Positions 1 through 64,000 of a DNA stretch of 64,000 nucleotides are shown piece after piece. The notes beneath the pieces are model-generated. The model was not told the DNA's origin and ran no database searches. It saw only the letters and a program-made list of their open reading frames with translations. The position numbers and the translations under genes were made by a program. Within the stretch, counting starts at the first letter, position 1. Each line of letters opens with the position of its first letter. The DNA is from Scilla litardierei (lineage: Eukaryota; Streptophyta; Magnoliopsida; Asparagales; Asparagaceae): contig CM061133.1 in the NCBI GenBank assembly GCA_030789695.1, positions 92,789,248 to 92,853,247 of the forward strand, written 5' to 3'.

Positions 1-145
1 TTAGTAGCCTTACTCCGTTCGTGAGAAGACTCGATCCGTCGTGGCGAATCCGAAGGCGAAGTTCGTAGACTACCGTGCCGCATACGCAAGCGTAAGTCTA
101 AACTTCATAGTATCGATCCTAACTTTGTTTTGACAGGATCCTTCA
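1..145 (+). repeat. 5' LTR of Copia-1 (3' third only)
   Basis: The segment ends in CA at 145, two bases before the primer site, and matches 7263-7407 at 144 of 145 positions. Only the R/U5 part is present; the full LTR should be about 405 bp, judging from the 3' copy. Confidence 0.92.
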
Positions 146-146
146 T

Positions 147-159
147 TGGTATCAGAGCC
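147..159 (+). promoter_or_regulatory. Primer binding site of Copia-1 (initiator tRNA-Met type)
   Basis: TGGTATCAGAGCC lies one base after the LTR end. This is the standard copia site complementary to the 3' end of initiator tRNA-Met, where minus-strand DNA synthesis starts. Confidence 0.93.
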
Positions 160-212
160 ATATGGGTTCGCCCCGGTCAAACCACCGCCCCGTCGAAACT
201 ATGAACGAGTCG

Positions 213-357
213 TTGTCTTTTTCACGAATGGGTCTCCTACTATTACGGATATAGTAGGAACGCTTCGTGACGGAGAGAACGCAGCGGTTGTTCTTTTCAC
301 GTTAGGGTCTCCTATCATTACGGATATGGTAGGAACTCTCCGTGACGGGAAGAACCG
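213..357 (+). repeat. 74-bp tandem duplication in the Copia-1 leader
   Basis: Two diverged copies start near 213 and 287. Each contains a small inverted repeat (CCTACTAT...ATAGTAGG in copy 1; CCTATCAT...ATGGTAGG in copy 2) and ends in a CGTGACGG motif. A short reading frame crosses the duplication, but it looks non-coding. Confidence 0.75.
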
Positions 358-420
358 ACCGTTCACGTAGTATGTTATTTTTCATTTTTGGCACACGGCC
401 ATTAGGAAATAACTAATTTC

Positions 421-458
421 TCGACGAACGGGTGCTTCATCGACGAACGGGTGCTTCA
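421..458 (+). repeat. 19-bp perfect tandem duplication
   Basis: TCGACGAACGGGTGCTTCA occurs twice without interruption in the Copia-1 leader. Confidence 0.9.
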
Positions 459-547
459 TCGAGGAAGATGATGGTAGTTATTTCCATCGGGTAAGAGGAA
501 ATTGGTGCATGTGCACCATGGCCAAATGGGCTATGAAGGCTATGCAC

Positions 548-569
548 CCCCCTCCACTTGCGGAGGGGG
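548..569. other. Perfect hairpin CCCCCTCC / GGAGGGGG
   Basis: The 8-bp arms (548-555 and 562-569) are perfectly complementary around a 6-nt loop. The hairpin lies in the Copia-1 leader just before the GGCC tract. Confidence 0.8.
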
Positions 570-635
570 TTGGCTACGGCCAATAACCACCGGCGACCAC
601 CCCATCAAGGGGGAGGAGTATGTGCGGCAACCCCA

Positions 636-1115
636 TTCAAAGGGGTTGGCCGGCCATGGCCAAAGGGGCCATGGCTGGCCAATGCCAAATGGCCTTGGCC
701 ATGACCGGCCATGGCCACGCCATGGCCGGCCATGGCCAGGCTGGCAGTGGCTGGCCAAGGCCAGGCCGGCAATGGCCGGCCTTGGCCAAGGCCTGCCGGC
801 CTGGCCGGCCCTGGCCGGCCTTGGCCAAGGCCTGCCGGCCTGGCCGGCCCTGGCCGGCCTGGCCGGCCCTGGCAGTGGACAGGGCCGGCGCCCTGGCCAC
901 TGCCAGGGCCAGGGCCGGCACCCTGGCCTCGGCCAGGGCCTGGCCGGCCCTGGCAGGGGCCAGGGCCGGCTGGCCTGCCCTGGCAGAGGCCAGGGCCAAT
1001 GCCCTGGCCTCGGCAAGGGCAGAGGCCCTGGCCGAGGGGGCCAAGGCCCCTGGCCGGCCAGGGCAGAGGCCCTGGCCGGCCCTTGGCCAAGCCCCGGCCA
1101 GGGCAGAGGCCCTGG
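636..1115. repeat. GGCC-rich palindromic tract in the Copia-1 leader
   Basis: About 480 bp built from GGCC, GGCCATGGCC, GGCCGGCC and CCAGGGCC words spaced by a few bases. It is far richer in GC than its surroundings and can pair with itself in many registers. All frames stay open on both strands because the words lack TA-containing stops; the resulting Gly/Pro/Ala/Arg/Trp-rich frames are composition artefacts and not genes. Confidence 0.88.
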
Positions 1116-1235
1116 CCGGGAAGAAGTTGCAAGACCAAAAATTGGTCGACCAATTTGGTGTTTTTGGTCGACCAATCCGACAGAAGGTCTGGGTCGATTG
1201 CAAATTTACCAAATGACCCATACGGGGTAACAAAA

Positions 1236-1480
1236 GGCCTTGGTCAAACTCGAATGTGTCGATTAGTCCATACGGGGCTAACCACAGTGCCGACTAGTTC
1301 ATACGGGACTAACATTTTAATGAATTTTTTTTTGGGCTCTACTCCTTGAAGACTAGCCATAGTGCTCTACTTCATGCGAGATTAGCCAAGTCATTGTGCT
1401 CTACTCTACGAAGATTAGCCAATGTACTTATGACGTTGTGCTCTACTCTACGGAGATTAGCCAATGTATTTTGAATTTTT
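1236..1480 (+). repeat. Short degenerate tandem repeats in the Copia-1 leader
   Basis: One set repeats CATACGGG(G/A)CTAAC-like words (1218-1316). A second set repeats a GTGCTCTACTCTACG(A/G)AGATTAGCCAATGTA-like unit of about 45 bp (1370-1470). No coding sense is visible. Confidence 0.65.
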
Positions 1481-1935
1481 TGAAAAATACGTTTTTCAAA
1501 AACGCTTTTCCGCTGCAAAGTACTATAAGAGTACTAACATTTGATAAAGTGAGGGAGAAATATTGAAAGTTACTCTAGATGGTGATTGGAAACATAGTGA
1601 CCTTTCCGACTCTAGAGTAACATCTTCAATATTTTTCGAAAGTAACTTATCAAATTATGAGTATCATTCCAAGTGGGAGTTGATTTTAGAACTATCCATA
1701 TGGGATATTCTATTATCATTTCAAGTGGGAATTATATTTGAAAAATACGTTTTCAAACTCGTTTTTCCGCTGCTAGTACTATAAGAGTACTATTGTTTGA
1801 TAGGTGATGGGGGAATATTGAAGGTTGTTCTAGATGGTGATTGGAATCAAAGAGACCTTTTCGATTCTAGAACAACATCTTCAATATTTTTCGAAAGTAA
1901 CTTATCAAATATAATATAATTTCAAGTGGGAGTTA
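1481..1935 (+). repeat. About 255-bp duplication carrying a covarying hairpin
   Basis: Two copies (starting near 1481 and 1737) share the sequence from a GAAAAATACG word through a GTACTATAAGAGTACT palindrome, a long stem-loop and a TTTCGAAAGTAACTTATCAAAT tail. The stem-loops are at 1559-1633 and 1814-1888. Their inner arms differ between copies by two compensating changes, so pairing is kept. Confidence 0.85.
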
Positions 1936-2012
1936 TATTTTAAGAATTTTATGCAATGTGTTTTTGATCGAACCTTCGGTTTTTATGTCTTTTGCAGCAT
2001 TTTAAAAGTAAA

Positions 2013-2939
2013 ATGTCTTCCGCTTCAAAGAATATCGTCGCTGAGTTAAACAAAGGTGAAAAACTCAACGGCGATAATTACAAACTTTGGTCCATTAAGA
2101 TATAATACGTTCTAGAGGAGCAAGAAGTGCTCGAAACTCTAAAGAACGTTATGATTGAACCGGAGTTGGGCACTACGGCCCAACACCGAAGAGACAAGGA
2201 AGCTTTTGATGCTTGGTCTCGGAAGAATAAGATAGCGCGCATTACGTTATTAAGCAGTATGGCTGATGACATAATGCGCATCTTCCGAGAACATGACCTA
2301 GCCATGGACATATGGTCCAAGCTAGAGGAGAAGTTCGGTGGCACATCGGTGTCCAAACTTCGCGCCTTAACTATAAAGTTCGATACATATAAGAAACGTC
2401 CAGATCATTCCATGGGGAAACATCTGCGACATATGGCGAACCTTATATCAGAGTTAAAGGATGCAGGTCATGTGCTCACGGATGAGCAACAAATCCAAGC
2501 AGTCATACGTTCCCTACCAAATGGGTGGGACCAAATGAAGATGCATCTCACTCACAATGAGAGCATCAAGACCTTCAGCGATGTTTCCAAGCACCTCGAA
2601 TTAGAGGAAGAGCGGCTTGCGGCTGCCAAGCCAAGTGCAGAAGTGCACATGGTTGCTAGTTCCTCACACGGGGGAAAGAAACGTAAAGATCGTTCGAAGT
2701 CTTCTAATGAACGTAATAAGCAACCTGAGTCTACCAAGGAACCCAAACATAAGGGTGGGCACAAGAAATGGCACAAGAAGAAAGACTTGAAAAGGATCAA
2801 GTGCTTCAAGTGCAACAAGCTCGGTCACTATGCTCGTTCGTGTACGAGTGGAAGTGACGAGGTAACTTGTAATACTAGTTACATATGTGTTTCTAGTTCA
2901 CTATTTCTTGTGGAATCTAATCCATTTTGGGATAATTGA
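2013..2939 (+). pseudogene. Copia-1 gag (UBN2-type) with premature stop
   Basis: The ATG at 2013 begins a frame typical of copia gag N-termini, but a TAA at 2103 (codon 31) interrupts it. The same frame is then open to 2939. It carries the UBN2/Retrotran_gag_2 capsid-like region (about 2130-2640), a basic Lys-rich stretch and a CCHC zinc knuckle at about 2800-2841 (CX2CX4HX4C, CFKCNKLGHYARSC). In an active element this protein forms the virus-like particle and binds the RNA. In copia elements gag normally runs on into pol in one frame; here the frame stops just before the protease. With an early stop and a stop before pol it is unlikely to work. Confidence 0.88.
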
Positions 2940-3220
2940 TTCAGGTGCCACCGACCACATAGCAAAGGACAGACGGTCCTTCGTGGAGTATCACCGGATA
3001 CCCCAAGGAATGAAGTGGATCAATGTAGGAAACAACACACGTGTTGAGGTGAAAGGCGTTGGGACTCGCAAGCTAGTCTTGAACAACGGCCACACTCTCC
3101 TACTTCATGATGTTCTCTTCATTCCATATATTCAAAGGAATATTAAAACTGTGGTCAATTTAATGGGTCTTGGTTATAGTTGGTTCCTTCATGATTGTAA
3201 TATGGACCTATTTTTGTAAT
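2937..3220 (+). pseudogene. Copia-1 aspartic protease remnant
   Basis: A frame overlapping the gag end carries the protease signature IIDSGATDHIAKD (active-site DSG near 2941) and the flap-like region to about 3190, then ends at a TAA near 3217. The family cleaves the gag-pol polyprotein. The following segment to 3310 resumes in another frame, so protease and integrase are separated by at least one frameshift. Confidence 0.82.
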
Positions 3221-3230
3221 AATTCCTTTA

Positions 3231-4190
3231 TTGGTACTGGGTTTGTATATCAAAGGATTTATTGTAATAAGTACAATGTATGATTCCTCATGTAATGAAA
3301 ATTTCCTTGTGACAAATTTTTTGACTAATGAGTCTAATATAATTTGTTGGCACGCAAGGCTTGGTCATATTGGACCAATGCGTATAGATAGACTTGCCAA
3401 ACGTGGCCTTCTATCCAATGTTTCAAAGGTTGAAATGTCGACCTGCGAACATTGCCTTGTAAGGAAATCTTGTCGCAAGCCGTTTGGAACCGGCACAAGG
3501 GCCGAGGTTCCATTACAGCTTATCCATTCGGACATATGTGGTCCAATAAATGTCAAGACAAGACGCGGGAAGTCCTATTTCATCACTTTTATTGATGATT
3601 TCACCCGATTCGGTCATATCTATTTGATATCCCACAAAAGTGAAAGCAATAAACCTGCTTTAAAAACTATATGAGTTTAGTGGAGAATCAATTAGATCGC
3701 AAGATTAAGGTCGTGCGAACCGATAGGGGCGGTGAATATCAATCAACAAGTTTAAAGGAACTTTGTGATGAAAAAAAAAGGCATAGTACATCAGGTAACT
3801 ATGCCTTATACTCCTCAACAAATTGGTGTTGCAGAAAGGAGGTATATGACTTTAATGAAAAATGGTCTGTTCAATGATGGCGCAAGCTAACTTGCCAATC
3901 ACTTTTTTGGGGTGATGCATTATTGACGGCCACTTTCATTTTTTTTGAACCGCGTACCCTCGAAATCAGTTAGCTCCACTCCTTATGAGTTGTGGAACCA
4001 AAGGTCTCCTGACTTAAACATTTTGAAACCTTGGGGTTGTGCATCCTACGCACATATTTCTTCCCATAAGTATGGCAAACTTGGGCCAAGGGGAAGAAAA
4101 TGTATCTTTATACGATACTCAGAAAAACTCCAAAGGTTATGTTTTATGTTAGTCAGGAAGACAATGGTGGGCTAATTGAGTTTTGAGTCG
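3231..4190 (+). pseudogene. Copia-1 integrase remnant
   Basis: The zinc-binding N-terminal part (WHARLGH ... CEHC, about 3350-3455) and the start of the catalytic rve core (LIHSDICGPI, FIDDFTRF, about 3520-3610) lie in one frame. A frameshift near 3655 moves to the frame holding RTDRGGEYQS (about 3717), and further shifts occur near 3770, 3890 and 3945. The C-terminal part (about 3945-4190) includes the PYELW and WGC words seen in copia integrases. In a working element this enzyme inserts the cDNA; here it is broken in at least four places. Confidence 0.85.
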
Positions 4191-5250
4191 AGGGATGTCA
4201 CTTTCTTGGAAAACGAGTTTCCAAGACAGGGTGAGATAAGTCAGGACTTATCTCTGTTTGAGATTTATGATAAAAAAGGATTACCTCATTCGAGTGGGAG
4301 AATTCTTGGTGAAGATAAAAATACGTTTCAACCTTCACCAATGGATTATACGAATGATGATTATCCTATTCCAAACGGGAATAATGATCCAAGTGGGAGC
4401 AATTCTAACGACATTTCAAGTGGGAGTGATATTAGAATTGATCTAACTTCGAGTCAACAAGGACTTGAAGAATCTCAAATACGACGTAGTAATCATACAA
4501 GGTTGGTTGAAATTTCCACAAACCTTTATGATTTTACTACAAGAAAATGACGAGCCTGCTATTTTCAAACAGGCCATCATTTTGCCCTGCAAAAGACAAA
4601 TGGATGGAAGCGATGAAGGAGGAATTGAAATCCATGAAAGTTAACCAAGTCTGGGACTTAGTTAACTTACCCAGAGGACATAGAGCAATTAGGAACAAAT
4701 GGGTACTCAAGATCAAGCATAAGGCTGATGGCTCTATTGACAGATATAAAGCTCGCCTTGTCGCGAAAGGTTTTACGCAATAGGAAGGGATAGACTACGA
4801 AGAGACCTTCTCACCTGTTGTGCGTTTTACCTCGATTCGCCTGATTCTGGCAATGGTAGCTTGCTTAAACCTCGAATTACATCAGATGGATGTAAAGACT
4901 GCCTTTCTCAATGGAGAATTGGACGAGGAGATCTATATGGAACAACCAACAGGGTTTGTAAAAGAAGGAAACAAACATAAGGTTTGTAAGCTTCGTAAGT
5001 CCATATATGGTCTTAAACAATCCTCGAGGCAATGGTATATACGATTTCATAAAGTTATCAAATGGTTTTACCATACTTGATGAAGATAACTGAGTATATA
5101 TCAAGAGGATTAAAAGCAAGTATATTATCATGTCTCTATATGTAGATGACATTTTAATAGCCAGAAATGACAAGGTCTTTTGTGATGAGTATCAAGGCTT
5201 GGCTTTCATCAGTATTTGAGATAAAAGGCATAGGAAAAGCCGCATATATC
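4176..5250 (+). pseudogene. Copia-1 reverse transcriptase remnant
   Basis: After the linker (4176-4550) the RT begins with WMEAMKEELKSM (about 4600) and continues through YKARLVAKGFTQ, which is followed by an in-frame TAG at about 4781. It resumes with the MDVKTAFLNGELDEEIYMEQP block (about 4888) and the catalytic SLYVDD (Tyr-Val-Asp-Asp codons at 5139-5150), with frameshifts near 5070 and 5170. The motifs are standard for Ty1-copia RT, but the frame is broken several times. Confidence 0.87.
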
Positions 5251-5251
5251 C

Positions 5252-5749
5252 TTGAAGTTAAGATTTCAAGGAATCGTTCGAAGAAACTTCTCTCTTTCAC
5301 AGGAGACTTATATAAAGAAGATTCTAGAACGATTTAATATGCAGGACTGCAAGTCCATTGATATTCATATAAGCATATGCGATAATTTATATCTGGAATC
5401 GTGTCCAAAGAACCAAAAGGAAAAGGAAATTATGGAAAAAGTTCCATATTCCAGTGCAGTTGATAGTCTTATGTACGCTATGGTGTGTACGAGACCGGAC
5501 ATCTGTTTTACCGTTGGAAATGGTAAGCTGTTACCAATCCAACCCAGGGCAAGAACACTGGAAAGCGGTTAAGAGGATAATGCAGTATCTTAAAGGAACT
5601 GCAGATTTGCAAAAGACTATGATAAAACCAAGAAGGTAGACATAAGGTACATATCTACGCATGAGATGATAGAGGATCAGCTTACGAAAGCGATCCCCAG
5701 AAATGTGTTTTATAAACACTTATCATCCCAAGGATTGCGTATGAGCTGA
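5252..5749 (+). pseudogene. Copia-1 RT end and internally deleted RNase H
   Basis: The RT connection region (VPYSSAVDSLMYAMVCTRPD, about 5442-5500) leads to the MQYLKGT block at about 5581. The frame then jumps at about 5635 straight to the final copia RNase H words (VDIRYIST ... DQLTKAIP), ending with TGA at 5747-5749. The central RNase H part with the usual DAD/DRKST, TAEAEY and DNQSA blocks is missing, a deletion of roughly 300-400 bp relative to other copia elements, including most catalytic residues. Confidence 0.82.
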
Positions 5750-6980
5750 GTTGTACCAATATATATTCCCATGTCTAATAAAGATCAAATTTAATAAAAG
5801 AATAAGTTCTTTTTCAAACATTGCATATGAATTTCTTAAAGAAATGTTTGTGTACATTTTTGAAATCTCAGCTGAAATGTGTGTATGTCGGACAGATAAA
5901 GGTTGGCTCTCTCACATGAGCAACCGCCTTATCTTATCAGATGGATAAGATAGAGATGAGACTAGTTTAAAGTCAAAATCATTAGACGAATGATTTAGAG
6001 TCATGACTTAAACAAGATAGTCGAATGAAAGATCTACATCATATGGATGCTTACAAAAGATCTGAGATCTGTATCACAAGGATATTTGAAAGAGATCTCG
6101 TAGGATTTTTTAAATCCTATCTGTCTTATGCAGGATGAGAGTCCGTGAATATTTCACGAGTAGAAAAGGGACTCAAAAAGATAGGCACTGTGGTGTCTGA
6201 TCTTTTCATCCGTACAACATCATTAAGACATACTCTCCCTGGGAAATGAGTGATGTTGTAATACGTGTTCATACCACGTATGCATTTCGACCACTGAGTT
6301 AGTAGCAATAGTGTTTGCTATTATGTGAGACTCAAAGGCCATATGGGTCTTAACTCTTACCCTCAAGGACTCCAATTGGTTCCTTTAGATTTGACGAGAT
6401 GATCGCTATCTTAGCGTGTTACTTATGGGCTATGATAATTCGGCTCGGCGGGGCACGTTAGAAAAGCGAATCAAGTCAAGATCAGAAGGTTCGCAAGAAG
6501 AGGAAGATTGATTTCATATTCACATTTGGACTTTAATGATTCAAAGCTGGCCAGCCAATTGTGATCCAGATGGGATTCAATTGTTGAATATAAAGTATAA
6601 GAAATGTGAAGAAATAATCTAGGGTAAAGCATGCGTTGAACTACTCAACTTTGCACCTTCGAGGTCGTTGTGTATCTCTAACAAGTGCACAACAACAGAC
6701 TCTACGCGCATGACGGTCGCACGGTCTATTTCTCGGTATGATAGATGAAAGAACTAAGGGAAAGACGTTCTCTTACAATCCCCTCAAGTGTGAGTGGCAG
6801 ATGTTGGATATGGAAGACGTTTGTACACCCTTGTGGGGGATGTACGAGGGAATACGGACCTCGAACGTCGCGTACACGAAGTCGTGTACAAAGGGAATCT
6901 GTTCCCTTGCGGAGAGGATCTCTGGATGAGTGGGAAAGTCGCATTATATATGCATAAGTGCATGCGACATATGGCTAATA
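5750..6980 (+). other. Long 3' non-coding spacer of Copia-1
   Basis: About 1.2 kb lies between the pol stop and the polypurine tract. Only short frames occur and none resembles a known protein. The stretch 6810-6910 has a GTACACGAAGTCGTGTAC inverted repeat and neighbouring GTACGAGG words. I see no gene. Confidence 0.6.
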
Positions 6981-6990
6981 AAGGGGGAAT
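6981..6990 (+). promoter_or_regulatory. Polypurine tract of Copia-1
   Basis: AAGGGGGAAT sits about 12 bases before the proposed LTR start at 7003. This purine run is where plus-strand DNA synthesis is primed. Confidence 0.75.
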
Positions 6991-7002
6991 ATCTTAAGCT
7001 TA

Positions 7003-7407
7003 TGTTGTACCATGCATATGGTACAACTTAAGCTTATAATGTGCCATGTATCATGGTACACCTTAATTAAGTTGTTCCAAAGGAACAACTTACCCTAAAA
7101 TAACTACCTTGGGGGCTATAAATAAGACCCAAGGGTAAGCCATTTCTTACACCTTTTGCATGGAATTCATGCATGCAACTTCATTCTAGCGAAGCTCTGC
7201 AGAAATCCTTTCTCTTCCTCTATCCAAGTTCTTAATCTAAAGTAGAGATTTAGATTGTGGATTTAGTAGCCTTACTCCGTTCGTGAGAAGACTCGATCCG
7301 TCGTGGCGAATCCGAAGGCGAAGTTCGTAGACTACCGTGCCGCATACGCAAGCGTAAGTCTAAACTTCATAGTATCGATCCTAACTCTGTTTTGACAGGA
7401 TCCTTCA
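7003..7407 (+). repeat. 3' LTR of Copia-1
   Basis: It starts TGTTGTACC and ends CCTTCA; the last 145 bases match the 5' LTR. The start is inferred from the TG dinucleotide after the polypurine tract. Three inverted repeats lie at its beginning: 7004-7027 (10-bp arms), 7040-7060 (one mismatch) and 7069-7091 (10-bp arms, 3-nt loop). A TATA box follows at 7117-7124 (TATAAATA). Confidence 0.82.
7117..7124 (+). promoter_or_regulatory. TATA box of the Copia-1 LTR
   Basis: TATAAATA, about 110 bp into the LTR, downstream of three palindromes, in the position expected for the U3 promoter. Confidence 0.75.
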
Positions 7408-8947
7408 CGCCCTGGGGCATGGCGACCGTCAGATCAGCCACCAGCTCCTTGACATCGTCAATGTGGATAATGTCACCCTACGCAAGCTCGCTCTCTCGGT
7501 GAGTGGGAAAGGCAGCCACGGGCATCTTATTCTTCATCCTCTTACATCGCTCCTCCTCCTTAGCCTGAACGGTGGACGCCGCCTCCAGGCTCCATTTCTA
7601 CCCAGCCTTCTTTGGCAAGCTTTGTGCCACCCCCTTACCTTTGACCTTGGCCACGGGCTGCTTGGTCAACAGTTCGTCCATAGCCATCCTCATCAGTTTG
7701 TCTCGGGACAGACTCATGTTCACACCTGCAAAGAGAAAAGATATCAGGGTGAGAAAATATGAAGAAGGTCGCTTAGATCGTAGTACCTTCGGGCCAGATA
7801 TGTAGGGCGATCTGGTCATCCTTGACCAACTTTGCATGTTTTCAGAGCTCTTGGGGGATCTCCATTATGATCTTGGAGTTCTCCAGATCTTACCCCTGCA
7901 TAGTTACCTCCTTGTTCATTTGGGGATTCAACCTCCCCCAGTTTTGCCGCAAAGTCAAGTCCACTGGTTCGAGATGAAAACGAACCTCTCCTTCTAATCC
8001 CTCACTTTACTCGGCAAATCAAGGACGAGATGCCGATCCCTCCTCGTACTGACATAGTAGTACAGTCCCCTCTGCTTCACCTCGAATAAGTATCGAAACA
8101 GCGGCAGTGTCGGACTTATGCCGCTGCCGAAGCAGAGAACAAGGAACTCGACCATGGCACTAATCGAGTTCGGCATCAGCTGGAAGAGCGGAAGGTCAAG
8201 GAAGTTCAGCATATGTAGGAGGAAGGGATGGAGCGGAAACCGAAGTCCGAGCTCGAAGGTCAGATAATATACCCCGACTTCATTGTCCCCAGGTGAGCAA
8301 ACTCTTTCATCGAATGTGTGGAGGTGAACTGTATAGGGCGGGCGGATATACTTGGAGCGAATATCGGCGTGATTGAAATGTTTTGTCTTGGGCACTATGT
8401 CCTGGATCTCCATCGGAACCGATGTGGTAACTTCCCCGATGGTCGGCCCTGAGCCTTTCTTCTTGGGTTTCTTGAGGACCGTCGACGTCGAGGGGACAGC
8501 ATGGGTTGTTTTCCACTCATCCGGCCAAGACTCTGCCACATCCGTCGACATTGTATGTTCCTCCGTCTCCTCGATGCTAACACCCTCAAACTCGTCGAAA
8601 TTCTTCTCTATGTGTTTATTAGAGGAATAAGATTCGGATGGAGCCATCTGATAAAGATCAAAGAACATACCGAAAATAAGATTACCATAGCTCCGACGAA
8701 GCGGCGACCAATGGTGAAAGCCCCCGGAAACATAGAACGAAAAGAAGAAGAAGCTTTTGAAATTCGAACGCAGAGGCCCTCGATCGTTGCCCCTTCCATC
8801 TATTTTATAGAGGGAGTTGGTCGATCTCGGCCGTTGAAGGTGGGCCACGTGGCGAGATCTGAAGAAAAGCTGTCGCCTCAGCTCCTCCCCAGAATCATAC
8901 GGGACACGTGTCGTGCTCCAAATGGCTGGGCACCTCGATTTCCCCAT
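7408..8947 (-). pseudogene. Antisense ORF of a Tat-type Ty3 element (PF04195-like), interrupted
   Basis: The minus strand is open from 8947 to 7994 (about 317 codons). Around 8080-8330 it shows the pattern of the putative gypsy-type transposon domain PF04195: ERVCSPGDNEVGVY, then GLRFPLHPF and FLVLCFGSGISPTL. The likely start is the ATG codon at MAPSES near 8646. Downstream the reading breaks up (7840-7990), recovers at 7598-7837 (SLSRDKLMRMAMDELL), and continues with stops to 7408. A candidate intron on the minus strand (7786 to 7726, GT...TGCAG, 61 bp) separates two of these pieces. In Tat/Retand-like Ty3 elements such ORFs lie antisense between pol and the 3' LTR, which fits the LTR at 9088. 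Copia-1 cuts it at 7407. The function of the family is unknown. Confidence 0.72.
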
Positions 8948-9087
8948 GCTACCAAATCGTCATAAAGACTTTAAAGATTCAATGGTCATCTCGCATTTAA
9001 TGTCACAACTGTCAGCCAAAAGGGAGTGGAGTGCGTCATCCGAGCCGAGCTGGGCTTCCCATTTCGAACTCGAATGACGAGGGCAAT

Positions 9088-10005
9088 TGTTACGACCTTA
9101 AGATTGGCCTAATCAATATTGGCCCATATGATTGAAGCCCAAGTAATAGCCCACCGAATCTCCTCAAAGAGACCAAGCTCGCTGAGGCTCGGAGCAGCCT
9201 GCACCTATAGAGCGACAAACTTGTCAACCAAAGGGAAGAGCCACCAGCAGATCGCACATGGTCTATGCCTGCTCACCCCAGAGGTAGCTCGCCCCAGAGG
9301 TAGCTTGCCCCAAAGATAGATCGCTTACCTCTCTACCCAGAAGAAGTCCACCCAGGGATGGGCATGTTACGTCAGGCTCGGGCATCGAGCTCGGCACATG
9401 AGGGATGTGACCTGCTACATATATCATAGACAGTCTCACAACAGATAATCTTGACAAAATAGCACCTGGCTGGTCGCCGCCTGACAGCCTAACAAAAGCG
9501 CGCCTGACACTTGCGGCTCTGACAGCTTGACAAAAGCGTGCCTGACACATTCAGCTCTGACATCCTCGGCCGAACCCCTGACACCCTAACACTGCCAGCT
9601 CAGCTAAAGCAACCGACTCCAACAGCCTATAAATACCACCTCTCCTCCAACGATAAAGGGGTTGGCTAATCTGTAAGAAACCCTAACACATCTATTTATA
9701 TTCAAGGCCGAATATCTTCCACATATTCGCACCTTTCACACTAGTTCGCCACGCAAGGGACGATCTGCCTTTGAGGTCGTCCAGCATGTTCGACATTCTC
9801 CGAGCAGTCATTAACTGACTTAAGCATCAGAGAGGCTCTGGGTTGACAACCAATCGAGCCTTTCTGACAAGTTGTTCTTCTTACAGGGAGCTCGCCCAAG
9901 CTTCTGCCGGTCGAAGCAACCTGCGGTGACCTTCACCAATCAACGAGTGATCTTCACCAAAGCGCTCTCAGATGCGTGATTAGCCTTGTCTACTCCCCAA
10001 ACACT
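9088..10005 (+). repeat. Probable 3' LTR of the Tat-type element
   Basis: The proposed start is TGTTACGACC at 9088, just after a purine-rich GACGAGGGCAAT. It contains tandem 16-bp GCTCGCCCCAGAGGTA units (9271-9317), a roughly 43-bp duplication (9480-9565, CTGACA... AAAAGCG), a TATA box at 9628-9635 and a gene-like leader after it. The right end is not defined and no internal region follows, so the end given is approximate. Its place behind the antisense ORF supports the assignment. Confidence 0.5.
9628..9635 (+). promoter_or_regulatory. TATA box in the Tat-type LTR
   Basis: TATAAATA preceded by CC, followed about 30-60 bp later by an AAACCCTAA-containing leader typical of plant transcripts. 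Confidence 0.55.
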
Positions 10006-12370
10006 TTTAATCATTGTAACCATGATTCTCATTTTAATACCAATTCACTGTTAGCAGATTTTACCCCGCAATAGTCACCCATCACTGAACTACTCCGTTG
10101 AGCATTATAAAATATTTAACTTTTGCCATGATTCCTCACATTTGCTAGCTATGGTTACTTGTGTTCATGTGAACATTTGCAAGCCTTCATTTCTGTGGTC
10201 TACCATGCATGTGTTGTTTTTTCTTTCCTATCTCATGTTGTTAAGGGCTCGAATTGCTACTCTTTGACTAGCCAATGACGTAATAAAATTGTAATAAAGT
10301 GCACAATGAATTTGACTGGACATACATGAAGCAGTCACCCATACAGTTTATTATCATACTTACATATAAATTTGAGCAATACAGTTTATTATCATAATGT
10401 ACATATAAATGAATTGTGCAATGAATTTCAAACAACAGATCTAAATTTGAGCATTATAAACTATATCTAGCACATAAATTTGAGTGGACAATGAATAGAT
10501 TTAAGATATCCCTGACAATTAACAGAGTTGTCGCAGGTATAAACTTGATAATGAACAGATTTATAAATTTGAATCTGGGCAATGGATTATAAACTTGAGC
10601 ATTATAAAAATTTATAAAGCTGGCACGGGTTATGACAATGAACAGATTTATAAAATTGAAAGCTCACGAAATTGAAAACCTGCAAAATTGAAAGCACGCG
10701 GAATTCATGCTCACAGATTCATGTATATTCTTGCTACAAATGAACATGGCAATGAGTCAATGACTTAGTCTTTATCCTATAATCTCTATCTATTCATTTG
10801 GGCAAACATAGCAGATTCAAAAAGCAAACATGGCAGATTCAAAAAGCTACAAAATTGCTACAAACATGGCGAGTTAAAAAAAGCAAACATGGCAGGTTCA
10901 AAAAGCAAACATGGCAGATTAAAAAAAGTACAAATTGAGCAAATCCTCACAGCAAGTGGCGAAAAAATGAGCAAATCCTCACAGCATGAATCTGGGCAAA
11001 CATGGCAGATTCAAAAAGCAAACATGGCAGATTCAAAAAGCTACAAAATTGCTACAAACATGGCAGATTCAAAAATGAGCAAGTTGTGAAAAAATGAGCA
11101 AACATGGCATATTAAAAAAAGCTACAAAATTGACAGATGCGTGTACCATTTAGATGATGCGACACCTTGAAGATGAAGGTGGGGTTATACAGCTGCCAGC
11201 CACATTCAGATGCTTGAAGGTGAATGAAATAGAAAGTGAAAACAATAAAAAAATTCTTTCTGCACAAATTTCTTTCTGCACAAAAAATTAAAAACAACAA
11301 AAAACATGAAATCAAAAGTGAAAACATGTGATCAGAATGTTTGATATTTTAATATGTTTTTACCTGAATGATTAAGAAGACGGCATCATGGCAGGAAAGC
11401 TGGTTGAGATGTGGGGAAAGGTGCTCATGTGATCGGACTCGGCGTCGAACACTGGTTGAGATGCCAGTAAAGGCTGGCTGGCTGTAACATAAATTTTATG
11501 GCAGCAAACCAGTTGCATGTATTGTAGTAGACCATCCGATGCGTCGCGCCAAGGCCATCAAATTGACATTAGCAAAAAATTTTGGGCAAAATCATCAAAA
11601 AAAGATTGGCTATTTTTGCCATCGTTCTATCACCATAGTTCACCATCATTCTATTTTTGCAAGTGCATAAAAATAAACAAAAAACAAAGTAGATTAGAGA
11701 AAATAATATCACACATGTCGCCTGAGAGTAAGGTAGGATCTGACCTGGATCCGACCTATTTAGAGCCCTAGCGTGTCTGCTAGAGATTTGAGGAGAATGC
11801 TCAAATCTGCTGATGCGCTCTGTACAAAGAAGATAGATATATGTGAGTGAGTGAGTGAGAGCCATGATTTTTTTAAATTTTCACCTGCAACCGTAAACAA
11901 TGAAAGAAGGATGAGGGCAAAGAGAGATAGAGAGCAACCCAGCTTTTCTACCTCGGCGCTTACTTGACCAAATCCAGATTGAGTTTTTGAATTTTCAAAA
12001 GGGGTGGGACAACTGCCGGCTTGAGTTTTTAGGGATGTTCGAATTTTGAAAGCTGATCAAAATGATGACTTTTTGAATGTTCAAATGAGGAGGGCAGTTG
12101 CTAGCTCAGAATGACTTGTTTGTGTACTTTGCTTTTAAACTCTGAAACAAAAGTTGTAATAAATATTTATGCTGCTTTTGAGAATTTCTCTTGCAAAGAT
12201 CTGATCGCTAAATACAAACTCTTATTGTGCTTAAGTCAAAGAAGAAAGAAAAAAGTACTTCTTCTTTGCTTTAAGCACATGCAGACCCGTTCACGTTCTC
12301 GCTTCCAAGTACAATGGGAAGTGGGGTGTGACATCCATTGCACTTCTCCATTGCTTTGGGTCTTCAGTTT
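10006..12370. other. AT-rich spacer without a recognisable gene
   Basis: Only short frames without known motifs occur. The stretch holds a diverged roughly 50-bp duplication (10337-10425, ATACAGTTTATTATCATA...), the tandem array at 10802-11110, a 9-bp-arm hairpin (about 11782-11806, AGATTTGAG / CTCAAATCT) and a fuzzy duplication around 11985-12105. It may be the decayed remainder of older elements; nothing identifies them. Confidence 0.55.
10802..11110 (+). repeat. Short tandem array of an AAACATGGCAGATTCAAAAAGC-like unit
   Basis: The unit of about 21 bp recurs around eleven times with variants, and a larger block (two units plus CTACAAAATTGCTACAAACATGGC) occurs at the start and again near 11000. 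The unit contains ATG and lacks stops in one frame, which gives a spurious frame at 10889-11089. Confidence 0.85.
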
Positions 12371-12584
12371 TCTCCCCATCATCAAATAAGCTGGGAACAT
12401 CGATACATACTACGTGAAAGGCAAATGAAACCAACTCCGAGTACCTTGCAGATTTCCTTATCTCAACATCGTCCTCGACACTGCTATAGAATCCTTCGGC
12501 TGAATGACCCTTGGAGACGAGCTATCTCCATCAACTGAGCTTGAACCACCAAATTCACCATCTACGGCCCGTAGCCCACTTCTG

Positions 12585-13370
12585 CTACTTCTGGTGTATG
12601 TCGATCTGACAGTCGATATCCCTTGACACCATTACTGAGGCCCCAAGAAGATGGCTTTCTTGGCTCAAGCATCGAGTTTGTCTTCCTTTATGGCATAGTA
12701 ACTTGGATAGCCCCAAACTCGAAGTGATCCATAATCGAAAACTGGCTTTCCCGACCATACCTCCAAAGGAGGTCTTCCTTCCAATGCAGCAGATGGTAGC
12801 AGATTGACCTAGTAGGTCGCATACACCTGGGCCTCTGTCCAAAACTCCTTCAATAGGTCAGCATTCGACAGCATGTATTGAACTTTCTCCAGCAAGGTTT
12901 GATCCATCGTCTCTGCTGCACCATTCTACTATGGCATACCAGCAACGGTGTAGTGTCCCTAAATCCCTTCCAATCTGCAAAACGTCTCGAAGAGATCTGA
13001 CCTATACTCACCACCATTGTCGCTCCGCAGATATCGGACTTTCCGACCAGTCTCGGTCTCGACCAGCTTCTTCCACTCAATGAAAGTGCTAAGAACTTGG
13101 TCCTTTGACTTCAGTAGAAACACCAACACCATGCATGAGAAATCATCGATGAACGATACAAAGTAGTGTTTCCCACCTAATAAGGCCATCCGACTCGGGC
13201 CCCAAACGTGGTGTGTACATAGTCGAGCGCTGCCTTCGTACTGTAGATCAAATGAAGCATGTGTCTGTCTCCCAAACACACAATACTTGCAGAACTCGAT
13301 GTTCTTGGTCTTGGCTCATCTTAGACGACCCCCAATGATAAGCTTCTGAAAAGCTTTCTCGCCTACATTA
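12585..13370 (-). pseudogene. Copia-2 integrase remnant
   Basis: The minus frame 13279-12959 carries the catalytic core words FVSFIDDFSCMVLVFLLKSK and YLRSDNGGEYRSD of a copia integrase. The zinc-binding N-terminal part (MRLGNVGEKAFQKL..., about 13385-13285) precedes it with a stop. After 12959 the reading continues in other frames to about 12585 (WRYGRESQFS, integrase C-terminal region), with stops. It is not functional. Confidence 0.82.
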
Positions 13371-13384
13371 CCCAATCGCATGTG

Positions 13385-13800
13385 CTATAACATTAAGTCA
13401 TCCTCCTTAGCCTCACGAGTCAGAGCCAATGTGCCAGCTATGACCAAACCATCCAAGTAATAGAGGTTGCCATGGTGCTTTTCCTTCATCACGATCATTG
13501 CTCCTCTGATCACCCTCAGATCTCCATTCTCCATGGTCACTCGACAATCGTTGGCTTCGAGTGAACCGAGTGATATAAGATTATGCCTTAGGTCGGGAAC
13601 AAAGTGCACCTCCTCGATGTCTTGTGTAACACCATCGCTCATCCTCATCTGCACCTTCCTGATGCCTGCCATGCTGCAAGCTTGCTTATTGCACAGCAAG
13701 ATTGTACACTTACCATCTTCCCTGAAGGTCATAAAGTACTCTCGATTTCACGTTATATGGAACGAGCACCCTGAGTCGAGCACCCAACCATCTAACGTCA
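13385..13800 (-). pseudogene. Copia-2 protease region
   Basis: The active-site block WVLDSGCSFHIT lies at about 13773-13738 on the minus strand and is followed at once by a TGA stop. The frame then runs open from 13732 to 13385 through the VHFVPDLRHNLISLGSLE block typical of the copia region between protease and integrase. The stop after the catalytic motif breaks the polyprotein. Confidence 0.82.
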
Positions 13801-13807
13801 TGCCCTC

Positions 13808-14692
13808 TCAAGCATACACTAATACAAACGCCTCAACCTCAATGCCTTTCGCTATGTTGGCAGTTGTGTCGTGCTTCTTCTTCGCATTCGAGCAGTCTCT
13901 GACCCAATGTCCTCTTTCTTTACAGAAAGCACATTGGTCCTTTGCCACCTTGCACTGAGGGCATCTTGTCTTGTCTCTGGAATTGGATCTATCTCCACCT
14001 GTCTCAACACTACGACCCCTTACGACCTTAAGAGCGTCGCTCGAAGCTCGGCTGTTGATGTCCCCATCGTTCTTTCTGAACTCGTTGCTCATCAGGGCAT
14101 TGAACACCTCTTCAAATGTGATTGATTCCTTACAAAAGGTAAGAACCGACACCAAGTACTCATACTCGATGGGTAGAGAGTTGAGGAGAATCATCGCCTT
14201 GTCTTCATTGTCGACCTTCATGTTGACGTTCCTCAGGTCGCTAAGAAGCTTGTAGTAGTAGTCGAGGTGTTCCTCTATAGAAACCCACTCGTCTAACTTC
14301 AAACAGAAAAGCTTCTTCTTCAATTGTAACCGATTCGGGATGTTCTTCTTCATGTAATTGTCGCCTAGCTCCTTCCAAAACTTGCTTGCACTTATTTCCT
14401 CCATATATGGGTATTTATTCTCCTTTGCCAAATATAAGCGGATGGTACCACATGTATTCCGATTTAGAGTTCTTCACTCCTGATTGAACATCTCTGTCGG
14501 CTTCTCGTCCAATGTGATATCTTGACCAAGTTGGTTCAATATATCTATGAATTTGCATCTCCGCATACTGAAGTTGATCTTTCCATCAAACTTCTCAATT
14601 TCGAACTTCATGTTAGAAATGATAGTCCAAGAGGATGAAGAATACCCAAAAGTCGACGCCTTTGAGGAATCGTCATTACCACTGATACTCAT
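13808..14692 (-). pseudogene. Copia-2 gag (UBN2-type) with a stop
   Basis: The ATG at 14692 starts a copia gag N-terminus (KFEIEKFDGKINFSMRRCKF). A stop at 14474 separates it from the main part at 14431-13808, which has the UBN2 capsid-like region and a CCHC knuckle CAFCKERGHWVRDC (about 13940-13900). The sequence resembles Tnt1/Tork-type gag proteins. The family packages element RNA into particles. The stop and the loss of the RT half indicate a dead copy. Confidence 0.85.
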
Positions 14693-14725
14693 CTTCTACT
14701 CCTCTGTTGATCTCCGGAACCGAAA

Positions 14726-14737
14726 GCTCGGATACCA
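14726..14737 (-). promoter_or_regulatory. Primer binding site of Copia-2
   Basis: On the minus strand TGGTATCCGAGC, one change from the copia iMet site TGGTATCAGAGC. It lies between gag and the LTR and fixes the orientation and the LTR boundary. Confidence 0.85.
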
Positions 14738-14740
14738 GTT

Positions 14741-15203
14741 TGTAGTGCGGCTAACCCGGTCGGTCACACCTAATACTGCGGAATACACAGAATCGCCGAA
14801 TAACCGTAGAACAAAGATGGATAGATAAACAAACAGAGCATAAAGAGAGTTGCTTTTAGGCCATGGACCGACCAAGAGGGAACACCGATGAGCTTTAGTA
14901 TCAACATGAGAGAAGAATACAAATCTTCTCTTCGTCCAACGAAGAAGAAGCACACAAGTCGCCTTAGCAAAACCCTAACCTAAAACCTCCTAAATATAAC
15001 CTTAGGTTACAATAGGTGTCATCATTTGCTAGGAATTCCATAGATACAGATCCGACATTTACGGCATTCAATCCAATCACTGCTCATATGCAATCAATGC
15101 ACCGCACACTATTGGGCCTCTGCCGCTTCCTAGTGGGCCGCATCCCAATTGGCTCCCTACAATCGAATGACCTTCTTCTGTGTCGAATGACCTCAGTGCC
15201 AAG
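14741..15203 (-). repeat. 5' LTR of Copia-2 (minus orientation)
   Basis: The 3' end of the LTR (plus-strand position 14741) abuts the primer site. A TATA-like AT-rich word lies around 14990-15000 on the minus strand. The outer end is uncertain: the LTR may continue past the G1 insertion, since 21286-21442 looks like the displaced continuation. Confidence 0.65.
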
Positions 15204-15208
15204 CCACG
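15204..15208. other. Left target site duplication of G1 (CCACG)
   Basis: CCACG immediately precedes the TG of the G1 5' LTR and is repeated exactly at 21286-21290. Confidence 0.93.
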
Positions 15209-15773
15209 TGATAAGTGTTTATTTTGCACCTTTTACACCTATGTTTTACCACACCTTTGTCCACATTTTAACTCATTTTACGTTGTTTTTATCACATTTC
15301 CGTTCATTTTGACTATTTGGGTGTTTTGTGTGAATTTCAGGTAAATACGGGTGTTTTTGGCACTTTTAAAAGTTGATCACATTTGCCGGGATCAAATGAC
15401 GCAGATGTGGCGAAGCTTCCATGGCCAAAGATCAAGAAGTGCTATTTTAAAGCCATCTACATGACCATTTCACTCCCAAGAAGCTCCATTGCACGCAACC
15501 CTCTCACTTTCAAAAATCTGTGATCATTCCAGAGATATTTTAGGAGCTCTCTTTTTTTTATCATAGAGGGCATTGTCGCGATTCTTATTACACCTTGTTT
15601 GCTCAAATCCGATTTCTCTAGATTTTTATAGATTTCTGGAGTGCTGCTTGGTCGTGCTGGAAATTCCACACTGCCGTAAGAAATTTCCACATGCATGAAC
15701 TGTTTTCCAAAAATTTGAGCCTTCATACGACTATTTGAAGACAAGAGCCCATCCTCGACTCAAAGAAAAATTC

Positions 15774-16053
15774 ACACGGTCATTTGGATTAATCCAAACG
15801 GCCGTGTATTTCTCGAGAAAACATTGGAGGAATTGGGGAGTCTGCAGAGTCTTCATGGCCATTTCGATTTATCGAAACGATCGTGTCGATCTTCCTCTAA
15901 AATCAACTTCACGTGTCCATTTGGAAAGGATGTGTCATCATCTTCTTCAATGACAGCAAGGATTCTAAACGGCCGTATGGTTTCGACCATACGGCCGCGT
16001 TAATTGAAAGTGCTCCATAAGTCGATGCGGCCATTTGGACTTTCCAAATGGCC
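15774..16053. promoter_or_regulatory. Array of CGGCCGT-type hairpins in U3 of G1
   Basis: It includes a 36-bp inverted repeat (15774-15809, 18-bp arms with two mismatches), a perfect 12-bp stem around a TTCG loop (15970-15997) and a perfect 11-bp stem (16029-16053). The array lies directly upstream of the TATA box. The matching array in the 3' LTR is at about 20380-20790. Confidence 0.8.
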
Positions 16054-16098
16054 TTGTCGAATGCGGGTCTGAAGTGAAAACCCGACTTCTTTGTGTTG

Positions 16099-16105
16099 TA
16101 TAAAT
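16099..16105 (+). promoter_or_regulatory. TATA box of the G1 5' LTR
   Basis: TATAAAT about 45 bp after the hairpin array; the 3' LTR has a related GTATATATTG at the same place. Confidence 0.65.
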
Positions 16106-16617
16106 TGATCTGGGCGCCGTCGTTTCCAGGGACCGAGTCTTTTAGGCCGTTTTGGCTCCTTTTACTGTTCTACTAAATTCTAGGGTACATTTAATGTTAG
16201 ATTAGATTTTAGATGAAGATTTTGGAGAGTTTTCTCTTGGTTTGTAAGTGGATTGACAACCCCATCTACGAATGAATGAGATAAGCATCATATTCCCTTT
16301 CTCTCATTGTTATTGACGTTGTTTTTTTAATTTTTTCTATTTTAATAGTGTTTACCCATTTTGATTGCTATCCTCTTGTTATTGTTGTTATTCTTGTTGT
16401 GATTATTCGCATTTTCACATTTTTCACATCGTTGTCTTCGTTAAAACCTGCTGAATCCATGTTTCCCCTTCCAATCTGACTGCGTAGCTAGCATATAACC
16501 TCAGATCAAGCTAGTACTCGATTAATTTGCCTCCCTGCACACGACCCATAAAGCGCTACGACGTCGTCGTGTGCTTGTGGTAAATTTATATTAGCTCTTG
16601 TGAGCGAACAAACTTTT

Positions 16618-16634
16618 TGGTGATGTTGCCATGG
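16618..16634 (+). promoter_or_regulatory. Degraded primer binding site of G1
   Basis: TGGTGATGTTGCCATGG followed by AGGC; compare TGGCGCCGTTGCCAGGG at 39467 and TGGCGCCATTGCCGGGG at 42262. Four changes, consistent with the age of the element. Confidence 0.75.
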
Positions 16635-16911
16635 AGGCGCAATTTGATTGATATTAGTAAGATTAGGGTTTGTTAGACTATGTTTCATTCAAAAATTTAT
16701 AAAAATCATAATAACAAATTTTTCCCCTCCACCATACATTCATTTTTGCTACTCTCTTGTACTATTGACGCTCCTCTCTGGTTCTTCTATTTTTGTTGTC
16801 CAGGTATCTTTGGAGTTACCATGTGGGACCCGATTTTGAAGCTTCATCACTACAGAGTGCTCAGATGGGAGGTTATGATTCTCTTCCACAGGTCGCTGCG
16901 TTTTATATAAA

Positions 16912-17124
16912 ATGTGGGATGCAGGGGGCATAACTTTACCCAATGCCCACATTTACCCTTGCAGTCCACCATCATATACCTACGACCTACCCCATGAACC
17001 CTCCTACCTCAGTCCTCCACCTCCACCACAAAAATTCCACATCGAGTTGCTTCTAGAAAGCCAACATAGAGATGAAGCTCAATGGCTCGAAACTCAAGCC
17101 ATAGCCGAGGCCCAACTCCAATAA
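16912..17124 (+). pseudogene. Proline-rich gag-like fragment of G1
   Basis: A 70-codon frame with a Pro/Tyr-rich part (PSYLSPPPPPQKFHIE) and an amphipathic, Glu/Gln-rich tail. It ends in a TAA, after which the same kind of sequence continues with stops. Pro-rich tails before a helical segment occur in Athila-type gag proteins, but I cannot assign it firmly. Confidence 0.4.
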
Positions 17125-17278
17125 CTTGCCCAAAGTGTAAACAAATTGGCCATATCGCAGGGGCAGTCGCAGTTGCTGGCTAGGGATTCTACCATCGTGC
17201 ATATACCTTTGAGGGAGAGACGTTGGAGAACCATATTCACCCCACCCCATTCTACCCTTTAGATGACGAAGCAATTTT

Positions 17279-17635
17279 TTTGATGATAAAGGGAAGAATG
17301 AGGGGATATCCTTTGGATCAGTAAGAGAGACCATACATCTTGGATGGGATGACATACATGATTCTTGCAAGGGCTATACAGATATTTCCACATTTGATGA
17401 TCCAGAGCACTTTATCCCTACAGATGAGTTTCCCCACTTTGAGACATTTGACGACACCGGGGAGACTGCAGAGCATACATATTTCGGTGAGATGGATGCA
17501 CATGAGGACGAGGACACCATGACCACATTTGAGGAGTCCACACCACATCTACCTCCACAGCTACGTCTGCAGCCCATTCCTCTTCCTTCTGTGGCTGAGC
17601 ATCATCCAGAGCACCTATTCAGGGAGATTTTCTAG
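17279..17635 (+). pseudogene. Acidic ORF remnant of G1
   Basis: A frame open for about 118 codons without an obvious ATG, ending at TAG 17633-17635. It is rich in Asp, Glu, Thr and Phe (DDPEHFIPTDEFPHFETFDD) and ends in a Pro/His part. Coding-like text continues in broken form to about 18100. I do not recognise the family; it is probably the relic of the only internal gene of G1. Confidence 0.4.
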
Positions 17636-18109
17636 CACCCATGTACTCCATTTATGAGTCTCGTTTTTTCGCTTTTATTCCTCTTGAATCATATGTTTTT
17701 GACTTACCATGTCTCTCACATGACACATGAGACATTTGTTCAGAGATTATCTTGGGTTTGCCATCACCTGGTTGACCAATGTTCGTGGAGAACGAAGACA
17801 TGGCCGTCTCTTGCATTGAGGATAACACGATTTTCTCAGGGAGTAATCGTCACCCATTTTTTATCTTTCCAATTTATATTGACAACTATCTCTGAGATAA
17901 ATTTATGTTGGGGAAGAATTTTTTGCCATGGACTGATGCAGCTCGTTCTTTATATGATACAGGTGGATATCTTCAAATGACGCTTGGGGCTAGTTGCTTG
18001 AGTCCGTTGGCATTCGTGGCACGAAGATTTTGACGGAGCCAGGAATGGAGCAGTTGGAGCAGCTACCTGCTCTGCTTTAGATCATAGATCCACTGTTTGC
18101 TTAGGTGTA

Positions 18110-19910
18110 TCCTAATCCAGTAGTGTAAAAATTTCACCGCTTTCTAGTTTAGAGTTGAATAATCTCATCTCCTCTCGATAGCGGGGGGAACATATTAAGG
18201 ATTTGCTTTTATTTGAATAATTTTTCCCCTCTAGTGGTTCCCATTTATCATTTTTCTCCCAACACCCTTTTCTTGATTTTGGCCCATTTTTCCTTGACCC
18301 CGTACTTATTTTTATCCATGAGACCCCACCACCTCCAAAGGGTGGTGGTGCTTGATTTACTTATCATTTTACTCTCCTTTTTTATCTCTTATGCCCCGTA
18401 TCGGATGTTCATATCCTTTGGGCATAGCTTTTATCAACTTGGGGGAGAGTATCACCCATTGTCATTTTTATTCCCCTTTTGTGTGTTTCCCCTTTTTTGT
18501 CATGTTTTTCTATTTTTGTTTGTTCTTTTTCAGCAATTTTTTTCCCTCCCATTTATCTTTTGCCCTCATATTACTTGTGATTTTTATTGCATTGAAGGCA
18601 ATGCACTTTTTATATTCAGGGAGTTGCACTTTGTGTATATTTCTTGTTTTTTCTGCCATTTTCCGCGTCATTTCATTTTTTTCTTTTCCCTTTTATTCTC
18701 CTTCCCCTAGAGATGAACCTTCGATGATGTGTTTCCTCTTATGTATTTCACCTCCTAGACACACGTGATTTACCACTTTCCCTCATCACCATAAGATACT
18801 CCAGCTTCATATGCTATGTATGTGCATGCTATGGATTTATTTTCCATTTATATCTTGATTTTGTAAGTAGTTAAGTCTTAATCGAGCTTCAGTCATGGTT
18901 TGGCATATTAGTATACCATCTATACAAATCAATTAAATTCTCATGATCCTTAATTCTTATAAAATTGGAGCAATTGTTTTTCATTCTCATTTTTCATTGC
19001 TATTTGCATGCCTTGAGTGCCATTTGGATTGATTGAACCGCTACATGCTGATATGAGTAGGATAACCCACTTCGTTCCTGAATTGATGATTGGAAACTAC
19101 CTTGTTGAATCCCACACATGATGCCATGTGAGAGAGTGAGAGCGATTGCTTGAAAATAGAAAAATATTTATGTATATGATAATAACATATTGCAATAATA
19201 ATGCATGTTACTCTCAAGCTAAGCCAAATCCTCCAAGCAAAGCCCTTGACCCCAAAAAATCTCAAAAATAACAAATATTACAAGGCAACCAAAAATATCA
19301 AGAAGGACAAAAATCTCTAAAGAAACCAAAAAGGCCAAAAATCTTATAAAGGCTAAAAATCACAAAAATTCTGATTCCATGCATCCCATGCTTGGTCTTG
19401 AGGGGTGCATTGCTGAGTTAAAAAATAAGTTTTTCATGTGCATATGGGAGGAGACTGTGGAATTTTCCTTGACTTGAGATTTGAATTGAATTGTGGTGTG
19501 ATTGCCTATGAATTGATGCATGCTTGGGTAATTCTTGAAATCATTCTTTTCTATGCTTGCTTTGCATGATACACTCTTCGCTCCTAATTATGAATTTTGA
19601 TCGAGATTTCTTATAACCATGAATTCGTATACCAAGCGCTATGCCATAGCTCGATAGTAATGATTATGATGCTTCAATGACCTCATGATAAATTTTGCTC
19701 ATTATTGTTAAATCCATTGAAGTACCATCTTTCACTATGAAATTGAAATGCTTGTTGTGGTGTGTGTACATCTTTATCTTGGTGTTGTTGTTTAGTGGTG
19801 TGTGTGTGTATTGAAACCCGAGAAGGTGATCAAGGATTCTCCGTTCCTTCTTTCTTTATTCTCTTTGAGCTTTACTCCTATTTGTCTTCCTCGAGGGTGA
19901 GAAAGAGTTC
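18110..19910 (+). other. 3' non-coding region of G1 with a polypurine-like copy
   Basis: T-rich sequence without coding motifs; the frames at 18213-18768 are hydrophobic products of T-runs. AACTTGGGGGAGAGTAT at 18436-18452 copies the polypurine signature 1.5 kb before the real one. The segment around 19115-19155 resembles 59080-59105 in Athila-2, showing common descent of the 3' regions. Confidence 0.6.
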
Positions 19911-19924
19911 AGCTTGGGGGACTT
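19911..19924 (+). promoter_or_regulatory. Polypurine tract of G1
   Basis: AGCTTGGGGGACTT directly before the 3' LTR start at 19925, preceded by the CTCGAGGGTGAGAAAGAG stretch typical of Athila-like elements. Confidence 0.85.
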
Positions 19925-21285
19925 TGTTAAGTGATTATTTTGCACCTTTTACACCCATGTTTTACCACACTGTTGTTCACATTTTATCTCACTTTACTTT
20001 GTTTTTATCACATTTCCGTTCATTTTGACTATTTGGGTGTTTTGTGTGAATTTCAGGTAAATATGGGTGTTTTGGGCACTTTTAGAAGTTGATCACATTT
20101 GTCGGGATCAAAGGACGTAGATGTGGCAAAGATTCTATAGCCAAAGATCAAGAAGTGATCTTTTGAAGCCATCTACACGACCATTTCACTCCCAAGAAGC
20201 TCCATTGTGCGCAACTCTCTCACCTTTCAGAAATCTATGATCATTCCAGAAATATTTTAGGAGCTCTCTTATTTTTTGTATCGTAGATGGCATTGTCACG
20301 ATTCCAACACCACCTCATTTTCTCAAATCCGATTTTTCTAGATTTTTCTAGATTTTCTGGAGTGCAGCTTGGCCATGCTAGAAATTCCACACGGCCGTAT
20401 AGAATTTCCACGTGCATGAACTGTTTTTCAAAAATTTGAACCTTCATACGGCTGTTTGAAGACAAGAGCCCCACCTTGACTCAGAGACAAATTCACATGG
20501 CCGTTTGGATTAATCCAAACGGCCGTGTATCTCTCGGGAAAACTTTGGAGGAATGTGGGGAGTCTGCAGAGTCTACACGGTCGTCTCGATTTATCGCAAC
20601 GGTCGTGTCGATCTTCCTCTAAAATCAACTTCACGCGGCCGTTTGGAACAGCTACGTCATCATCTTTTATAGCGGCATCGAGGATTCCAAACGGCCGTAT
20701 GGTTTCGACCAAATGGCCGCGTCAATTGAAAGTGCTCCATAAGTCGATCGGCCATTTGGACTTTCCAAACGACCGCGTCGAATGTGGGTCTTAGGGTTGT
20801 ATATATTGATCTGGGCGCCGTTGTTTCTAGGGGCCGAGTCTTTTAGGTCGTTTTTGGCTCCTTTTACTGTTCTATTAAATCCTAGGAATAGATTTAATGT
20901 TAGATTAGATTTTAGATGAAGATTTTGGGGAGTTTTCTCTTGGTTTGTAAGTGGATTGACAACCCCATCTATGAATGAATGAGATAAGCCTCATATTCTC
21001 TTTCTCTCATTGTTATTGACGTTGTTTTTGTTATTTTTGTTTTTTTAATAGTGTTTACCCATTTTGATTGCTATCCTCTCGTTATTGTTGTTATTCTTCA
21101 CATTTTCACATCGTTATCTTCGTTAAAACCCTGTGAATCCAAGTTTCCCCTTCCAATCCGATTGTGTAGCTATCAAATAAATCCAAATCGAGCTAGAACT
21201 CGATCAATCCACCTCCCTGTGATGACCCGTAAAGTGCTACGACGACATCGTGAACTTGCGATTTACAAATTTTAAAGCTCTAACA
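19925..21285 (+). repeat. 3' LTR of G1
   Basis: 1361 bp, TG...CA, colinear with 15209-16610 with many substitutions. The TTTCAG acceptor-like word ends at 20056, the same offset from the LTR start as in the 5' copy. Confidence 0.9.
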
Positions 21286-21290
21286 CCACG
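21286..21290. other. Right target site duplication of G1 (CCACG)
   Basis: Exact copy of 15204-15208. Confidence 0.93.
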
Positions 21291-21437
21291 CGTACGAGCC
21301 TTCGTCTAATGAGCCTCCATACGACCGCTTGGCTAAGCCACGCGTACGAGCCTTCGACCAATGAGCCTCCATCGACCATTCGACCGAACACAGACTCCAA
21401 CCGCGTTACGACCCAACGACCTAATACTGAGTGTTCG

Positions 21438-21442
21438 ACCCT
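21438..21442. other. Left target site duplication of the solo LTR (ACCCT)
   Basis: ACCCT flanks the element at 21438-21442 and 24232-24236. Confidence 0.9.
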
Positions 21443-24231
21443 TGTAACGCCCCGCTTCCCAAAAGACACCGGAAGCGAGAACATTACGCGGTTCGCTTGA
21501 ACTGGGGCGGTGAAGCTCGAGTCTAATAAGCGTCTGTGATAAAAACACAGGAGAGGTCCTTGTATTTACGTTTCAGAACAATCAGAAAACATTCAAAAGA
21601 TAAATGCCACATCCAGAGATAAAAGTTCGCACACAAAATTAAACAACAAAGCCACAAGCTGGGCTAAAGTAGCAACAAGAGGTAAACGTACACTAAACAA
21701 CAACGACTACAACAGAAAGTAACTAAGGGAAAGCAGCAACAGGTGAGTCCACTAGTCTTCCGCAGAAAGCGACTCGGTGTCTACAGCGAACTCTGGCCCT
21801 CTAAGTCAGGCGTCTCGAGAGGATCTTCCTAGCACTCAAACTCGGGATCTGACATACATCCAAAAACATGAATGTATGTCAGCAAGGGTCTGCAAGAAGA
21901 GGTTAGAAACCTAAGGCAAAGTATACAAATGATATGAATTTTAAAAGACATTAGATAATTAAAAGAAATAACTACAGCAAGTTTAACAAGACAATTATAA
22001 TGAAACGAAAGCAAGACATTTCTAACATGCAGTTCTAAGCAGTTATAAGAATTTACACTGGCATGTATTTATGAAAATGAAACGTGGCAGTTAAATAATG
22101 TAACAGCAGTTCTGCAAGTTGACTTTCTTTTCCAATTGTTTAAGAGTGTGTGCAAGTCCGTGACTAAGGCCCCCGTCGTTAGACGGCTAGTAAGTGAATC
22201 CACCTTCAAGTGCCCCTCGAAGGCGACCCGTTTACTACCGGCTAGTGCCCAGGAACCCAACCCCACCCACGTGTACTTCCTGGACCACGAGCCAGGAAGC
22301 TAAACCGTCATATACTAGAACACGAGCTAGACTAGTCACCTGTGACCCTACTGAAACACAAGCCAGATTAGTCACAAGGGACCGATGAGAATAGCCATCT
22401 AGTAGCCAACGTCATGCATGTTCACGAGCCAACGGCATGTATTTCTATGAGGTGCCAAACCGGCCATCATGTTTATTCAAGTTATTCATTTCATGTCTGT
22501 TCAGTTCACGATGTAGCAAGGGTATTCATTTTCCTAACGATGTCCACAGGCACGCACACGAGTACGAGTTTAGCATTTCATTATGGGGTTCATTATCAGA
22601 GTGTCTCATGGCATTCTTGTGTACTTTATAAAATAGTTTTAAGTCGACAAGAGCAACATTTAAGTGAACGTAATCAACTACACGCTTGCTATTGTTCTAA
22701 ACTAAAGTATATTAAGTTATATGTCGTTGGGTCACATTTTCAGTCCTGAATGTCATGGTATCATTTTCATGCGTCATTTCACGTATAAATTTCAAGTTAT
22801 GCAGCATAAAGTAAAGGTGACGTAAAAATCATCAGACTTCAAAAATTCATATATAATTCCATACTTTCCTGATTTCGGCGTTCTTGGTGTCGTCGGAAAC
22901 GTCTCGATGGGTACTACGCTACGGTGATGACAGTTCGCTGGTTTGATAAAACACAAATTCAGATTAAGCTGTTTTTGACCATAACGAATGTTAAACGGAT
23001 TCCTACGACGTCTAGCGATCCGTTTTATTATGTTCTATATATTACGGTATGGGTTATAGTTTGTTAAATGGTAGATCTACTAACCGGTAGTGTATAGAAG
23101 GATCGGGACGACGCGTTCGGCTCCGAAACAGCGACATTGAGCCTCGGGAGGAAGGCGAGGGCTGCAGCGTCAGGTTCCGTGTGGCTGTCCTGGGCGAGGG
23201 AAGGTTGCTGCGGCGCTTTTCGATGATCTGCGTGCGAGGAGGGAGGAGGCCGTCGCTGGCTTGCACGTGCGTGGATGAAGGACAGGGCGCGGTTGAGCGT
23301 TGCCTCGTGTGTGTTTACGAGGAGAAAGCCTCGTGTGCGCCTGGGCGCTCGTGGAGGTCGCGCGACGTGCGGAGGAGGTGAAGATCTCACATGAGGGGGG
23401 AGGGATGGCCGCTGCTGCGAGATAGATCGTGCCTGGCTGTCGTCACGCGCGAGGGAGAAAGTGGCCGCGGGCTTGCATCGTGTGGAGGGGTTGTTGCGAG
23501 ATGGGGGCGGTGGCGTTGGGCGAGGGGAGGTAGAAGTCGGCGGTTTGCGAGGGCTGCGAGTACCGTCGTTTGGATTCGGAGAAGAGGCCGCGGGAAGCTC
23601 TATCGCGTGGAGAAAAAGAGAATAGGGGGCGGCTGCTGCTACGTGACGTTGGGTTAGGGTGAGAAAAAAATAACCTCGGGTTTATTTTATTATATAAGAG
23701 ATAGTAGGTGAAGGTGGGGCAACACGTGAGCATGGGGGTTTGAAATGACTGCAAGTGATAGCCTGTAACTTATGCTTTAGGTTTCCCCTTTTTTTAGCTT
23801 CTCACTAAAACTCTGTGTGTGTGAGAAATGTGTGCATGAGTTTGTGCTGGGTGCGTGAGTTTGTCAATTAGGAAGTAACTTGAAATGGACTTAGTGTTTA
23901 ATGGGTTTAATTAGGAGAAATACGATCTAATCAAATCGGTTTAAATGGGTCCAAACAAGGTAAGTTTCATTTGACTTTTAAAATGATTAAAAGATTTGAA
24001 ACTTTGAATTTTTGAATTTTAAATTTTAAATCAATTATAAGAAGATATTATCAAAATAATTATAATAACGGATTTAACTAAGTGGTTTTAAAATAATGAT
24101 AGTAATAATTAATATGAAAAATATTAGAAGTTGATACGTGTACGGTGGACCGATACGCCTAACTACGGATACGGAAAAATAATACACGAGAGAAAAGCAG
24201 ATAAATGTATCCATAAAAACCGGTCGTTACA
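21443..24231 (-). repeat. Solo LTR of a Tekay/Del-like element
   Basis: 2789 bp, bounded by TGTAACG...CGTTACA and a perfect ACCCT duplication with no internal region. The left end (CGCCCCGCTTCCCAAAA) and right end (GGTCGTTACA) match the LARD LTRs at 45275 and 51594, placing it in the same family group and orientation. On the minus strand a TATA box (TTATATAA, about 23688-23697) precedes a GC-rich leader (23050-23660). A solo LTR with intact duplication is the product of recombination between the two LTRs of one element. Confidence 0.88.
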
Positions 24232-24236
24232 ACCCT
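24232..24236. other. Right target site duplication of the solo LTR (ACCCT)
   Basis: Exact copy of 21438-21442. Confidence 0.9.
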
Positions 24237-25024
24237 CAAACTCAAACTGATGACCGAACGACCAACTACGCTGTAGAAGCCAAATGCCCAGCATCCTCGT
24301 ATCTGACTTGTGCAGAGTCAGATAGGTTGATTCTGAGCACCGTCTAGTTATCTCTTCACTAGGTAAATTGTCTGCAATACGGTTGCTTCTCCTGCACAGA
24401 ATTGAGCCAACTTCTCCACAGATAATACATAGTAATGGAGGAGAAGTTGCAACTAAAGACTAAGTTAAATGAAATCGAGGATATACTCACGTTTATAGGT
24501 ACGAAATGTAGAGTTGATGTTGTGCCCATATTATCAGCACATGTATAACTTTTTAGTTATTAAAAGAAATAACTTCATAGGTATTCAATATATGCTTCAA
24601 ATTTCTTTTTTAAGTTCAAGTTAATAGTTTTAGCTTAATTAATCTTTTAATTGTTTAATCATATATAAGGCACAACCGCCAGTGTTTCATCAGCTAGATG
24701 ATGACTAGTGTGTTAGTTTATTAAGTAACTAGTTAATATATGAGGGTATATGATGGCTTAGTTTGGCAACACTTTTTTACAGGCGAAGATGATGATGATC
24801 TGCCAATAAAGTTTACTTTTTATTTTTGATAAAAATGGCTTGGCGAGGTAGGATGGCCTGCAGTGCATACAACTATCTTACAGCCATTCTTTATCAAGTG
24901 ATTGCATTGGATAGATCTGAGCCTTCTACCAACTTTTAGCAACAACTTTATATACTTCATTTTTAAGATTAAATTTAATGAAAGAAATTAAGAGCTGTAG
25001 TATTGAAAACAAACACTCTTTACT
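24237..25024. other. Unassigned AT-rich spacer
   Basis: No long frame, no recognised motif. It starts as the continuation of the sequence interrupted by the solo LTR (ACCCT then CAAACTCAAACTGATGACCG) and becomes AT-rich. Confidence 0.5.
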
Positions 25025-26600
<1,576 letters not shown>

Positions 26601-27290
26601 TATGTCTTGTAAGGTCCCTGGCTATGAGGAAAACACTATAACGGGGGTTGAATAGTGTTTATACAATTTAAAAAGATAGTTAAACCAATTTAAATCCCTA
26701 ACCAACAAATAGTGCAGAATAGAAATAAGCCTAAAATGAAACAAATGCAAACGCAAGGATGTTTCAAGGGTTCGGATTACCCAAGTCACTTCCCGACTTG
26801 TTCCCGGTAATCCTACATCCCTTCCACCCGGTAAACAACCGGATACTCAAGTTAGAACCCTAACTTGAAGTTTCCTTAAAACCCACTTGTAGAAACCTTA
26901 CAAGTGAAATCGAAATACAATCGATTAACCTTGACTCCCATAACTTGGGAGCAAGCAAACCACTCTCACAAACCAAGAGTAAATTCAATAACGAAAGTTA
27001 TGAAAATATGAAATAGAGCAACACTTCAATCACATATGCCTTGAAGTAGAACTTGAAGGAGAAGTGTGTTGTGTGTTGAAAGACTCTCTTAGAAGAGAGG
27101 AAAGCCCTTTCTCTTGACTGCACCAAATGCCTAGAAGATATCTCTTTGTTTCTAGGTTGGAGAGCAAGAGATTGAAGATTGGAATTCTAGGGCTTTATGA
27201 TTTGAGAGCTTTGATCTTGAGAGAATGAAAGCTTGAATGAATGAGAGAGTGACTAAGTTGGTAACCTCTCAATGGAACAGTAGATGCTCC

Positions 27291-27297
27291 TTATATA
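27291..27297 (-). promoter_or_regulatory. TATA box of the SIRE LTR
   Basis: TATATAA on the minus strand (context CCTATATAAGG), about 90 bp downstream of the motif array in the direction of transcription. Confidence 0.7.
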
Positions 27298-27383
27298 GGT
27301 TTCTCAAACCCTTCAAACAAAATCAGTAAAACCCCCTTTGAAATCCGTGAGGAAAAACTCAACGGATAGAATCTGCGCCCGCG

Positions 27384-28034
27384 ACAGTCGACTGTCGAGG
27401 AAATCACAGTCGACTGCTGCATAGTGACAGAGGGTAGGTGAGAATTTATAACGATAACTTGCCACATGGATAGTCAACTGATGAGGCAAAGACAGTCAAC
27501 TATTGAACCAACAGGCGACTGTAAATCCTACAACAGGTGACTGGCCGAAACATGATAAGTTGATGAAATCTGAGAAACGTCTGGGAGAACAGGATAGACG
27601 ACTGATAAAGAGAAGACAGTCGACTGTAAATCAGAACAGGCGACTGTAATTACTTATACAGACGACTGCTAAAACCCTGATAATTTCCAAAGAGTTGAGT
27701 CATCAAATAGGCTCAAAGACAGACGACTGTAGAAGCATTGACAATCGACTGATCCTTTGGACAGTCGACTGTAAACCCAACAGTAGTCGACTAGCCAAAA
27801 TAAACAAAGAGACTACGGTTTGGGCTAAAGACAAACATGCGACTAATTTGCAAAACACAGTCGACTGTCACTTGGACAGGCGCCTGTGAATCGTTCATAA
27901 GTCGCCTGTGAGAATTAAAGTAGAGAAGCCCAAAACTAGACTTAAAAAGTTTGTGCATAACAAACGACTGTAGAACAAAACACAGTCGACTGTTTTTGAG
28001 ACAGGCGACTGTAAATCGTTCAGCAGTCGACTGT
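27384..28034. promoter_or_regulatory. Array of about 22 ACAGTCGACTGT-type palindromes
   Basis: The consensus ACAGTCGACTGT is a perfect 12-bp palindrome. Variants include ACAGGCGCCTGT, which is changed symmetrically and is still a perfect palindrome, and half-altered forms such as ACAGGCGACTGT and ACAGACGACTGT. Spacing is irregular, about 15-45 bp. Confidence 0.85.
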
Positions 28035-28423
28035 TATAAACATGACATGCACAATCTAGATAGAAATGAATTGGAGCCTAAGGAGAGTTGATCTAATGAT
28101 ATCCTAAGACTAAAATGAAGATGTGTGTGTGCTCCAACAATGTTCTACTTCTAAGCTATATACTAGAAGAGAAACAAGAAAGTTACATTTGACGAACTCT
28201 CTCTTCTATCCAACGCATGAGCTTAAAGTCTTCTAGGAGCTTCAATCACCATCTACGATCATCCAATCCATTTCATTTGCTTTCAATGATCTTTGAGTAT
28301 CATCCATTGTTAGTTGATCTTCATAATAAGCTTAGGCAATGGATTAATTGCAAATAGGGAATTAGTCACAAGTATTTATGTTTGCTCATCATTAACACCA
28401 AGTATGGAGAAGTCTAATACTCA

Positions 28424-28449
28424 GCATTCTCCCCCTTTTTGATGATGAC
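28424..28449 (-). promoter_or_regulatory. Polypurine tract of the SIRE-type element
   Basis: On the minus strand AAAAAGGGGGAGAATGC directly precedes the LTR start. Confidence 0.85.
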
Positions 28450-29044
28450 AAACAAACATAAACAAAAAGTTAAATAATTGTGCTTAAAGGAAACTTACTC
28501 CCCCTACATAGATGCCAATCAAGTTAGTCAATAAATATTAGGGCATCTATATAACAATTGAAGCAAATGAGTAAGATAAGCATGAGTAAAATGAATTCAT
28601 GAAATCTAGGATTTAAAATCCATATTCACTATATCTTACTCCACCGGAATCTAAGGCAACTTCAATCTTAGATTCAAGTGTTATTAGTATATACTTAGTA
28701 CATTCATTATGAATCTATATGTTTATTTCTCTCCCCCTATGGCATTATCCAAAAGGTGGGAGTAAAATAACAACAACAATCGTGCTAAATAAGAACTAGC
28801 AACAATTAAAGAGTTTAAAGATATATAAATCAAAACTCATAAAACCACAACATACAGTTATGTGATTAGAGGAATGGAAGTCCAATATCAACATTGAGAT
28901 ACACGAAGAAAACATATCGTCTCAAATCACATCACATGTAGAATACAGCATATATGGAGGCAATATCTCAAAATTCACACAGATATGATAAGCAATTATA
29001 CAATGTGTGAAACAGACGAAGAAACTGCAACTAAATATATATAT
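28450..29044 (-). other. SIRE 3' spacer, outer part
   Basis: AT-rich sequence without long frames. A second purine-rich stretch (CTCCCCCTAT at 28731-28740 on the plus strand) and TTACTCCCCCTAC (28496-28508) copy the polypurine signature. The spacer continues at 33037 after the LINE insertion. Confidence 0.6.
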
Positions 29045-32000
29045 ATACATATTGCCTTCCAGAATTGCATTAGTGACTGTGAACTTAAAGAGCTCAAATC
29101 TACGGGACGCCGACTTAGCTGGTGCAACAAGCGGCTGGGGAGTGGCCGGATTGCCGCACGGATTGATCGTGTTTTCAGCAATATTGCATGGAATTCGCAA
29201 CTCCCAGACTCTTTCTTTGAATACATCGACCCAAGCACTAGTGATCATTCCGCAATGGTAATTTATTTGCATTCTAAGGTACCCCCTCTCCCTAAACCAT
29301 TCAAAATTTTCAATTATTGGATGCGGATCCCTGGTTTCACACAATTGTTGGAGTCTAGCTGGAGCTCTCCAATTCATGGGAATCCTATGTTCATTGTCAC
29401 TCAGAAGCTCAATAGGCTTAAACATGAATTGCGCACCTGGGCTAAAGAGTATTCTGAATCAAACATCATCTATAAATGCCGGAAGGAGCTAGAAGAGCTC
29501 AGGAATTTGCATACCCATTCGTCTCTTGATCTGCAGATCAAAGAACATAAATTGACTTTTGAGTTGTCTAAGCTTCTTGGGATGGAAGAAGAAATGTATC
29601 GACAAAAAAGCAGGCAAGAGTGGCTGTGTCTAGGCGACAAAAATACGAAGTTTTTTTATGCAAGTGCTAAAGCTAGACAGGCCCACAATAGCTTAAGTCA
29701 CCTAATTGATGCAAGTGGAAAACAAAGCAAGGCGTATGATGAGTTAAAAGTTGATGCTCCTATTTTCTACAAAGATTTATACAGCCAGGATTCCTATTGG
29801 CAAATTTTCCCAAAATTGGTCCCTAAAAAGAAAGTTTCCCCTGAAGCTAATTCTTGGCTAGATAGAAGTGTTACCAAGGAGGAGGTTAAGAATGCAATCT
29901 TCCAAATTGGAGCAGATAAAGCCCCTGGACCCGACGGCTACAACGGTTTCTTTTTCCAGCGTAACTGGGGGTTGATTGGTGAGGAGGTTACCGCTGCTGT
30001 ACTGTATTTCTTCAGCAAAGGGGTTATGGTTCGGCAGGTTAATCATACTTTTTTAACTCTGGTTCCCAAGAACTCAAATGCATCTGGATTAGGTGACTAC
30101 AGACCAATAGCATGCTGCAATGTTCTTTATAAAATCATCAGTAAAGTTTTATGCAACCGCCTAAAGAAAGTTATCAATGAGCTCATCTCCCCTAATCAGT
30201 CAGCTTTTCTCAAAGGCAGACTTCTAGCTGACTGCTCCTTGCTTGCCCATGAACAGATCAGAGATTTCAGCAATCCTATGGGGGCTAGGGCTTGCTTAAA
30301 ATTGGATCTTCGTAAGGCTTTCGACAGTGTGAACAGGGAATTTGTTTACTACATATTGCATCAATTGGGATTCAATCACACTTTCATCAATTGGATTAAA
30401 GAATGCATCTCAACACCGTCCTTCTCTGTCTTGATTAATGTCACTCCAGCAGGATTCTTCGATGGGAATAGAGGTTTGCGCCAGGGGGACCCTTTATCCC
30501 CTTACCTCTTTGTTGTAGTGATGGAAGCTTTCTCCCTCATGGTTGATAAGGCTATTGCTACTCGTACTATCTTGCCTATGCGGCGGTCCGGCTCCATATC
30601 CCACCTTCTATTTGCAGATGATTTACTTGTCTTTTGTAGAGCAAATACTCATTCTATCCAAGGCCTCAAAACTCTCCTGGAGGGTTTCAGCCTCCAATCA
30701 GGGCTGCATATAAACTGGGAAAAGAGCTCGGGTATCTTCAGTAAGGGGACCAAGAATCCGGGAAGCTTGGCTAGCTGTCTTGGGATTAGACTGGCATCTA
30801 CTATCACTACTTACCTTGGGCTCCCACTATCTTCGAGATACCCCAAAGCACCAATGTTCAGCAGGTTGGTTGATAAATGCAAAAGGACGTTATTGGGTTG
30901 GACTTCCTCCACTTTATCTATCTCGGGACGTATTGAATTGGTGAGATCAGTAATCTATGGTATGGTCTCATTCTGGATGCAAGCTTTTCGCCTGCCAGTT
31001 TCTATTATTCGTACCATCTCCTCTGCTTGCAGGCGATTCATTTGGGGCAACACAGGCTTATGGTCTTGGCGAGAAATGTGCACGCCAAAGTCTGAAGGAG
31101 GAGTTGGGTTGCGGCTCCTGTCTGATATAAATAATGCATATGGAGTTCGGCTCGTATGGCGCTACCTCACAAAGAGAGGGGGTTGGGCAGATTATATGAA
31201 GAATTCCTATGGGGACCCAAACACTTTTTATGTTGCTAAGAGAAAAGCCACACAGTCAGGCACCTGGAAATTCATGTTGCATTGTAGAAACATTTCTGAA
31301 AAGCTTATAAAAAAGGAAGTTAGAGATGGGAAAACTACTTTGTTTTGGCATGATCACTGGCTTCAAGGGGTCCCATTAAACACCAACTACCAATACCACA
31401 TGGTGAGAGCAATAGGGTAGTTGCAGACTACTGGAATGGGAATCATTGGATAGCCAGCAGTCTAGGGGATAATCCACAGCTGAGAATTACACTGGAGCAG
31501 CAAAAATTAAGCCCGGGTGCGGACTTATGGCGCTGGAAGTTGAAGAACCAAGCTCAGGCGGGAATTGTTGGTGGGGCAAATGTGGAAACTGTTGATTCTA
31601 GTAGAGGTGAGTTCAAACTTAGTGATGCCTGGAATGCAACCCAGGTGAATGGAATCAAATTTAATTTCTGCAGCTTGGTCTGGCACAAGCACAGTGTACC
31701 TAAATGGTCCATTGCCATATTACGTGCCTTCAAGGGGAAGATGCTCACCAATGATATACTGAACAAATGGGGCCTCAGTGTCACAAGTGGCTGTGTACTC
31801 TGTGATGGCAGGGAGGAGGAGTCATCTAAACACCTCTTCTTTGAATGTGATTTTTCAAGTTACTTGCTTCGGCGAAGTCTACTCAAACTTGGGATTACTA
31901 CCACTATTCCACCGACCCTAGCAGAGGTTGGTTCCTATTATTTGAATACTTTTGGAAACAAGTCTAGCCTGAGTCTGTTAGCAAAAGCAACACTTGGCGC

Positions 32001-32354
32001 TATTGTCTGGCATATCTGGAGGGAAAGAAACAGACGTATCTTTGAAGGGAGCAGGAAATGTAAGACATTGCTATTTGAGAACATCGCCTCTGATATCAGG
32101 ATTGCCTTACATGAACTTGATAGATCAGATGAAACGGCAGCTGAGGCTATGTCAAACTGGGAGTTTCGTGACAATGGATAGGTCCAGATACTCTTTCTTA
32201 CCTTTAGTAGGCTATGTTACTTGCATTTGGATTTAGGGAATATGTCCCTGTTAGTAGAAAGTGACGGTGCTTGTACCCAATCCTTTCTCTAACAGTGCAT
32301 ATGTCCCACTGTACTTTGTAAACTACTTTCGTTGTTAATATTATCTTCCTTACC

Positions 32355-32391
<37 letters not shown>
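29045..32391 (+). mobile_element. LINE-A: 5'-truncated plant L1-type element
   Basis: It starts inside the endonuclease domain, carries RT and zf-RVT regions, a 170-bp 3' UTR and a (TA)n tail (32359-32391) in place of poly(A). It lies inside the SIRE 3' spacer. A TA-rich stretch precedes it (29034-29052) and another follows the second LINE (32999-33036). Confidence 0.88.
29053..32181 (+). pseudogene. LINE-A ORF2: endonuclease C-terminus, reverse transcriptase, zf-RVT
   Basis: One frame is open from 28985 to 31420; the first 20 or so codons come from SIRE sequence. The endonuclease end is seen in RIAARIDRVF and SDHSAMV (about 29155-29260). RT follows with ADKAPGPDGYNGFF (about 29910), LKLDLRKAFDSV, GLRQGDPLSPYLF and the catalytic FADD at 30611-30622. 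A frameshift near 31415 moves to the frame 31540-32181, which holds the zf-RVT region (W...P...W, CVLCDGREEESSKHLFFEC, about 31790-31850) and ends with TAG. In LINEs this protein nicks the target and copies the RNA on it. Most of the N-terminal endonuclease is missing, so it cannot act alone. Confidence 0.9.
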
Positions 32392-32394
<3 letters not shown>

Positions 32395-32998
32395 CCGCAG
32401 GGGTTATAATACGGCTGCTACTTGTGTACTGTGCAACGATGGAGATGAGACTCTAAGCCATCTGTTCTTTGGCTGTCCTTTCTCGAGATACATCATAAGT
32501 AGGACTTTGTTAAAACTTGGGAAGGCTGGCCCTAGTGATCTTACACTTGATTCCGTGGGGAGCTACTTCTTGGCCGAATATGGCGGCAAGAGATCACTCC
32601 ATCAGCTTGCAAAGGCTGCACTTACGGCAGGGGTGTGGCAAATTTGGCGTGAACGAAACGGGCGCATCTTCAACAAATCTAAGAATCTAAAGACTTTGGT
32701 CTTTGACAATATTGCATCTGATGTGTGGATCGCGATGAGGCATCTTGATGAACCTGAGGATGGAGAGACTGCAACAGCTATGGACAATTGGGGGATTTGG
32801 GATAATGGTTAGATGGAGAAATTTTCTCAAGTGCATTTGGCTTATTGTATTACTTGTGGTTGGGTTTTGTACTATCTTTGTAGGTCCTATTTATGTTAGT
32901 AGAGGGTGACGACGCTTGTGTCCGCTCCCCTCTCTTCCATAGATGGGCACCTAGTTGTAACTTTGTACATTTCTTAATATAGTTTTCTAACTTTTCAA

Positions 32999-33031
<33 letters not shown>

Positions 33032-33036
33032 TATGT
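32392..33036 (+). mobile_element. LINE-B: short 5'-truncated LINE copy in tandem
   Basis: It begins in the middle of zf-RVT (CVLCNDGDETLSHLFFGC, about 32420-32475), continues in one frame to TAG at 32810-32812, then a 3' UTR related to that of LINE-A and a (TA)n tail from 32999. The coding text is clearly related to but different from the end of LINE-A, so these are two family members. Confidence 0.87.
32401..32812 (+). pseudogene. LINE-B ORF2 C-terminal fragment
   Basis: About 135 codons matching the C-terminal end of LINE-A ORF2 (half of zf-RVT and the WQIWRERNGRIF block), ending at the same relative place. It has no start of its own. Confidence 0.85.
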
Positions 33037-33158
33037 AACAGACCACATGAGTACAAAACATATGAACAGCATTGTGTCTCAAAGGGAACAAAATACATCA
33101 TGATACACCATATATCATCACTACACAAAATATCCATCATACATACAACACTCAAAAA
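33037..33158 (-). other. SIRE 3' spacer, inner part
   Basis: AT-rich sequence continuing the SIRE spacer after the LINE insertion; no frame or motif seen. Confidence 0.5.
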
Positions 33159-33670
33159 CTATAAAAAAAATCTAAAAGTGAGTGTCTCGAGGTGCAGTTG
33201 AAGAGGAAGCAGTCTCTGGGTCAACGAGGGTATCCTCTGGAGGAGGAGCAATAGCACAACACCCTGAGTAGCAGCTACACCAGGATGCACAATGATCTCA
33301 GTGATGATAGGAGGTGGAGGCTGACAAGGCTGGGGTGGACCAAAACGTCTCAGATGCTCAGGAAAGGGCATACCCTGATTCTGGAAAGACAGGAAGGCCA
33401 ACTCTTATAGACCAGAAACCATCTCAAACAGAATGTCATGAGAGGAAGGAGCAGAGGTAGATGGCTGGTCAGCAGGATGAACCGTGGAGGAAGACGGAGC
33501 AGATGTGGATTTCCTCTTCTTAGATGCAGACTGCAGAGCCGAAGAGGACTTCGACTTTGCAGAAGCATCGAGAAGAGGACCAAAAGGCAGGGGCTCGAAT
33601 GGAGTCAAATCAATCAAACGACGATTTTGAAAGGAAACGCACGAAAGATATATGAGAGAAGGCAAACATA
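33159..33670 (-). pseudogene. Extra 3' ORF remnant of the SIRE-type element
   Basis: Minus-strand pieces in two frames: 33665-33405 with FQNRRLIDLTPFEPLPFGPLL followed by a Ser/Lys-rich stretch (ASKKRKSTSAPSSSTVH), and 33401-33159 with FLSFQNQGMPFPEHLRRFG and a Pro-rich tail. SIRE-lineage elements often carry an extra, so-called env-like ORF here. No signal peptide or membrane segment is visible and the frame is broken, so the function cannot be told. About 280 bp upstream lies the second ACAGTCGACTGT cluster. Confidence 0.5.
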
Positions 33671-33943
33671 AGTCGAGACAAAGGATAGGCAGTCGACGAA
33701 GTACAAGATAGACGCAATCGACTAAACGACTAGAGGAGATGACGGAAAGTCGACAGCAGAGAGACCGATAGGGTCGTTCGAAATGGAGGAGATGAAGGGT
33801 TTTTCAATCGGAGGAGAGATAAAAAGTGCGATCGAAATGAAATCTCTCAATGAAATATTGAAGGGGCAAACGAATCTGGACCGTTGGATCAAAGAATCGA
33901 CGGCTCAGATCGAATGAGCGAACTGCCACAATAGGAGACAGTC
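33671..33943 (-). promoter_or_regulatory. Possible leader of the SIRE extra ORF
   Basis: Between the motif cluster and the ORF the minus strand reads like a plant 5' UTR: CT-rich, with AAACCCTTCATCTCCTCC around 33810-33790 and a TATA-like CTTTTTATC near 33825. This is inference from composition and position. Confidence 0.35.
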
Positions 33944-34270
33944 GACTGATGATCAATAGTCAGTCGACAAGTTGAAGGGATAAGTGATAAGCTTAGGTGG
34001 ACAGACAGTCGACTGTTGGGTAATATACAGTCGCCTGTCTGTGAGACAGTCGACTATATTATACTCATTAGTCGACTGACTGAGAATCAATAAATTGATG
34101 ATAAAACAGAGACTACTGACTAAATTGACAGGCGCCTAGTGACTAAAGTGTAGTCACCTGTTGAATCAATAGTCGACTGTAAATTTGTCATTAGTTGCCT
34201 GGGCGAAAGAAACAGTCTGCTGACAGAGAAGATAGAGTAGGGCAGTCGACTGTCAAAGGAACGACATTCG
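33944..34270. promoter_or_regulatory. Second ACAGTCGACTGT cluster, internal to the SIRE element
   Basis: At least ten copies or variants (CAGTCGACTG, ACAGTCGCCTGT, AGTCGACTGT, ACAGGCGCCTAG) of the same motif as in the LTR, between pol and the extra ORF. The surrounding sequence is not LTR sequence. Confidence 0.8.
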
Positions 34271-34538
34271 TCTGTCTTGGTCCAAAAATTACAGTGAGGT
34301 TAAAATTCAGAGGATATGCACAACTCATCCTAGGACCTATACTCTAACATAAACTCATCATGAAATCAATATCAAACGATAAATCATTTATAACACAAAT
34401 CTCTTAAGATAATCTGAAAACTTATGTAAACACAGAAATCTCAATGGCCTGTCTTAAAACCAATACATTATATATCAAATGAAGAGAGGCAACATGATGA
34501 TATGAGTTCAAAAGGTGTTATACAAGTAAGTTGAACTC

Positions 34539-35750
34539 CTAAATTTCAGATTCACCCATAATCCCTAATTCTCCACGCAACCTCTCAAATGAATCTTCTT
34601 TAAGAGGTTTTGTGAAGATGTCGACAATTTGTTTTTGGGTTTCAATGTACTCTAAGATGATGTCCTTCTTAGCTACATGATCATTGATAAAGTGGTGTCT
34701 CACATCTATGTTTTTGGTACGGAAGTGATGTACCGGATTCTTGGAAAGACATATGGCACTTTGGTTATCAACCATGATAGGGCAAGTATCACAATTTACA
34801 CCATAGTCCATAAGAGTGTGTCTCATCCAAAGAACTTGTGCACATACAAGACCCACGGTAATATATTCCGCTTCAGTCGTGGATAATGATATCGAGTTCT
34901 GTTTCTTGAAAAACCAAGAAACTAAGGAATTTCCTAGGAAATGGCAAGTGCCCCTAGTACTTTTCCTATCGGATTTGCATCCGGTAAAGTCGGCATCACT
35001 ATATGAAATTAACTCATATGTGCTAGATTTCAGGTATATTAACCCATAATATTCTAAAGAATGACTGAGATAACGAAAGATTCGTTTAACCGTAATCAAG
35101 TGTGACTCCTTAGGTCTAGCTTGATATCTAGCACACAAGCATACTGAAAACATGATATCGGGCCTACTAGCAGTTAAATAGAGTAAGCTACCGAACATAC
35201 CTCGATATAGACGAATGTCTACATCTTTTTCGTTCTCATCCTTTTGTAGATGGGTTGTCGTACTCATGGGAGTCCTTTTGCTTGAAGACGATTCCATCCT
35301 GAATCGCTTGATAAGCTCCCCTGTGTACTTAGTTTGATGTATGAAAGTCTCATCCTTCATTTGTCGAATTTGTAGTCCAAGAAAGTAGTTGAACTTTTCC
35401 ATGTGGCTCATCTCGAATTCATCCTTCATAGACTTAGAAAATTCTTGACAAAGTTTAAAGTTAGTAGAACCAAATATTATGTCGTCTACATAAACTTGAA
35501 TCAATAGGATGTCATTTCCATAATCCTTAATGAAAAGTGTTGAATCAACTTCACCCATTTTAAAACCTAAATCCAAAAGAAAGGTCTTGAGTCGATCATA
35601 CCAAGATCTAGGAGCTTGTCTCAACCCATACAATGCTTTCTTAAGTTTGAAAACATGGGTTGGAAATTTTTCATGAATGAAACCGTGAGGTTGAGAAACA
35701 TACACTTCTTCATTGACAATACCATTTAAAAATGCACTTTTAACATCCAT
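34539..35750 (-). pseudogene. SIRE reverse transcriptase (palm to end) and RNase H, frame open
   Basis: A 403-codon frame from an internal Met ([10 protein letters not shown] is a conserved RT block) to the pol stop near 34539. It contains the catalytic VYVDDIIFGST, the connection blocks, and RNase H with SYSDADFTGC, SLSTTEAEY, DNQSAICLSKNP, the RTKNIDVRHHF block and the final DIFTKPL. This is the best preserved coding stretch of any copia element here. It is not a gene by itself: the upstream RT part (35751-36052) has a frameshift near 35800 and a TAG at 35933-35935 where Trp is usual. Confidence 0.9.
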
Positions 35751-36052
35751 TTGAAATAATTTGAAATTCTTATGAGATGCAAAAGATAAAACAATCTAAT
35801 AGCTTCTAATCTAGCTAAGGGGGCAAAGGATTCTTCGAAATCGATACTTTCCTCTTGCCGGTAGCCTTGATCTACTAACCTTGCTTTGTTCCTTCTGATG
35901 ACCTCGTTCTCATCGGTCTTGTTCTTGAAGATCTACTTGGTCCCAATAACTTGATTACCACTTGGAAGATGAACGAGCTCCCAAACTTCATTTCTCTCGA
36001 ATTGCATTAGTTCTTCTTCCATTGCCATTATCCCAGAGCTATCCTCACAAGC
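35751..36052 (-). pseudogene. SIRE RT N-terminal part, broken
   Basis: Words of the RT start (MEEELMQFERNEVWELVHLP, about 36020-35965; then [14 protein letters not shown]) lie on the minus strand, with the TAG and frameshift noted for the downstream part. Confidence 0.8.
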
Positions 36053-37427
36053 TTATTGGATGTTCTTTGGCTCAATGGTAGAGACAAATGAAGAATGAGA
36101 GAATTCTTCAATTCTAGACCTCGTTAGAACACCCACACCAATATTTCCAATAATTTGGTTATGTGGATGGTTGCGAATGGTTGGGTAAGCTTTGGGTATT
36201 CCTACATCACTTGGAACATCTTCAACAATCTCATTAGTAGTGTTAGTATCAATAATTGAATCATTAATCTTGACATGACTAAGAGAATCACAGATAGCAT
36301 CTACACTATCATCTACAACATGAGAAAAATCAAAATCTTCATGAAATGATACGTATAGTGATTCCTCGATCGTTGAAGAAGTTTTGTTGTATATCCGGAA
36401 GGCCTTGCTACGTGTGGAATATCCAACAAAGATTCCTTCATCGGATCTCGGCTCAAATTTATCTAAATTACCAAAGGTGTTCTTGATAAAACATTTTGAA
36501 CCAAAAACTCGAAAATATTTAACTTGAGTCTTTTTGTCATAAAATAACTCAAAACAAGTTTTGTTCGTTTGAGGCCTCTGTAGGATCCTATTGAGCACAT
36601 AACATGCCGTGTGCACCGTTTCTGCCCAAAATTGTAGTTTAAGCTGACTATCATGGAGCATAGTACGAGCACACTCAATAAGAGTCCTATTCTTTCTCTC
36701 TACAACACCATTTTGTGGTGGTGCCCGAGGAAAGGAAAAATTGTGAGTTATCCCGGTGTCATCACAAAACTTTATAAAAGACTCATTCTCAAATTCTCCT
36801 CCATGATCACTACGGATAGTGATAATGGACCTATCCTAATATATTCTGAATCTTCTTTGCAAATATGGTAAACTCTTCAAAAGCTTCATTCTTAATAGTT
36901 AAGAATGAGACCCAAGTAAATCTAGAGAAGTCGTCAACGACAACTAATCCATAATAAGCATTGCCTAAAGAAGCGGTTCTATTTGGCCCAAACAAATCTA
37001 TATGAAGTAGTTCTAGGGGCCTCTTAGAAGTAATCCCTCTTTTAAGCTTAAAAGATGATTTACTAAGTTTACTTATTTGACATGAATCACAAAAGTTTTT
37101 CTTACTAAAAACAATTTTTGGAAAACATTTGACTAGATCATGCTTAGCTAACTTATATAAGTGCTTGAAATGAACATGACTAAAACGGCGATGCCATAAT
37201 AGTTGTTCATTTGTATTAGCAACTAAGCAATGTTCTACAGTTTTAGGCAGGCTCAAATAATAAATATTTTTACGCCTAATGCCGGTAAATAAAGCATGTG
37301 AATTTTTGTTGGGTCCAAGGGGATTAGCCCTTTGGAAGCCAAGTCCAAATGGACTTCCGCTTCCCAACATAATTACTATTATTAATAACATCATGAAAAT
37401 AGGAATCCTCATATGCATTCCTATCAT
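36053..37427 (-). pseudogene. SIRE integrase in two frames, protease missing
   Basis: The minus frame 37427-36831 has WHRRFSHVHFKHLYKL and CDSCQISKLSKSSF (zinc-binding part), LELLHIDLFGPN and the VVVDDFSRFTWVSFL core. A break at about 36830-36660 leads to the C-terminal part (36661-36053; CYVLNRILQRPQTNKTCFE, the YSTRSKAFRIYN block). Upstream the text jumps from a gag/protease linker (WTWLPKG) directly to FTGIRRKNIYYL. The protease with its DSG motif is absent, a deletion of roughly 400 bp relative to other SIRE pol genes. Confidence 0.82.
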
Positions 37428-37740
37428 TTAAGCTAGTGTTCTTAGGACCCCAAATGGTGTAAGTTTTGGGAGTCCTTTTCCTAGTTGTATACATAGTTGT
37501 TAGATTTCTATGTGGTGCATGCTTCTTAGGAACATGGTTTCTATCATAAAAATGAGGTGGTGGATATGCATATGACATATGAGAATTATATGTATGCTTG
37601 GGAACATGCATGTTGTATGAAACATATGGGTTATGCATGACATGTGGAGGTTGTGCATACATGTAAGAATGATGTGTATGAGTATATGGGTGTATATGAG
37701 CACGTACATGAGTATTTCTCATGTGTGGACTTGTACGTGT
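37324..37740 (-). pseudogene. SIRE gag-end / linker, Tyr-His-Pro rich
   Basis: A minus frame 37722-37324 rich in Tyr, His, Pro and Met (HPYTHTHHSYMYAQPPHVMH) before the short WLPKG word. SIRE-lineage elements have a low-complexity linker between the gag zinc knuckle and the protease. No zinc knuckle remains; the sequence is cut near 37867 by Athila-1. Confidence 0.6.
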
Positions 37741-38113
37741 CCATGGGTGTGGAGCTTAGAAAGTGTCATGAGTATCCACTTGTGAAGTAGGAGATTTCCT
37801 ACGTAGATGAAGGTTTGTGTACATGTAAACATGGCTTCTCTTTTGGTTTCCACCCTTAGTGGGTTTCTGACGTGTGTTTATATTTCATATATTTGCGCAC
37901 GTTTTCCTCCGTGTTTTTCCGTTATTTACCGCCATCTTATATTCATTTTCTCGTGTTTTCTTGTTTTCTTTCACTTTTCCGTGTTTTTCGTATTTTGCAG
38001 GAGTTTACTGGCATATGGGACATAAAACGACGATATCATGAGTCCTCGGAGCAACAGGAGGAGTCACACGTGATCCAGGGGTCAAACGACGAATATCACA
38101 TCTTTCAACCCCT

Positions 38114-38485
38114 CACCCGACCGGTTGGTCATTTCCAACCGATCGGGTGATGCACGCGTGCACCACCTGGACACAAGTTGGAGCGGCCAAGAAGTCACCC
38201 GGTCGGTTCAGTGACCGGTTCAAACGCCCCAACTCTCTGGAATTCTGACGCTGAATGCCAACCGATTGGGTGACCTTCACCCGATCGGTTCACCTGTAGC
38301 CGATTCTCTGAAGCCAAGAAACGGAGAGATCAACCGACCGGTTCACCCGACGGCACGAAGATCCAACCGATCAGCTTCAACCCTCAACCGACCGTGCCGT
38401 GGTGACCGGGTGGAGTCCTATTCTGAGTCGTCGAAGAAACGCAGCAGGTCACCCGATCGGGTGACTTTTCACCCGATCGGGTGAT
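38114..38485. promoter_or_regulatory. CACCCGATCGGGTG palindrome array of Athila-1
   Basis: It includes a hairpin with 15-bp arms and one mismatch (38114-38149), a hairpin of AACCGATTGGGTGA and TCACCCGATCGGTT (about 38268-38305) and two perfect 16-bp palindromes TCACCCGATCGGGTGA (about 38448-38485). Single ACCGACCGGTT-like words lie between. Confidence 0.82.
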
Positions 38486-38936
38486 ATCGTATTCTATATC
38501 TAGGACCCCTAGGTTTTCCAGAAACGAGAGTTGTTATTTTTTGCTGTTTTTTCTCTCTTGACGGCTGTAATTTTTCAGATATTTGTAAGTCTTCCGATCT
38601 TTGTCAAACTTTAATATAGTGTTATTAGCATTGCTCGTATGGCTTTTTAATCCCCTGATCATGATTTTTACGGTCGATTTCTATTTAGATCGCTTTTTAC
38701 TAAATATGTGTGAGTAGTTCCCTAATCTGGGATTTTGGTGGAAACCCCTTCGTGGGCTCTTCCCGATGCGTCCATAGGACTAGGAAATCGATAGGGAATA
38801 GGAATCTAATGGTTACGCGGGGTGTTTTATTGTCATCGGTGGGAAAAAGACCTACTTTGACCGTTGGGCCAAGGGGGAATAAACTTGGCGGTTGACTCCC
38901 TAGTCATAGCTCTCGCTCTTAGCGTAGACGTCGAAT

Positions 38937-39041
38937 CCTAGCACGCGGGAGCGGCAGGATAAGGCGTTGGGAGTTATCGTTGCGAGCTTAGTGCTCCCAG
39001 AGTCGGTCAGTGTTAATGGACACGGGAGTGCCCACTGACCG
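38937..39041 (+). ncRNA. GGGA-capped hairpins in the Athila-1 leader
   Basis: Two elements: CGC-GGGA-GCG (38944-38953) flanked by CCT/AGG, and CAC-GGGA-GTG (39021-39030) inside a 9-bp stem CGGTCAGTG/CACTGACCG (39004-39012 and 39033-39041). GGGA is a GNRA tetraloop. They sit in the same part of the LTR as the GAGA hairpins of Athila-2. Putative cis-acting RNA structure, not an independent transcript. Confidence 0.55.
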
Positions 39042-39466
39042 AACCCAGGAAGTCCGGCGTATCATCCTGGGCACCGACCGGAATATCGGGCCCATGGGAC
39101 GCTGGTACCACTTTCAGAGGCAACGTCTCACCATTAGACCCTAATTCTGATCGTCATCCGACCCGTAGGCCGTGTCGGCGAGAATCGCACGATAGGGTGG
39201 AAACCAAAGTGCCGGGTTTTCCCTTTATATTGTTTATCCATTGCATTCCATTTACTGTGACAACCCATCATCCGATTCGGGCTAGCTCACCCATGGGGTG
39301 AACTTGATCCTGCTTGACACAAGCACATCCACGCCTCCCTGAGTTCGACCCCCAAGCCACACTACAACACCGTGCGCTTGCGGTTACAAATATTTAAATC
39401 TCACGCACCCAATCATATTATTGCACACATCAAACACGCACAAAAACAGGGGGGTGTCAAGCTTTA

Positions 39467-39487
39467 TGGCGCCGTTGCCAGGGAGGC
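39467..39487 (+). promoter_or_regulatory. Primer binding site of Athila-1
   Basis: TGGCGCCGTTGCCAGGGAGGC (first 18 bases are the core), the Athila-type site, seven bases after the LTR end. Confidence 0.88.
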
Positions 39488-39636
39488 AACGTGCTAGTTA
39501 TTTTAGGATTTCATGAACCCTTGTGTCTAGCTCTCATCCCTACCTCGTGATAATTTTCGCATTCTTCTTTTTCCTTTTTGTTTTCTTATTTCTGTTTCTT
39601 TCCCACTCGTCACTTCACGGGTGTTTGTTGTTATTC

Positions 39637-40430
39637 ATGCGCAGGAGTTCAAGAAGTCTCGACGACTTGATTCCCGTTGATCCAGAGATAAACGCCACCC
39701 TAAGGCGTTTGGCCGTCGAGAAGCGAAGAATAGAGGATCCTGAAACCATAGGGGAGAACACCCCGCCTCAAAAGTCCCTGCTGGAGTACTCGATGCCATC
39801 GATCGAGTCCACCTCTGCCATCCGCCCTCCTGCTATTACGGCGCAAAGCTTTGAGCTTAAGCCGTCTTTGGTGACGTGGATCCAGCAGGATCAATTTTCG
39901 GGTGCACCCATGGAGAGACCAATTGAGCATTTGGACTCCTTCTTGGAAAAATGTGACACCTTCCGGATAAACGGTGTCACAACTGAGGCGATCCGTCTGA
40001 AGCTATTCCCCTTCTCTCTGCAAGATAAGGCCAAGCTGTGGCTTAGGGGGAAGGACCCGAATACATTCAACACCTGGGAGAAGCTCTCAAATGCTTTTCT
40101 GACGAGGTTCTTTCCTCCGGGGAAGACCATGAAGCTGAGGAGTGAGATCTCCTCCTTCTCCCAGGCCAGCCACGAGTCTCTGCACAAAGCATGGACCAGA
40201 TACAAGGAGATGCAGCGAAGATGTCCCCACCATGAGCTCCCCAAGTGGCAGATCATAAATCTGTTCTATAATGGGTTGAGGGACGATTTGAAATCTTCCA
40301 TGGACGCCGTGGCAGGAGGGTCCTTTATGTCAAGAAGTGAAGAAGATGCCGGGAACATTCTTGAAAATATGGCATCCAATAATGAGCGATGGTGTGACGA
40401 GAGAGCCACACCTAGATCTGGAGGCATCCA
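39637..40430 (+). pseudogene. Athila-1 gag, N-terminal part
   Basis: I take the ATG at 39637 (MRRSSRSLDDLIPVDPEINA); the upstream open part is a T-rich hydrophobic stretch in the leader with no good start. The Retrotrans_gag (PF03732) region runs from about 39900 to 40260: DSFLEKCDTF, LKLFPFSLQDKAKLWL, AFLTRFFPPGKT, SLHKAWTRYKEMQRRCPHHEL and NLFYNGL. This capsid-like protein assembles particles. Athila-2 cuts it at 40430; translation into the LTR (to 40740) is accidental. Confidence 0.88.
40426..40430. other. Left target site duplication of Athila-2 (ATCCA)
   Basis: ATCCA at 40426-40430 against ATCTA at 61457-61461; one mismatch, best explained by a later point mutation in the left copy. Confidence 0.78.
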
Positions 40431-40728
40431 TGATCACTATGTATTTTACACCTTTTTTCTGCATGTTTGCATGCCATTTAGATCGCTCAAATCGTGTTTT
40501 TCAAGTTTATTCGACAATATTGCGATGCTTTTCACGATTTGTTGTTTTTGTCGTATTTCAGGAGATTTGGAGCGATTTGCAGTGATTCTGAGATACACCC
40601 ACTCCGGAGTGTCACCGACGACTCTCTTGAGGGGTATTTTTCGATTGGAGAGGAGTGGTAGAGGAAAGAACGTCGTAGGAGCGACGAGGAGGAAAAAACA
40701 TGAAGAATGGGCATTTTCAGCATGCCAC

Positions 40729-41100
40729 TCGGCCGAGTGAAGGAGTCACTCGGCCGAGCATAGACAGCCCGCTCGGCCGGCCAGATCGGACACGCAACAG
40801 AGCCAATATCAGCATGCACTCGGCCGAGCATCGCCATACCACTCGGCCGAGCACCGAGTCATCCCTCGCCCGAGTGGAGCCAAGACGACGGCAACCAAAA
40901 ACGTCCAACTCTCTGGAATCCATCAGTCAGCCCTAAAGACCGACTCGGCCGAGTGATGAAAGACCGTCCGCCCGAGTGAAGAACGCCCACCGACCGAGTG
41001 AAGAAAAGTCACTCGGCCGAGTGACTCCCGAGGAGACGACCCCCAAGACCCCCAACTCTCTGTAATCTATCAGGGTCTATCACTCGGCCGAGTGACATTT
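40729..41100. promoter_or_regulatory. CACTCGGCCGAGTG palindrome array in U3 of Athila-2
   Basis: About seven perfect CTCGGCCGAG palindromes and several variants (CTCGCCCGAG, CGACCGAG) lie 100-470 bp upstream of the TATA-like box. The 3' LTR copy is at about 59931-60300. Confidence 0.88.
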
Positions 41101-41200
41101 GTCACTCTGCCGCGTGAGCCGTGCTGCCTGTAGCGTAAACTGCGATTTTGAGGCTGCGTAGGGGCATTTTCGTCAGGATTTTTTGGGCGATTTTGGGGAG

Positions 41201-41207
41201 TATTTAA
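41201..41207 (+). promoter_or_regulatory. TATA-like box of the Athila-2 LTR
   Basis: TATTTAA, in GGGGAGTATTTAACCCC. The Athila-3 LTR has CTATTTAAGG at the same place (about 63247). A weaker match than a canonical TATA box. Confidence 0.55.
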
Positions 41208-41593
41208 CCCCAGTTTTTAACCTAGATTGGAGAGCTTTTTCAGAATTTTTTGCAGCCTTTTTAGATTAACTTTTTAGGAATTAGATTTAGCTTTTAGGGA
41301 GGAGAGAAAAGTGATAATTTGTTGGATGCTACCTTGTTCTTCATTGGTTTGTCTCTCTCTCCCTCAAAAACTCCATTTTATTGATTTATTGAATATAGCT
41401 ATGAATTCCATTCATTTTACTTGTGAATTTCTATTGAATTTGATGATGAATTGTGAGTAGTTTCATCGTCTTAGGGCGTAGGGATGAACCTTACGAACCC
41501 TATTTCTAATTTGTGATGAATTGGTGAAATTATTGCTAGAATTGATTAGGGTTAGTTTGGGATTGATTTAATACGAATAGCTAGGGATTCATA

Positions 41594-41935
41594 CCGATTG
41601 GGATTTGCAAGAGATTGGATCCCAACTCGATAGGAAGCCCTAGAAATTCAAATTGGGTTGAAATTGGATTTCTCCGGAATCGGTTTGCAAGAGATTGGAC
41701 CGAAACTAGGGTTTTCGATTGTAATTCTATACCAATACCCGTTTGCAAAAGATTGGACGGGTAGGAACTATCCCAACCTAGGTCGTAGCTCGAGTTTGCA
41801 CGAGAGTGGGCTCGAGATACGATTGAACGATGATGTTGTTCTTCACGCTAGTTTGCCTAGGTTAGGGTTTGCAAGAGATTGGGCCCTACCCTAGGTTTGC
41901 TATAGACCGGCAATAGCGCGAGAGCGTGAGCTTGG
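41594..41935 (+). ncRNA. Tandem GAGA-tetraloop hairpin array in the Athila-2 leader
   Basis: Five hairpins with an invariant 14-nt apical element. Outer arms: 41598-41604/41619-41625, 41680-41684/41699-41703, 41736-41742/41757-41763, 41789-41795/41810-41816, 41856-41868/41883-41895. Apical sequence TTGCAAGAGATTGG in three, TTGCAAAAGATTGG in the third, TTGCACGAGAGTGG in the fourth. It folds as CAA-GAGA-TTG, or CAC-GAGA-GTG in the fourth. A sixth, different member has CGC-GAGA-GCG at 41917-41926. The array lies downstream of the TATA-like box, so it should be in the leader RNA. Putative cis-acting RNA structure, not an independent transcript. Confidence 0.8.
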
Positions 41936-42261
41936 TTCTACATTTAGTTGCAACTAGTTCACCCGAATTTCAAGTCTAGCAATTGTGAAACCTACGAATC
42001 ACAATGATGAGATACGGCGAGTAGCGGGGATTCCCTACCCCTAGGCGTCTTTATTAATTTGTTATTTGTTTTATACGATTGAACGACTGTGATCGCATTA
42101 CTGCGAACGTTTCTCGACTTTTCTTATAGCCAGGTGATTGAAGAAGACATTGTTATTAGGCCTCCCTGTGTTCGATACCCGCTCGCCGCTACACCGTGCG
42201 CTTGCGGTAAGACTACAGTGTCGCCGCTCCGGGACGTGTATCCGGGGCGCGATCAAGTTTT

Positions 42262-42279
42262 TGGCGCCATTGCCGGGGA
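42262..42279 (+). promoter_or_regulatory. Primer binding site of Athila-2
   Basis: TGGCGCCATTGCCGGGGA, six bases after the LTR end. Confidence 0.9.
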
Positions 42280-42396
42280 GGCAATAGTGTTTGATTCTAC
42301 CTACCTAGCTATTTTTCTTTTTTGTTCTATTATTTCTATTTTTATTTTACCCTTCCGTTGTGCTAACTATTTCTTTGAAACTCTGTTTTCCCTTGC

Positions 42397-43953
42397 ATGT
42401 ACACAAGATCCTCGGCGAACCCCGAAGAGATACTATACGATCCGGAGATCGAGCGTACATTAAGGAGGATCGGAGCGGAGAGGAGACCCGTTACGGAAGG
42501 AAATTTTATGACCCATCCTGAGACACCCGAAGAATTGGCAGAGCGAATGGCGAGGATTATTTCCATAAGAGATAGGCTTCGGCCTAAGACTTCTTTTACG
42601 ACCTCGTCCATAGCCATGCCGGAGTTGGCGGTCGACAAAAAATTTAAGTTGAAGACCGGATTGGTGGTCCTTATGCAACAAGATCCTTTTCATGGGAACT
42701 CCCATGAAAATCCTCATTACCACATCCAGCTCTTCCTATCGAAGTGTGCCACCTTCCAAATGCCGGGCGTCTCCGTGGATGCTATCAGACTGCGCCTCTT
42801 CCCTTTCACACTCAAGGACAAGGCCTTATATTGGTTGAGGACGCAAGCTGAAGGAATCTTCACCACTTGGGATGAATTGGCGAGTGCCTTCGTCGACAAA
42901 TTTTACCCGCCCTCCAAGACGGTGAAGATAAGAAGTGCTCTCATGTCCTTCAAGCAAGGACCACAGGAGACTCTCTATGAAGCATGGGAGCGCTTCAAGG
43001 ACTTGCAACATCAATGCCCCCATCATAGCATTGAGGATTGGGAGCTTGTCCACAGTTTCTACAATGGACTCCAACCGGGCACGAAGCAGATTATTGATGC
43101 CACCGCAAATGGAGCCATTTTGTCGAAGACTCCCGATGAAGCTACGGCCTTGCTTGAGGAGATGGCCTCGAACAACCAACAGTGGGGCGATGAGCGAGGA
43201 CACTCTTCGTCATCCTTGAAGCTGTCTAGCATTTATGAGGCCAAGGCCGTCGCGGAGCTTGCCAACAAATTTGATTCTCTCCACAAGGTAGTGGAGAGAT
43301 TGGAGAAATTCATTACGGAGCCTCAAGGAGCCCCTTCTACATCCACGTCGACAAATCATATGAACGATTGGCAAAACCAATCCCAAGCCATGTATGTAGG
43401 AGGAGAGCAAGGAGAAGGAGCTTTGGAGCAAATTCAATACGTCGCGGGGAATTCTGGATATTGGGCCAATCCGGTCGCTAGAAACCATCTGGGTTTCTCA
43501 TATGCTAATAATGATGGTGCATTGAACCCCCCGCAAAAACAACCTCCTCAAGCTCGAGCTCCACCACCACAACCAAATTATCCACCAAGGGGGCCACCGC
43601 AACAAAACTTCCCACCGAGGCAACAAGTGGGACCTTATAGGCCACCCGGGTACAATCAAGGGTGGAGAAATCCCAACCCTCCGCAAGCTCAACCATGTCC
43701 GGATTTTGAAGCTAAGGTGGAGGAGTTTATGGCGGAACAAAGAAAGATCAACGCCACGTTGAAGGCGGGACAAGATTCTCTCGCCACCGTCGTCGCTCAA
43801 ATTTGGGAGCAACTTGCTTTGCTCAATAAAAACAATCAACAATTGCCGGCTCAACCCGAGCCGAATCCACGGGGCAACACCGGCCATATCAATGCGGTCA
43901 TTGCGGTTACAACAAGAGGAAGGAAGGATACCACCCCCCATGACTCAAATTAA
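42397..43953 (+). pseudogene. Athila-2 gag
   Basis: The ATG at 42397 starts MYTRSSANPEEILYDPEIER. The frame is open for 518 codons. The Retrotrans_gag (PF03732) region is at about 42700-43080 (QLFLSKCATFQMPGV, LRLFPFTLKDKALYWL, AFVDKFYPPSKTVKIRS, ETLYEAWERFKDLQHQCPHH, SFYNGL). It is followed by a predicted helical part (ELANKFDSLHKVVERLEKF) and a long Pro/Gln-rich linker (about 43530-43660). No zinc knuckle is visible, as usual in Athila. Near 43900 the frame should pass into protease, but a small insertion around NAVIAVTTRG shifts it and it stops at 43953. Gag itself is nearly complete and could be made. Confidence 0.88.
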
Positions 43954-45156
43954 GGAAACCGTGGTGGAGAATCTAGAAGAAAGCGAGCCGGTAATTGAAG
44001 TGGCAAAGGAGAAGGAGCCGCAAGAAGGAGAAAAATCTAGAATGGAGAAGCTTATTGATGAGCACCGATTTATGACACCGGTGCCCTTCCCTCAACGGCT
44101 AGCTAAAGCCAAGATGGAGAAACGGCTAGCTAAGTTTCTCGAGTATTTGAGAGGGGTGAGCCTCAATATCCCCTTCCTCGACGCTATAGTGGAAATCCCA
44201 TCTTACGCCAAGTTCTTAAAGGACTTAATTACGGGAAGGAAGAGGAAGGAGAAGATCATGCTCGCGGAGGAAGGGACTTGGTTCACAAAGAGAGAGAATG
44301 AGCCTGCCAAATTCAAAGATCCAGGGAGTTTCCGGATTCCTTGCACTATAGGCGGCGTCCCCCTATAAAAAGCATTGGTAGATTTGGGGGCTAGTGTTAG
44401 CCTTATGCCTCTCTCAATGTTCCGGAAGTTGAATACCGGCACAGACTTAAAGCCTACCGACATGCGGATTCAACTAGCGGACGGGCGGATTACAAGGCCG
44501 GTTGGGATCGCAGCGGACATCCCACTCCAAGTTCCGGGGGCATATGTTTGCCATGCGATTTTGTGATAATGGACATCAAGGAGGAGAGCGATACATTGCT
44601 CATACTTGGACGCCCATTCCTCGCCACCGCCGGTGTCATCGTCGATATGCGGGAGGGGACTCTTACCTTGAACGTCGGCAACATCAAAGTGGAGCTCCAT
44701 ATACTGAAGGCAATGAAGCACATGCCGTATCATGAGGAGCTAGATTACATGGACCTCCTCGACGAGGTCATCAAAGAGGCGATCCAACACTCCATCGGTG
44801 CACCCCACGAAGATAGCTTCGAAGAAGGCCTAGATTTGGCCGAGGAAGAGAAGATGGAGCACTCCCCCGATATCTCCATGGCGATTGATGATGGCGACAC
44901 TGATGTCGCAAGAATACGGGAGCTCTGCAAGCTCTCGAAGTTGAGGACTCCGAAGAAAGCTCCACCGATACGACGATCGGTGTCACCGTCAAAGTCGAAG
45001 ACCAGAGCAAGCTCTAGCTTAGGGGAGCCACCCCCCAACATTGCCCATGACGAAGGGGCGCTGGGGAAGACCACACACCATCATGATCCAAATCCGAGCG
45101 GTCTTCCCGGCAAATTCGACGGGTGCATCTCATATGCACCCAACATCCCGCGCTAA
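43940..45156 (+). pseudogene. Athila-2 protease region
   Basis: The sequence continues in the next frame (PPPMTQIKETVVENLEE...) through a region typical of the Athila gag-protease junction (PFPQRLAKAKMEKRLAKFLEYL, IPFLDAIVEIPSYAKFLKDL). A TAA at 44366-44368 precedes the active-site block LVDLGASVSLMP (Asp codon at 44381). Another shift near 44555 leads to LLILGRPFLATAGVIVDMREG and an acidic C-terminal extension to TAA at 45154. The family is a retroviral-type aspartic protease that matures gag. Two shifts and one stop break it. No reverse transcriptase follows, which is expected in autonomous Athila elements. Confidence 0.86.
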
Positions 45157-45203
45157 ATTGAAAAATTTAAAGGGGTCGAGCTCAAGACCTTAAACGAGCG
45201 CTT

Positions 45204-45221
45204 GTCGGGAGGCAACCCGAC
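45204..45221 (+). other. GTCGGG-AGGCAA-CCCGAC hairpin after gag-protease
   Basis: A perfect 6-bp stem, 48 bp after the stop. Sequences of the form GTTGGGAGGCAACCCAAC follow gag or pol in many plant Athila-like elements, from memory of such elements; its role is unknown to me. Confidence 0.6.
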
Positions 45222-45269
45222 GGTTATCGCATTTTTTCTATTTTAGTTCCTATTTTTGTTTTAGACTTT

Positions 45270-45274
45270 ATTAG
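45270..45274. other. Left target site duplication of the LARD (ATTAG)
   Basis: ATTAG at 45270-45274 and 54474-54478, perfect. Confidence 0.95.
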
Positions 45275-48155
45275 TGTCACGCCCCGCTTCCCAAAAATAT
45301 GGAGGCGAAGCGTGAGAAGGTCCGCTCAGACTTGAAGCTACAAAGCTGCAAGTCCGATAAGCGTCAATCAAATTTAAAACTGCAGGTCCTTGCAACGCGA
45401 GCGAAACAAGATAATAATAATGAAATGAGACAAAAGAATAATCTCAGAATATCCATAAAATGAGTTTCAACATCACAGAAAAAGCCACCAGGCTAAAAGA
45501 AAAAGAGACTAAAGGCCCAAACATGGCCAACAAAGTGCAAAGTACAAAACAACGGTGCTACGCACCAACAACTAACAAAAGGCCTAAAGCAAAATAAAGC
45601 TCAACAAAGACTCAAGGAATGGTCACCGGTGTCCACCAAAATCCTCCTGGACAATCATGGACCCAGACTCAGCGTCAGCAACACCTCACGTACGCAGCAA
45701 CGGTCTCGGGCTCAGGGTCTAACATGTGACACCCAAAAGAGCAAGGGGCACATGTCAGCAAGTCTACAAGAGACTTGTGCAAGGAAACTGAAAGTAGGTA
45801 AAACAACCTAGCAGTTCTAGCATGAATGCAATGACATGGCAGTTTAAAGTATGAGTGCAACAAGTAAAGTAAAGTAAAGTAAAGTACGAGCATGGCATTT
45901 AAACATGGCATGGATGACAAGTATTGCATGAATCATTCACAAGACAAGTACAAGACAAGAAAAGTAAGCACCTCGTGCACAGAGATTCCGTCTTTTGGCT
46001 AGAGGGCGGATCAGGCCACTCCTAAGCTCAAGTAACCGTTTATCCATACCCATCCACGTGTATCGGGCATTGGTTTCTAGCCAACACATGAGGCCCGCTT
46101 CTGGACCACGAGCCAGGAAGTGTTTAAACAAGTATGGCATAGGGGTGCACCTAGCCGGACAAGTAGTACGAGTACAAGTATTGTAGCGTGTGCTACGAAT
46201 GCGACATTCAATGCATGGATGGCATGACATGGCAAGTAGTAAAGCGTACAAGTAAGGAAAGTAACGTGACCGTTTAGTATGCATGAACAACAAGTTTTAA
46301 GTGTTGGATCTAGCTTCGTTGTCAAGCTAGATCAATTAGGTGACGGATCTAGTTTCGTTGTCAAACTAGATCAAGTAGGCGTCTAGCCAGCTATCATTTC
46401 ACTGGCTAGTCTCTTTTACGCTAAAAACAAGGAAGTGGCCTAAAAACATGGCCCTACACAAGAGTTGGCATGTTTCACTTGCCTGCAAGCACGACGTCTG
46501 AGCACACCGTCCAATGAGTCCAAAAATCACAATTATCCTACGTGCACAAGTCCATATTATTAATCTTGATTAGTGAATTTAAAACATTTAAAATACTTTA
46601 AAAATACTAATTTTAGTCTTGATTAGCATGCAATTGGGTTGGGGGTCCTAGGGGTGCAAAACGTTACCTCAACACGACGCGAAAGCTACACCGGCATCGG
46701 GTAGCGACGCCGGGGGTTGGAATAAAAGATCGCGCTCCAAGTCCAGATTCCAATTAGATTCCGCGCTGGAAATTTCAGAGCAATCGACCGGGCGACGATT
46801 CCAGATTCCAAGGCTCGCACGTGCGACGACGGGCTACGACGTGCGACGACGTCGTACGCGACGAATCCTCAAAGAGCAAGCACCTAGGTGGGGCCCACAG
46901 TAGTCCTAGGGGCCTTTGGGGGACCCACAATAACTCTAGAGAACTTGGGGGGCCCACGGAGGCAAGCGGTGCGACGGATGCGGGGTTGCGACGAGTGGCT
47001 CTCGGTCGTACACAGCCAATGCGGGGAGATCTCTCGGTCGTGCGCTGAGAATTGCGGAGCTGCGACGATTTGGGGTGCAGCAGTGCGGGGAGCGCTTGGT
47101 TCTCTCGGTCGGAGCGGGGGAGGCCATCGGTCGTGCGGGTTGGATGCGGGGAGCGCAGCGCTGCAACGTTGCAACGGTTGCAACGTTGCGGAGATGCAGC
47201 GATGCGGGCGAGAGCATCGGTCGGGCATGGAGCGGAGCAGGTGAACGGGAGCGGGCGCTGAGCGGGGCTTGGTGCGGAGCGGGGATGCGGAGAAGTGGGG
47301 CGGGTCTCTCGGTCTGAACGAGGGACCCTCTCGGTCGGTGCCGCCTTGGTGCGGGGTTGTGATGCAGCGGCTGCAGCGGGTACGGACAGAGCGGCTGAGC
47401 GGGCTTGGGCGTCGATCAGGGCGGGAGATTTGGGCTGTTTCCGTCGGTCGGTGCGGGGGGGGTTCGTCGCAACGTTGCGACGAATCGTCGCAACGTCTAA
47501 TTTGAGTTTTGGAAGAGGCTAGGGTTAATTTCTTGCGAAAATAGGTCTTCCTAGGGGTTGTTTATATAGTGTAGATGGGTTGACTTGGTCTAGGGCTAAA
47601 TCTAATAGGATTAGAAGTTTAAAAGTATTTAAAATTTAAATCTAAACTTCTCCAACTTATCCAAGGATTTGACTTGGTCCAAATGAGCTGGAAATTGGCT
47701 CAAAAATTCTTTAAAACGTTTTAAACTCAAATAACTTTTATTTGGCCGAAAATAATTTATAAATTAATTATTAAAAATAATATAAAACTTGTTAAAAATA
47801 TTAAAGTGGTCAAATAAACTCCAAAAATTATAAAATAAATATCGGGGTGATCGTGATGACGAATGTGAGCTAACTAAGAAGACGGATCTCAAGTTCGACG
47901 TCAGACGACGAAACCAAAAATGGAAACGTCTCCCGTCAAAAGTGAAAATCGCCACGTCTCGTCGAATAAGTTTAAATTGTGGGAAAACGACTCGAGAAAC
48001 GTCGTTCCAATTTAGTGCCACTATTTAATACTCTCAGAGACGTTCACAACGGCATATCACACGAAAGTGTTCACAAACAAACAAAGTCTAAGACGAACAC
48101 GTGCACGGTCAAAAGCACGTGCACGAACAACGTACAACGAAAAGTGGTCGTTACA
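45275..48155 (-). repeat. 3' LTR of the LARD (minus orientation)
   Basis: TGTCACGCC...GTCGTTACA on the plus strand. On the minus strand a TATA box (CTATATAAAC, about 47564-47573) precedes a GC-rich leader (46800-47520) with many TCGGTCG words and palindromes (CGTCGCAACGTTGCGACG near 47466; GCAACGTTGCAACGGTTGCA near 47163). An AAGT-rich tandem (GTAAA repeats) lies at 45860-45885. Small frames over 46800-47520 are composition artefacts. Confidence 0.92.
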
Positions 48156-48193
48156 TCCTCCCCACCTTAGAATAAAGTCCGTCCTCGGACTTT
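48156..48193 (-). promoter_or_regulatory. Polypurine tract and hairpin of the LARD
   Basis: On the minus strand AAGGTGGGGAGGA ends at 48156, directly before the LTR. Upstream AAAGTCCG-AGGA-CGGACTTT (48193-48174) is a perfect 8-bp hairpin. Confidence 0.85.
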
Positions 48194-49950
48194 CTAATAT
48201 AGCTAGTCACTCTAGTAACTACCCCAATCAAGTCATATAATATTTCAACCAGGTATAGTCATTACAAGTGATTATATATGCGCTAGGTAGTCAAACATTA
48301 ATACTACCAACACGTATATACATTTATATATATTCACGTACATTATACACTTATACCTATTATAGTCAGTCAAATTCATACATGTATTTCAATCAAATAT
48401 ATATAAACATACATCCCTTATATACTACTATTCACAAAACAATAGTTCAGATACTCATATAAGGATAGTCTCACACTTAGCCAATACAATCATTGCTCTA
48501 CCTATATGTAGCTACCTATGCACAAACATCAAGGGTATACTACCCTCTAATATTTCCTAGTATACATCCAATACTAAGCATATCCACATAAGCAGTCACA
48601 CCATACCATTTCAAGTCAAATTTTTACTCTATCTAATATATATTCACTACTACCATATTTCACTCATTATATAGTCATTCAATGCATGCAAATAGTTCAC
48701 CACATATTCTCATCGCATACGGTCCTATAACTGTATTTACGACACACCACATATATCATAGTCATCAAAACCTATAACTAAGCACATATTTACCCGTGCA
48801 TGGTGCACACCCATACACGCTAACATTTCATTTACGCATACCAATCATACCATTACATTACTAGTACATCTGCACACCTAGTTTTAGCTAGTACACATAC
48901 GTTCACACGAGCAAGTCCTTAGTAATTAGCTATACCACAAAACCAACACCTATAACTATATACTGGTGTAGCGACCCACAATCATGTGCGTAACACAACC
49001 AGGCACAAACACTCCTATCACTATACATACATCAAACATCGCTATATTCAAACTTCAGGCATACATTCACTATACTTAGAGTATACCCACTCAAGCTTGA
49101 GTGAGACTCAATACATATATCAGAATATTCTATATACGTAACACGGCATTCATACATATACCAATACCACTCCATTATATATATATATGCATCTACCAAT
49201 ACAACCATATACATTCCATAAATCAATCACACTTAATATTTAGTCAGATAACACCCACATAGTTCAAACTAATTATATACCATAATAATAACATTACCGA
49301 CATCAGCACCCACATATTTATAATACCCTCTCTAGTACAAACATTCACCGTATAGTCACACACATGTAGTACATATATTCATACCATAGCCTACTACCTA
49401 TAATTAGTATACTAACACATTCACACATACATAATTAAGATGTGCAATAGTCGTGTATACCTCACGGTATGCACGCATGCAACATCCCGAAAAGCAAGCA
49501 ATACCAATCAAAATTATACTCCTACTTCCATAGGTATATCACCTATATACTCAGGCAACAAAACATAACTACTTACGTCTAAGCATAATATATACCTACA
49601 TACGAGCACATACACATACGTACTAATATATAGGTCACTCAATAGGCCTACTTACTTATCTATATGCACACCTATTATCATCACACCTAGCATATACATA
49701 GCTTTACCAATTATTTTATTTCAACCATTATAAGTATCTCTTACTACATATGCAACTTAGATATTTCAACGCTAACTCTTATATACACAGGCATCTCTAG
49801 TATAGTATAGCTATCCACACAACAATCTATAACTACTAACACACAACAACTTCATACTATCACGAATAACTCCGAGTATATATATATATATCACACATTA
49901 GGCAAGCATTAATATACTATGGGGGGTGTACTCATTCAAGCTCACGTACG
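48194..49950 (-). other. G-poor, C-rich half of the LARD interior
   Basis: About 1.7 kb of the plus strand with very little G (1-3 per 60 bases in lines I counted) and C several times as frequent, mixed with TATA-type alternation (e.g. CATATATACC). No frame over about 65 codons. Nothing resembles pol. Confidence 0.75.
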
Positions 49951-51593
49951 TGCACTACAACACCTCACAAAGGCCCAAGGGTCTACTAACAACTAAGAGT
50001 TGACACAGACATTGATGGGCACTAAAGTCTAAGCAATAAGGGGGGTCGAGAGCGTGGCGAGGGAAGGGTCGATAAGCACAAGTTCAGATAGGACGAATAC
50101 TAGGGGACAGCTTGGTTAGACGAAACATTGACTCAATGGTGATGTTTAGGTTGAGGGAAAAGGGAGATGTAGTGATGCTTATATAGGAGGGGGAAAAGAA
50201 AATAGGGTAAATAGCATAAGCTAAAGTGCGCAAAATTGAAAACTGTTGTACTTCAAAAAAAATTGGAATTCCTCATCTGTATAAAATATTTGAAGATCGA
50301 TAAAGCGAGTTGAAATAAGTTTGAGTCGAATATTCATAATAAGAGAAAATGTTTTATTGGTTTATATAAAATCAATGTAAAAGGAAGTAAAATCATTTAC
50401 ACGAATATTAAGGACGAGGTTTTAGAAATCTTATACGTTAGTAATTTAATACAATGTTGTCAAAAGTTTTTGAAAGTCAAAGAATGAAATCAAGTAACGG
50501 AAGAATTTAAACTCATGTTAAATGCTTCAAAACTTTCGGCTATGGAAAATTTTAAAATGATCAATTTGAAACTGCTTTTAGAGAACCAGGGTTTGCCAAA
50601 AATGAAAAAAACTGATTTACGCAAGGTTCTTAATATACGAGCTCAACAAGTCTGGCACGGATATAAAAATAATTGAAATTCAATTTGGTTTAGAAATTTT
50701 TCTAAAAGCGTGTATGGTGAGCGGAAAGAAAATAATAGTAATTTAGCATAAGAATTACCAAGATCGAATAGCAAATCTTTAAAATCAAATCAGGGAGGGA
50801 AAAATTATAAATCGCATTGGGCAAAGCAAAAGTACGGTCCAGAATAAAATTGATATATGAAGGGGCAACGCATTTGCATAAGTACGAAAAACATAGGCTG
50901 GGAAAATACTATAAGCTAGTATTCAAAAATTCCGACAAACGTTTTAAAATTTTAAATCAATGAGGGAGGATGAAGTATAAGTATATTAAAATTTTAAACA
51001 AAGTTAAACTTAGTGGAAGAGAAGATTGAAAAATTCTTTCAGAAGGTTCAAGTTTTGCAATGGAGGTGTTTGAAAATTGACGACGATCGTCATGAGGCGA
51101 TCTCGTGAATCGAGGCAAGGAAATTTGTCGGATGATCAAAACATGCATACGCCTAGGGTATGAATCAGGAGAATCTACGGGGAACTCCTACGGTCGACCA
51201 ACTAAAGATTAAGAACTAAGCGCTAAGACTTTCTAAGGAGCTAGACGGTAATGAAATGCGTTCAGCTTGGTCTGAAATCGATGGACCCAAACGAACGACG
51301 GAAGGAAATTCTAGGAGTCTAATAGGGTCAGGGTTAGACAAGAACCCCTAAGGTCACTCCTACGACGATTAAATCAATTGCTGACAGGGAGTCTAACTAA
51401 CAATCAGAGGCCTCTAACTAGCAATCACAGGCGTCTAATTAAGCGTTCTTACCACCTAGTGTCGTAAGAAAACGACTAGACTCAGGGCTTATGACTCGGA
51501 TGTTGCAATTTATTTAATGGACATTCTGTTAATAGCGTTGTTCCGCTAATTCGCAATTGCAAGACGCAACCTGCATGGGCCACCAACAAAACC
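49951..51593 (-). other. Remaining LARD interior with primer-side region
   Basis: No coding motif. Three 21-bp units (TCTAACTAACAATCAGAGGCC, first 20 given as type) repeat at about 51391-51440. The primer site, expected on the minus strand just after the LTR end (from 51593 down), reads GGTTTTGTTGGTGGCCCATG and does not match the iMet site, so the primer tRNA is not identified. Confidence 0.6.
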
Positions 51594-54473
51594 TGTCACG
51601 CCCCGCTTCCCAAAAATATGGAGGCGAAGCGTGAGAAGGTCCGCTCAGACTTGAAGCTACAAAGCTGCAAGTCCGATAAGCGTCAATCAAATTTAAAACT
51701 GCAGGTCCTTGCAACGCGAGCGAAACAAGATAATAATAATGAAATGAGACAAAAGAATAATCTCAGAATATCCATAAAATGAGTTTCAACATCACAGAAA
51801 AAGCCACCAGGCTAAAAGAAAAAGAGACTAAAGGCCCAAACATGGCCAACAAAGTGCAAAGTACAAAACAACGGTGCTACGCACCAACAACTAACAAAAG
51901 GCCTAAAGCAAAATAAAGCTCAACAAAGACTCAAGGAATGGTCACCGGTGTCCACCAAAATCCTCCTGGACAATCATGGACTCAGACTCAGCGTCAGCAA
52001 CACCTCACGTACGCAGCAACGGTCTCGGGCTCAGGGTCTAACATGTGACACCCAAAAGAGCAAGGGGCACATGTCAGCAAGTCTACAAGAGACTTGTGCA
52101 AGGAAACTGAAAGTAGGTAAAACAACCTAGCAGTTCTAGCATGAATGCAATGACATGGCAGTTTAAAGTATGAGTGCAACAAGTAAAGTAAAGTAAAGTA
52201 AAGTACGAGCATGGCATTTAAACATGGCATGGATGACAAGTATTGCATGAATCATTCACAAGACAAGTACAAGACAAGAAAAGTAAGCACCTCGTGCACA
52301 GAGATTCCGTCTTTTGGCTAGAGGGCGGATCAGGCCACTCCTAAGCTCAAGTAACCGTTTATCCATACCCATCCACGTGTATCGGGCATTGGTTTCTAGC
52401 CAACACATGAGGCCCGCTTCTGGACCACGAGCCAGGAAGTGTTTAAACAAGTATGGCATAGGGGTGCACCTAGCCGGACAAGTAGTACGAGTACAAGTAT
52501 TGTAGCGTGTGCTACGAATGCGACATTCAATGCATGGATGGCATGACATGGCAAGTAGTAAAGCGTACAAGTAAGGAAAGTAACGTGACAGTTTAGTATG
52601 CATGAACAACAAGTTTTAAGGGTTGGATCTAGCTTCGTTGTCAAGCTAGATCAATTAGGTGACGGATCTATTTTCGTTGTCAAACTAGATCAAGTAGGCG
52701 TCTAGCCAGCTATCATTTCACTGGCTAGTCTCTTTTACGCTAAAAACAAGGAAGTGGCCTAAAAACATGGCCCTACACAAGAGTTGGCAAGTTTCACTTG
52801 CCTGCAAGCACGACGTCTGAGCACACCGTCCAATGAGTCCAAAAATCACAATTATCCTACGTGCACAAGTCCATATTATTAATCTTGATTAGTGAATTTA
52901 AAACATTTAAAATACTTTAAAAATACTAATTTTAGTCTTGATTAGCATGCAATTGGGTTGGGGGTCCTAGGGGTGCAAAACGTTACCTCAACACGACGCG
53001 AAAGCTACACCGGCATCGGGTAGCGACGCCGGGGGTTGGAATAAAAGATCGCGCTCCAAGTCCAGATTCCAATTAGATTCCTCGCTGGAAATTTCAGAGC
53101 AATCGACCGGGCGACGATTCCAGATTCCAAGGCTCGCACGTGCGACGACGGGCTACGACGTGCGACGACGTCGTACGCGACGAATCCTTAAAGAGCAAGC
53201 ACCTAGGTGGGGCCCACAGTAGTCCTAGGGGCCTTTGGGGGACCCACAATAACTCTAGAGAACTTGGGGGGCCCACGGAGGCAAGCGGTGCGACGGATGC
53301 GGGGTTGCGACGAGTGGCTCTCGGTCGTACACAGCCAATGCGGGGAGATCTCTCGGTCGTGCGCTGAGAATTGCGGAGCTGCGACGATTTGGGGTGCAGC
53401 AGTGCGGGGAGCGCTTGGTTCTCTCGGTCGGAGCGGGGGAGGCCATCGGTCGTGCGGGTTGGATGCGGGGAGCGCAGCGCTGCAACGTTGCAACGGTTGC
53501 AACGTTGCGGAGATGCAGCGATGCGGGTGAGAGCATCGGTCGGGCATGGAGCGGAGCGGGTGAACGGGAGCGGGCACTGAGCGGGGCTTGGTGCGGAGCG
53601 GGGATGCGGAGAAGTGGGGCGGGTCTCTCGGTCTGACCGAGGGACCCTCTCGGTCGGTGCCGCCTTGGTGCGGGGTTGTGATGCAGCGGCTGCAGCGGGT
53701 GCGGACAGAGCGGCTGAGCGGGCTTGGGCGTCGGTCTGGGCGGGAGATTTGGGCTGTTTCCGTCGGTCGGTGCGGGGGGGTTCGTCGCAACGTTGCGACG
53801 AATCGTCGCAACGTCCAATTTGAGTTTTGGAAGAGGCTAGGGTTAATTTCTTGCGAAAATAGGTCTTCCTAGGGGTTGTTTATATAGTGTAGATGGGTTG
53901 ACTTGGTCTAGGGCTAAATCTAATAGGATTAGAAGTTTAAAAATATTTAAAATTTAAATCTAAACTTCTCCAACTTATCCAAGGATTTTACTTGGTCCAA
54001 ATGAGCTGGAAATTGGCTCAAAAATTCTTTAAAACGTTTTAAACTCAAATAACTTTTATTTGGCCGAAAATAATTTATAAATTAATTATTAAAAATAATA
54101 TAAAACTTGTTAAAAATATTAAAGTGGTCAAAAAAACTCCAAAAATTATAAAATAAATATCAGGGTGATCGTGATGACGAATGTGAGCTAACTAAGAAGA
54201 CGGATCTCAATTTCGACGTCAGACGACGAAACCAAAAATGGAAACGTCTCCCGTCAAAAGTGAAAATCGCCACGTCTCGTCGAATGAGTTTAAATTGTGG
54301 GAAAACGACTCGAGAAACGTCGTTCCAATTTAGTGCCACTATTTAATACTCTCAGAGACGTTCACAACGGCATATCACACGAAAGTGTTCACAAACAAAC
54401 AAAGTCTAAGACGAACACGTGCACGGTCAAAAGCACGTGCACGAACAACGTACAACGAAAAGTGGTCGTTACA
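51594..54473 (-). repeat. 5' LTR of the LARD (minus orientation)
   Basis: 2880 bp, almost identical to 45275-48155. Differences include C/T near 51981, a G-run shortened by one near 53777 and scattered transitions. Confidence 0.93.
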
Positions 54474-54478
54474 ATTAG
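54474..54478. other. Right target site duplication of the LARD (ATTAG)
   Basis: Exact copy of 45270-45274. Confidence 0.95.
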
Positions 54479-55588
54479 TGTTTTTGAGTCGTTTGCCCGA
54501 AAAATTGTGACAACGGGTCCTATTTTCTTTGACAGGAGGAGGAAAAAAGGATATCTATTATATGGAGGATGACCGAGGCGAAGAAGAGGACTCCATGAAT
54601 GCGCTCGAGGCTTAGGAGGAAGAAGAAACCACCTGGAGGAAGAAAAACAGAGAGTAGAGCCAAAACGGAGCCCCGAAGCAGAAAACAGAGCCCCACTCGG
54701 CCGAGTACCATAGCCACTCGGCCGAGCAAAGAAAGCCGTCTGCCCGAGTGGTGCACCAACGAGGGAAGTCTGATGTACCCAACTCTCTGTCTTTTTTGTG
54801 ATTTCAGTATAAACTACCACTCGGCCGAGTATATTTCTTCACTCGGTCGAGTGAAACTGATACACTCATAGGGCGAAAATTGCCGAGTAGCTTGAGCCAC
54901 TCGACCGAATGGACTTTTTCCACTCGGCCGAGGGTGGCAAAGCCACTCGGCCGAGTCGTAAGCGGAGGGAGAAAATTTAAAAAACTTTTTCGTTACGGTC
55001 ACTCGGCCGAGTGACTTAGTCACTCGGTCGAGTCGTAACTTCCCTATTATAAGGCGAACGGGCTCGGTGCAATTTTCGAAACGCCCAAAATCAGTTCTCT
55101 CGCCCGAGCCCGCGACCCTTCATCTCCCTCGCCAGCGATCGACTCCCACTCGCCCGATCCCCCACGCCGCCGGCCCCGATCGCCGACCCATCGCCGGCGA
55201 CCGCTCCGGCGACGACCCCCCGCCGTCGGCTACCTTCCTCGTCGCCAGCCAAGCTCCGGTAACCCCTATTTCGCGTAAAATCCTATTTTCTCCCTATTTT
55301 TGACTATCCGAGTACCCATTGAGCCCCTAACTCAAATCGATTTCTTTATTTATCTGTTATACCCCATCTCCCCCCATGTATTTCGAATTTTATATGCTGA
55401 TGTCATTGTTTGATGCACAGGCTGTCTTGGGGGAGCTTAGGGGAGCTCTCGGACGCGCTATTGGCTTCGTGGAGGCGGCGTCTTCGCACCTACCCGCTGT
55501 TTTGCTCTCACGGCGTGTTCAGGTACCTTCGTTCCATCTTTTTAGCACGCCACATTTTATATTAGTTGGGTGAGCATTCGGGGCACAC
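54479..55588 (+). promoter_or_regulatory. Internal LTR-like promoter region before the ATHILA ORF
   Basis: In order: a T-rich stretch ending in TTGACAG (54534), an A/G-rich part, an array of about six perfect and several altered CACTCGGCCGAGTG motifs (54698-55036), a TATA-like CTATTATAAGG (55044-55054) and a C-rich leader like that of a plant gene. A candidate intron runs from GT 55259 to AG 55420 and a second may start at GT 55523. The order mirrors U3 of the element's own LTR (the word CCAACTCTCTG also occurs in both). I infer a second promoter for the ORF. Confidence 0.6.
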
Positions 55589-57612
55589 ATGCCGCCCCGT
55601 ACACGGCCACGCACTCGGGGAACTTCCGCCAAGCGGAAGCAGACGGATGAGCCCGGCCCCTCCCACGCTAGGGAGGACTCCCCTCCACCTTCACCACCTC
55701 ACCCCCACACGGCCATTACCAGCCGACCCCATCCACCCGCAACCACTTCCAGCCGATCACGTTCACGCACAGCCACCACCGGCTCCCGTTGTCTGGCCGC
55801 TGGGGATTACATTCAAAGACGACGCACAACTCGTCCGATTTGAGCGTATCGCCCAGCGCCCGATAGTACCCTCCAGGTTCGCCCATTTAGCTGACCTAGA
55901 CCGCCTGGGGGTACTTGAGGGGATGCTCATGTTGTACGACAACGTGGGTTGGCGAGATTTTCTTTCTGTGTCGGCGGACACCTACGTCCGTCCGACACTC
56001 GAGGTACTCAGCTCGATCGCCCGGACCACTGAGGGATGTTCCTTTAGACTTATGGATCGAGAGTGTCAGATCACTCTCGATATGCTTAGAGCATTCTTTC
56101 AGTGGCCCGCAGTCCCCGTGCCCGACTGAGCCTACGCCCCCACACACATCCCCCCCATCTTTCGATTCACACGCCTTTTGGGCCAGGATCACGGGTTTAC
56201 CTCAGGCCTTTGACCCTAGTAGGGCCAAGGCCTCGGCCATAGTCCACCCCTGCCTCCGCATAGCACAGTGCCTTATGGCGACCACTTTTCTAGCAAGGTA
56301 CGAGCCTGGGACGATGTCTACGCCTGAGCTCTATATGCTCTACGCGATGACTCGCCCCAGAGTTCTAGATAGGGATGGTGTTACGATGGTCCCCGCCGTT
56401 GAGATTGACGTCGCTAGCTGGTTTTTGGACCGCATCATCGTATCGGTGGGCGCTCGCTCCCTGATATGTTGTGGCAGCCTGATCACCCTGCTAGCCCTGA
56501 TGACCGGCGAGGACCGTCCGGCCGACCTGCTTCGACCTTCGGGCCCCATTTCACTTTCGATAGACGTCATGGCCCGGATGAAGATGCTTCGTCTGCACGG
56601 ACATCGGCACTGGGTATGGTTACACTGTCCCTTTGGTGCTGACTACATGATCCTTCCGAGCCCCGCTCGGACACACATAGGACCAGCACACGGGGACTGG
56701 CTTCCGGCGATGGATCTCCTGATCCCCGCCGCCTACGTGCTCGAGGCCGAGGAGGCTAAGCAGGCACACCCTGCACCTATTGACCCTGTTATCCCTCAGC
56801 CTGAGCCTGCACTTTCTGCCGCTCCCGACACCTCTGTCCACACTTCTGCCGGTGTCGGGAGTACACCTGCTGAGTCGTCCTCCACTGCCACCACGTCTAC
56901 CACCACCCCCACCACTGATGTGCCCCTGTCGGTTGAGCCTCTCACCTCTCTGCTGCCCGAGCGTCCACCCACCATACTTGAGAGCGGCGAGTCTTCCTTT
57001 GCTTCCGTCGTGGAGACCCTATCCACTTTGATCTCCGCTGGGGTTTCACCTTTTGGACCCCACACTTCCTCCCCAGCGGTCGACCCTTCTGTCTCCACCG
57101 TAGCTGTCCTATCTGAGAGCGTCGTGACGTCTGTTCCCATGTCTGTGTCACTGACCTCTCTTGCCGCCTCGTCACCGATTGTGTCTTCCACTCCCACTGC
57201 TGCTGCTTCCACCTCACACCAGCCTGCGTCCCAGCCTCGCACTGAGGCTGGGCATCCACTAGTGAGCACAGCCCCCATTCCACCCATGCCTGTTGTCCCG
57301 ATCACCTACACTGCCCGTGTCAGACAGCCCCGACCTGCTCAGCCTAGACCTGTCCGTCCCTCCACTCCACCACCCCCTGACGCCTTAGTTCAGAGCGTTC
57401 GCGCTCTTTAGGGGGCGATGAGTGGACTCATGGGAGATTTTAGGGCTCTGTCTTCCACAGTCACCGCCATGCAGCACCGCCTCGAGCTACTTCCCGGCAT
57501 TCACTTTTGCTTGACCCAGATTCTCGAGCGACTGCCACGACCACCACCCACCCAGCAGACTGTTCCACGACCACCACCCCCACCACCACCCACCCAGCAG
57601 ACTGTTACCTAG
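55589..57612 (+). pseudogene. ATHILA-family ORF (PF03078-like) with two frameshifts and a stop
   Basis: The ATG at 55589 starts MPPRTRPRTRG, a basic part with a possible nuclear signal (AKRKQ) and a Pro-rich stretch. Near 55770 the reading moves to the frame with ITFKDDAQLVRFERI and LEGMLMLYDNVGWRDFL; near 56110 it moves again to the frame with FWARITGL, SRAKASAIVHPCLRIAQCLM and ELYMLYAM. This order resembles the Arabidopsis ATHILA ORF-1 family. A long Ser/Thr/Pro-rich tail follows. TAG at 57409-57411 (CAG-type position) is followed in frame by MSGLMGDFRALSSTVTAMQHR and PTQQTV repeats to TAG 57610. Function unknown; some authors call the Athila 3' ORF env-like, but I see no signal peptide or membrane segment. 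Confidence 0.78.
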
Positions 57613-59619
57613 CCACCACCACCCCCACCTCCACCTCAGGACGGAGATGGCACAGCACCACCAGCTTAGGCACACCCTTGATGCCATTGATATTTTTTGC
57701 CGTTATGCTGCCCATTCTCTGCTTGGTCCTGATGATTTTTGCCACCCCCTCCTTCCATCACTATTTTTGTCCACCTTTTGATCATATCATTCTAAATCCT
57801 TTTTCGAGAGAGAGGGAGAGTATTTTTGGTGACACACACATATCTGCATCACTCTTATCCTTGCATGCATCACATCCGCATCATATTTTCATTTTTATTT
57901 TTTTATTTCTTTTTATCATGCATGCATACCCACCCCCCCACCCATTACCCATCTCTCGGTGTGCCACACTTCGCACATTGAGGACACTGTGCACTTTAGC
58001 TTGGGGGAGTGAGTTCTCACACTTTTCGCTTTTATCACTTTTATTTTTAGTTTTTTCACGTTTTTCCACTTTTGCACGCATTTTTCATCACGTTTTTTCT
58101 TTTTTACCATGCATCAAGTTTTTCTTATTTTCTTTGTGTGCTGCATTGTAAATAGTTTTTATTTTTCTTTTGTCTTTATTTCTTTCATCTCCTGTTAGAG
58201 ATGACTTTTCTGTGATGTTGATGACGTGGTGTTAGCTTTTCTCTATATGCATGCTATATTTGTCGTGTCATAGCTTTTTTTTATTTCTGATATCATATGC
58301 TATGTTCTGCCTCGCATTTAGAAATAGTAACCCACTCTCTTTTGGTGTATGAAAATGGATGAAATTCTATTATTAGCTGATGTCTGATGATCCATATGTA
58401 TGCTATCGTAGAAAACACACCAAGATTCACGCATTGATTGCTTATATCTGGAGTACTGCTTTCTTTTCTCATATCACTTCTTATTGCATGATTTGTACGC
58501 TTCACTTCGGGTTGATTGAATTGTTGCTAGCAATGATAAATCTGGTTTAGTTTACTTTTTGAGATTAAACTGAGTAGATTATATTACCCTGCTGAAGTTG
58601 TCATGCACGTCATATAGAGTGAACTGAGAGATACATTTATTTCTTCCTCCACATATCTTGAACATTATTTCTCTATTTTAAATTCATTGGTGAATCTCCC
58701 CTTAGCAATTCTATTATTGGCATTCCCTCGTTATTAAAATCACATGCTCCAAATTCCCCAAAACCCAAAGAAAAAAATACATGTATATCCTTCTCTTTGA
58801 TTTGGGATCATTTGTGTATATATGCCATTCAAAAAAAAGAAAAAAGAAAAAAGATAAAGAAAAAGAAAAGAAAAAGGAAAAAGATTTGAGAATAAGTGAA
58901 GAAAAGAGAAAAGAAGTTCGAAAACGATCCCATCTCATATACGTTGTCTCTTTCTTCCATCTTTTGCTTTTATTTTTGTTTTCTTTGACTTTTGGAGCTT
59001 CATAAGAAACGGTGATGTAAATATTGTTTTGTATATGCCACCACGCTTATAGATAAGCTTGGGGGAGATAATCCAATGATGTGTGAGAGAGTGACTACTT
59101 GACGCTGCATGACAACCTAGGCTAAGTAATATTTTATACGCGGTGAGATTGCTAAAGTTTCACGAAATCCAGAAATCTACGCTTAGCATTCATTTCATGA
59201 AAACCACTCTTTTTCTATTCTTTCTACTCTATCGTGTGATAACTCTTATACTCCATATAGAAGGCATTCAATTGAAAAGTGTGTGATTTACGATATTGTA
59301 TACCACTTTAGATGCTTCAGACGATGTTAATCTTAGAATTATTCCATTTTTTTGTGCTATACTGATATTCTTGGGTTTTCTATTCCAAATGCACCATTAT
59401 ACTATGATATCAAAATAAAAGTCTTTGGCACGTGGTTTATATTCGATGCATGCTATATGAGTAAGCGAAACCCACGTCCTGAGAAAAATGATCTAGCAAC
59501 TTTCCTCTTCATTTCTATTTTGTTTTTCGTTTTACGTTTTACGCCTTTCCGCCGTTTTCTTTATCTTTATCCACCGGGTTCGCTTTTTACTTATCTTCCT
59601 CGAGGACGAGTAAGAGGTA
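57613..59619 (+). other. 3' non-coding region of Athila-2 with two polypurine-like copies
   Basis: T-rich, no gene. TTTAGCTTGGGGGAGTGAG (57996-58014) and ATAAGCTTGGGGGAGATAA (about 59053-59071) repeat the polypurine signature. An A/G-rich run lies at 58828-58920. The frames at 57881-58151 and 58714-58938 come from these runs. Confidence 0.65.
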
Positions 59620-59633
59620 AGCTTGTGGGATTT
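59620..59633 (+). promoter_or_regulatory. Polypurine tract of Athila-2
   Basis: AAGCTTGTGGGATTT directly before the 3' LTR, preceded by CTCGAGGACGAGTAAGAGG. One T interrupts the G-run. Confidence 0.75.
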
Positions 59634-61456
59634 TGATCACTCTGTATTTTACACCTTTTTTCTGCATGTTTGCATGCCATTTAGATCGCTCAAATCGTGT
59701 TTTTCAAGTTTATTCGACAATATTACGATGCTTTTCACGATTTGTTGTTTTTGTCGTATTTCAGGAGATTTGGAGTGATTTGGAGTGATTCTGAGATGCA
59801 CCCACTCCGGAGTGTCACCGACGACTCTCTTGAGGGGTATTTTGCGATTGGAGAGGAGTGGAAGAGGAAAGAACGTCGTAGGAGCGACGAGGAGGCAAAA
59901 ACATGAAGAATGGGCATTTTCAGCATGCCACTCGGCCGAGTGAAGGAGTCACTCGGCCGAGCATAGACATCCCGCTCGGCCGGCCAGATCGGACACGCAA
60001 CAGAGCCAATATCAGCGTGCACTCGGCCGAGCATCGCCATACCACTCGGCCGAGCACCGAGTCATCCCTCACCCGAGTGGAGCCAAGACGACGGCAACCA
60101 AAAACGTCCAACTCTCTGGAATCCGTCAGTCAGGCCAAAAGACCGACTCGGCCGAGTGACGAAAGACCGTCCGCCCGAGTGAAGAATGACCACCGACCGA
60201 GTGAAGAAAAGTCACTCGGCCGAGTGACTCCCGAGGAGATGACCCCCAAGACCCCCAACTCTCTGGAATCTGTCAGGGTCTATCACTCGGCCGAGTGACA
60301 TTTGTCACTCGGCCGCGTGAGCCGCGCTGCCTGTAGCGAACTGTGATTTTGAGGCTGCGCATGGGCATTTTCGTCAGGATTTTTTGGGCGATTTTGGGGG
60401 TATTTAACCCCAGTTTTTAACCTAGTTTGGAGAGCTTTTTCAGAATTTTTTGCAGCCTTTTTAGATTAACTTTTTAGGAATTAGATTTAGCTTTTAGGGA
60501 GGAGAGAAAAGTGATAATTTTTTGGATGCTACCTTGTTCTTCATTGGTTTGTCTCTCTCTCCCTCAAAAACTCCATTTTTATTGATTTATTGAATATAGC
60601 TATGAATTCCATTCATTTTACTTGTGAATTTCTATTGAATTTGATGATGAATTGTGAGTAGTTTCATCGTCTTAGGGCGTAGTGATGAACCCTACGAACC
60701 ATATTTCTAATTTGTGATGAATTGGTGAAATTATTGCTAGAATTGATTAGGGTTAGTTTGGGATTGATTTAATACGAATAGCTAGGGATTCATACTGATT
60801 GGGATTTGCAAGAGATTGGATCCCAACTCGATAGGAAGCCCTAGAAATTTGAATTGGGTTGTAATTGGATTTCTCCGGAATCGGTTTGCAAGAGATTGGA
60901 CCGAAACTAGGGTTTTCGATTGTAATTCTATACCAATACCCATTTGCAAGAGATTGGACGGGTAGGAACTATCCCAACCTAGGTCGTAGCTCAAGTTTGT
61001 ACGAGAGTGGGCTCGAGATACGATTGAACGATGATGTTGTTCTTCACGCTAGTTTGCCTAGGTTAGGGTTTGCAAGAGATTGGGCCCTACCCTAGGTTTG
61101 CTATAGACCGGCAATAGCGCGGGAGCGTGAGCTTGGTTCTACATTTAGTTGCAACTAGTTCACTCGAATTTCAAGTCTAGCAATTGTGAAACCTACGAAT
61201 CACAATGATGAGATACGGCGAGTAGCGGGGATTCCCTACCCCTAGGCGTCTTTATTAATTTGTTATTTATTTTATACGATAGAATGACTGTGACCGCATT
61301 ACTGTGAACGTTTCTCGACTTTTCTTATAGCCAGGTGATTGAAGAAGACACTGTTATTAGGCCTCCCTGTGTTCGATACCCGCTCACCGCTACACCGTGT
61401 GCTTGCGGTAAGACTACAGTGTCATCGCTCCGGGACGTGTATCCGGGGCGCGATCA
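59634..61456 (+). repeat. 3' LTR of Athila-2
   Basis: 1823 bp, colinear with 40431-42255. The third hairpin stem has TACCCAT against ACGGGTA (one broken pair) and the fourth has CTCAAGT with TTGTACGAGAGTGG; the others keep pairing. Confidence 0.92.
60794..61130 (+). ncRNA. GAGA hairpin array in the Athila-2 3' LTR
   Basis: Same five hairpins and the CGC-GAGA-GCG member as in the 5' LTR, with a few mutations. Putative cis-acting RNA structure. Confidence 0.75.
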
Positions 61457-61461
61457 ATCTA
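61457..61461. other. Right target site duplication of Athila-2 (ATCTA)
   Basis: ATCTA against ATCCA at 40426-40430. Confidence 0.78.
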
Positions 61462-62263
61462 CAGGGTCGAGGACGTCGACAAATTATCCAGCAAGTTTGA
61501 CTTGCTGTCTACCCAGATCTCTGCATTGATGGTAGGCACCGGTGGCACTGGTACACAACAGATTGCTGCGGTGGAATCCGACGTCTTTGGAGAATTCGAC
61601 GGTGGTGACATTTCCCCACCGTTGGATCAGGCGAGCACATTATTTTATAATCCTACGGGGAATGCGCCTTTTCCACCACGAACTAGCTCCAACCCGGCCT
61701 ACTCTCCAAACAACCGGAATCATCCAAACCTTAGCTACCAGGCCCCATATTTACAGCCGACTCAGCAGCAACAACAGCAGATATATCAGCCGACAAGGCT
61801 TCAGCAGCAGTTTCAGCAGCAGCAATTTCAGCAGCAACAACCTCCACAACAGGAATCAGTAGCCCACCCAGCAACAATATGGCCAGCAGAGGGCCATCTC
61901 TCCGGTTGAGTCCCTCTTGACTCAATACATCGCCAACCAGGAGAAGATAAATCTGAAGCTGGAGATGGCACAAAGATTTCTCACTGATCAGGTGACCCAG
62001 CTAGGGTTACAAGTGGCGACCCTTCAGAGGCCGCAAAATCTATTACCGCCACAGCCTGAAGTGAACCCAAGGGGGTAAATCGGACCTTGGAGCTCACGCA
62101 TGAGCATGAGAACGTGTCCGCCATCGTCTTGAGGAGCGGAACGCAAATCCCAACAAGAGTACCCCCCCAAGAATCCGAAAGCACCGTTGGTCGTGGAACG
62201 ACCAATTGAAAAATTAAATGACGACGGTGCTTCGTCGCCAAAGCCAACTACTCCGGAGGGAGT
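61457..62263 (+). pseudogene. Athila-1 gag, C-terminal part
   Basis: Removing Athila-2 with one duplication copy lets the frame from 40425 run on (GIYRVEDVDKLSSKFD). It includes a predicted coiled-coil-like segment, then a Pro/Asn part and a Gln-rich stretch (about 61757-61860, LQQQFQQQQFQQQQ). Frameshifts occur after about 61860 and near 62075 (PQPEVNPRG then stop); the start of the protease-side part follows (LRSGTQIPTRVPPQ in another frame, about 62130). Athila-3 cuts it at 62263. Confidence 0.78.
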
Positions 62264-62569
62264 TGATCGGTACATATTTTACACCTTTTTTCTGCATATT
62301 TGCATGCCATTTCGGTTGCTCATATTGCATTTTTCACGATTATTCGATGATATTGTGCTACTTTTCACTATTTCTTGTTTTTGTCGGATTTCAGGAAATA
62401 TGAGCAATTGGGAGCAAAAAATGAGCTTAAAGGACTTGCACACGTAATGGAGCATCGCTCATGGACTTATTGAGGACCTATTAGCGATAGAAGACGAGTG
62501 GAAGAAGAAAGAACGTCGTAGGAGCGACGAGGAAGCGAAATGATGAAGATTGGGCATTTTCAGCATGCC

Positions 62570-63155
62570 ACTCAGCCGAGTGAAGGAGTCACTCGGCCGA
62601 GCAAAGAAGCCCACTCGGCCGGCCAGATCGGACACGCAATTACTTGAAGATTAGTGTGCACTCGGCCGATTGACGACATACCACTCGGCCGAGTATGGAG
62701 ACACCACTCGCCCGAGTGGCACACGAACGACGGCATCCAAAAAGACCAGACTTATTGTAATCCGTCAGTCGACTACGAGCTCTGACTCGGCCGAGTACCA
62801 AAATCCCCTCTGCCGAGTGACATTTGCCGCTCGGCCGAGTGATGCCGAGGACACGCAGCGCCCAGATTTTCAGACAGCCTCCCACTCTTTTGAAATCTGC
62901 TATCATTCCAGATGTTAAAGTATTTTTTCTCATATTCTTTATGGATAGTAGACTTCGTGACGGTTCCAACGCCGCCAAGAACGCGTCAGTCGGAGGTCGG
63001 ATGAAATCTGGGGAATTTCTGCAAGTCGATGCTGCAGTGCTGGAATTCGCATGTCAGTGTCCAGTTTTTGCCAGTTTTTGACAGAGTGCTGTTCTCTGGA
63101 AATTTTGCAGGAATTCCCACTTGGCCGAGTGAGCTTTCCACTCGGCCGAGTCGCG
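62570..63155. promoter_or_regulatory. CTCGGCCGAG array in U3 of Athila-3
   Basis: About six perfect CTCGGCCGAG and several altered copies (CTCAGCCGAG, CTCGCCCGAG, CTTGGCCGAG), upstream of the TATA-like box. Confidence 0.82.
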
Positions 63156-63619
63156 ACTGGCACAGAACTTAAGTTAGGCGCAGAACTTATTTTGGGCGCG
63201 GGTTTCAGAGGGTTTTTAGGGGCTGTTTGCAAGGGTTTTTTGGGGGCTATTTAAGGGGTTTGTAGCCATCATTAGGGGAGGTTCCCATGATGTTTTCTTA
63301 GGATTATTTTAGAGGTTAGGCCATGCCCTATGCCCCCTCTTGGATCAAAAAGCTTGTATTTGGATTGGAATTCTTCATCAAAGCTAAGTATTTCTATTCT
63401 TATTATTTGAATCTTTGATTTGCTATCTTTTTATATGCAAGCAATGGTTTTTATCGATTCTCATATCGGTATTGCTATGCTTGAGTAGATTTGTTGTTCT
63501 AGGGCTTGGGGATGAACCCTATGGATCTAATTTCAGATTTGTGATGAATGAATTTCTAAATTGCTAGGATTGCTAGGAGGTTAGGTTGTGATCGATTTAT
63601 TACGGATAGCTAGGGATTT

Positions 63620-63935
63620 CCATCGATTGGGGTTTGCAAGAGATTGGATTCTAATCGATGGGAAGGCCTAGATATTCGATTTAGGTTTATAATCGAGATT
63701 CTCTAGACTTGGTTTCCAAGAGATTAGACCAAAGCTAGGATTTTTATTATAAATCTATACCCATATTCGTTTGCAAGAGATTGGATGAATATGAACTATC
63801 ATAACCTAGAACGTAACTCGAGTTTGCACGAGAGGGGGCTCGAGGGGCGATTGAACGATGATGTTGATCCTAATGCTAGTGGCTTAGGCTAGGGTTTGCA
63901 AGAGATTGGGCCCTATCCTAGGGTTGCTATAGACC
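63620..63935 (+). ncRNA. GAGA hairpin array in the Athila-3 leader
   Basis: Outer arms: 63620-63633/63648-63661 (14 bp, three G-T wobbles, no mismatch), 63709-63713/63728-63732, 63762-63770/63785-63793 (9 bp), 63817-63823/63838-63844, 63883-63895/63910-63922. Apical sequences are TTGCAAGAGATTGG in three, TTCCAAGAGATTAG in the second and TTGCACGAGAGGGG in the fourth. Putative cis-acting RNA structure. Confidence 0.78.
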
Positions 63936-64000
63936 GGCAATAGCGCGAGAGCGTGAGCTTGGTTCTATATTCAGTTACGACTAGTTCACCTCAACGCAAG

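What the first reader, a model, noticed from the sequence alone, without database searches (positions are those of the whole stretch)
41594..41935. Five tandem hairpins with an invariant GAGA-capped tip and different outer stems
Seen: in the Athila-2 5' LTR the sequence TTGCAAGAGATTGG (or a close variant) occurs five times in about 290 bp, each time flanked at the same register by complementary arms. The arms differ between units: TTGGGAT/ATCCCAA, TCGGT/ACCGA, TACCCGT/ACGGGTA, CTCGAGT/GCTCGAG and a 13-bp arm with one mismatch. The 14-nt tip can itself fold as CAA-GAGA-TTG. In unit 4 both sides of this mini-stem change together to CAC-GAGA-GTG. A related CGC-GAGA-GCG follows. Known: GNRA tetraloops are stable RNA motifs used in tertiary contacts and protein binding. 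Inference: a leader RNA module for packaging, dimerisation or translation, loosely like the tandem tetraloop hairpins in retroviral packaging signals. I know of no description of it in Athila elements.
Basis: partly seen in the sequence, partly recalled or inferred. Interest (0 to 1): 0.92.

Follow-up and report, generated by a model that had tools for sequence, protein, structure and literature searches.

The report
Five-hairpin RNA array in Athila LTRs
A very abundant plant retrotransposon carries, in the leader of its RNA, five tandem hairpins that share one nearly identical GAGA-capped tip on different stems; evolution has kept the stems paired in the RNA, which suggests a repeated docking site for a protein, perhaps the element's own coat protein.

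Summary
Five units sit at 41595-41895 and recur in both other Athila LTRs of the window. The window's genome (3.68 Gb) is held: the exact tip occurs 167,774 times (reversed control 5); 94 of 95 arrays examined have all five units. Best model of a unit: outer stem, U.G pair, UG bulge, 3-bp stem, GAGA loop. Across 94 arrays 95.4% of modelled cells pair; compensatory double changes number 11 (null mean 2.3, maximum 8 in 1000 simulations). Internal-branch changes keep pairing 77:25, terminal ones 94:139. In stems G.U beats A.C 42:12; outside stems the same mutation classes are 116:115, so selection acts on the sense RNA. Forms of the inner pair, A-U, C-G and C.U, count 167,774, 32,129 and 247. No single pair passes an all-pairs test (0 of 34,341); support is per helix. 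A second Athila family (gag 42% identical) has two similar GGGA hairpins. Function is inferred: most likely a multivalent Gag-binding packaging or dimerisation element (about 0.45), with translation or export as rivals. I saw no earlier description in ten literature searches (listings and some passages).

The parts
40431..42255 (+). LTR1, 5' LTR of Athila element A (TGATC...GATCA)
   Evidence: 40431-42256 is 97.0% identical to 59634-61457; PBS-like sequence follows
41201..41207 (+). TATA-like TATTTAA, about 400 nt upstream of tip 1
   Evidence: sequence; exact GTATTTAA at -440..-330 in 41 of 74 copies
41453..41462 (+). GTGAGTAGTT block, shared with the element B leader (38710 on); donor-like, function untested
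   Evidence: best match between the two leaders, 11 nt, E 0.20; GTGAGTAG in 41 of 74 copies at -151..-156
41595..41629 (+). unit 1 hairpin, tip 41605-41618
   Evidence: fold; pair counts in 74 copies
41673..41710 (+). unit 2 hairpin, tip 41685-41698
   Evidence: fold; pair 4 TA/CG compensation
41736..41763 (+). unit 3 hairpin, tip 41743-41756 (AAGA loop in this copy; minimum-energy tip here is an open loop)
   Evidence: pairs 4 and 5 TA/CG compensation
41782..41823 (+). unit 4 hairpin, tip 41796-41809 (CAC-GAGA-GTG; an unbulged six-base-loop tip is the minimum-energy fold here)
   Evidence: fold; pairs 6 and 7 and inner pair 3 compensated
41856..41895 (+). unit 5 hairpin, tip 41869-41882
   Evidence: fold; inner pair 3 AT/CG switches in both directions
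41917..41926 (+). CGC-GAGA-GCG after the array; conserved sequence, stem not supported
42262..42279 (+). primer-binding site, tRNA-Asp type (type recalled; PMC1142308, passages, shows tRNA-Asp pairing for the related Diaspora and Calypso)
   Evidence: sequence
42397..43953 (+). gag of element A
   Evidence: PF03732 E=1.1e-20
60786..61146 (+). same array in LTR2, 3' LTR of element A (tips 60806, 60886, 60944, 60997, 61070)
63613..63975 (+). array in LTR3, a diverged copy (tips 63634, 63714, 63771, 63824, 63896)
38936..38959 (+). element B leader, hairpin Ba: purine bulge + CGC-GGGA-GCG
   Evidence: folds, scans
39004..39041 (+). element B leader, hairpin Bb: A bulge + CAC-GGGA-GTG in a long stem
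   Evidence: folds, scan

Best explanation
The array is a module of five sense-strand RNA hairpins in the R/U5 leader of an Athila retrotransposon. Each hairpin presents the same bulged, GAGA-capped tip on a replaceable stem. Shown: presence, near-universal conservation in the copies sampled, selection for pairing while the element was active, and sense-strand action. Inferred: the tip is read by one protein or RNA partner, five times over. The likeliest partner is the element's own Gag, so that multivalent binding marks or dimerises the genomic RNA for packaging into virus-like particles. That the array is a selected RNA structure is about 0.93 likely; the Gag/packaging function about 0.45. 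That the array lies inside the transcript is inferred from the TATA-like box.
For: All five units are in 94 of 95 arrays examined, at nearly fixed spacing. Canonical pairing is 6182 of 6479 cells; compensatory doubles are 11 against null mean 2.31, maximum 8 of 1000; with 74 arrays 13 against 2.08, maximum 9 of 1000. Slid registers pair in 21-45% of cells with 0-1 doubles. Keep:break is 77:25 on internal and 94:139 on terminal branches, p=3e-9. Internal WC>GU:WC>AC is 42:12, against 116:115 for the same mutation classes in non-stem columns, p=2e-4. Tip columns change 0.16 times per column on internal branches, non-stem non-tip columns 1.34. Inner pair 3: A-U 167,774, C-G 32,129, C.U 247 in the genome. 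Sense fold z=-4.7. Fixed tips on changing stems, repeated in a retroelement leader, is what multivalent protein docking predicts (inference). Family B has two comparable hairpins with its own tip.
Against: No binding, packaging, expression or probing data. No single base pair is significant in the all-pairs test (0 of 34,341; best model pair E=2.65). In one search, 1 of 1000 simulations reaches the outer-stem covariation score and 15 of 1000 the inner-stem score, and the number of pair-breaking changes equals the null (121 against 121.3). 5 of 15 single units of the window do not have the bulged tip (one of them has it in part) as minimum-energy fold. Copies come from a few subfamilies of one genome and were found by their tips. 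The 5' end and the R/U5 boundary of the RNA are unmapped. The antisense strand is also unusually stable (z=-4.9), so folding energy alone does not give the strand.
Confidence: 0.5

Rival explanations
1. The hairpins steer translation of a leader of about 1.2 kb, for example by ribosome shunting or internal entry, or by holding back translation so that RNA is kept for packaging.
For: About 1.2 kb from the TATA-like box to the gag ATG, with many upstream ATGs: 2.13 per 100 nt before the array, 1.17 in it, 0.74 after.
Against: ATGs are not excluded from the array. Five identical tips are not a known feature of shunt or IRES structures (recalled). No reporter data.
Confidence: 0.2
2. The tips bind a host protein for nuclear export or stability of unspliced genomic RNA, like repeated-loop export elements of some retroviruses (recalled).
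For: Repeated identical protein-sized sites; a donor-like GTGAGT upstream of the array would place it in an intron-like segment, present only in unspliced RNA. Predicted donors in the LTR are reported for the related Diaspora family (PMC1142308, passages).
Against: GTGAGTAG is exact in only 41 of 74 copies. No transcript data; the same paper says introns upstream of gag had not been reported.
Confidence: 0.14
3. The palindromes act as DNA, as transcription factor sites or cruciforms, not as RNA.
For: The arms are palindromic and the tip is a near-fixed 14-mer.
Against: Internal-branch stem changes favour G.U over A.C 42:12 with no strand bias outside stems, 116:115. Stem sequence changes while pairing is kept.
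Confidence: 0.05
4. A decoy or substrate for small-RNA machinery, or a by-product of short duplications.
For: The tip is repeated; LTRs are siRNA sources (recalled).
Against: The arms differ between units and changed in compensated fashion at 10 distinct pairs (11 events). Stems of about 7-14 bp are short for Dicer (recalled).
Confidence: 0.06

Closest known systems
Tandem GACG-tetraloop hairpins of gammaretroviral packaging signals (MLV type)
   Same: Leader hairpins with a shared tetraloop in a reverse-transcribing element; PMC516450 (passages) says GACG tetraloops are involved in RNA packaging in alpha- and gammaretroviruses and may help dimerisation.
   Different: GAGA (GNRA class), not GACG; five units, not two (two, and their tandem order, are recalled); a UG bulge and a U.G pair below the tip; inside the LTR upstream of the PBS; no functional data.
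Packaging and dimerisation signals of the plant Ty1/copia element BARE
   Same: A cis-acting RNA signal in a plant LTR retrotransposon; PMC3735527 (passages) refers to conserved dimerisation and packaging signals.
   Different: Another superfamily; no tandem identical-tip hairpins in the passages seen.
Bulged coat-protein hairpins such as the MS2 operator (recalled)
   Same: Few base pairs, 5'-side bulge and fixed tetraloop, on a stem whose sequence matters little.
   Different: Unrelated element and protein; different loop; analogy only.

Membership tests
Athila lineage (Ty3/gypsy) element | ATHILA ORF and gag domains | tested here: met
   PF03078 20.9 bits (cut-off 20.2) in 55915-57408 and PF03732 E=1.1e-20 in 42397-43950
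Athila lineage (Ty3/gypsy) element | tRNA-Asp type primer-binding site after the LTR | tested here: inconclusive
   TGGCGCCATTGCCGGGGA at 42262-42279; tRNA assignment recalled, no tRNA was compared
Athila lineage (Ty3/gypsy) element | Reverse transcriptase phylogeny | not tested
   element A is interrupted by a nested element; no RT tree was made
Retroviral-type packaging signal | Conserved structured RNA in the leader | tested here: met
   structure and sense strand; that it lies in the transcript is inferred from the TATA-like box
Retroviral-type packaging signal | Specific binding by Gag | not testable with these tools
   needs binding assay
Retroviral-type packaging signal | Needed for enrichment of the RNA in particles | not testable with these tools
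   needs particle RNA data
GACG-tetraloop double hairpin | GACG loop | tested here: not met
   GAGA in 358 of 370 tips, no GACG among the loops listed
Any Rfam family | Match above gathering score | tested here: not met
   41200-42300: one match up to E=5, a CRISPR-repeat family at 15.9 bits against 38, E=1.5

The most novel reading that the evidence does not exclude
Athila retrotransposons carry family-specific arrays of bulged GNRA hairpins that form a Gag-RNA recognition code: one family reads five UG-bulge/GAGA tips, another reads purine-bulge/GGGA tips. This would be a multivalent genome-packaging signal of plant Ty3/gypsy elements and could let families that share a cell keep their RNAs apart.
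Probability: 0.27. Interest if true: 0.86.

Novelty: new variant of a known kind. Interest (0 to 1): 0.73.

Why it matters
How plant Ty3/gypsy elements pick their own RNA for replication is, to my knowledge, largely open, although such elements make up much of many plant genomes. Here is a compact, repeated and evolutionarily constrained RNA motif with tens of thousands of natural copies in one genome, which makes the question directly testable with one short RNA and one protein. If it is a Gag signal, it would be a plant counterpart to the tetraloop packaging signals of animal retroviruses.

Tried and rejected
Searches outside the genome: no exact match for two tips in IMG/VR or for tip plus tip variant in GTDB contigs; PBS-like 20-mer none in IMG/VR; gag, as a single protein that reaches close relatives only, none in IMG/VR. 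Sequence strings in papers: 0 papers. An all-pairs covariation test in the manner of R-scape (my own code, not R-scape itself) gave no pair at E<0.05 with 35 arrays (best pair E=1.13) or 94; I then relied on helix- and event-level tests. Unit 6 (CGC-GAGA-GCG) rejected as a supported stem. Kissing by palindromic TTGCAA rejected as a requirement, since TTGCAC tips are common. An unbulged alternative tip (minimum-energy fold of unit 4 in LTR1) is disfavoured because it does not explain the joint A-U/C-G switches of positions 6 and 11. Leader comparison of families A and B: nothing beyond an 11-nt block at E 0.20. The A.G and G.U single-mutant counts and the count of the family B tip were asked for and never answered, so only one of the two mismatched intermediates was counted.

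Choices that affect counts: 92 fetched arrays plus 3 of the window make 95; L061 (truncated array) was dropped from structure counts, leaving 94. A unit counts as present if a 14-mer within 4 mismatches of either tip form lies within 15 bases of its expected place. L001-L008 (loci of three arrays that were fetched again) were left out. In one search seven positions were left out of the core pairs as internal loops, poor pairs or an alignment gap (unit 1 pair 14, unit 2 pair 7, unit 3 pair 8, unit 4 pairs 8 and 9, unit 5 pairs 7 and 12) after looking at the counts, which lists them all; the model leaves out the same positions. This favours the structure for percent pairing. The U.G position is's core but not. 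Ancestral states are Fitch parsimony with ties broken by a fixed order, on a FastTree tree from the same alignment. The criterion for family B was set after seeing B. Ascertainment: 32 arrays come from the first places on contig C1 with the exact tip, 40 from places on C1 with the CAC tip, 20 from places on C1-C8 with a C.U tip (those 20 are excluded from the 370-tip counts), 3 from the window.

Full report
What is there. The five tips start at 41605, 41685, 41743, 41796 and 41869. They lie in LTR1 (40431-42255) of an Athila element whose 3' LTR is at 59634-61457, 97.0% identical. A third LTR starts at 62264, is 80.8% identical to LTR1 over the stretch with the array, and runs off the window. 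All three LTRs hold the five units. The element is Athila by PF03078 (20.9 bits, cut-off 20.2) and has a Retrotrans_gag domain.

Fold of a unit. The model is an outer stem, a U.G pair, a two-base UG bulge on the 5' side, a three-pair stem CAA/UUG (or CAC/GUG), and a GAGA loop. It is the minimum-energy fold of 10 of the 15 single units of the window; LTR2 unit 3 has the inner stem but a broken outer one, LTR1 unit 3 (AAGA) and LTR3 unit 2 have an open loop, and LTR1 unit 4 and LTR3 unit 4 prefer another tip. The array as a whole is unusually stable (z=-4.7), but so is the antisense strand (z=-4.9), as expected from palindromes. In the whole-array fold of LTR1 unit 2 and its neighbourhood take another pairing as minimum energy while the centroid keeps the outer hairpin.

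Chance. Uninterrupted pairing at the fixed register is 7, 5, 7, 7, 6 in LTR1 and 14, 5, 9, 7, 6 in LTR3; multiplied Markov-null probabilities are about 5e-13 and 9e-16. In the first 35 arrays arms pair with their own partner and less well with those of other units of the same copy, for example 6.86 against 3.31 of 7 for unit 4; swapping partners between copies of the same unit lowers pairing only a little (6.86 to 6.36 in unit 4; 5.94 to 5.91 in unit 5), since most copies are close relatives.

Copies. The genome is held as G000, 3.68 Gb; the exact tip occurs 84,400 + 83,374 times against 5 for the reversed control. I fetched 72 stretches around tips on contig C1 and 20 more on C1-C8, and added the three window LTRs: 95 arrays. 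All five units were found in 94; L061 is truncated. Spacing is nearly fixed: 80, then 57-58, 53 and 71-73 in most copies. Pairwise identity in the first 35 arrays averages 83.5%, minimum 72.2%. A conservation profile over 74 copies in 40-nt bins shows a block from about 41455 to 42050 with major-letter fractions 0.76-0.93, against 0.51-0.67 upstream and 0.61-0.67 in the next 120 nt downstream; the last two bins, at the alignment's end, are 0.78 and 0.38.

Selection on pairing. With 74 arrays, outer pairs are canonical in 94.8% of cells; simulations that keep tree, column rates and change types give 82.2% (maximum 89.9% of 1000). Inner pairs: 98.7% against 89.7% (maximum 97.7%). Compensatory doubles are 13 against a mean of 2.08 (maximum 9). 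The two-sided covariation score of the outer stems is reached by 1 of 1000 simulations, that of the inner stems by 15. Sliding one side by 1-3 columns leaves 21-45% pairing and 0-1 doubles. The number of pair-breaking changes is not below the null (121 against 121.3). Most breaks lie on terminal branches: split by branch, internal keep:break is 74:22 and terminal 67:92; with 94 arrays 77:25 and 94:139, p=3e-9, and 11 doubles against 2.31 (maximum 8 of 1000). The plain reading is that pairing was kept while the element multiplied and decayed after insertion.

Which strand. On internal branches Watson-Crick pairs go to G.U 42 times and to A.C 12 times. The same mutation classes in non-stem columns run 116:115, so mutation bias does not explain it (Fisher p=2e-4). 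On terminal branches the ratio is 83:60 (p=0.065). G.U pairs exist only in the sense RNA; in DNA or antisense RNA the A.C class would be as good or better. This is the main argument against a DNA-level palindrome.

The tip. Tip columns change 0.16 times per column on internal branches, stems 1.08, others 1.34. In 370 tips the loop is GAGA in 358, the bulge UG in 362, and inner pair 3 is A-U 276, C-G 86, U.G 5, G.U 2, A.C 1. Genome-wide the two paired forms count 167,774 and 32,129, while the C.U intermediate counts 247; the A.G intermediate could not be counted. Of the 20 arrays fetched for a C.U tip, 19 carry it in one unit and L097 in two, and each of the five units is hit at least once, as decay would give. 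Pair 3 switched in units 4 and 5, in unit 5 in both directions; short gene conversion between tips could also do this and is not excluded. The switch speaks for the bulged tip: in the unbulged alternative position 11 would pair with position 4, which does not change with it.

Result against. The all-pairs covariation test gave no pair at E<0.05 among 34,341; the best model pair was second in rank (E=2.65); the 27 model pairs that vary on both sides rank higher as a group than the rest (p=8e-4). The tree is shallow with a few deep clades, so single pairs have little power. A multi-species alignment is needed.

A second family. Element B (LTR about 37.9-39.46 kb by eye; interrupted by element A in its gag) has a gag 42% identical to that of A. 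Its leader holds two tandem hairpins with a purine bulge and CRC-GGGA-GYG tips. Of 13 sequences (the window copy and 12 fetched), 12 have CGC-GGGA-GCG exactly in Ba (L103 has an extra G) and 12 have the Bb tip (not found in L108). One copy, L109, carries a paired G-C to A-U change in the Bb stem, and L112 has one half of it. Shuffled leaders reach two such hairpins 1 time in 2000, by a criterion set after the fact. The 12 copies were picked from the 40 best matches of 2,459 first-look candidates (mean identity 92.7%), so covariation could not be tested.

What it does. The pattern, a fixed tip on stems that change as long as they pair, repeated five times, is that of a multivalent recognition site (inference). 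In a retroelement leader the first candidate is Gag and the process genome selection, alone or with dimerisation. GACG tetraloops of alpha- and gammaretroviruses are the nearest analogue (PMC516450, passages). For plants, conserved dimerisation and packaging signals are mentioned for BARE (PMC3735527, passages); a 2025 review of plant LTR elements (PMC12786077, passages) has no occurrence of hairpin, stem-loop, dimeri- or Athila. Translation control and export remain open.

Literature. In ten searches (two searches asked about GACG tetraloops and about Athila in Silene) I saw no description of this array. I saw the listed rows only, capped per search, and passages of four papers. The library holds open-licence papers only.

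Limits. One genome, a few subfamilies, no transcript or protein data, unnamed species. The report claims a selected RNA structure with high confidence and a packaging function with moderate confidence.

Noticed in passing
38690-39460: Element B, another repeated Athila-type family (2,459 first-look candidates), has two tandem GGGA-capped, purine-bulged hairpins in its leader.
   Followed up: partly
40431-61457: Element A sits in the gag of element B; the flanks ATCCA/ATCTA look like a five-base target duplication with one change. A further B leader match lies on the same strand about 15 kb past the window end and may be B's 3' LTR.
   Followed up: partly
45275-54473: Two 2.88-kb direct repeats, 99.2% identical, inside element A: probably a young nested LTR element.
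   Followed up: no
40710-41110, 59930-60320, 62560-62850: Many copies of an ACTCGGCCGAGTGA-like palindrome in the U3 part of the Athila LTRs, and a similar run of CACCCGATCGGGTGA-like words in element B at 38100-38490. Different words, same palindromic style; function unknown.
   Followed up: no
41900-41932: Strongly conserved stretch right after unit 5, ending in the CGC-GAGA-GCG, without a supported stem.
   Followed up: partly
647-1117: Repeat with overlapping direct and inverted self-matches.
   Followed up: no
G000: Contigs of 358 Mb (C4, with the window) and 825 Mb (C13), others whose length was shown 146-333 Mb, recall a dioecious plant with large sex chromosomes such as Silene; recalled, not tested.
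   Followed up: no
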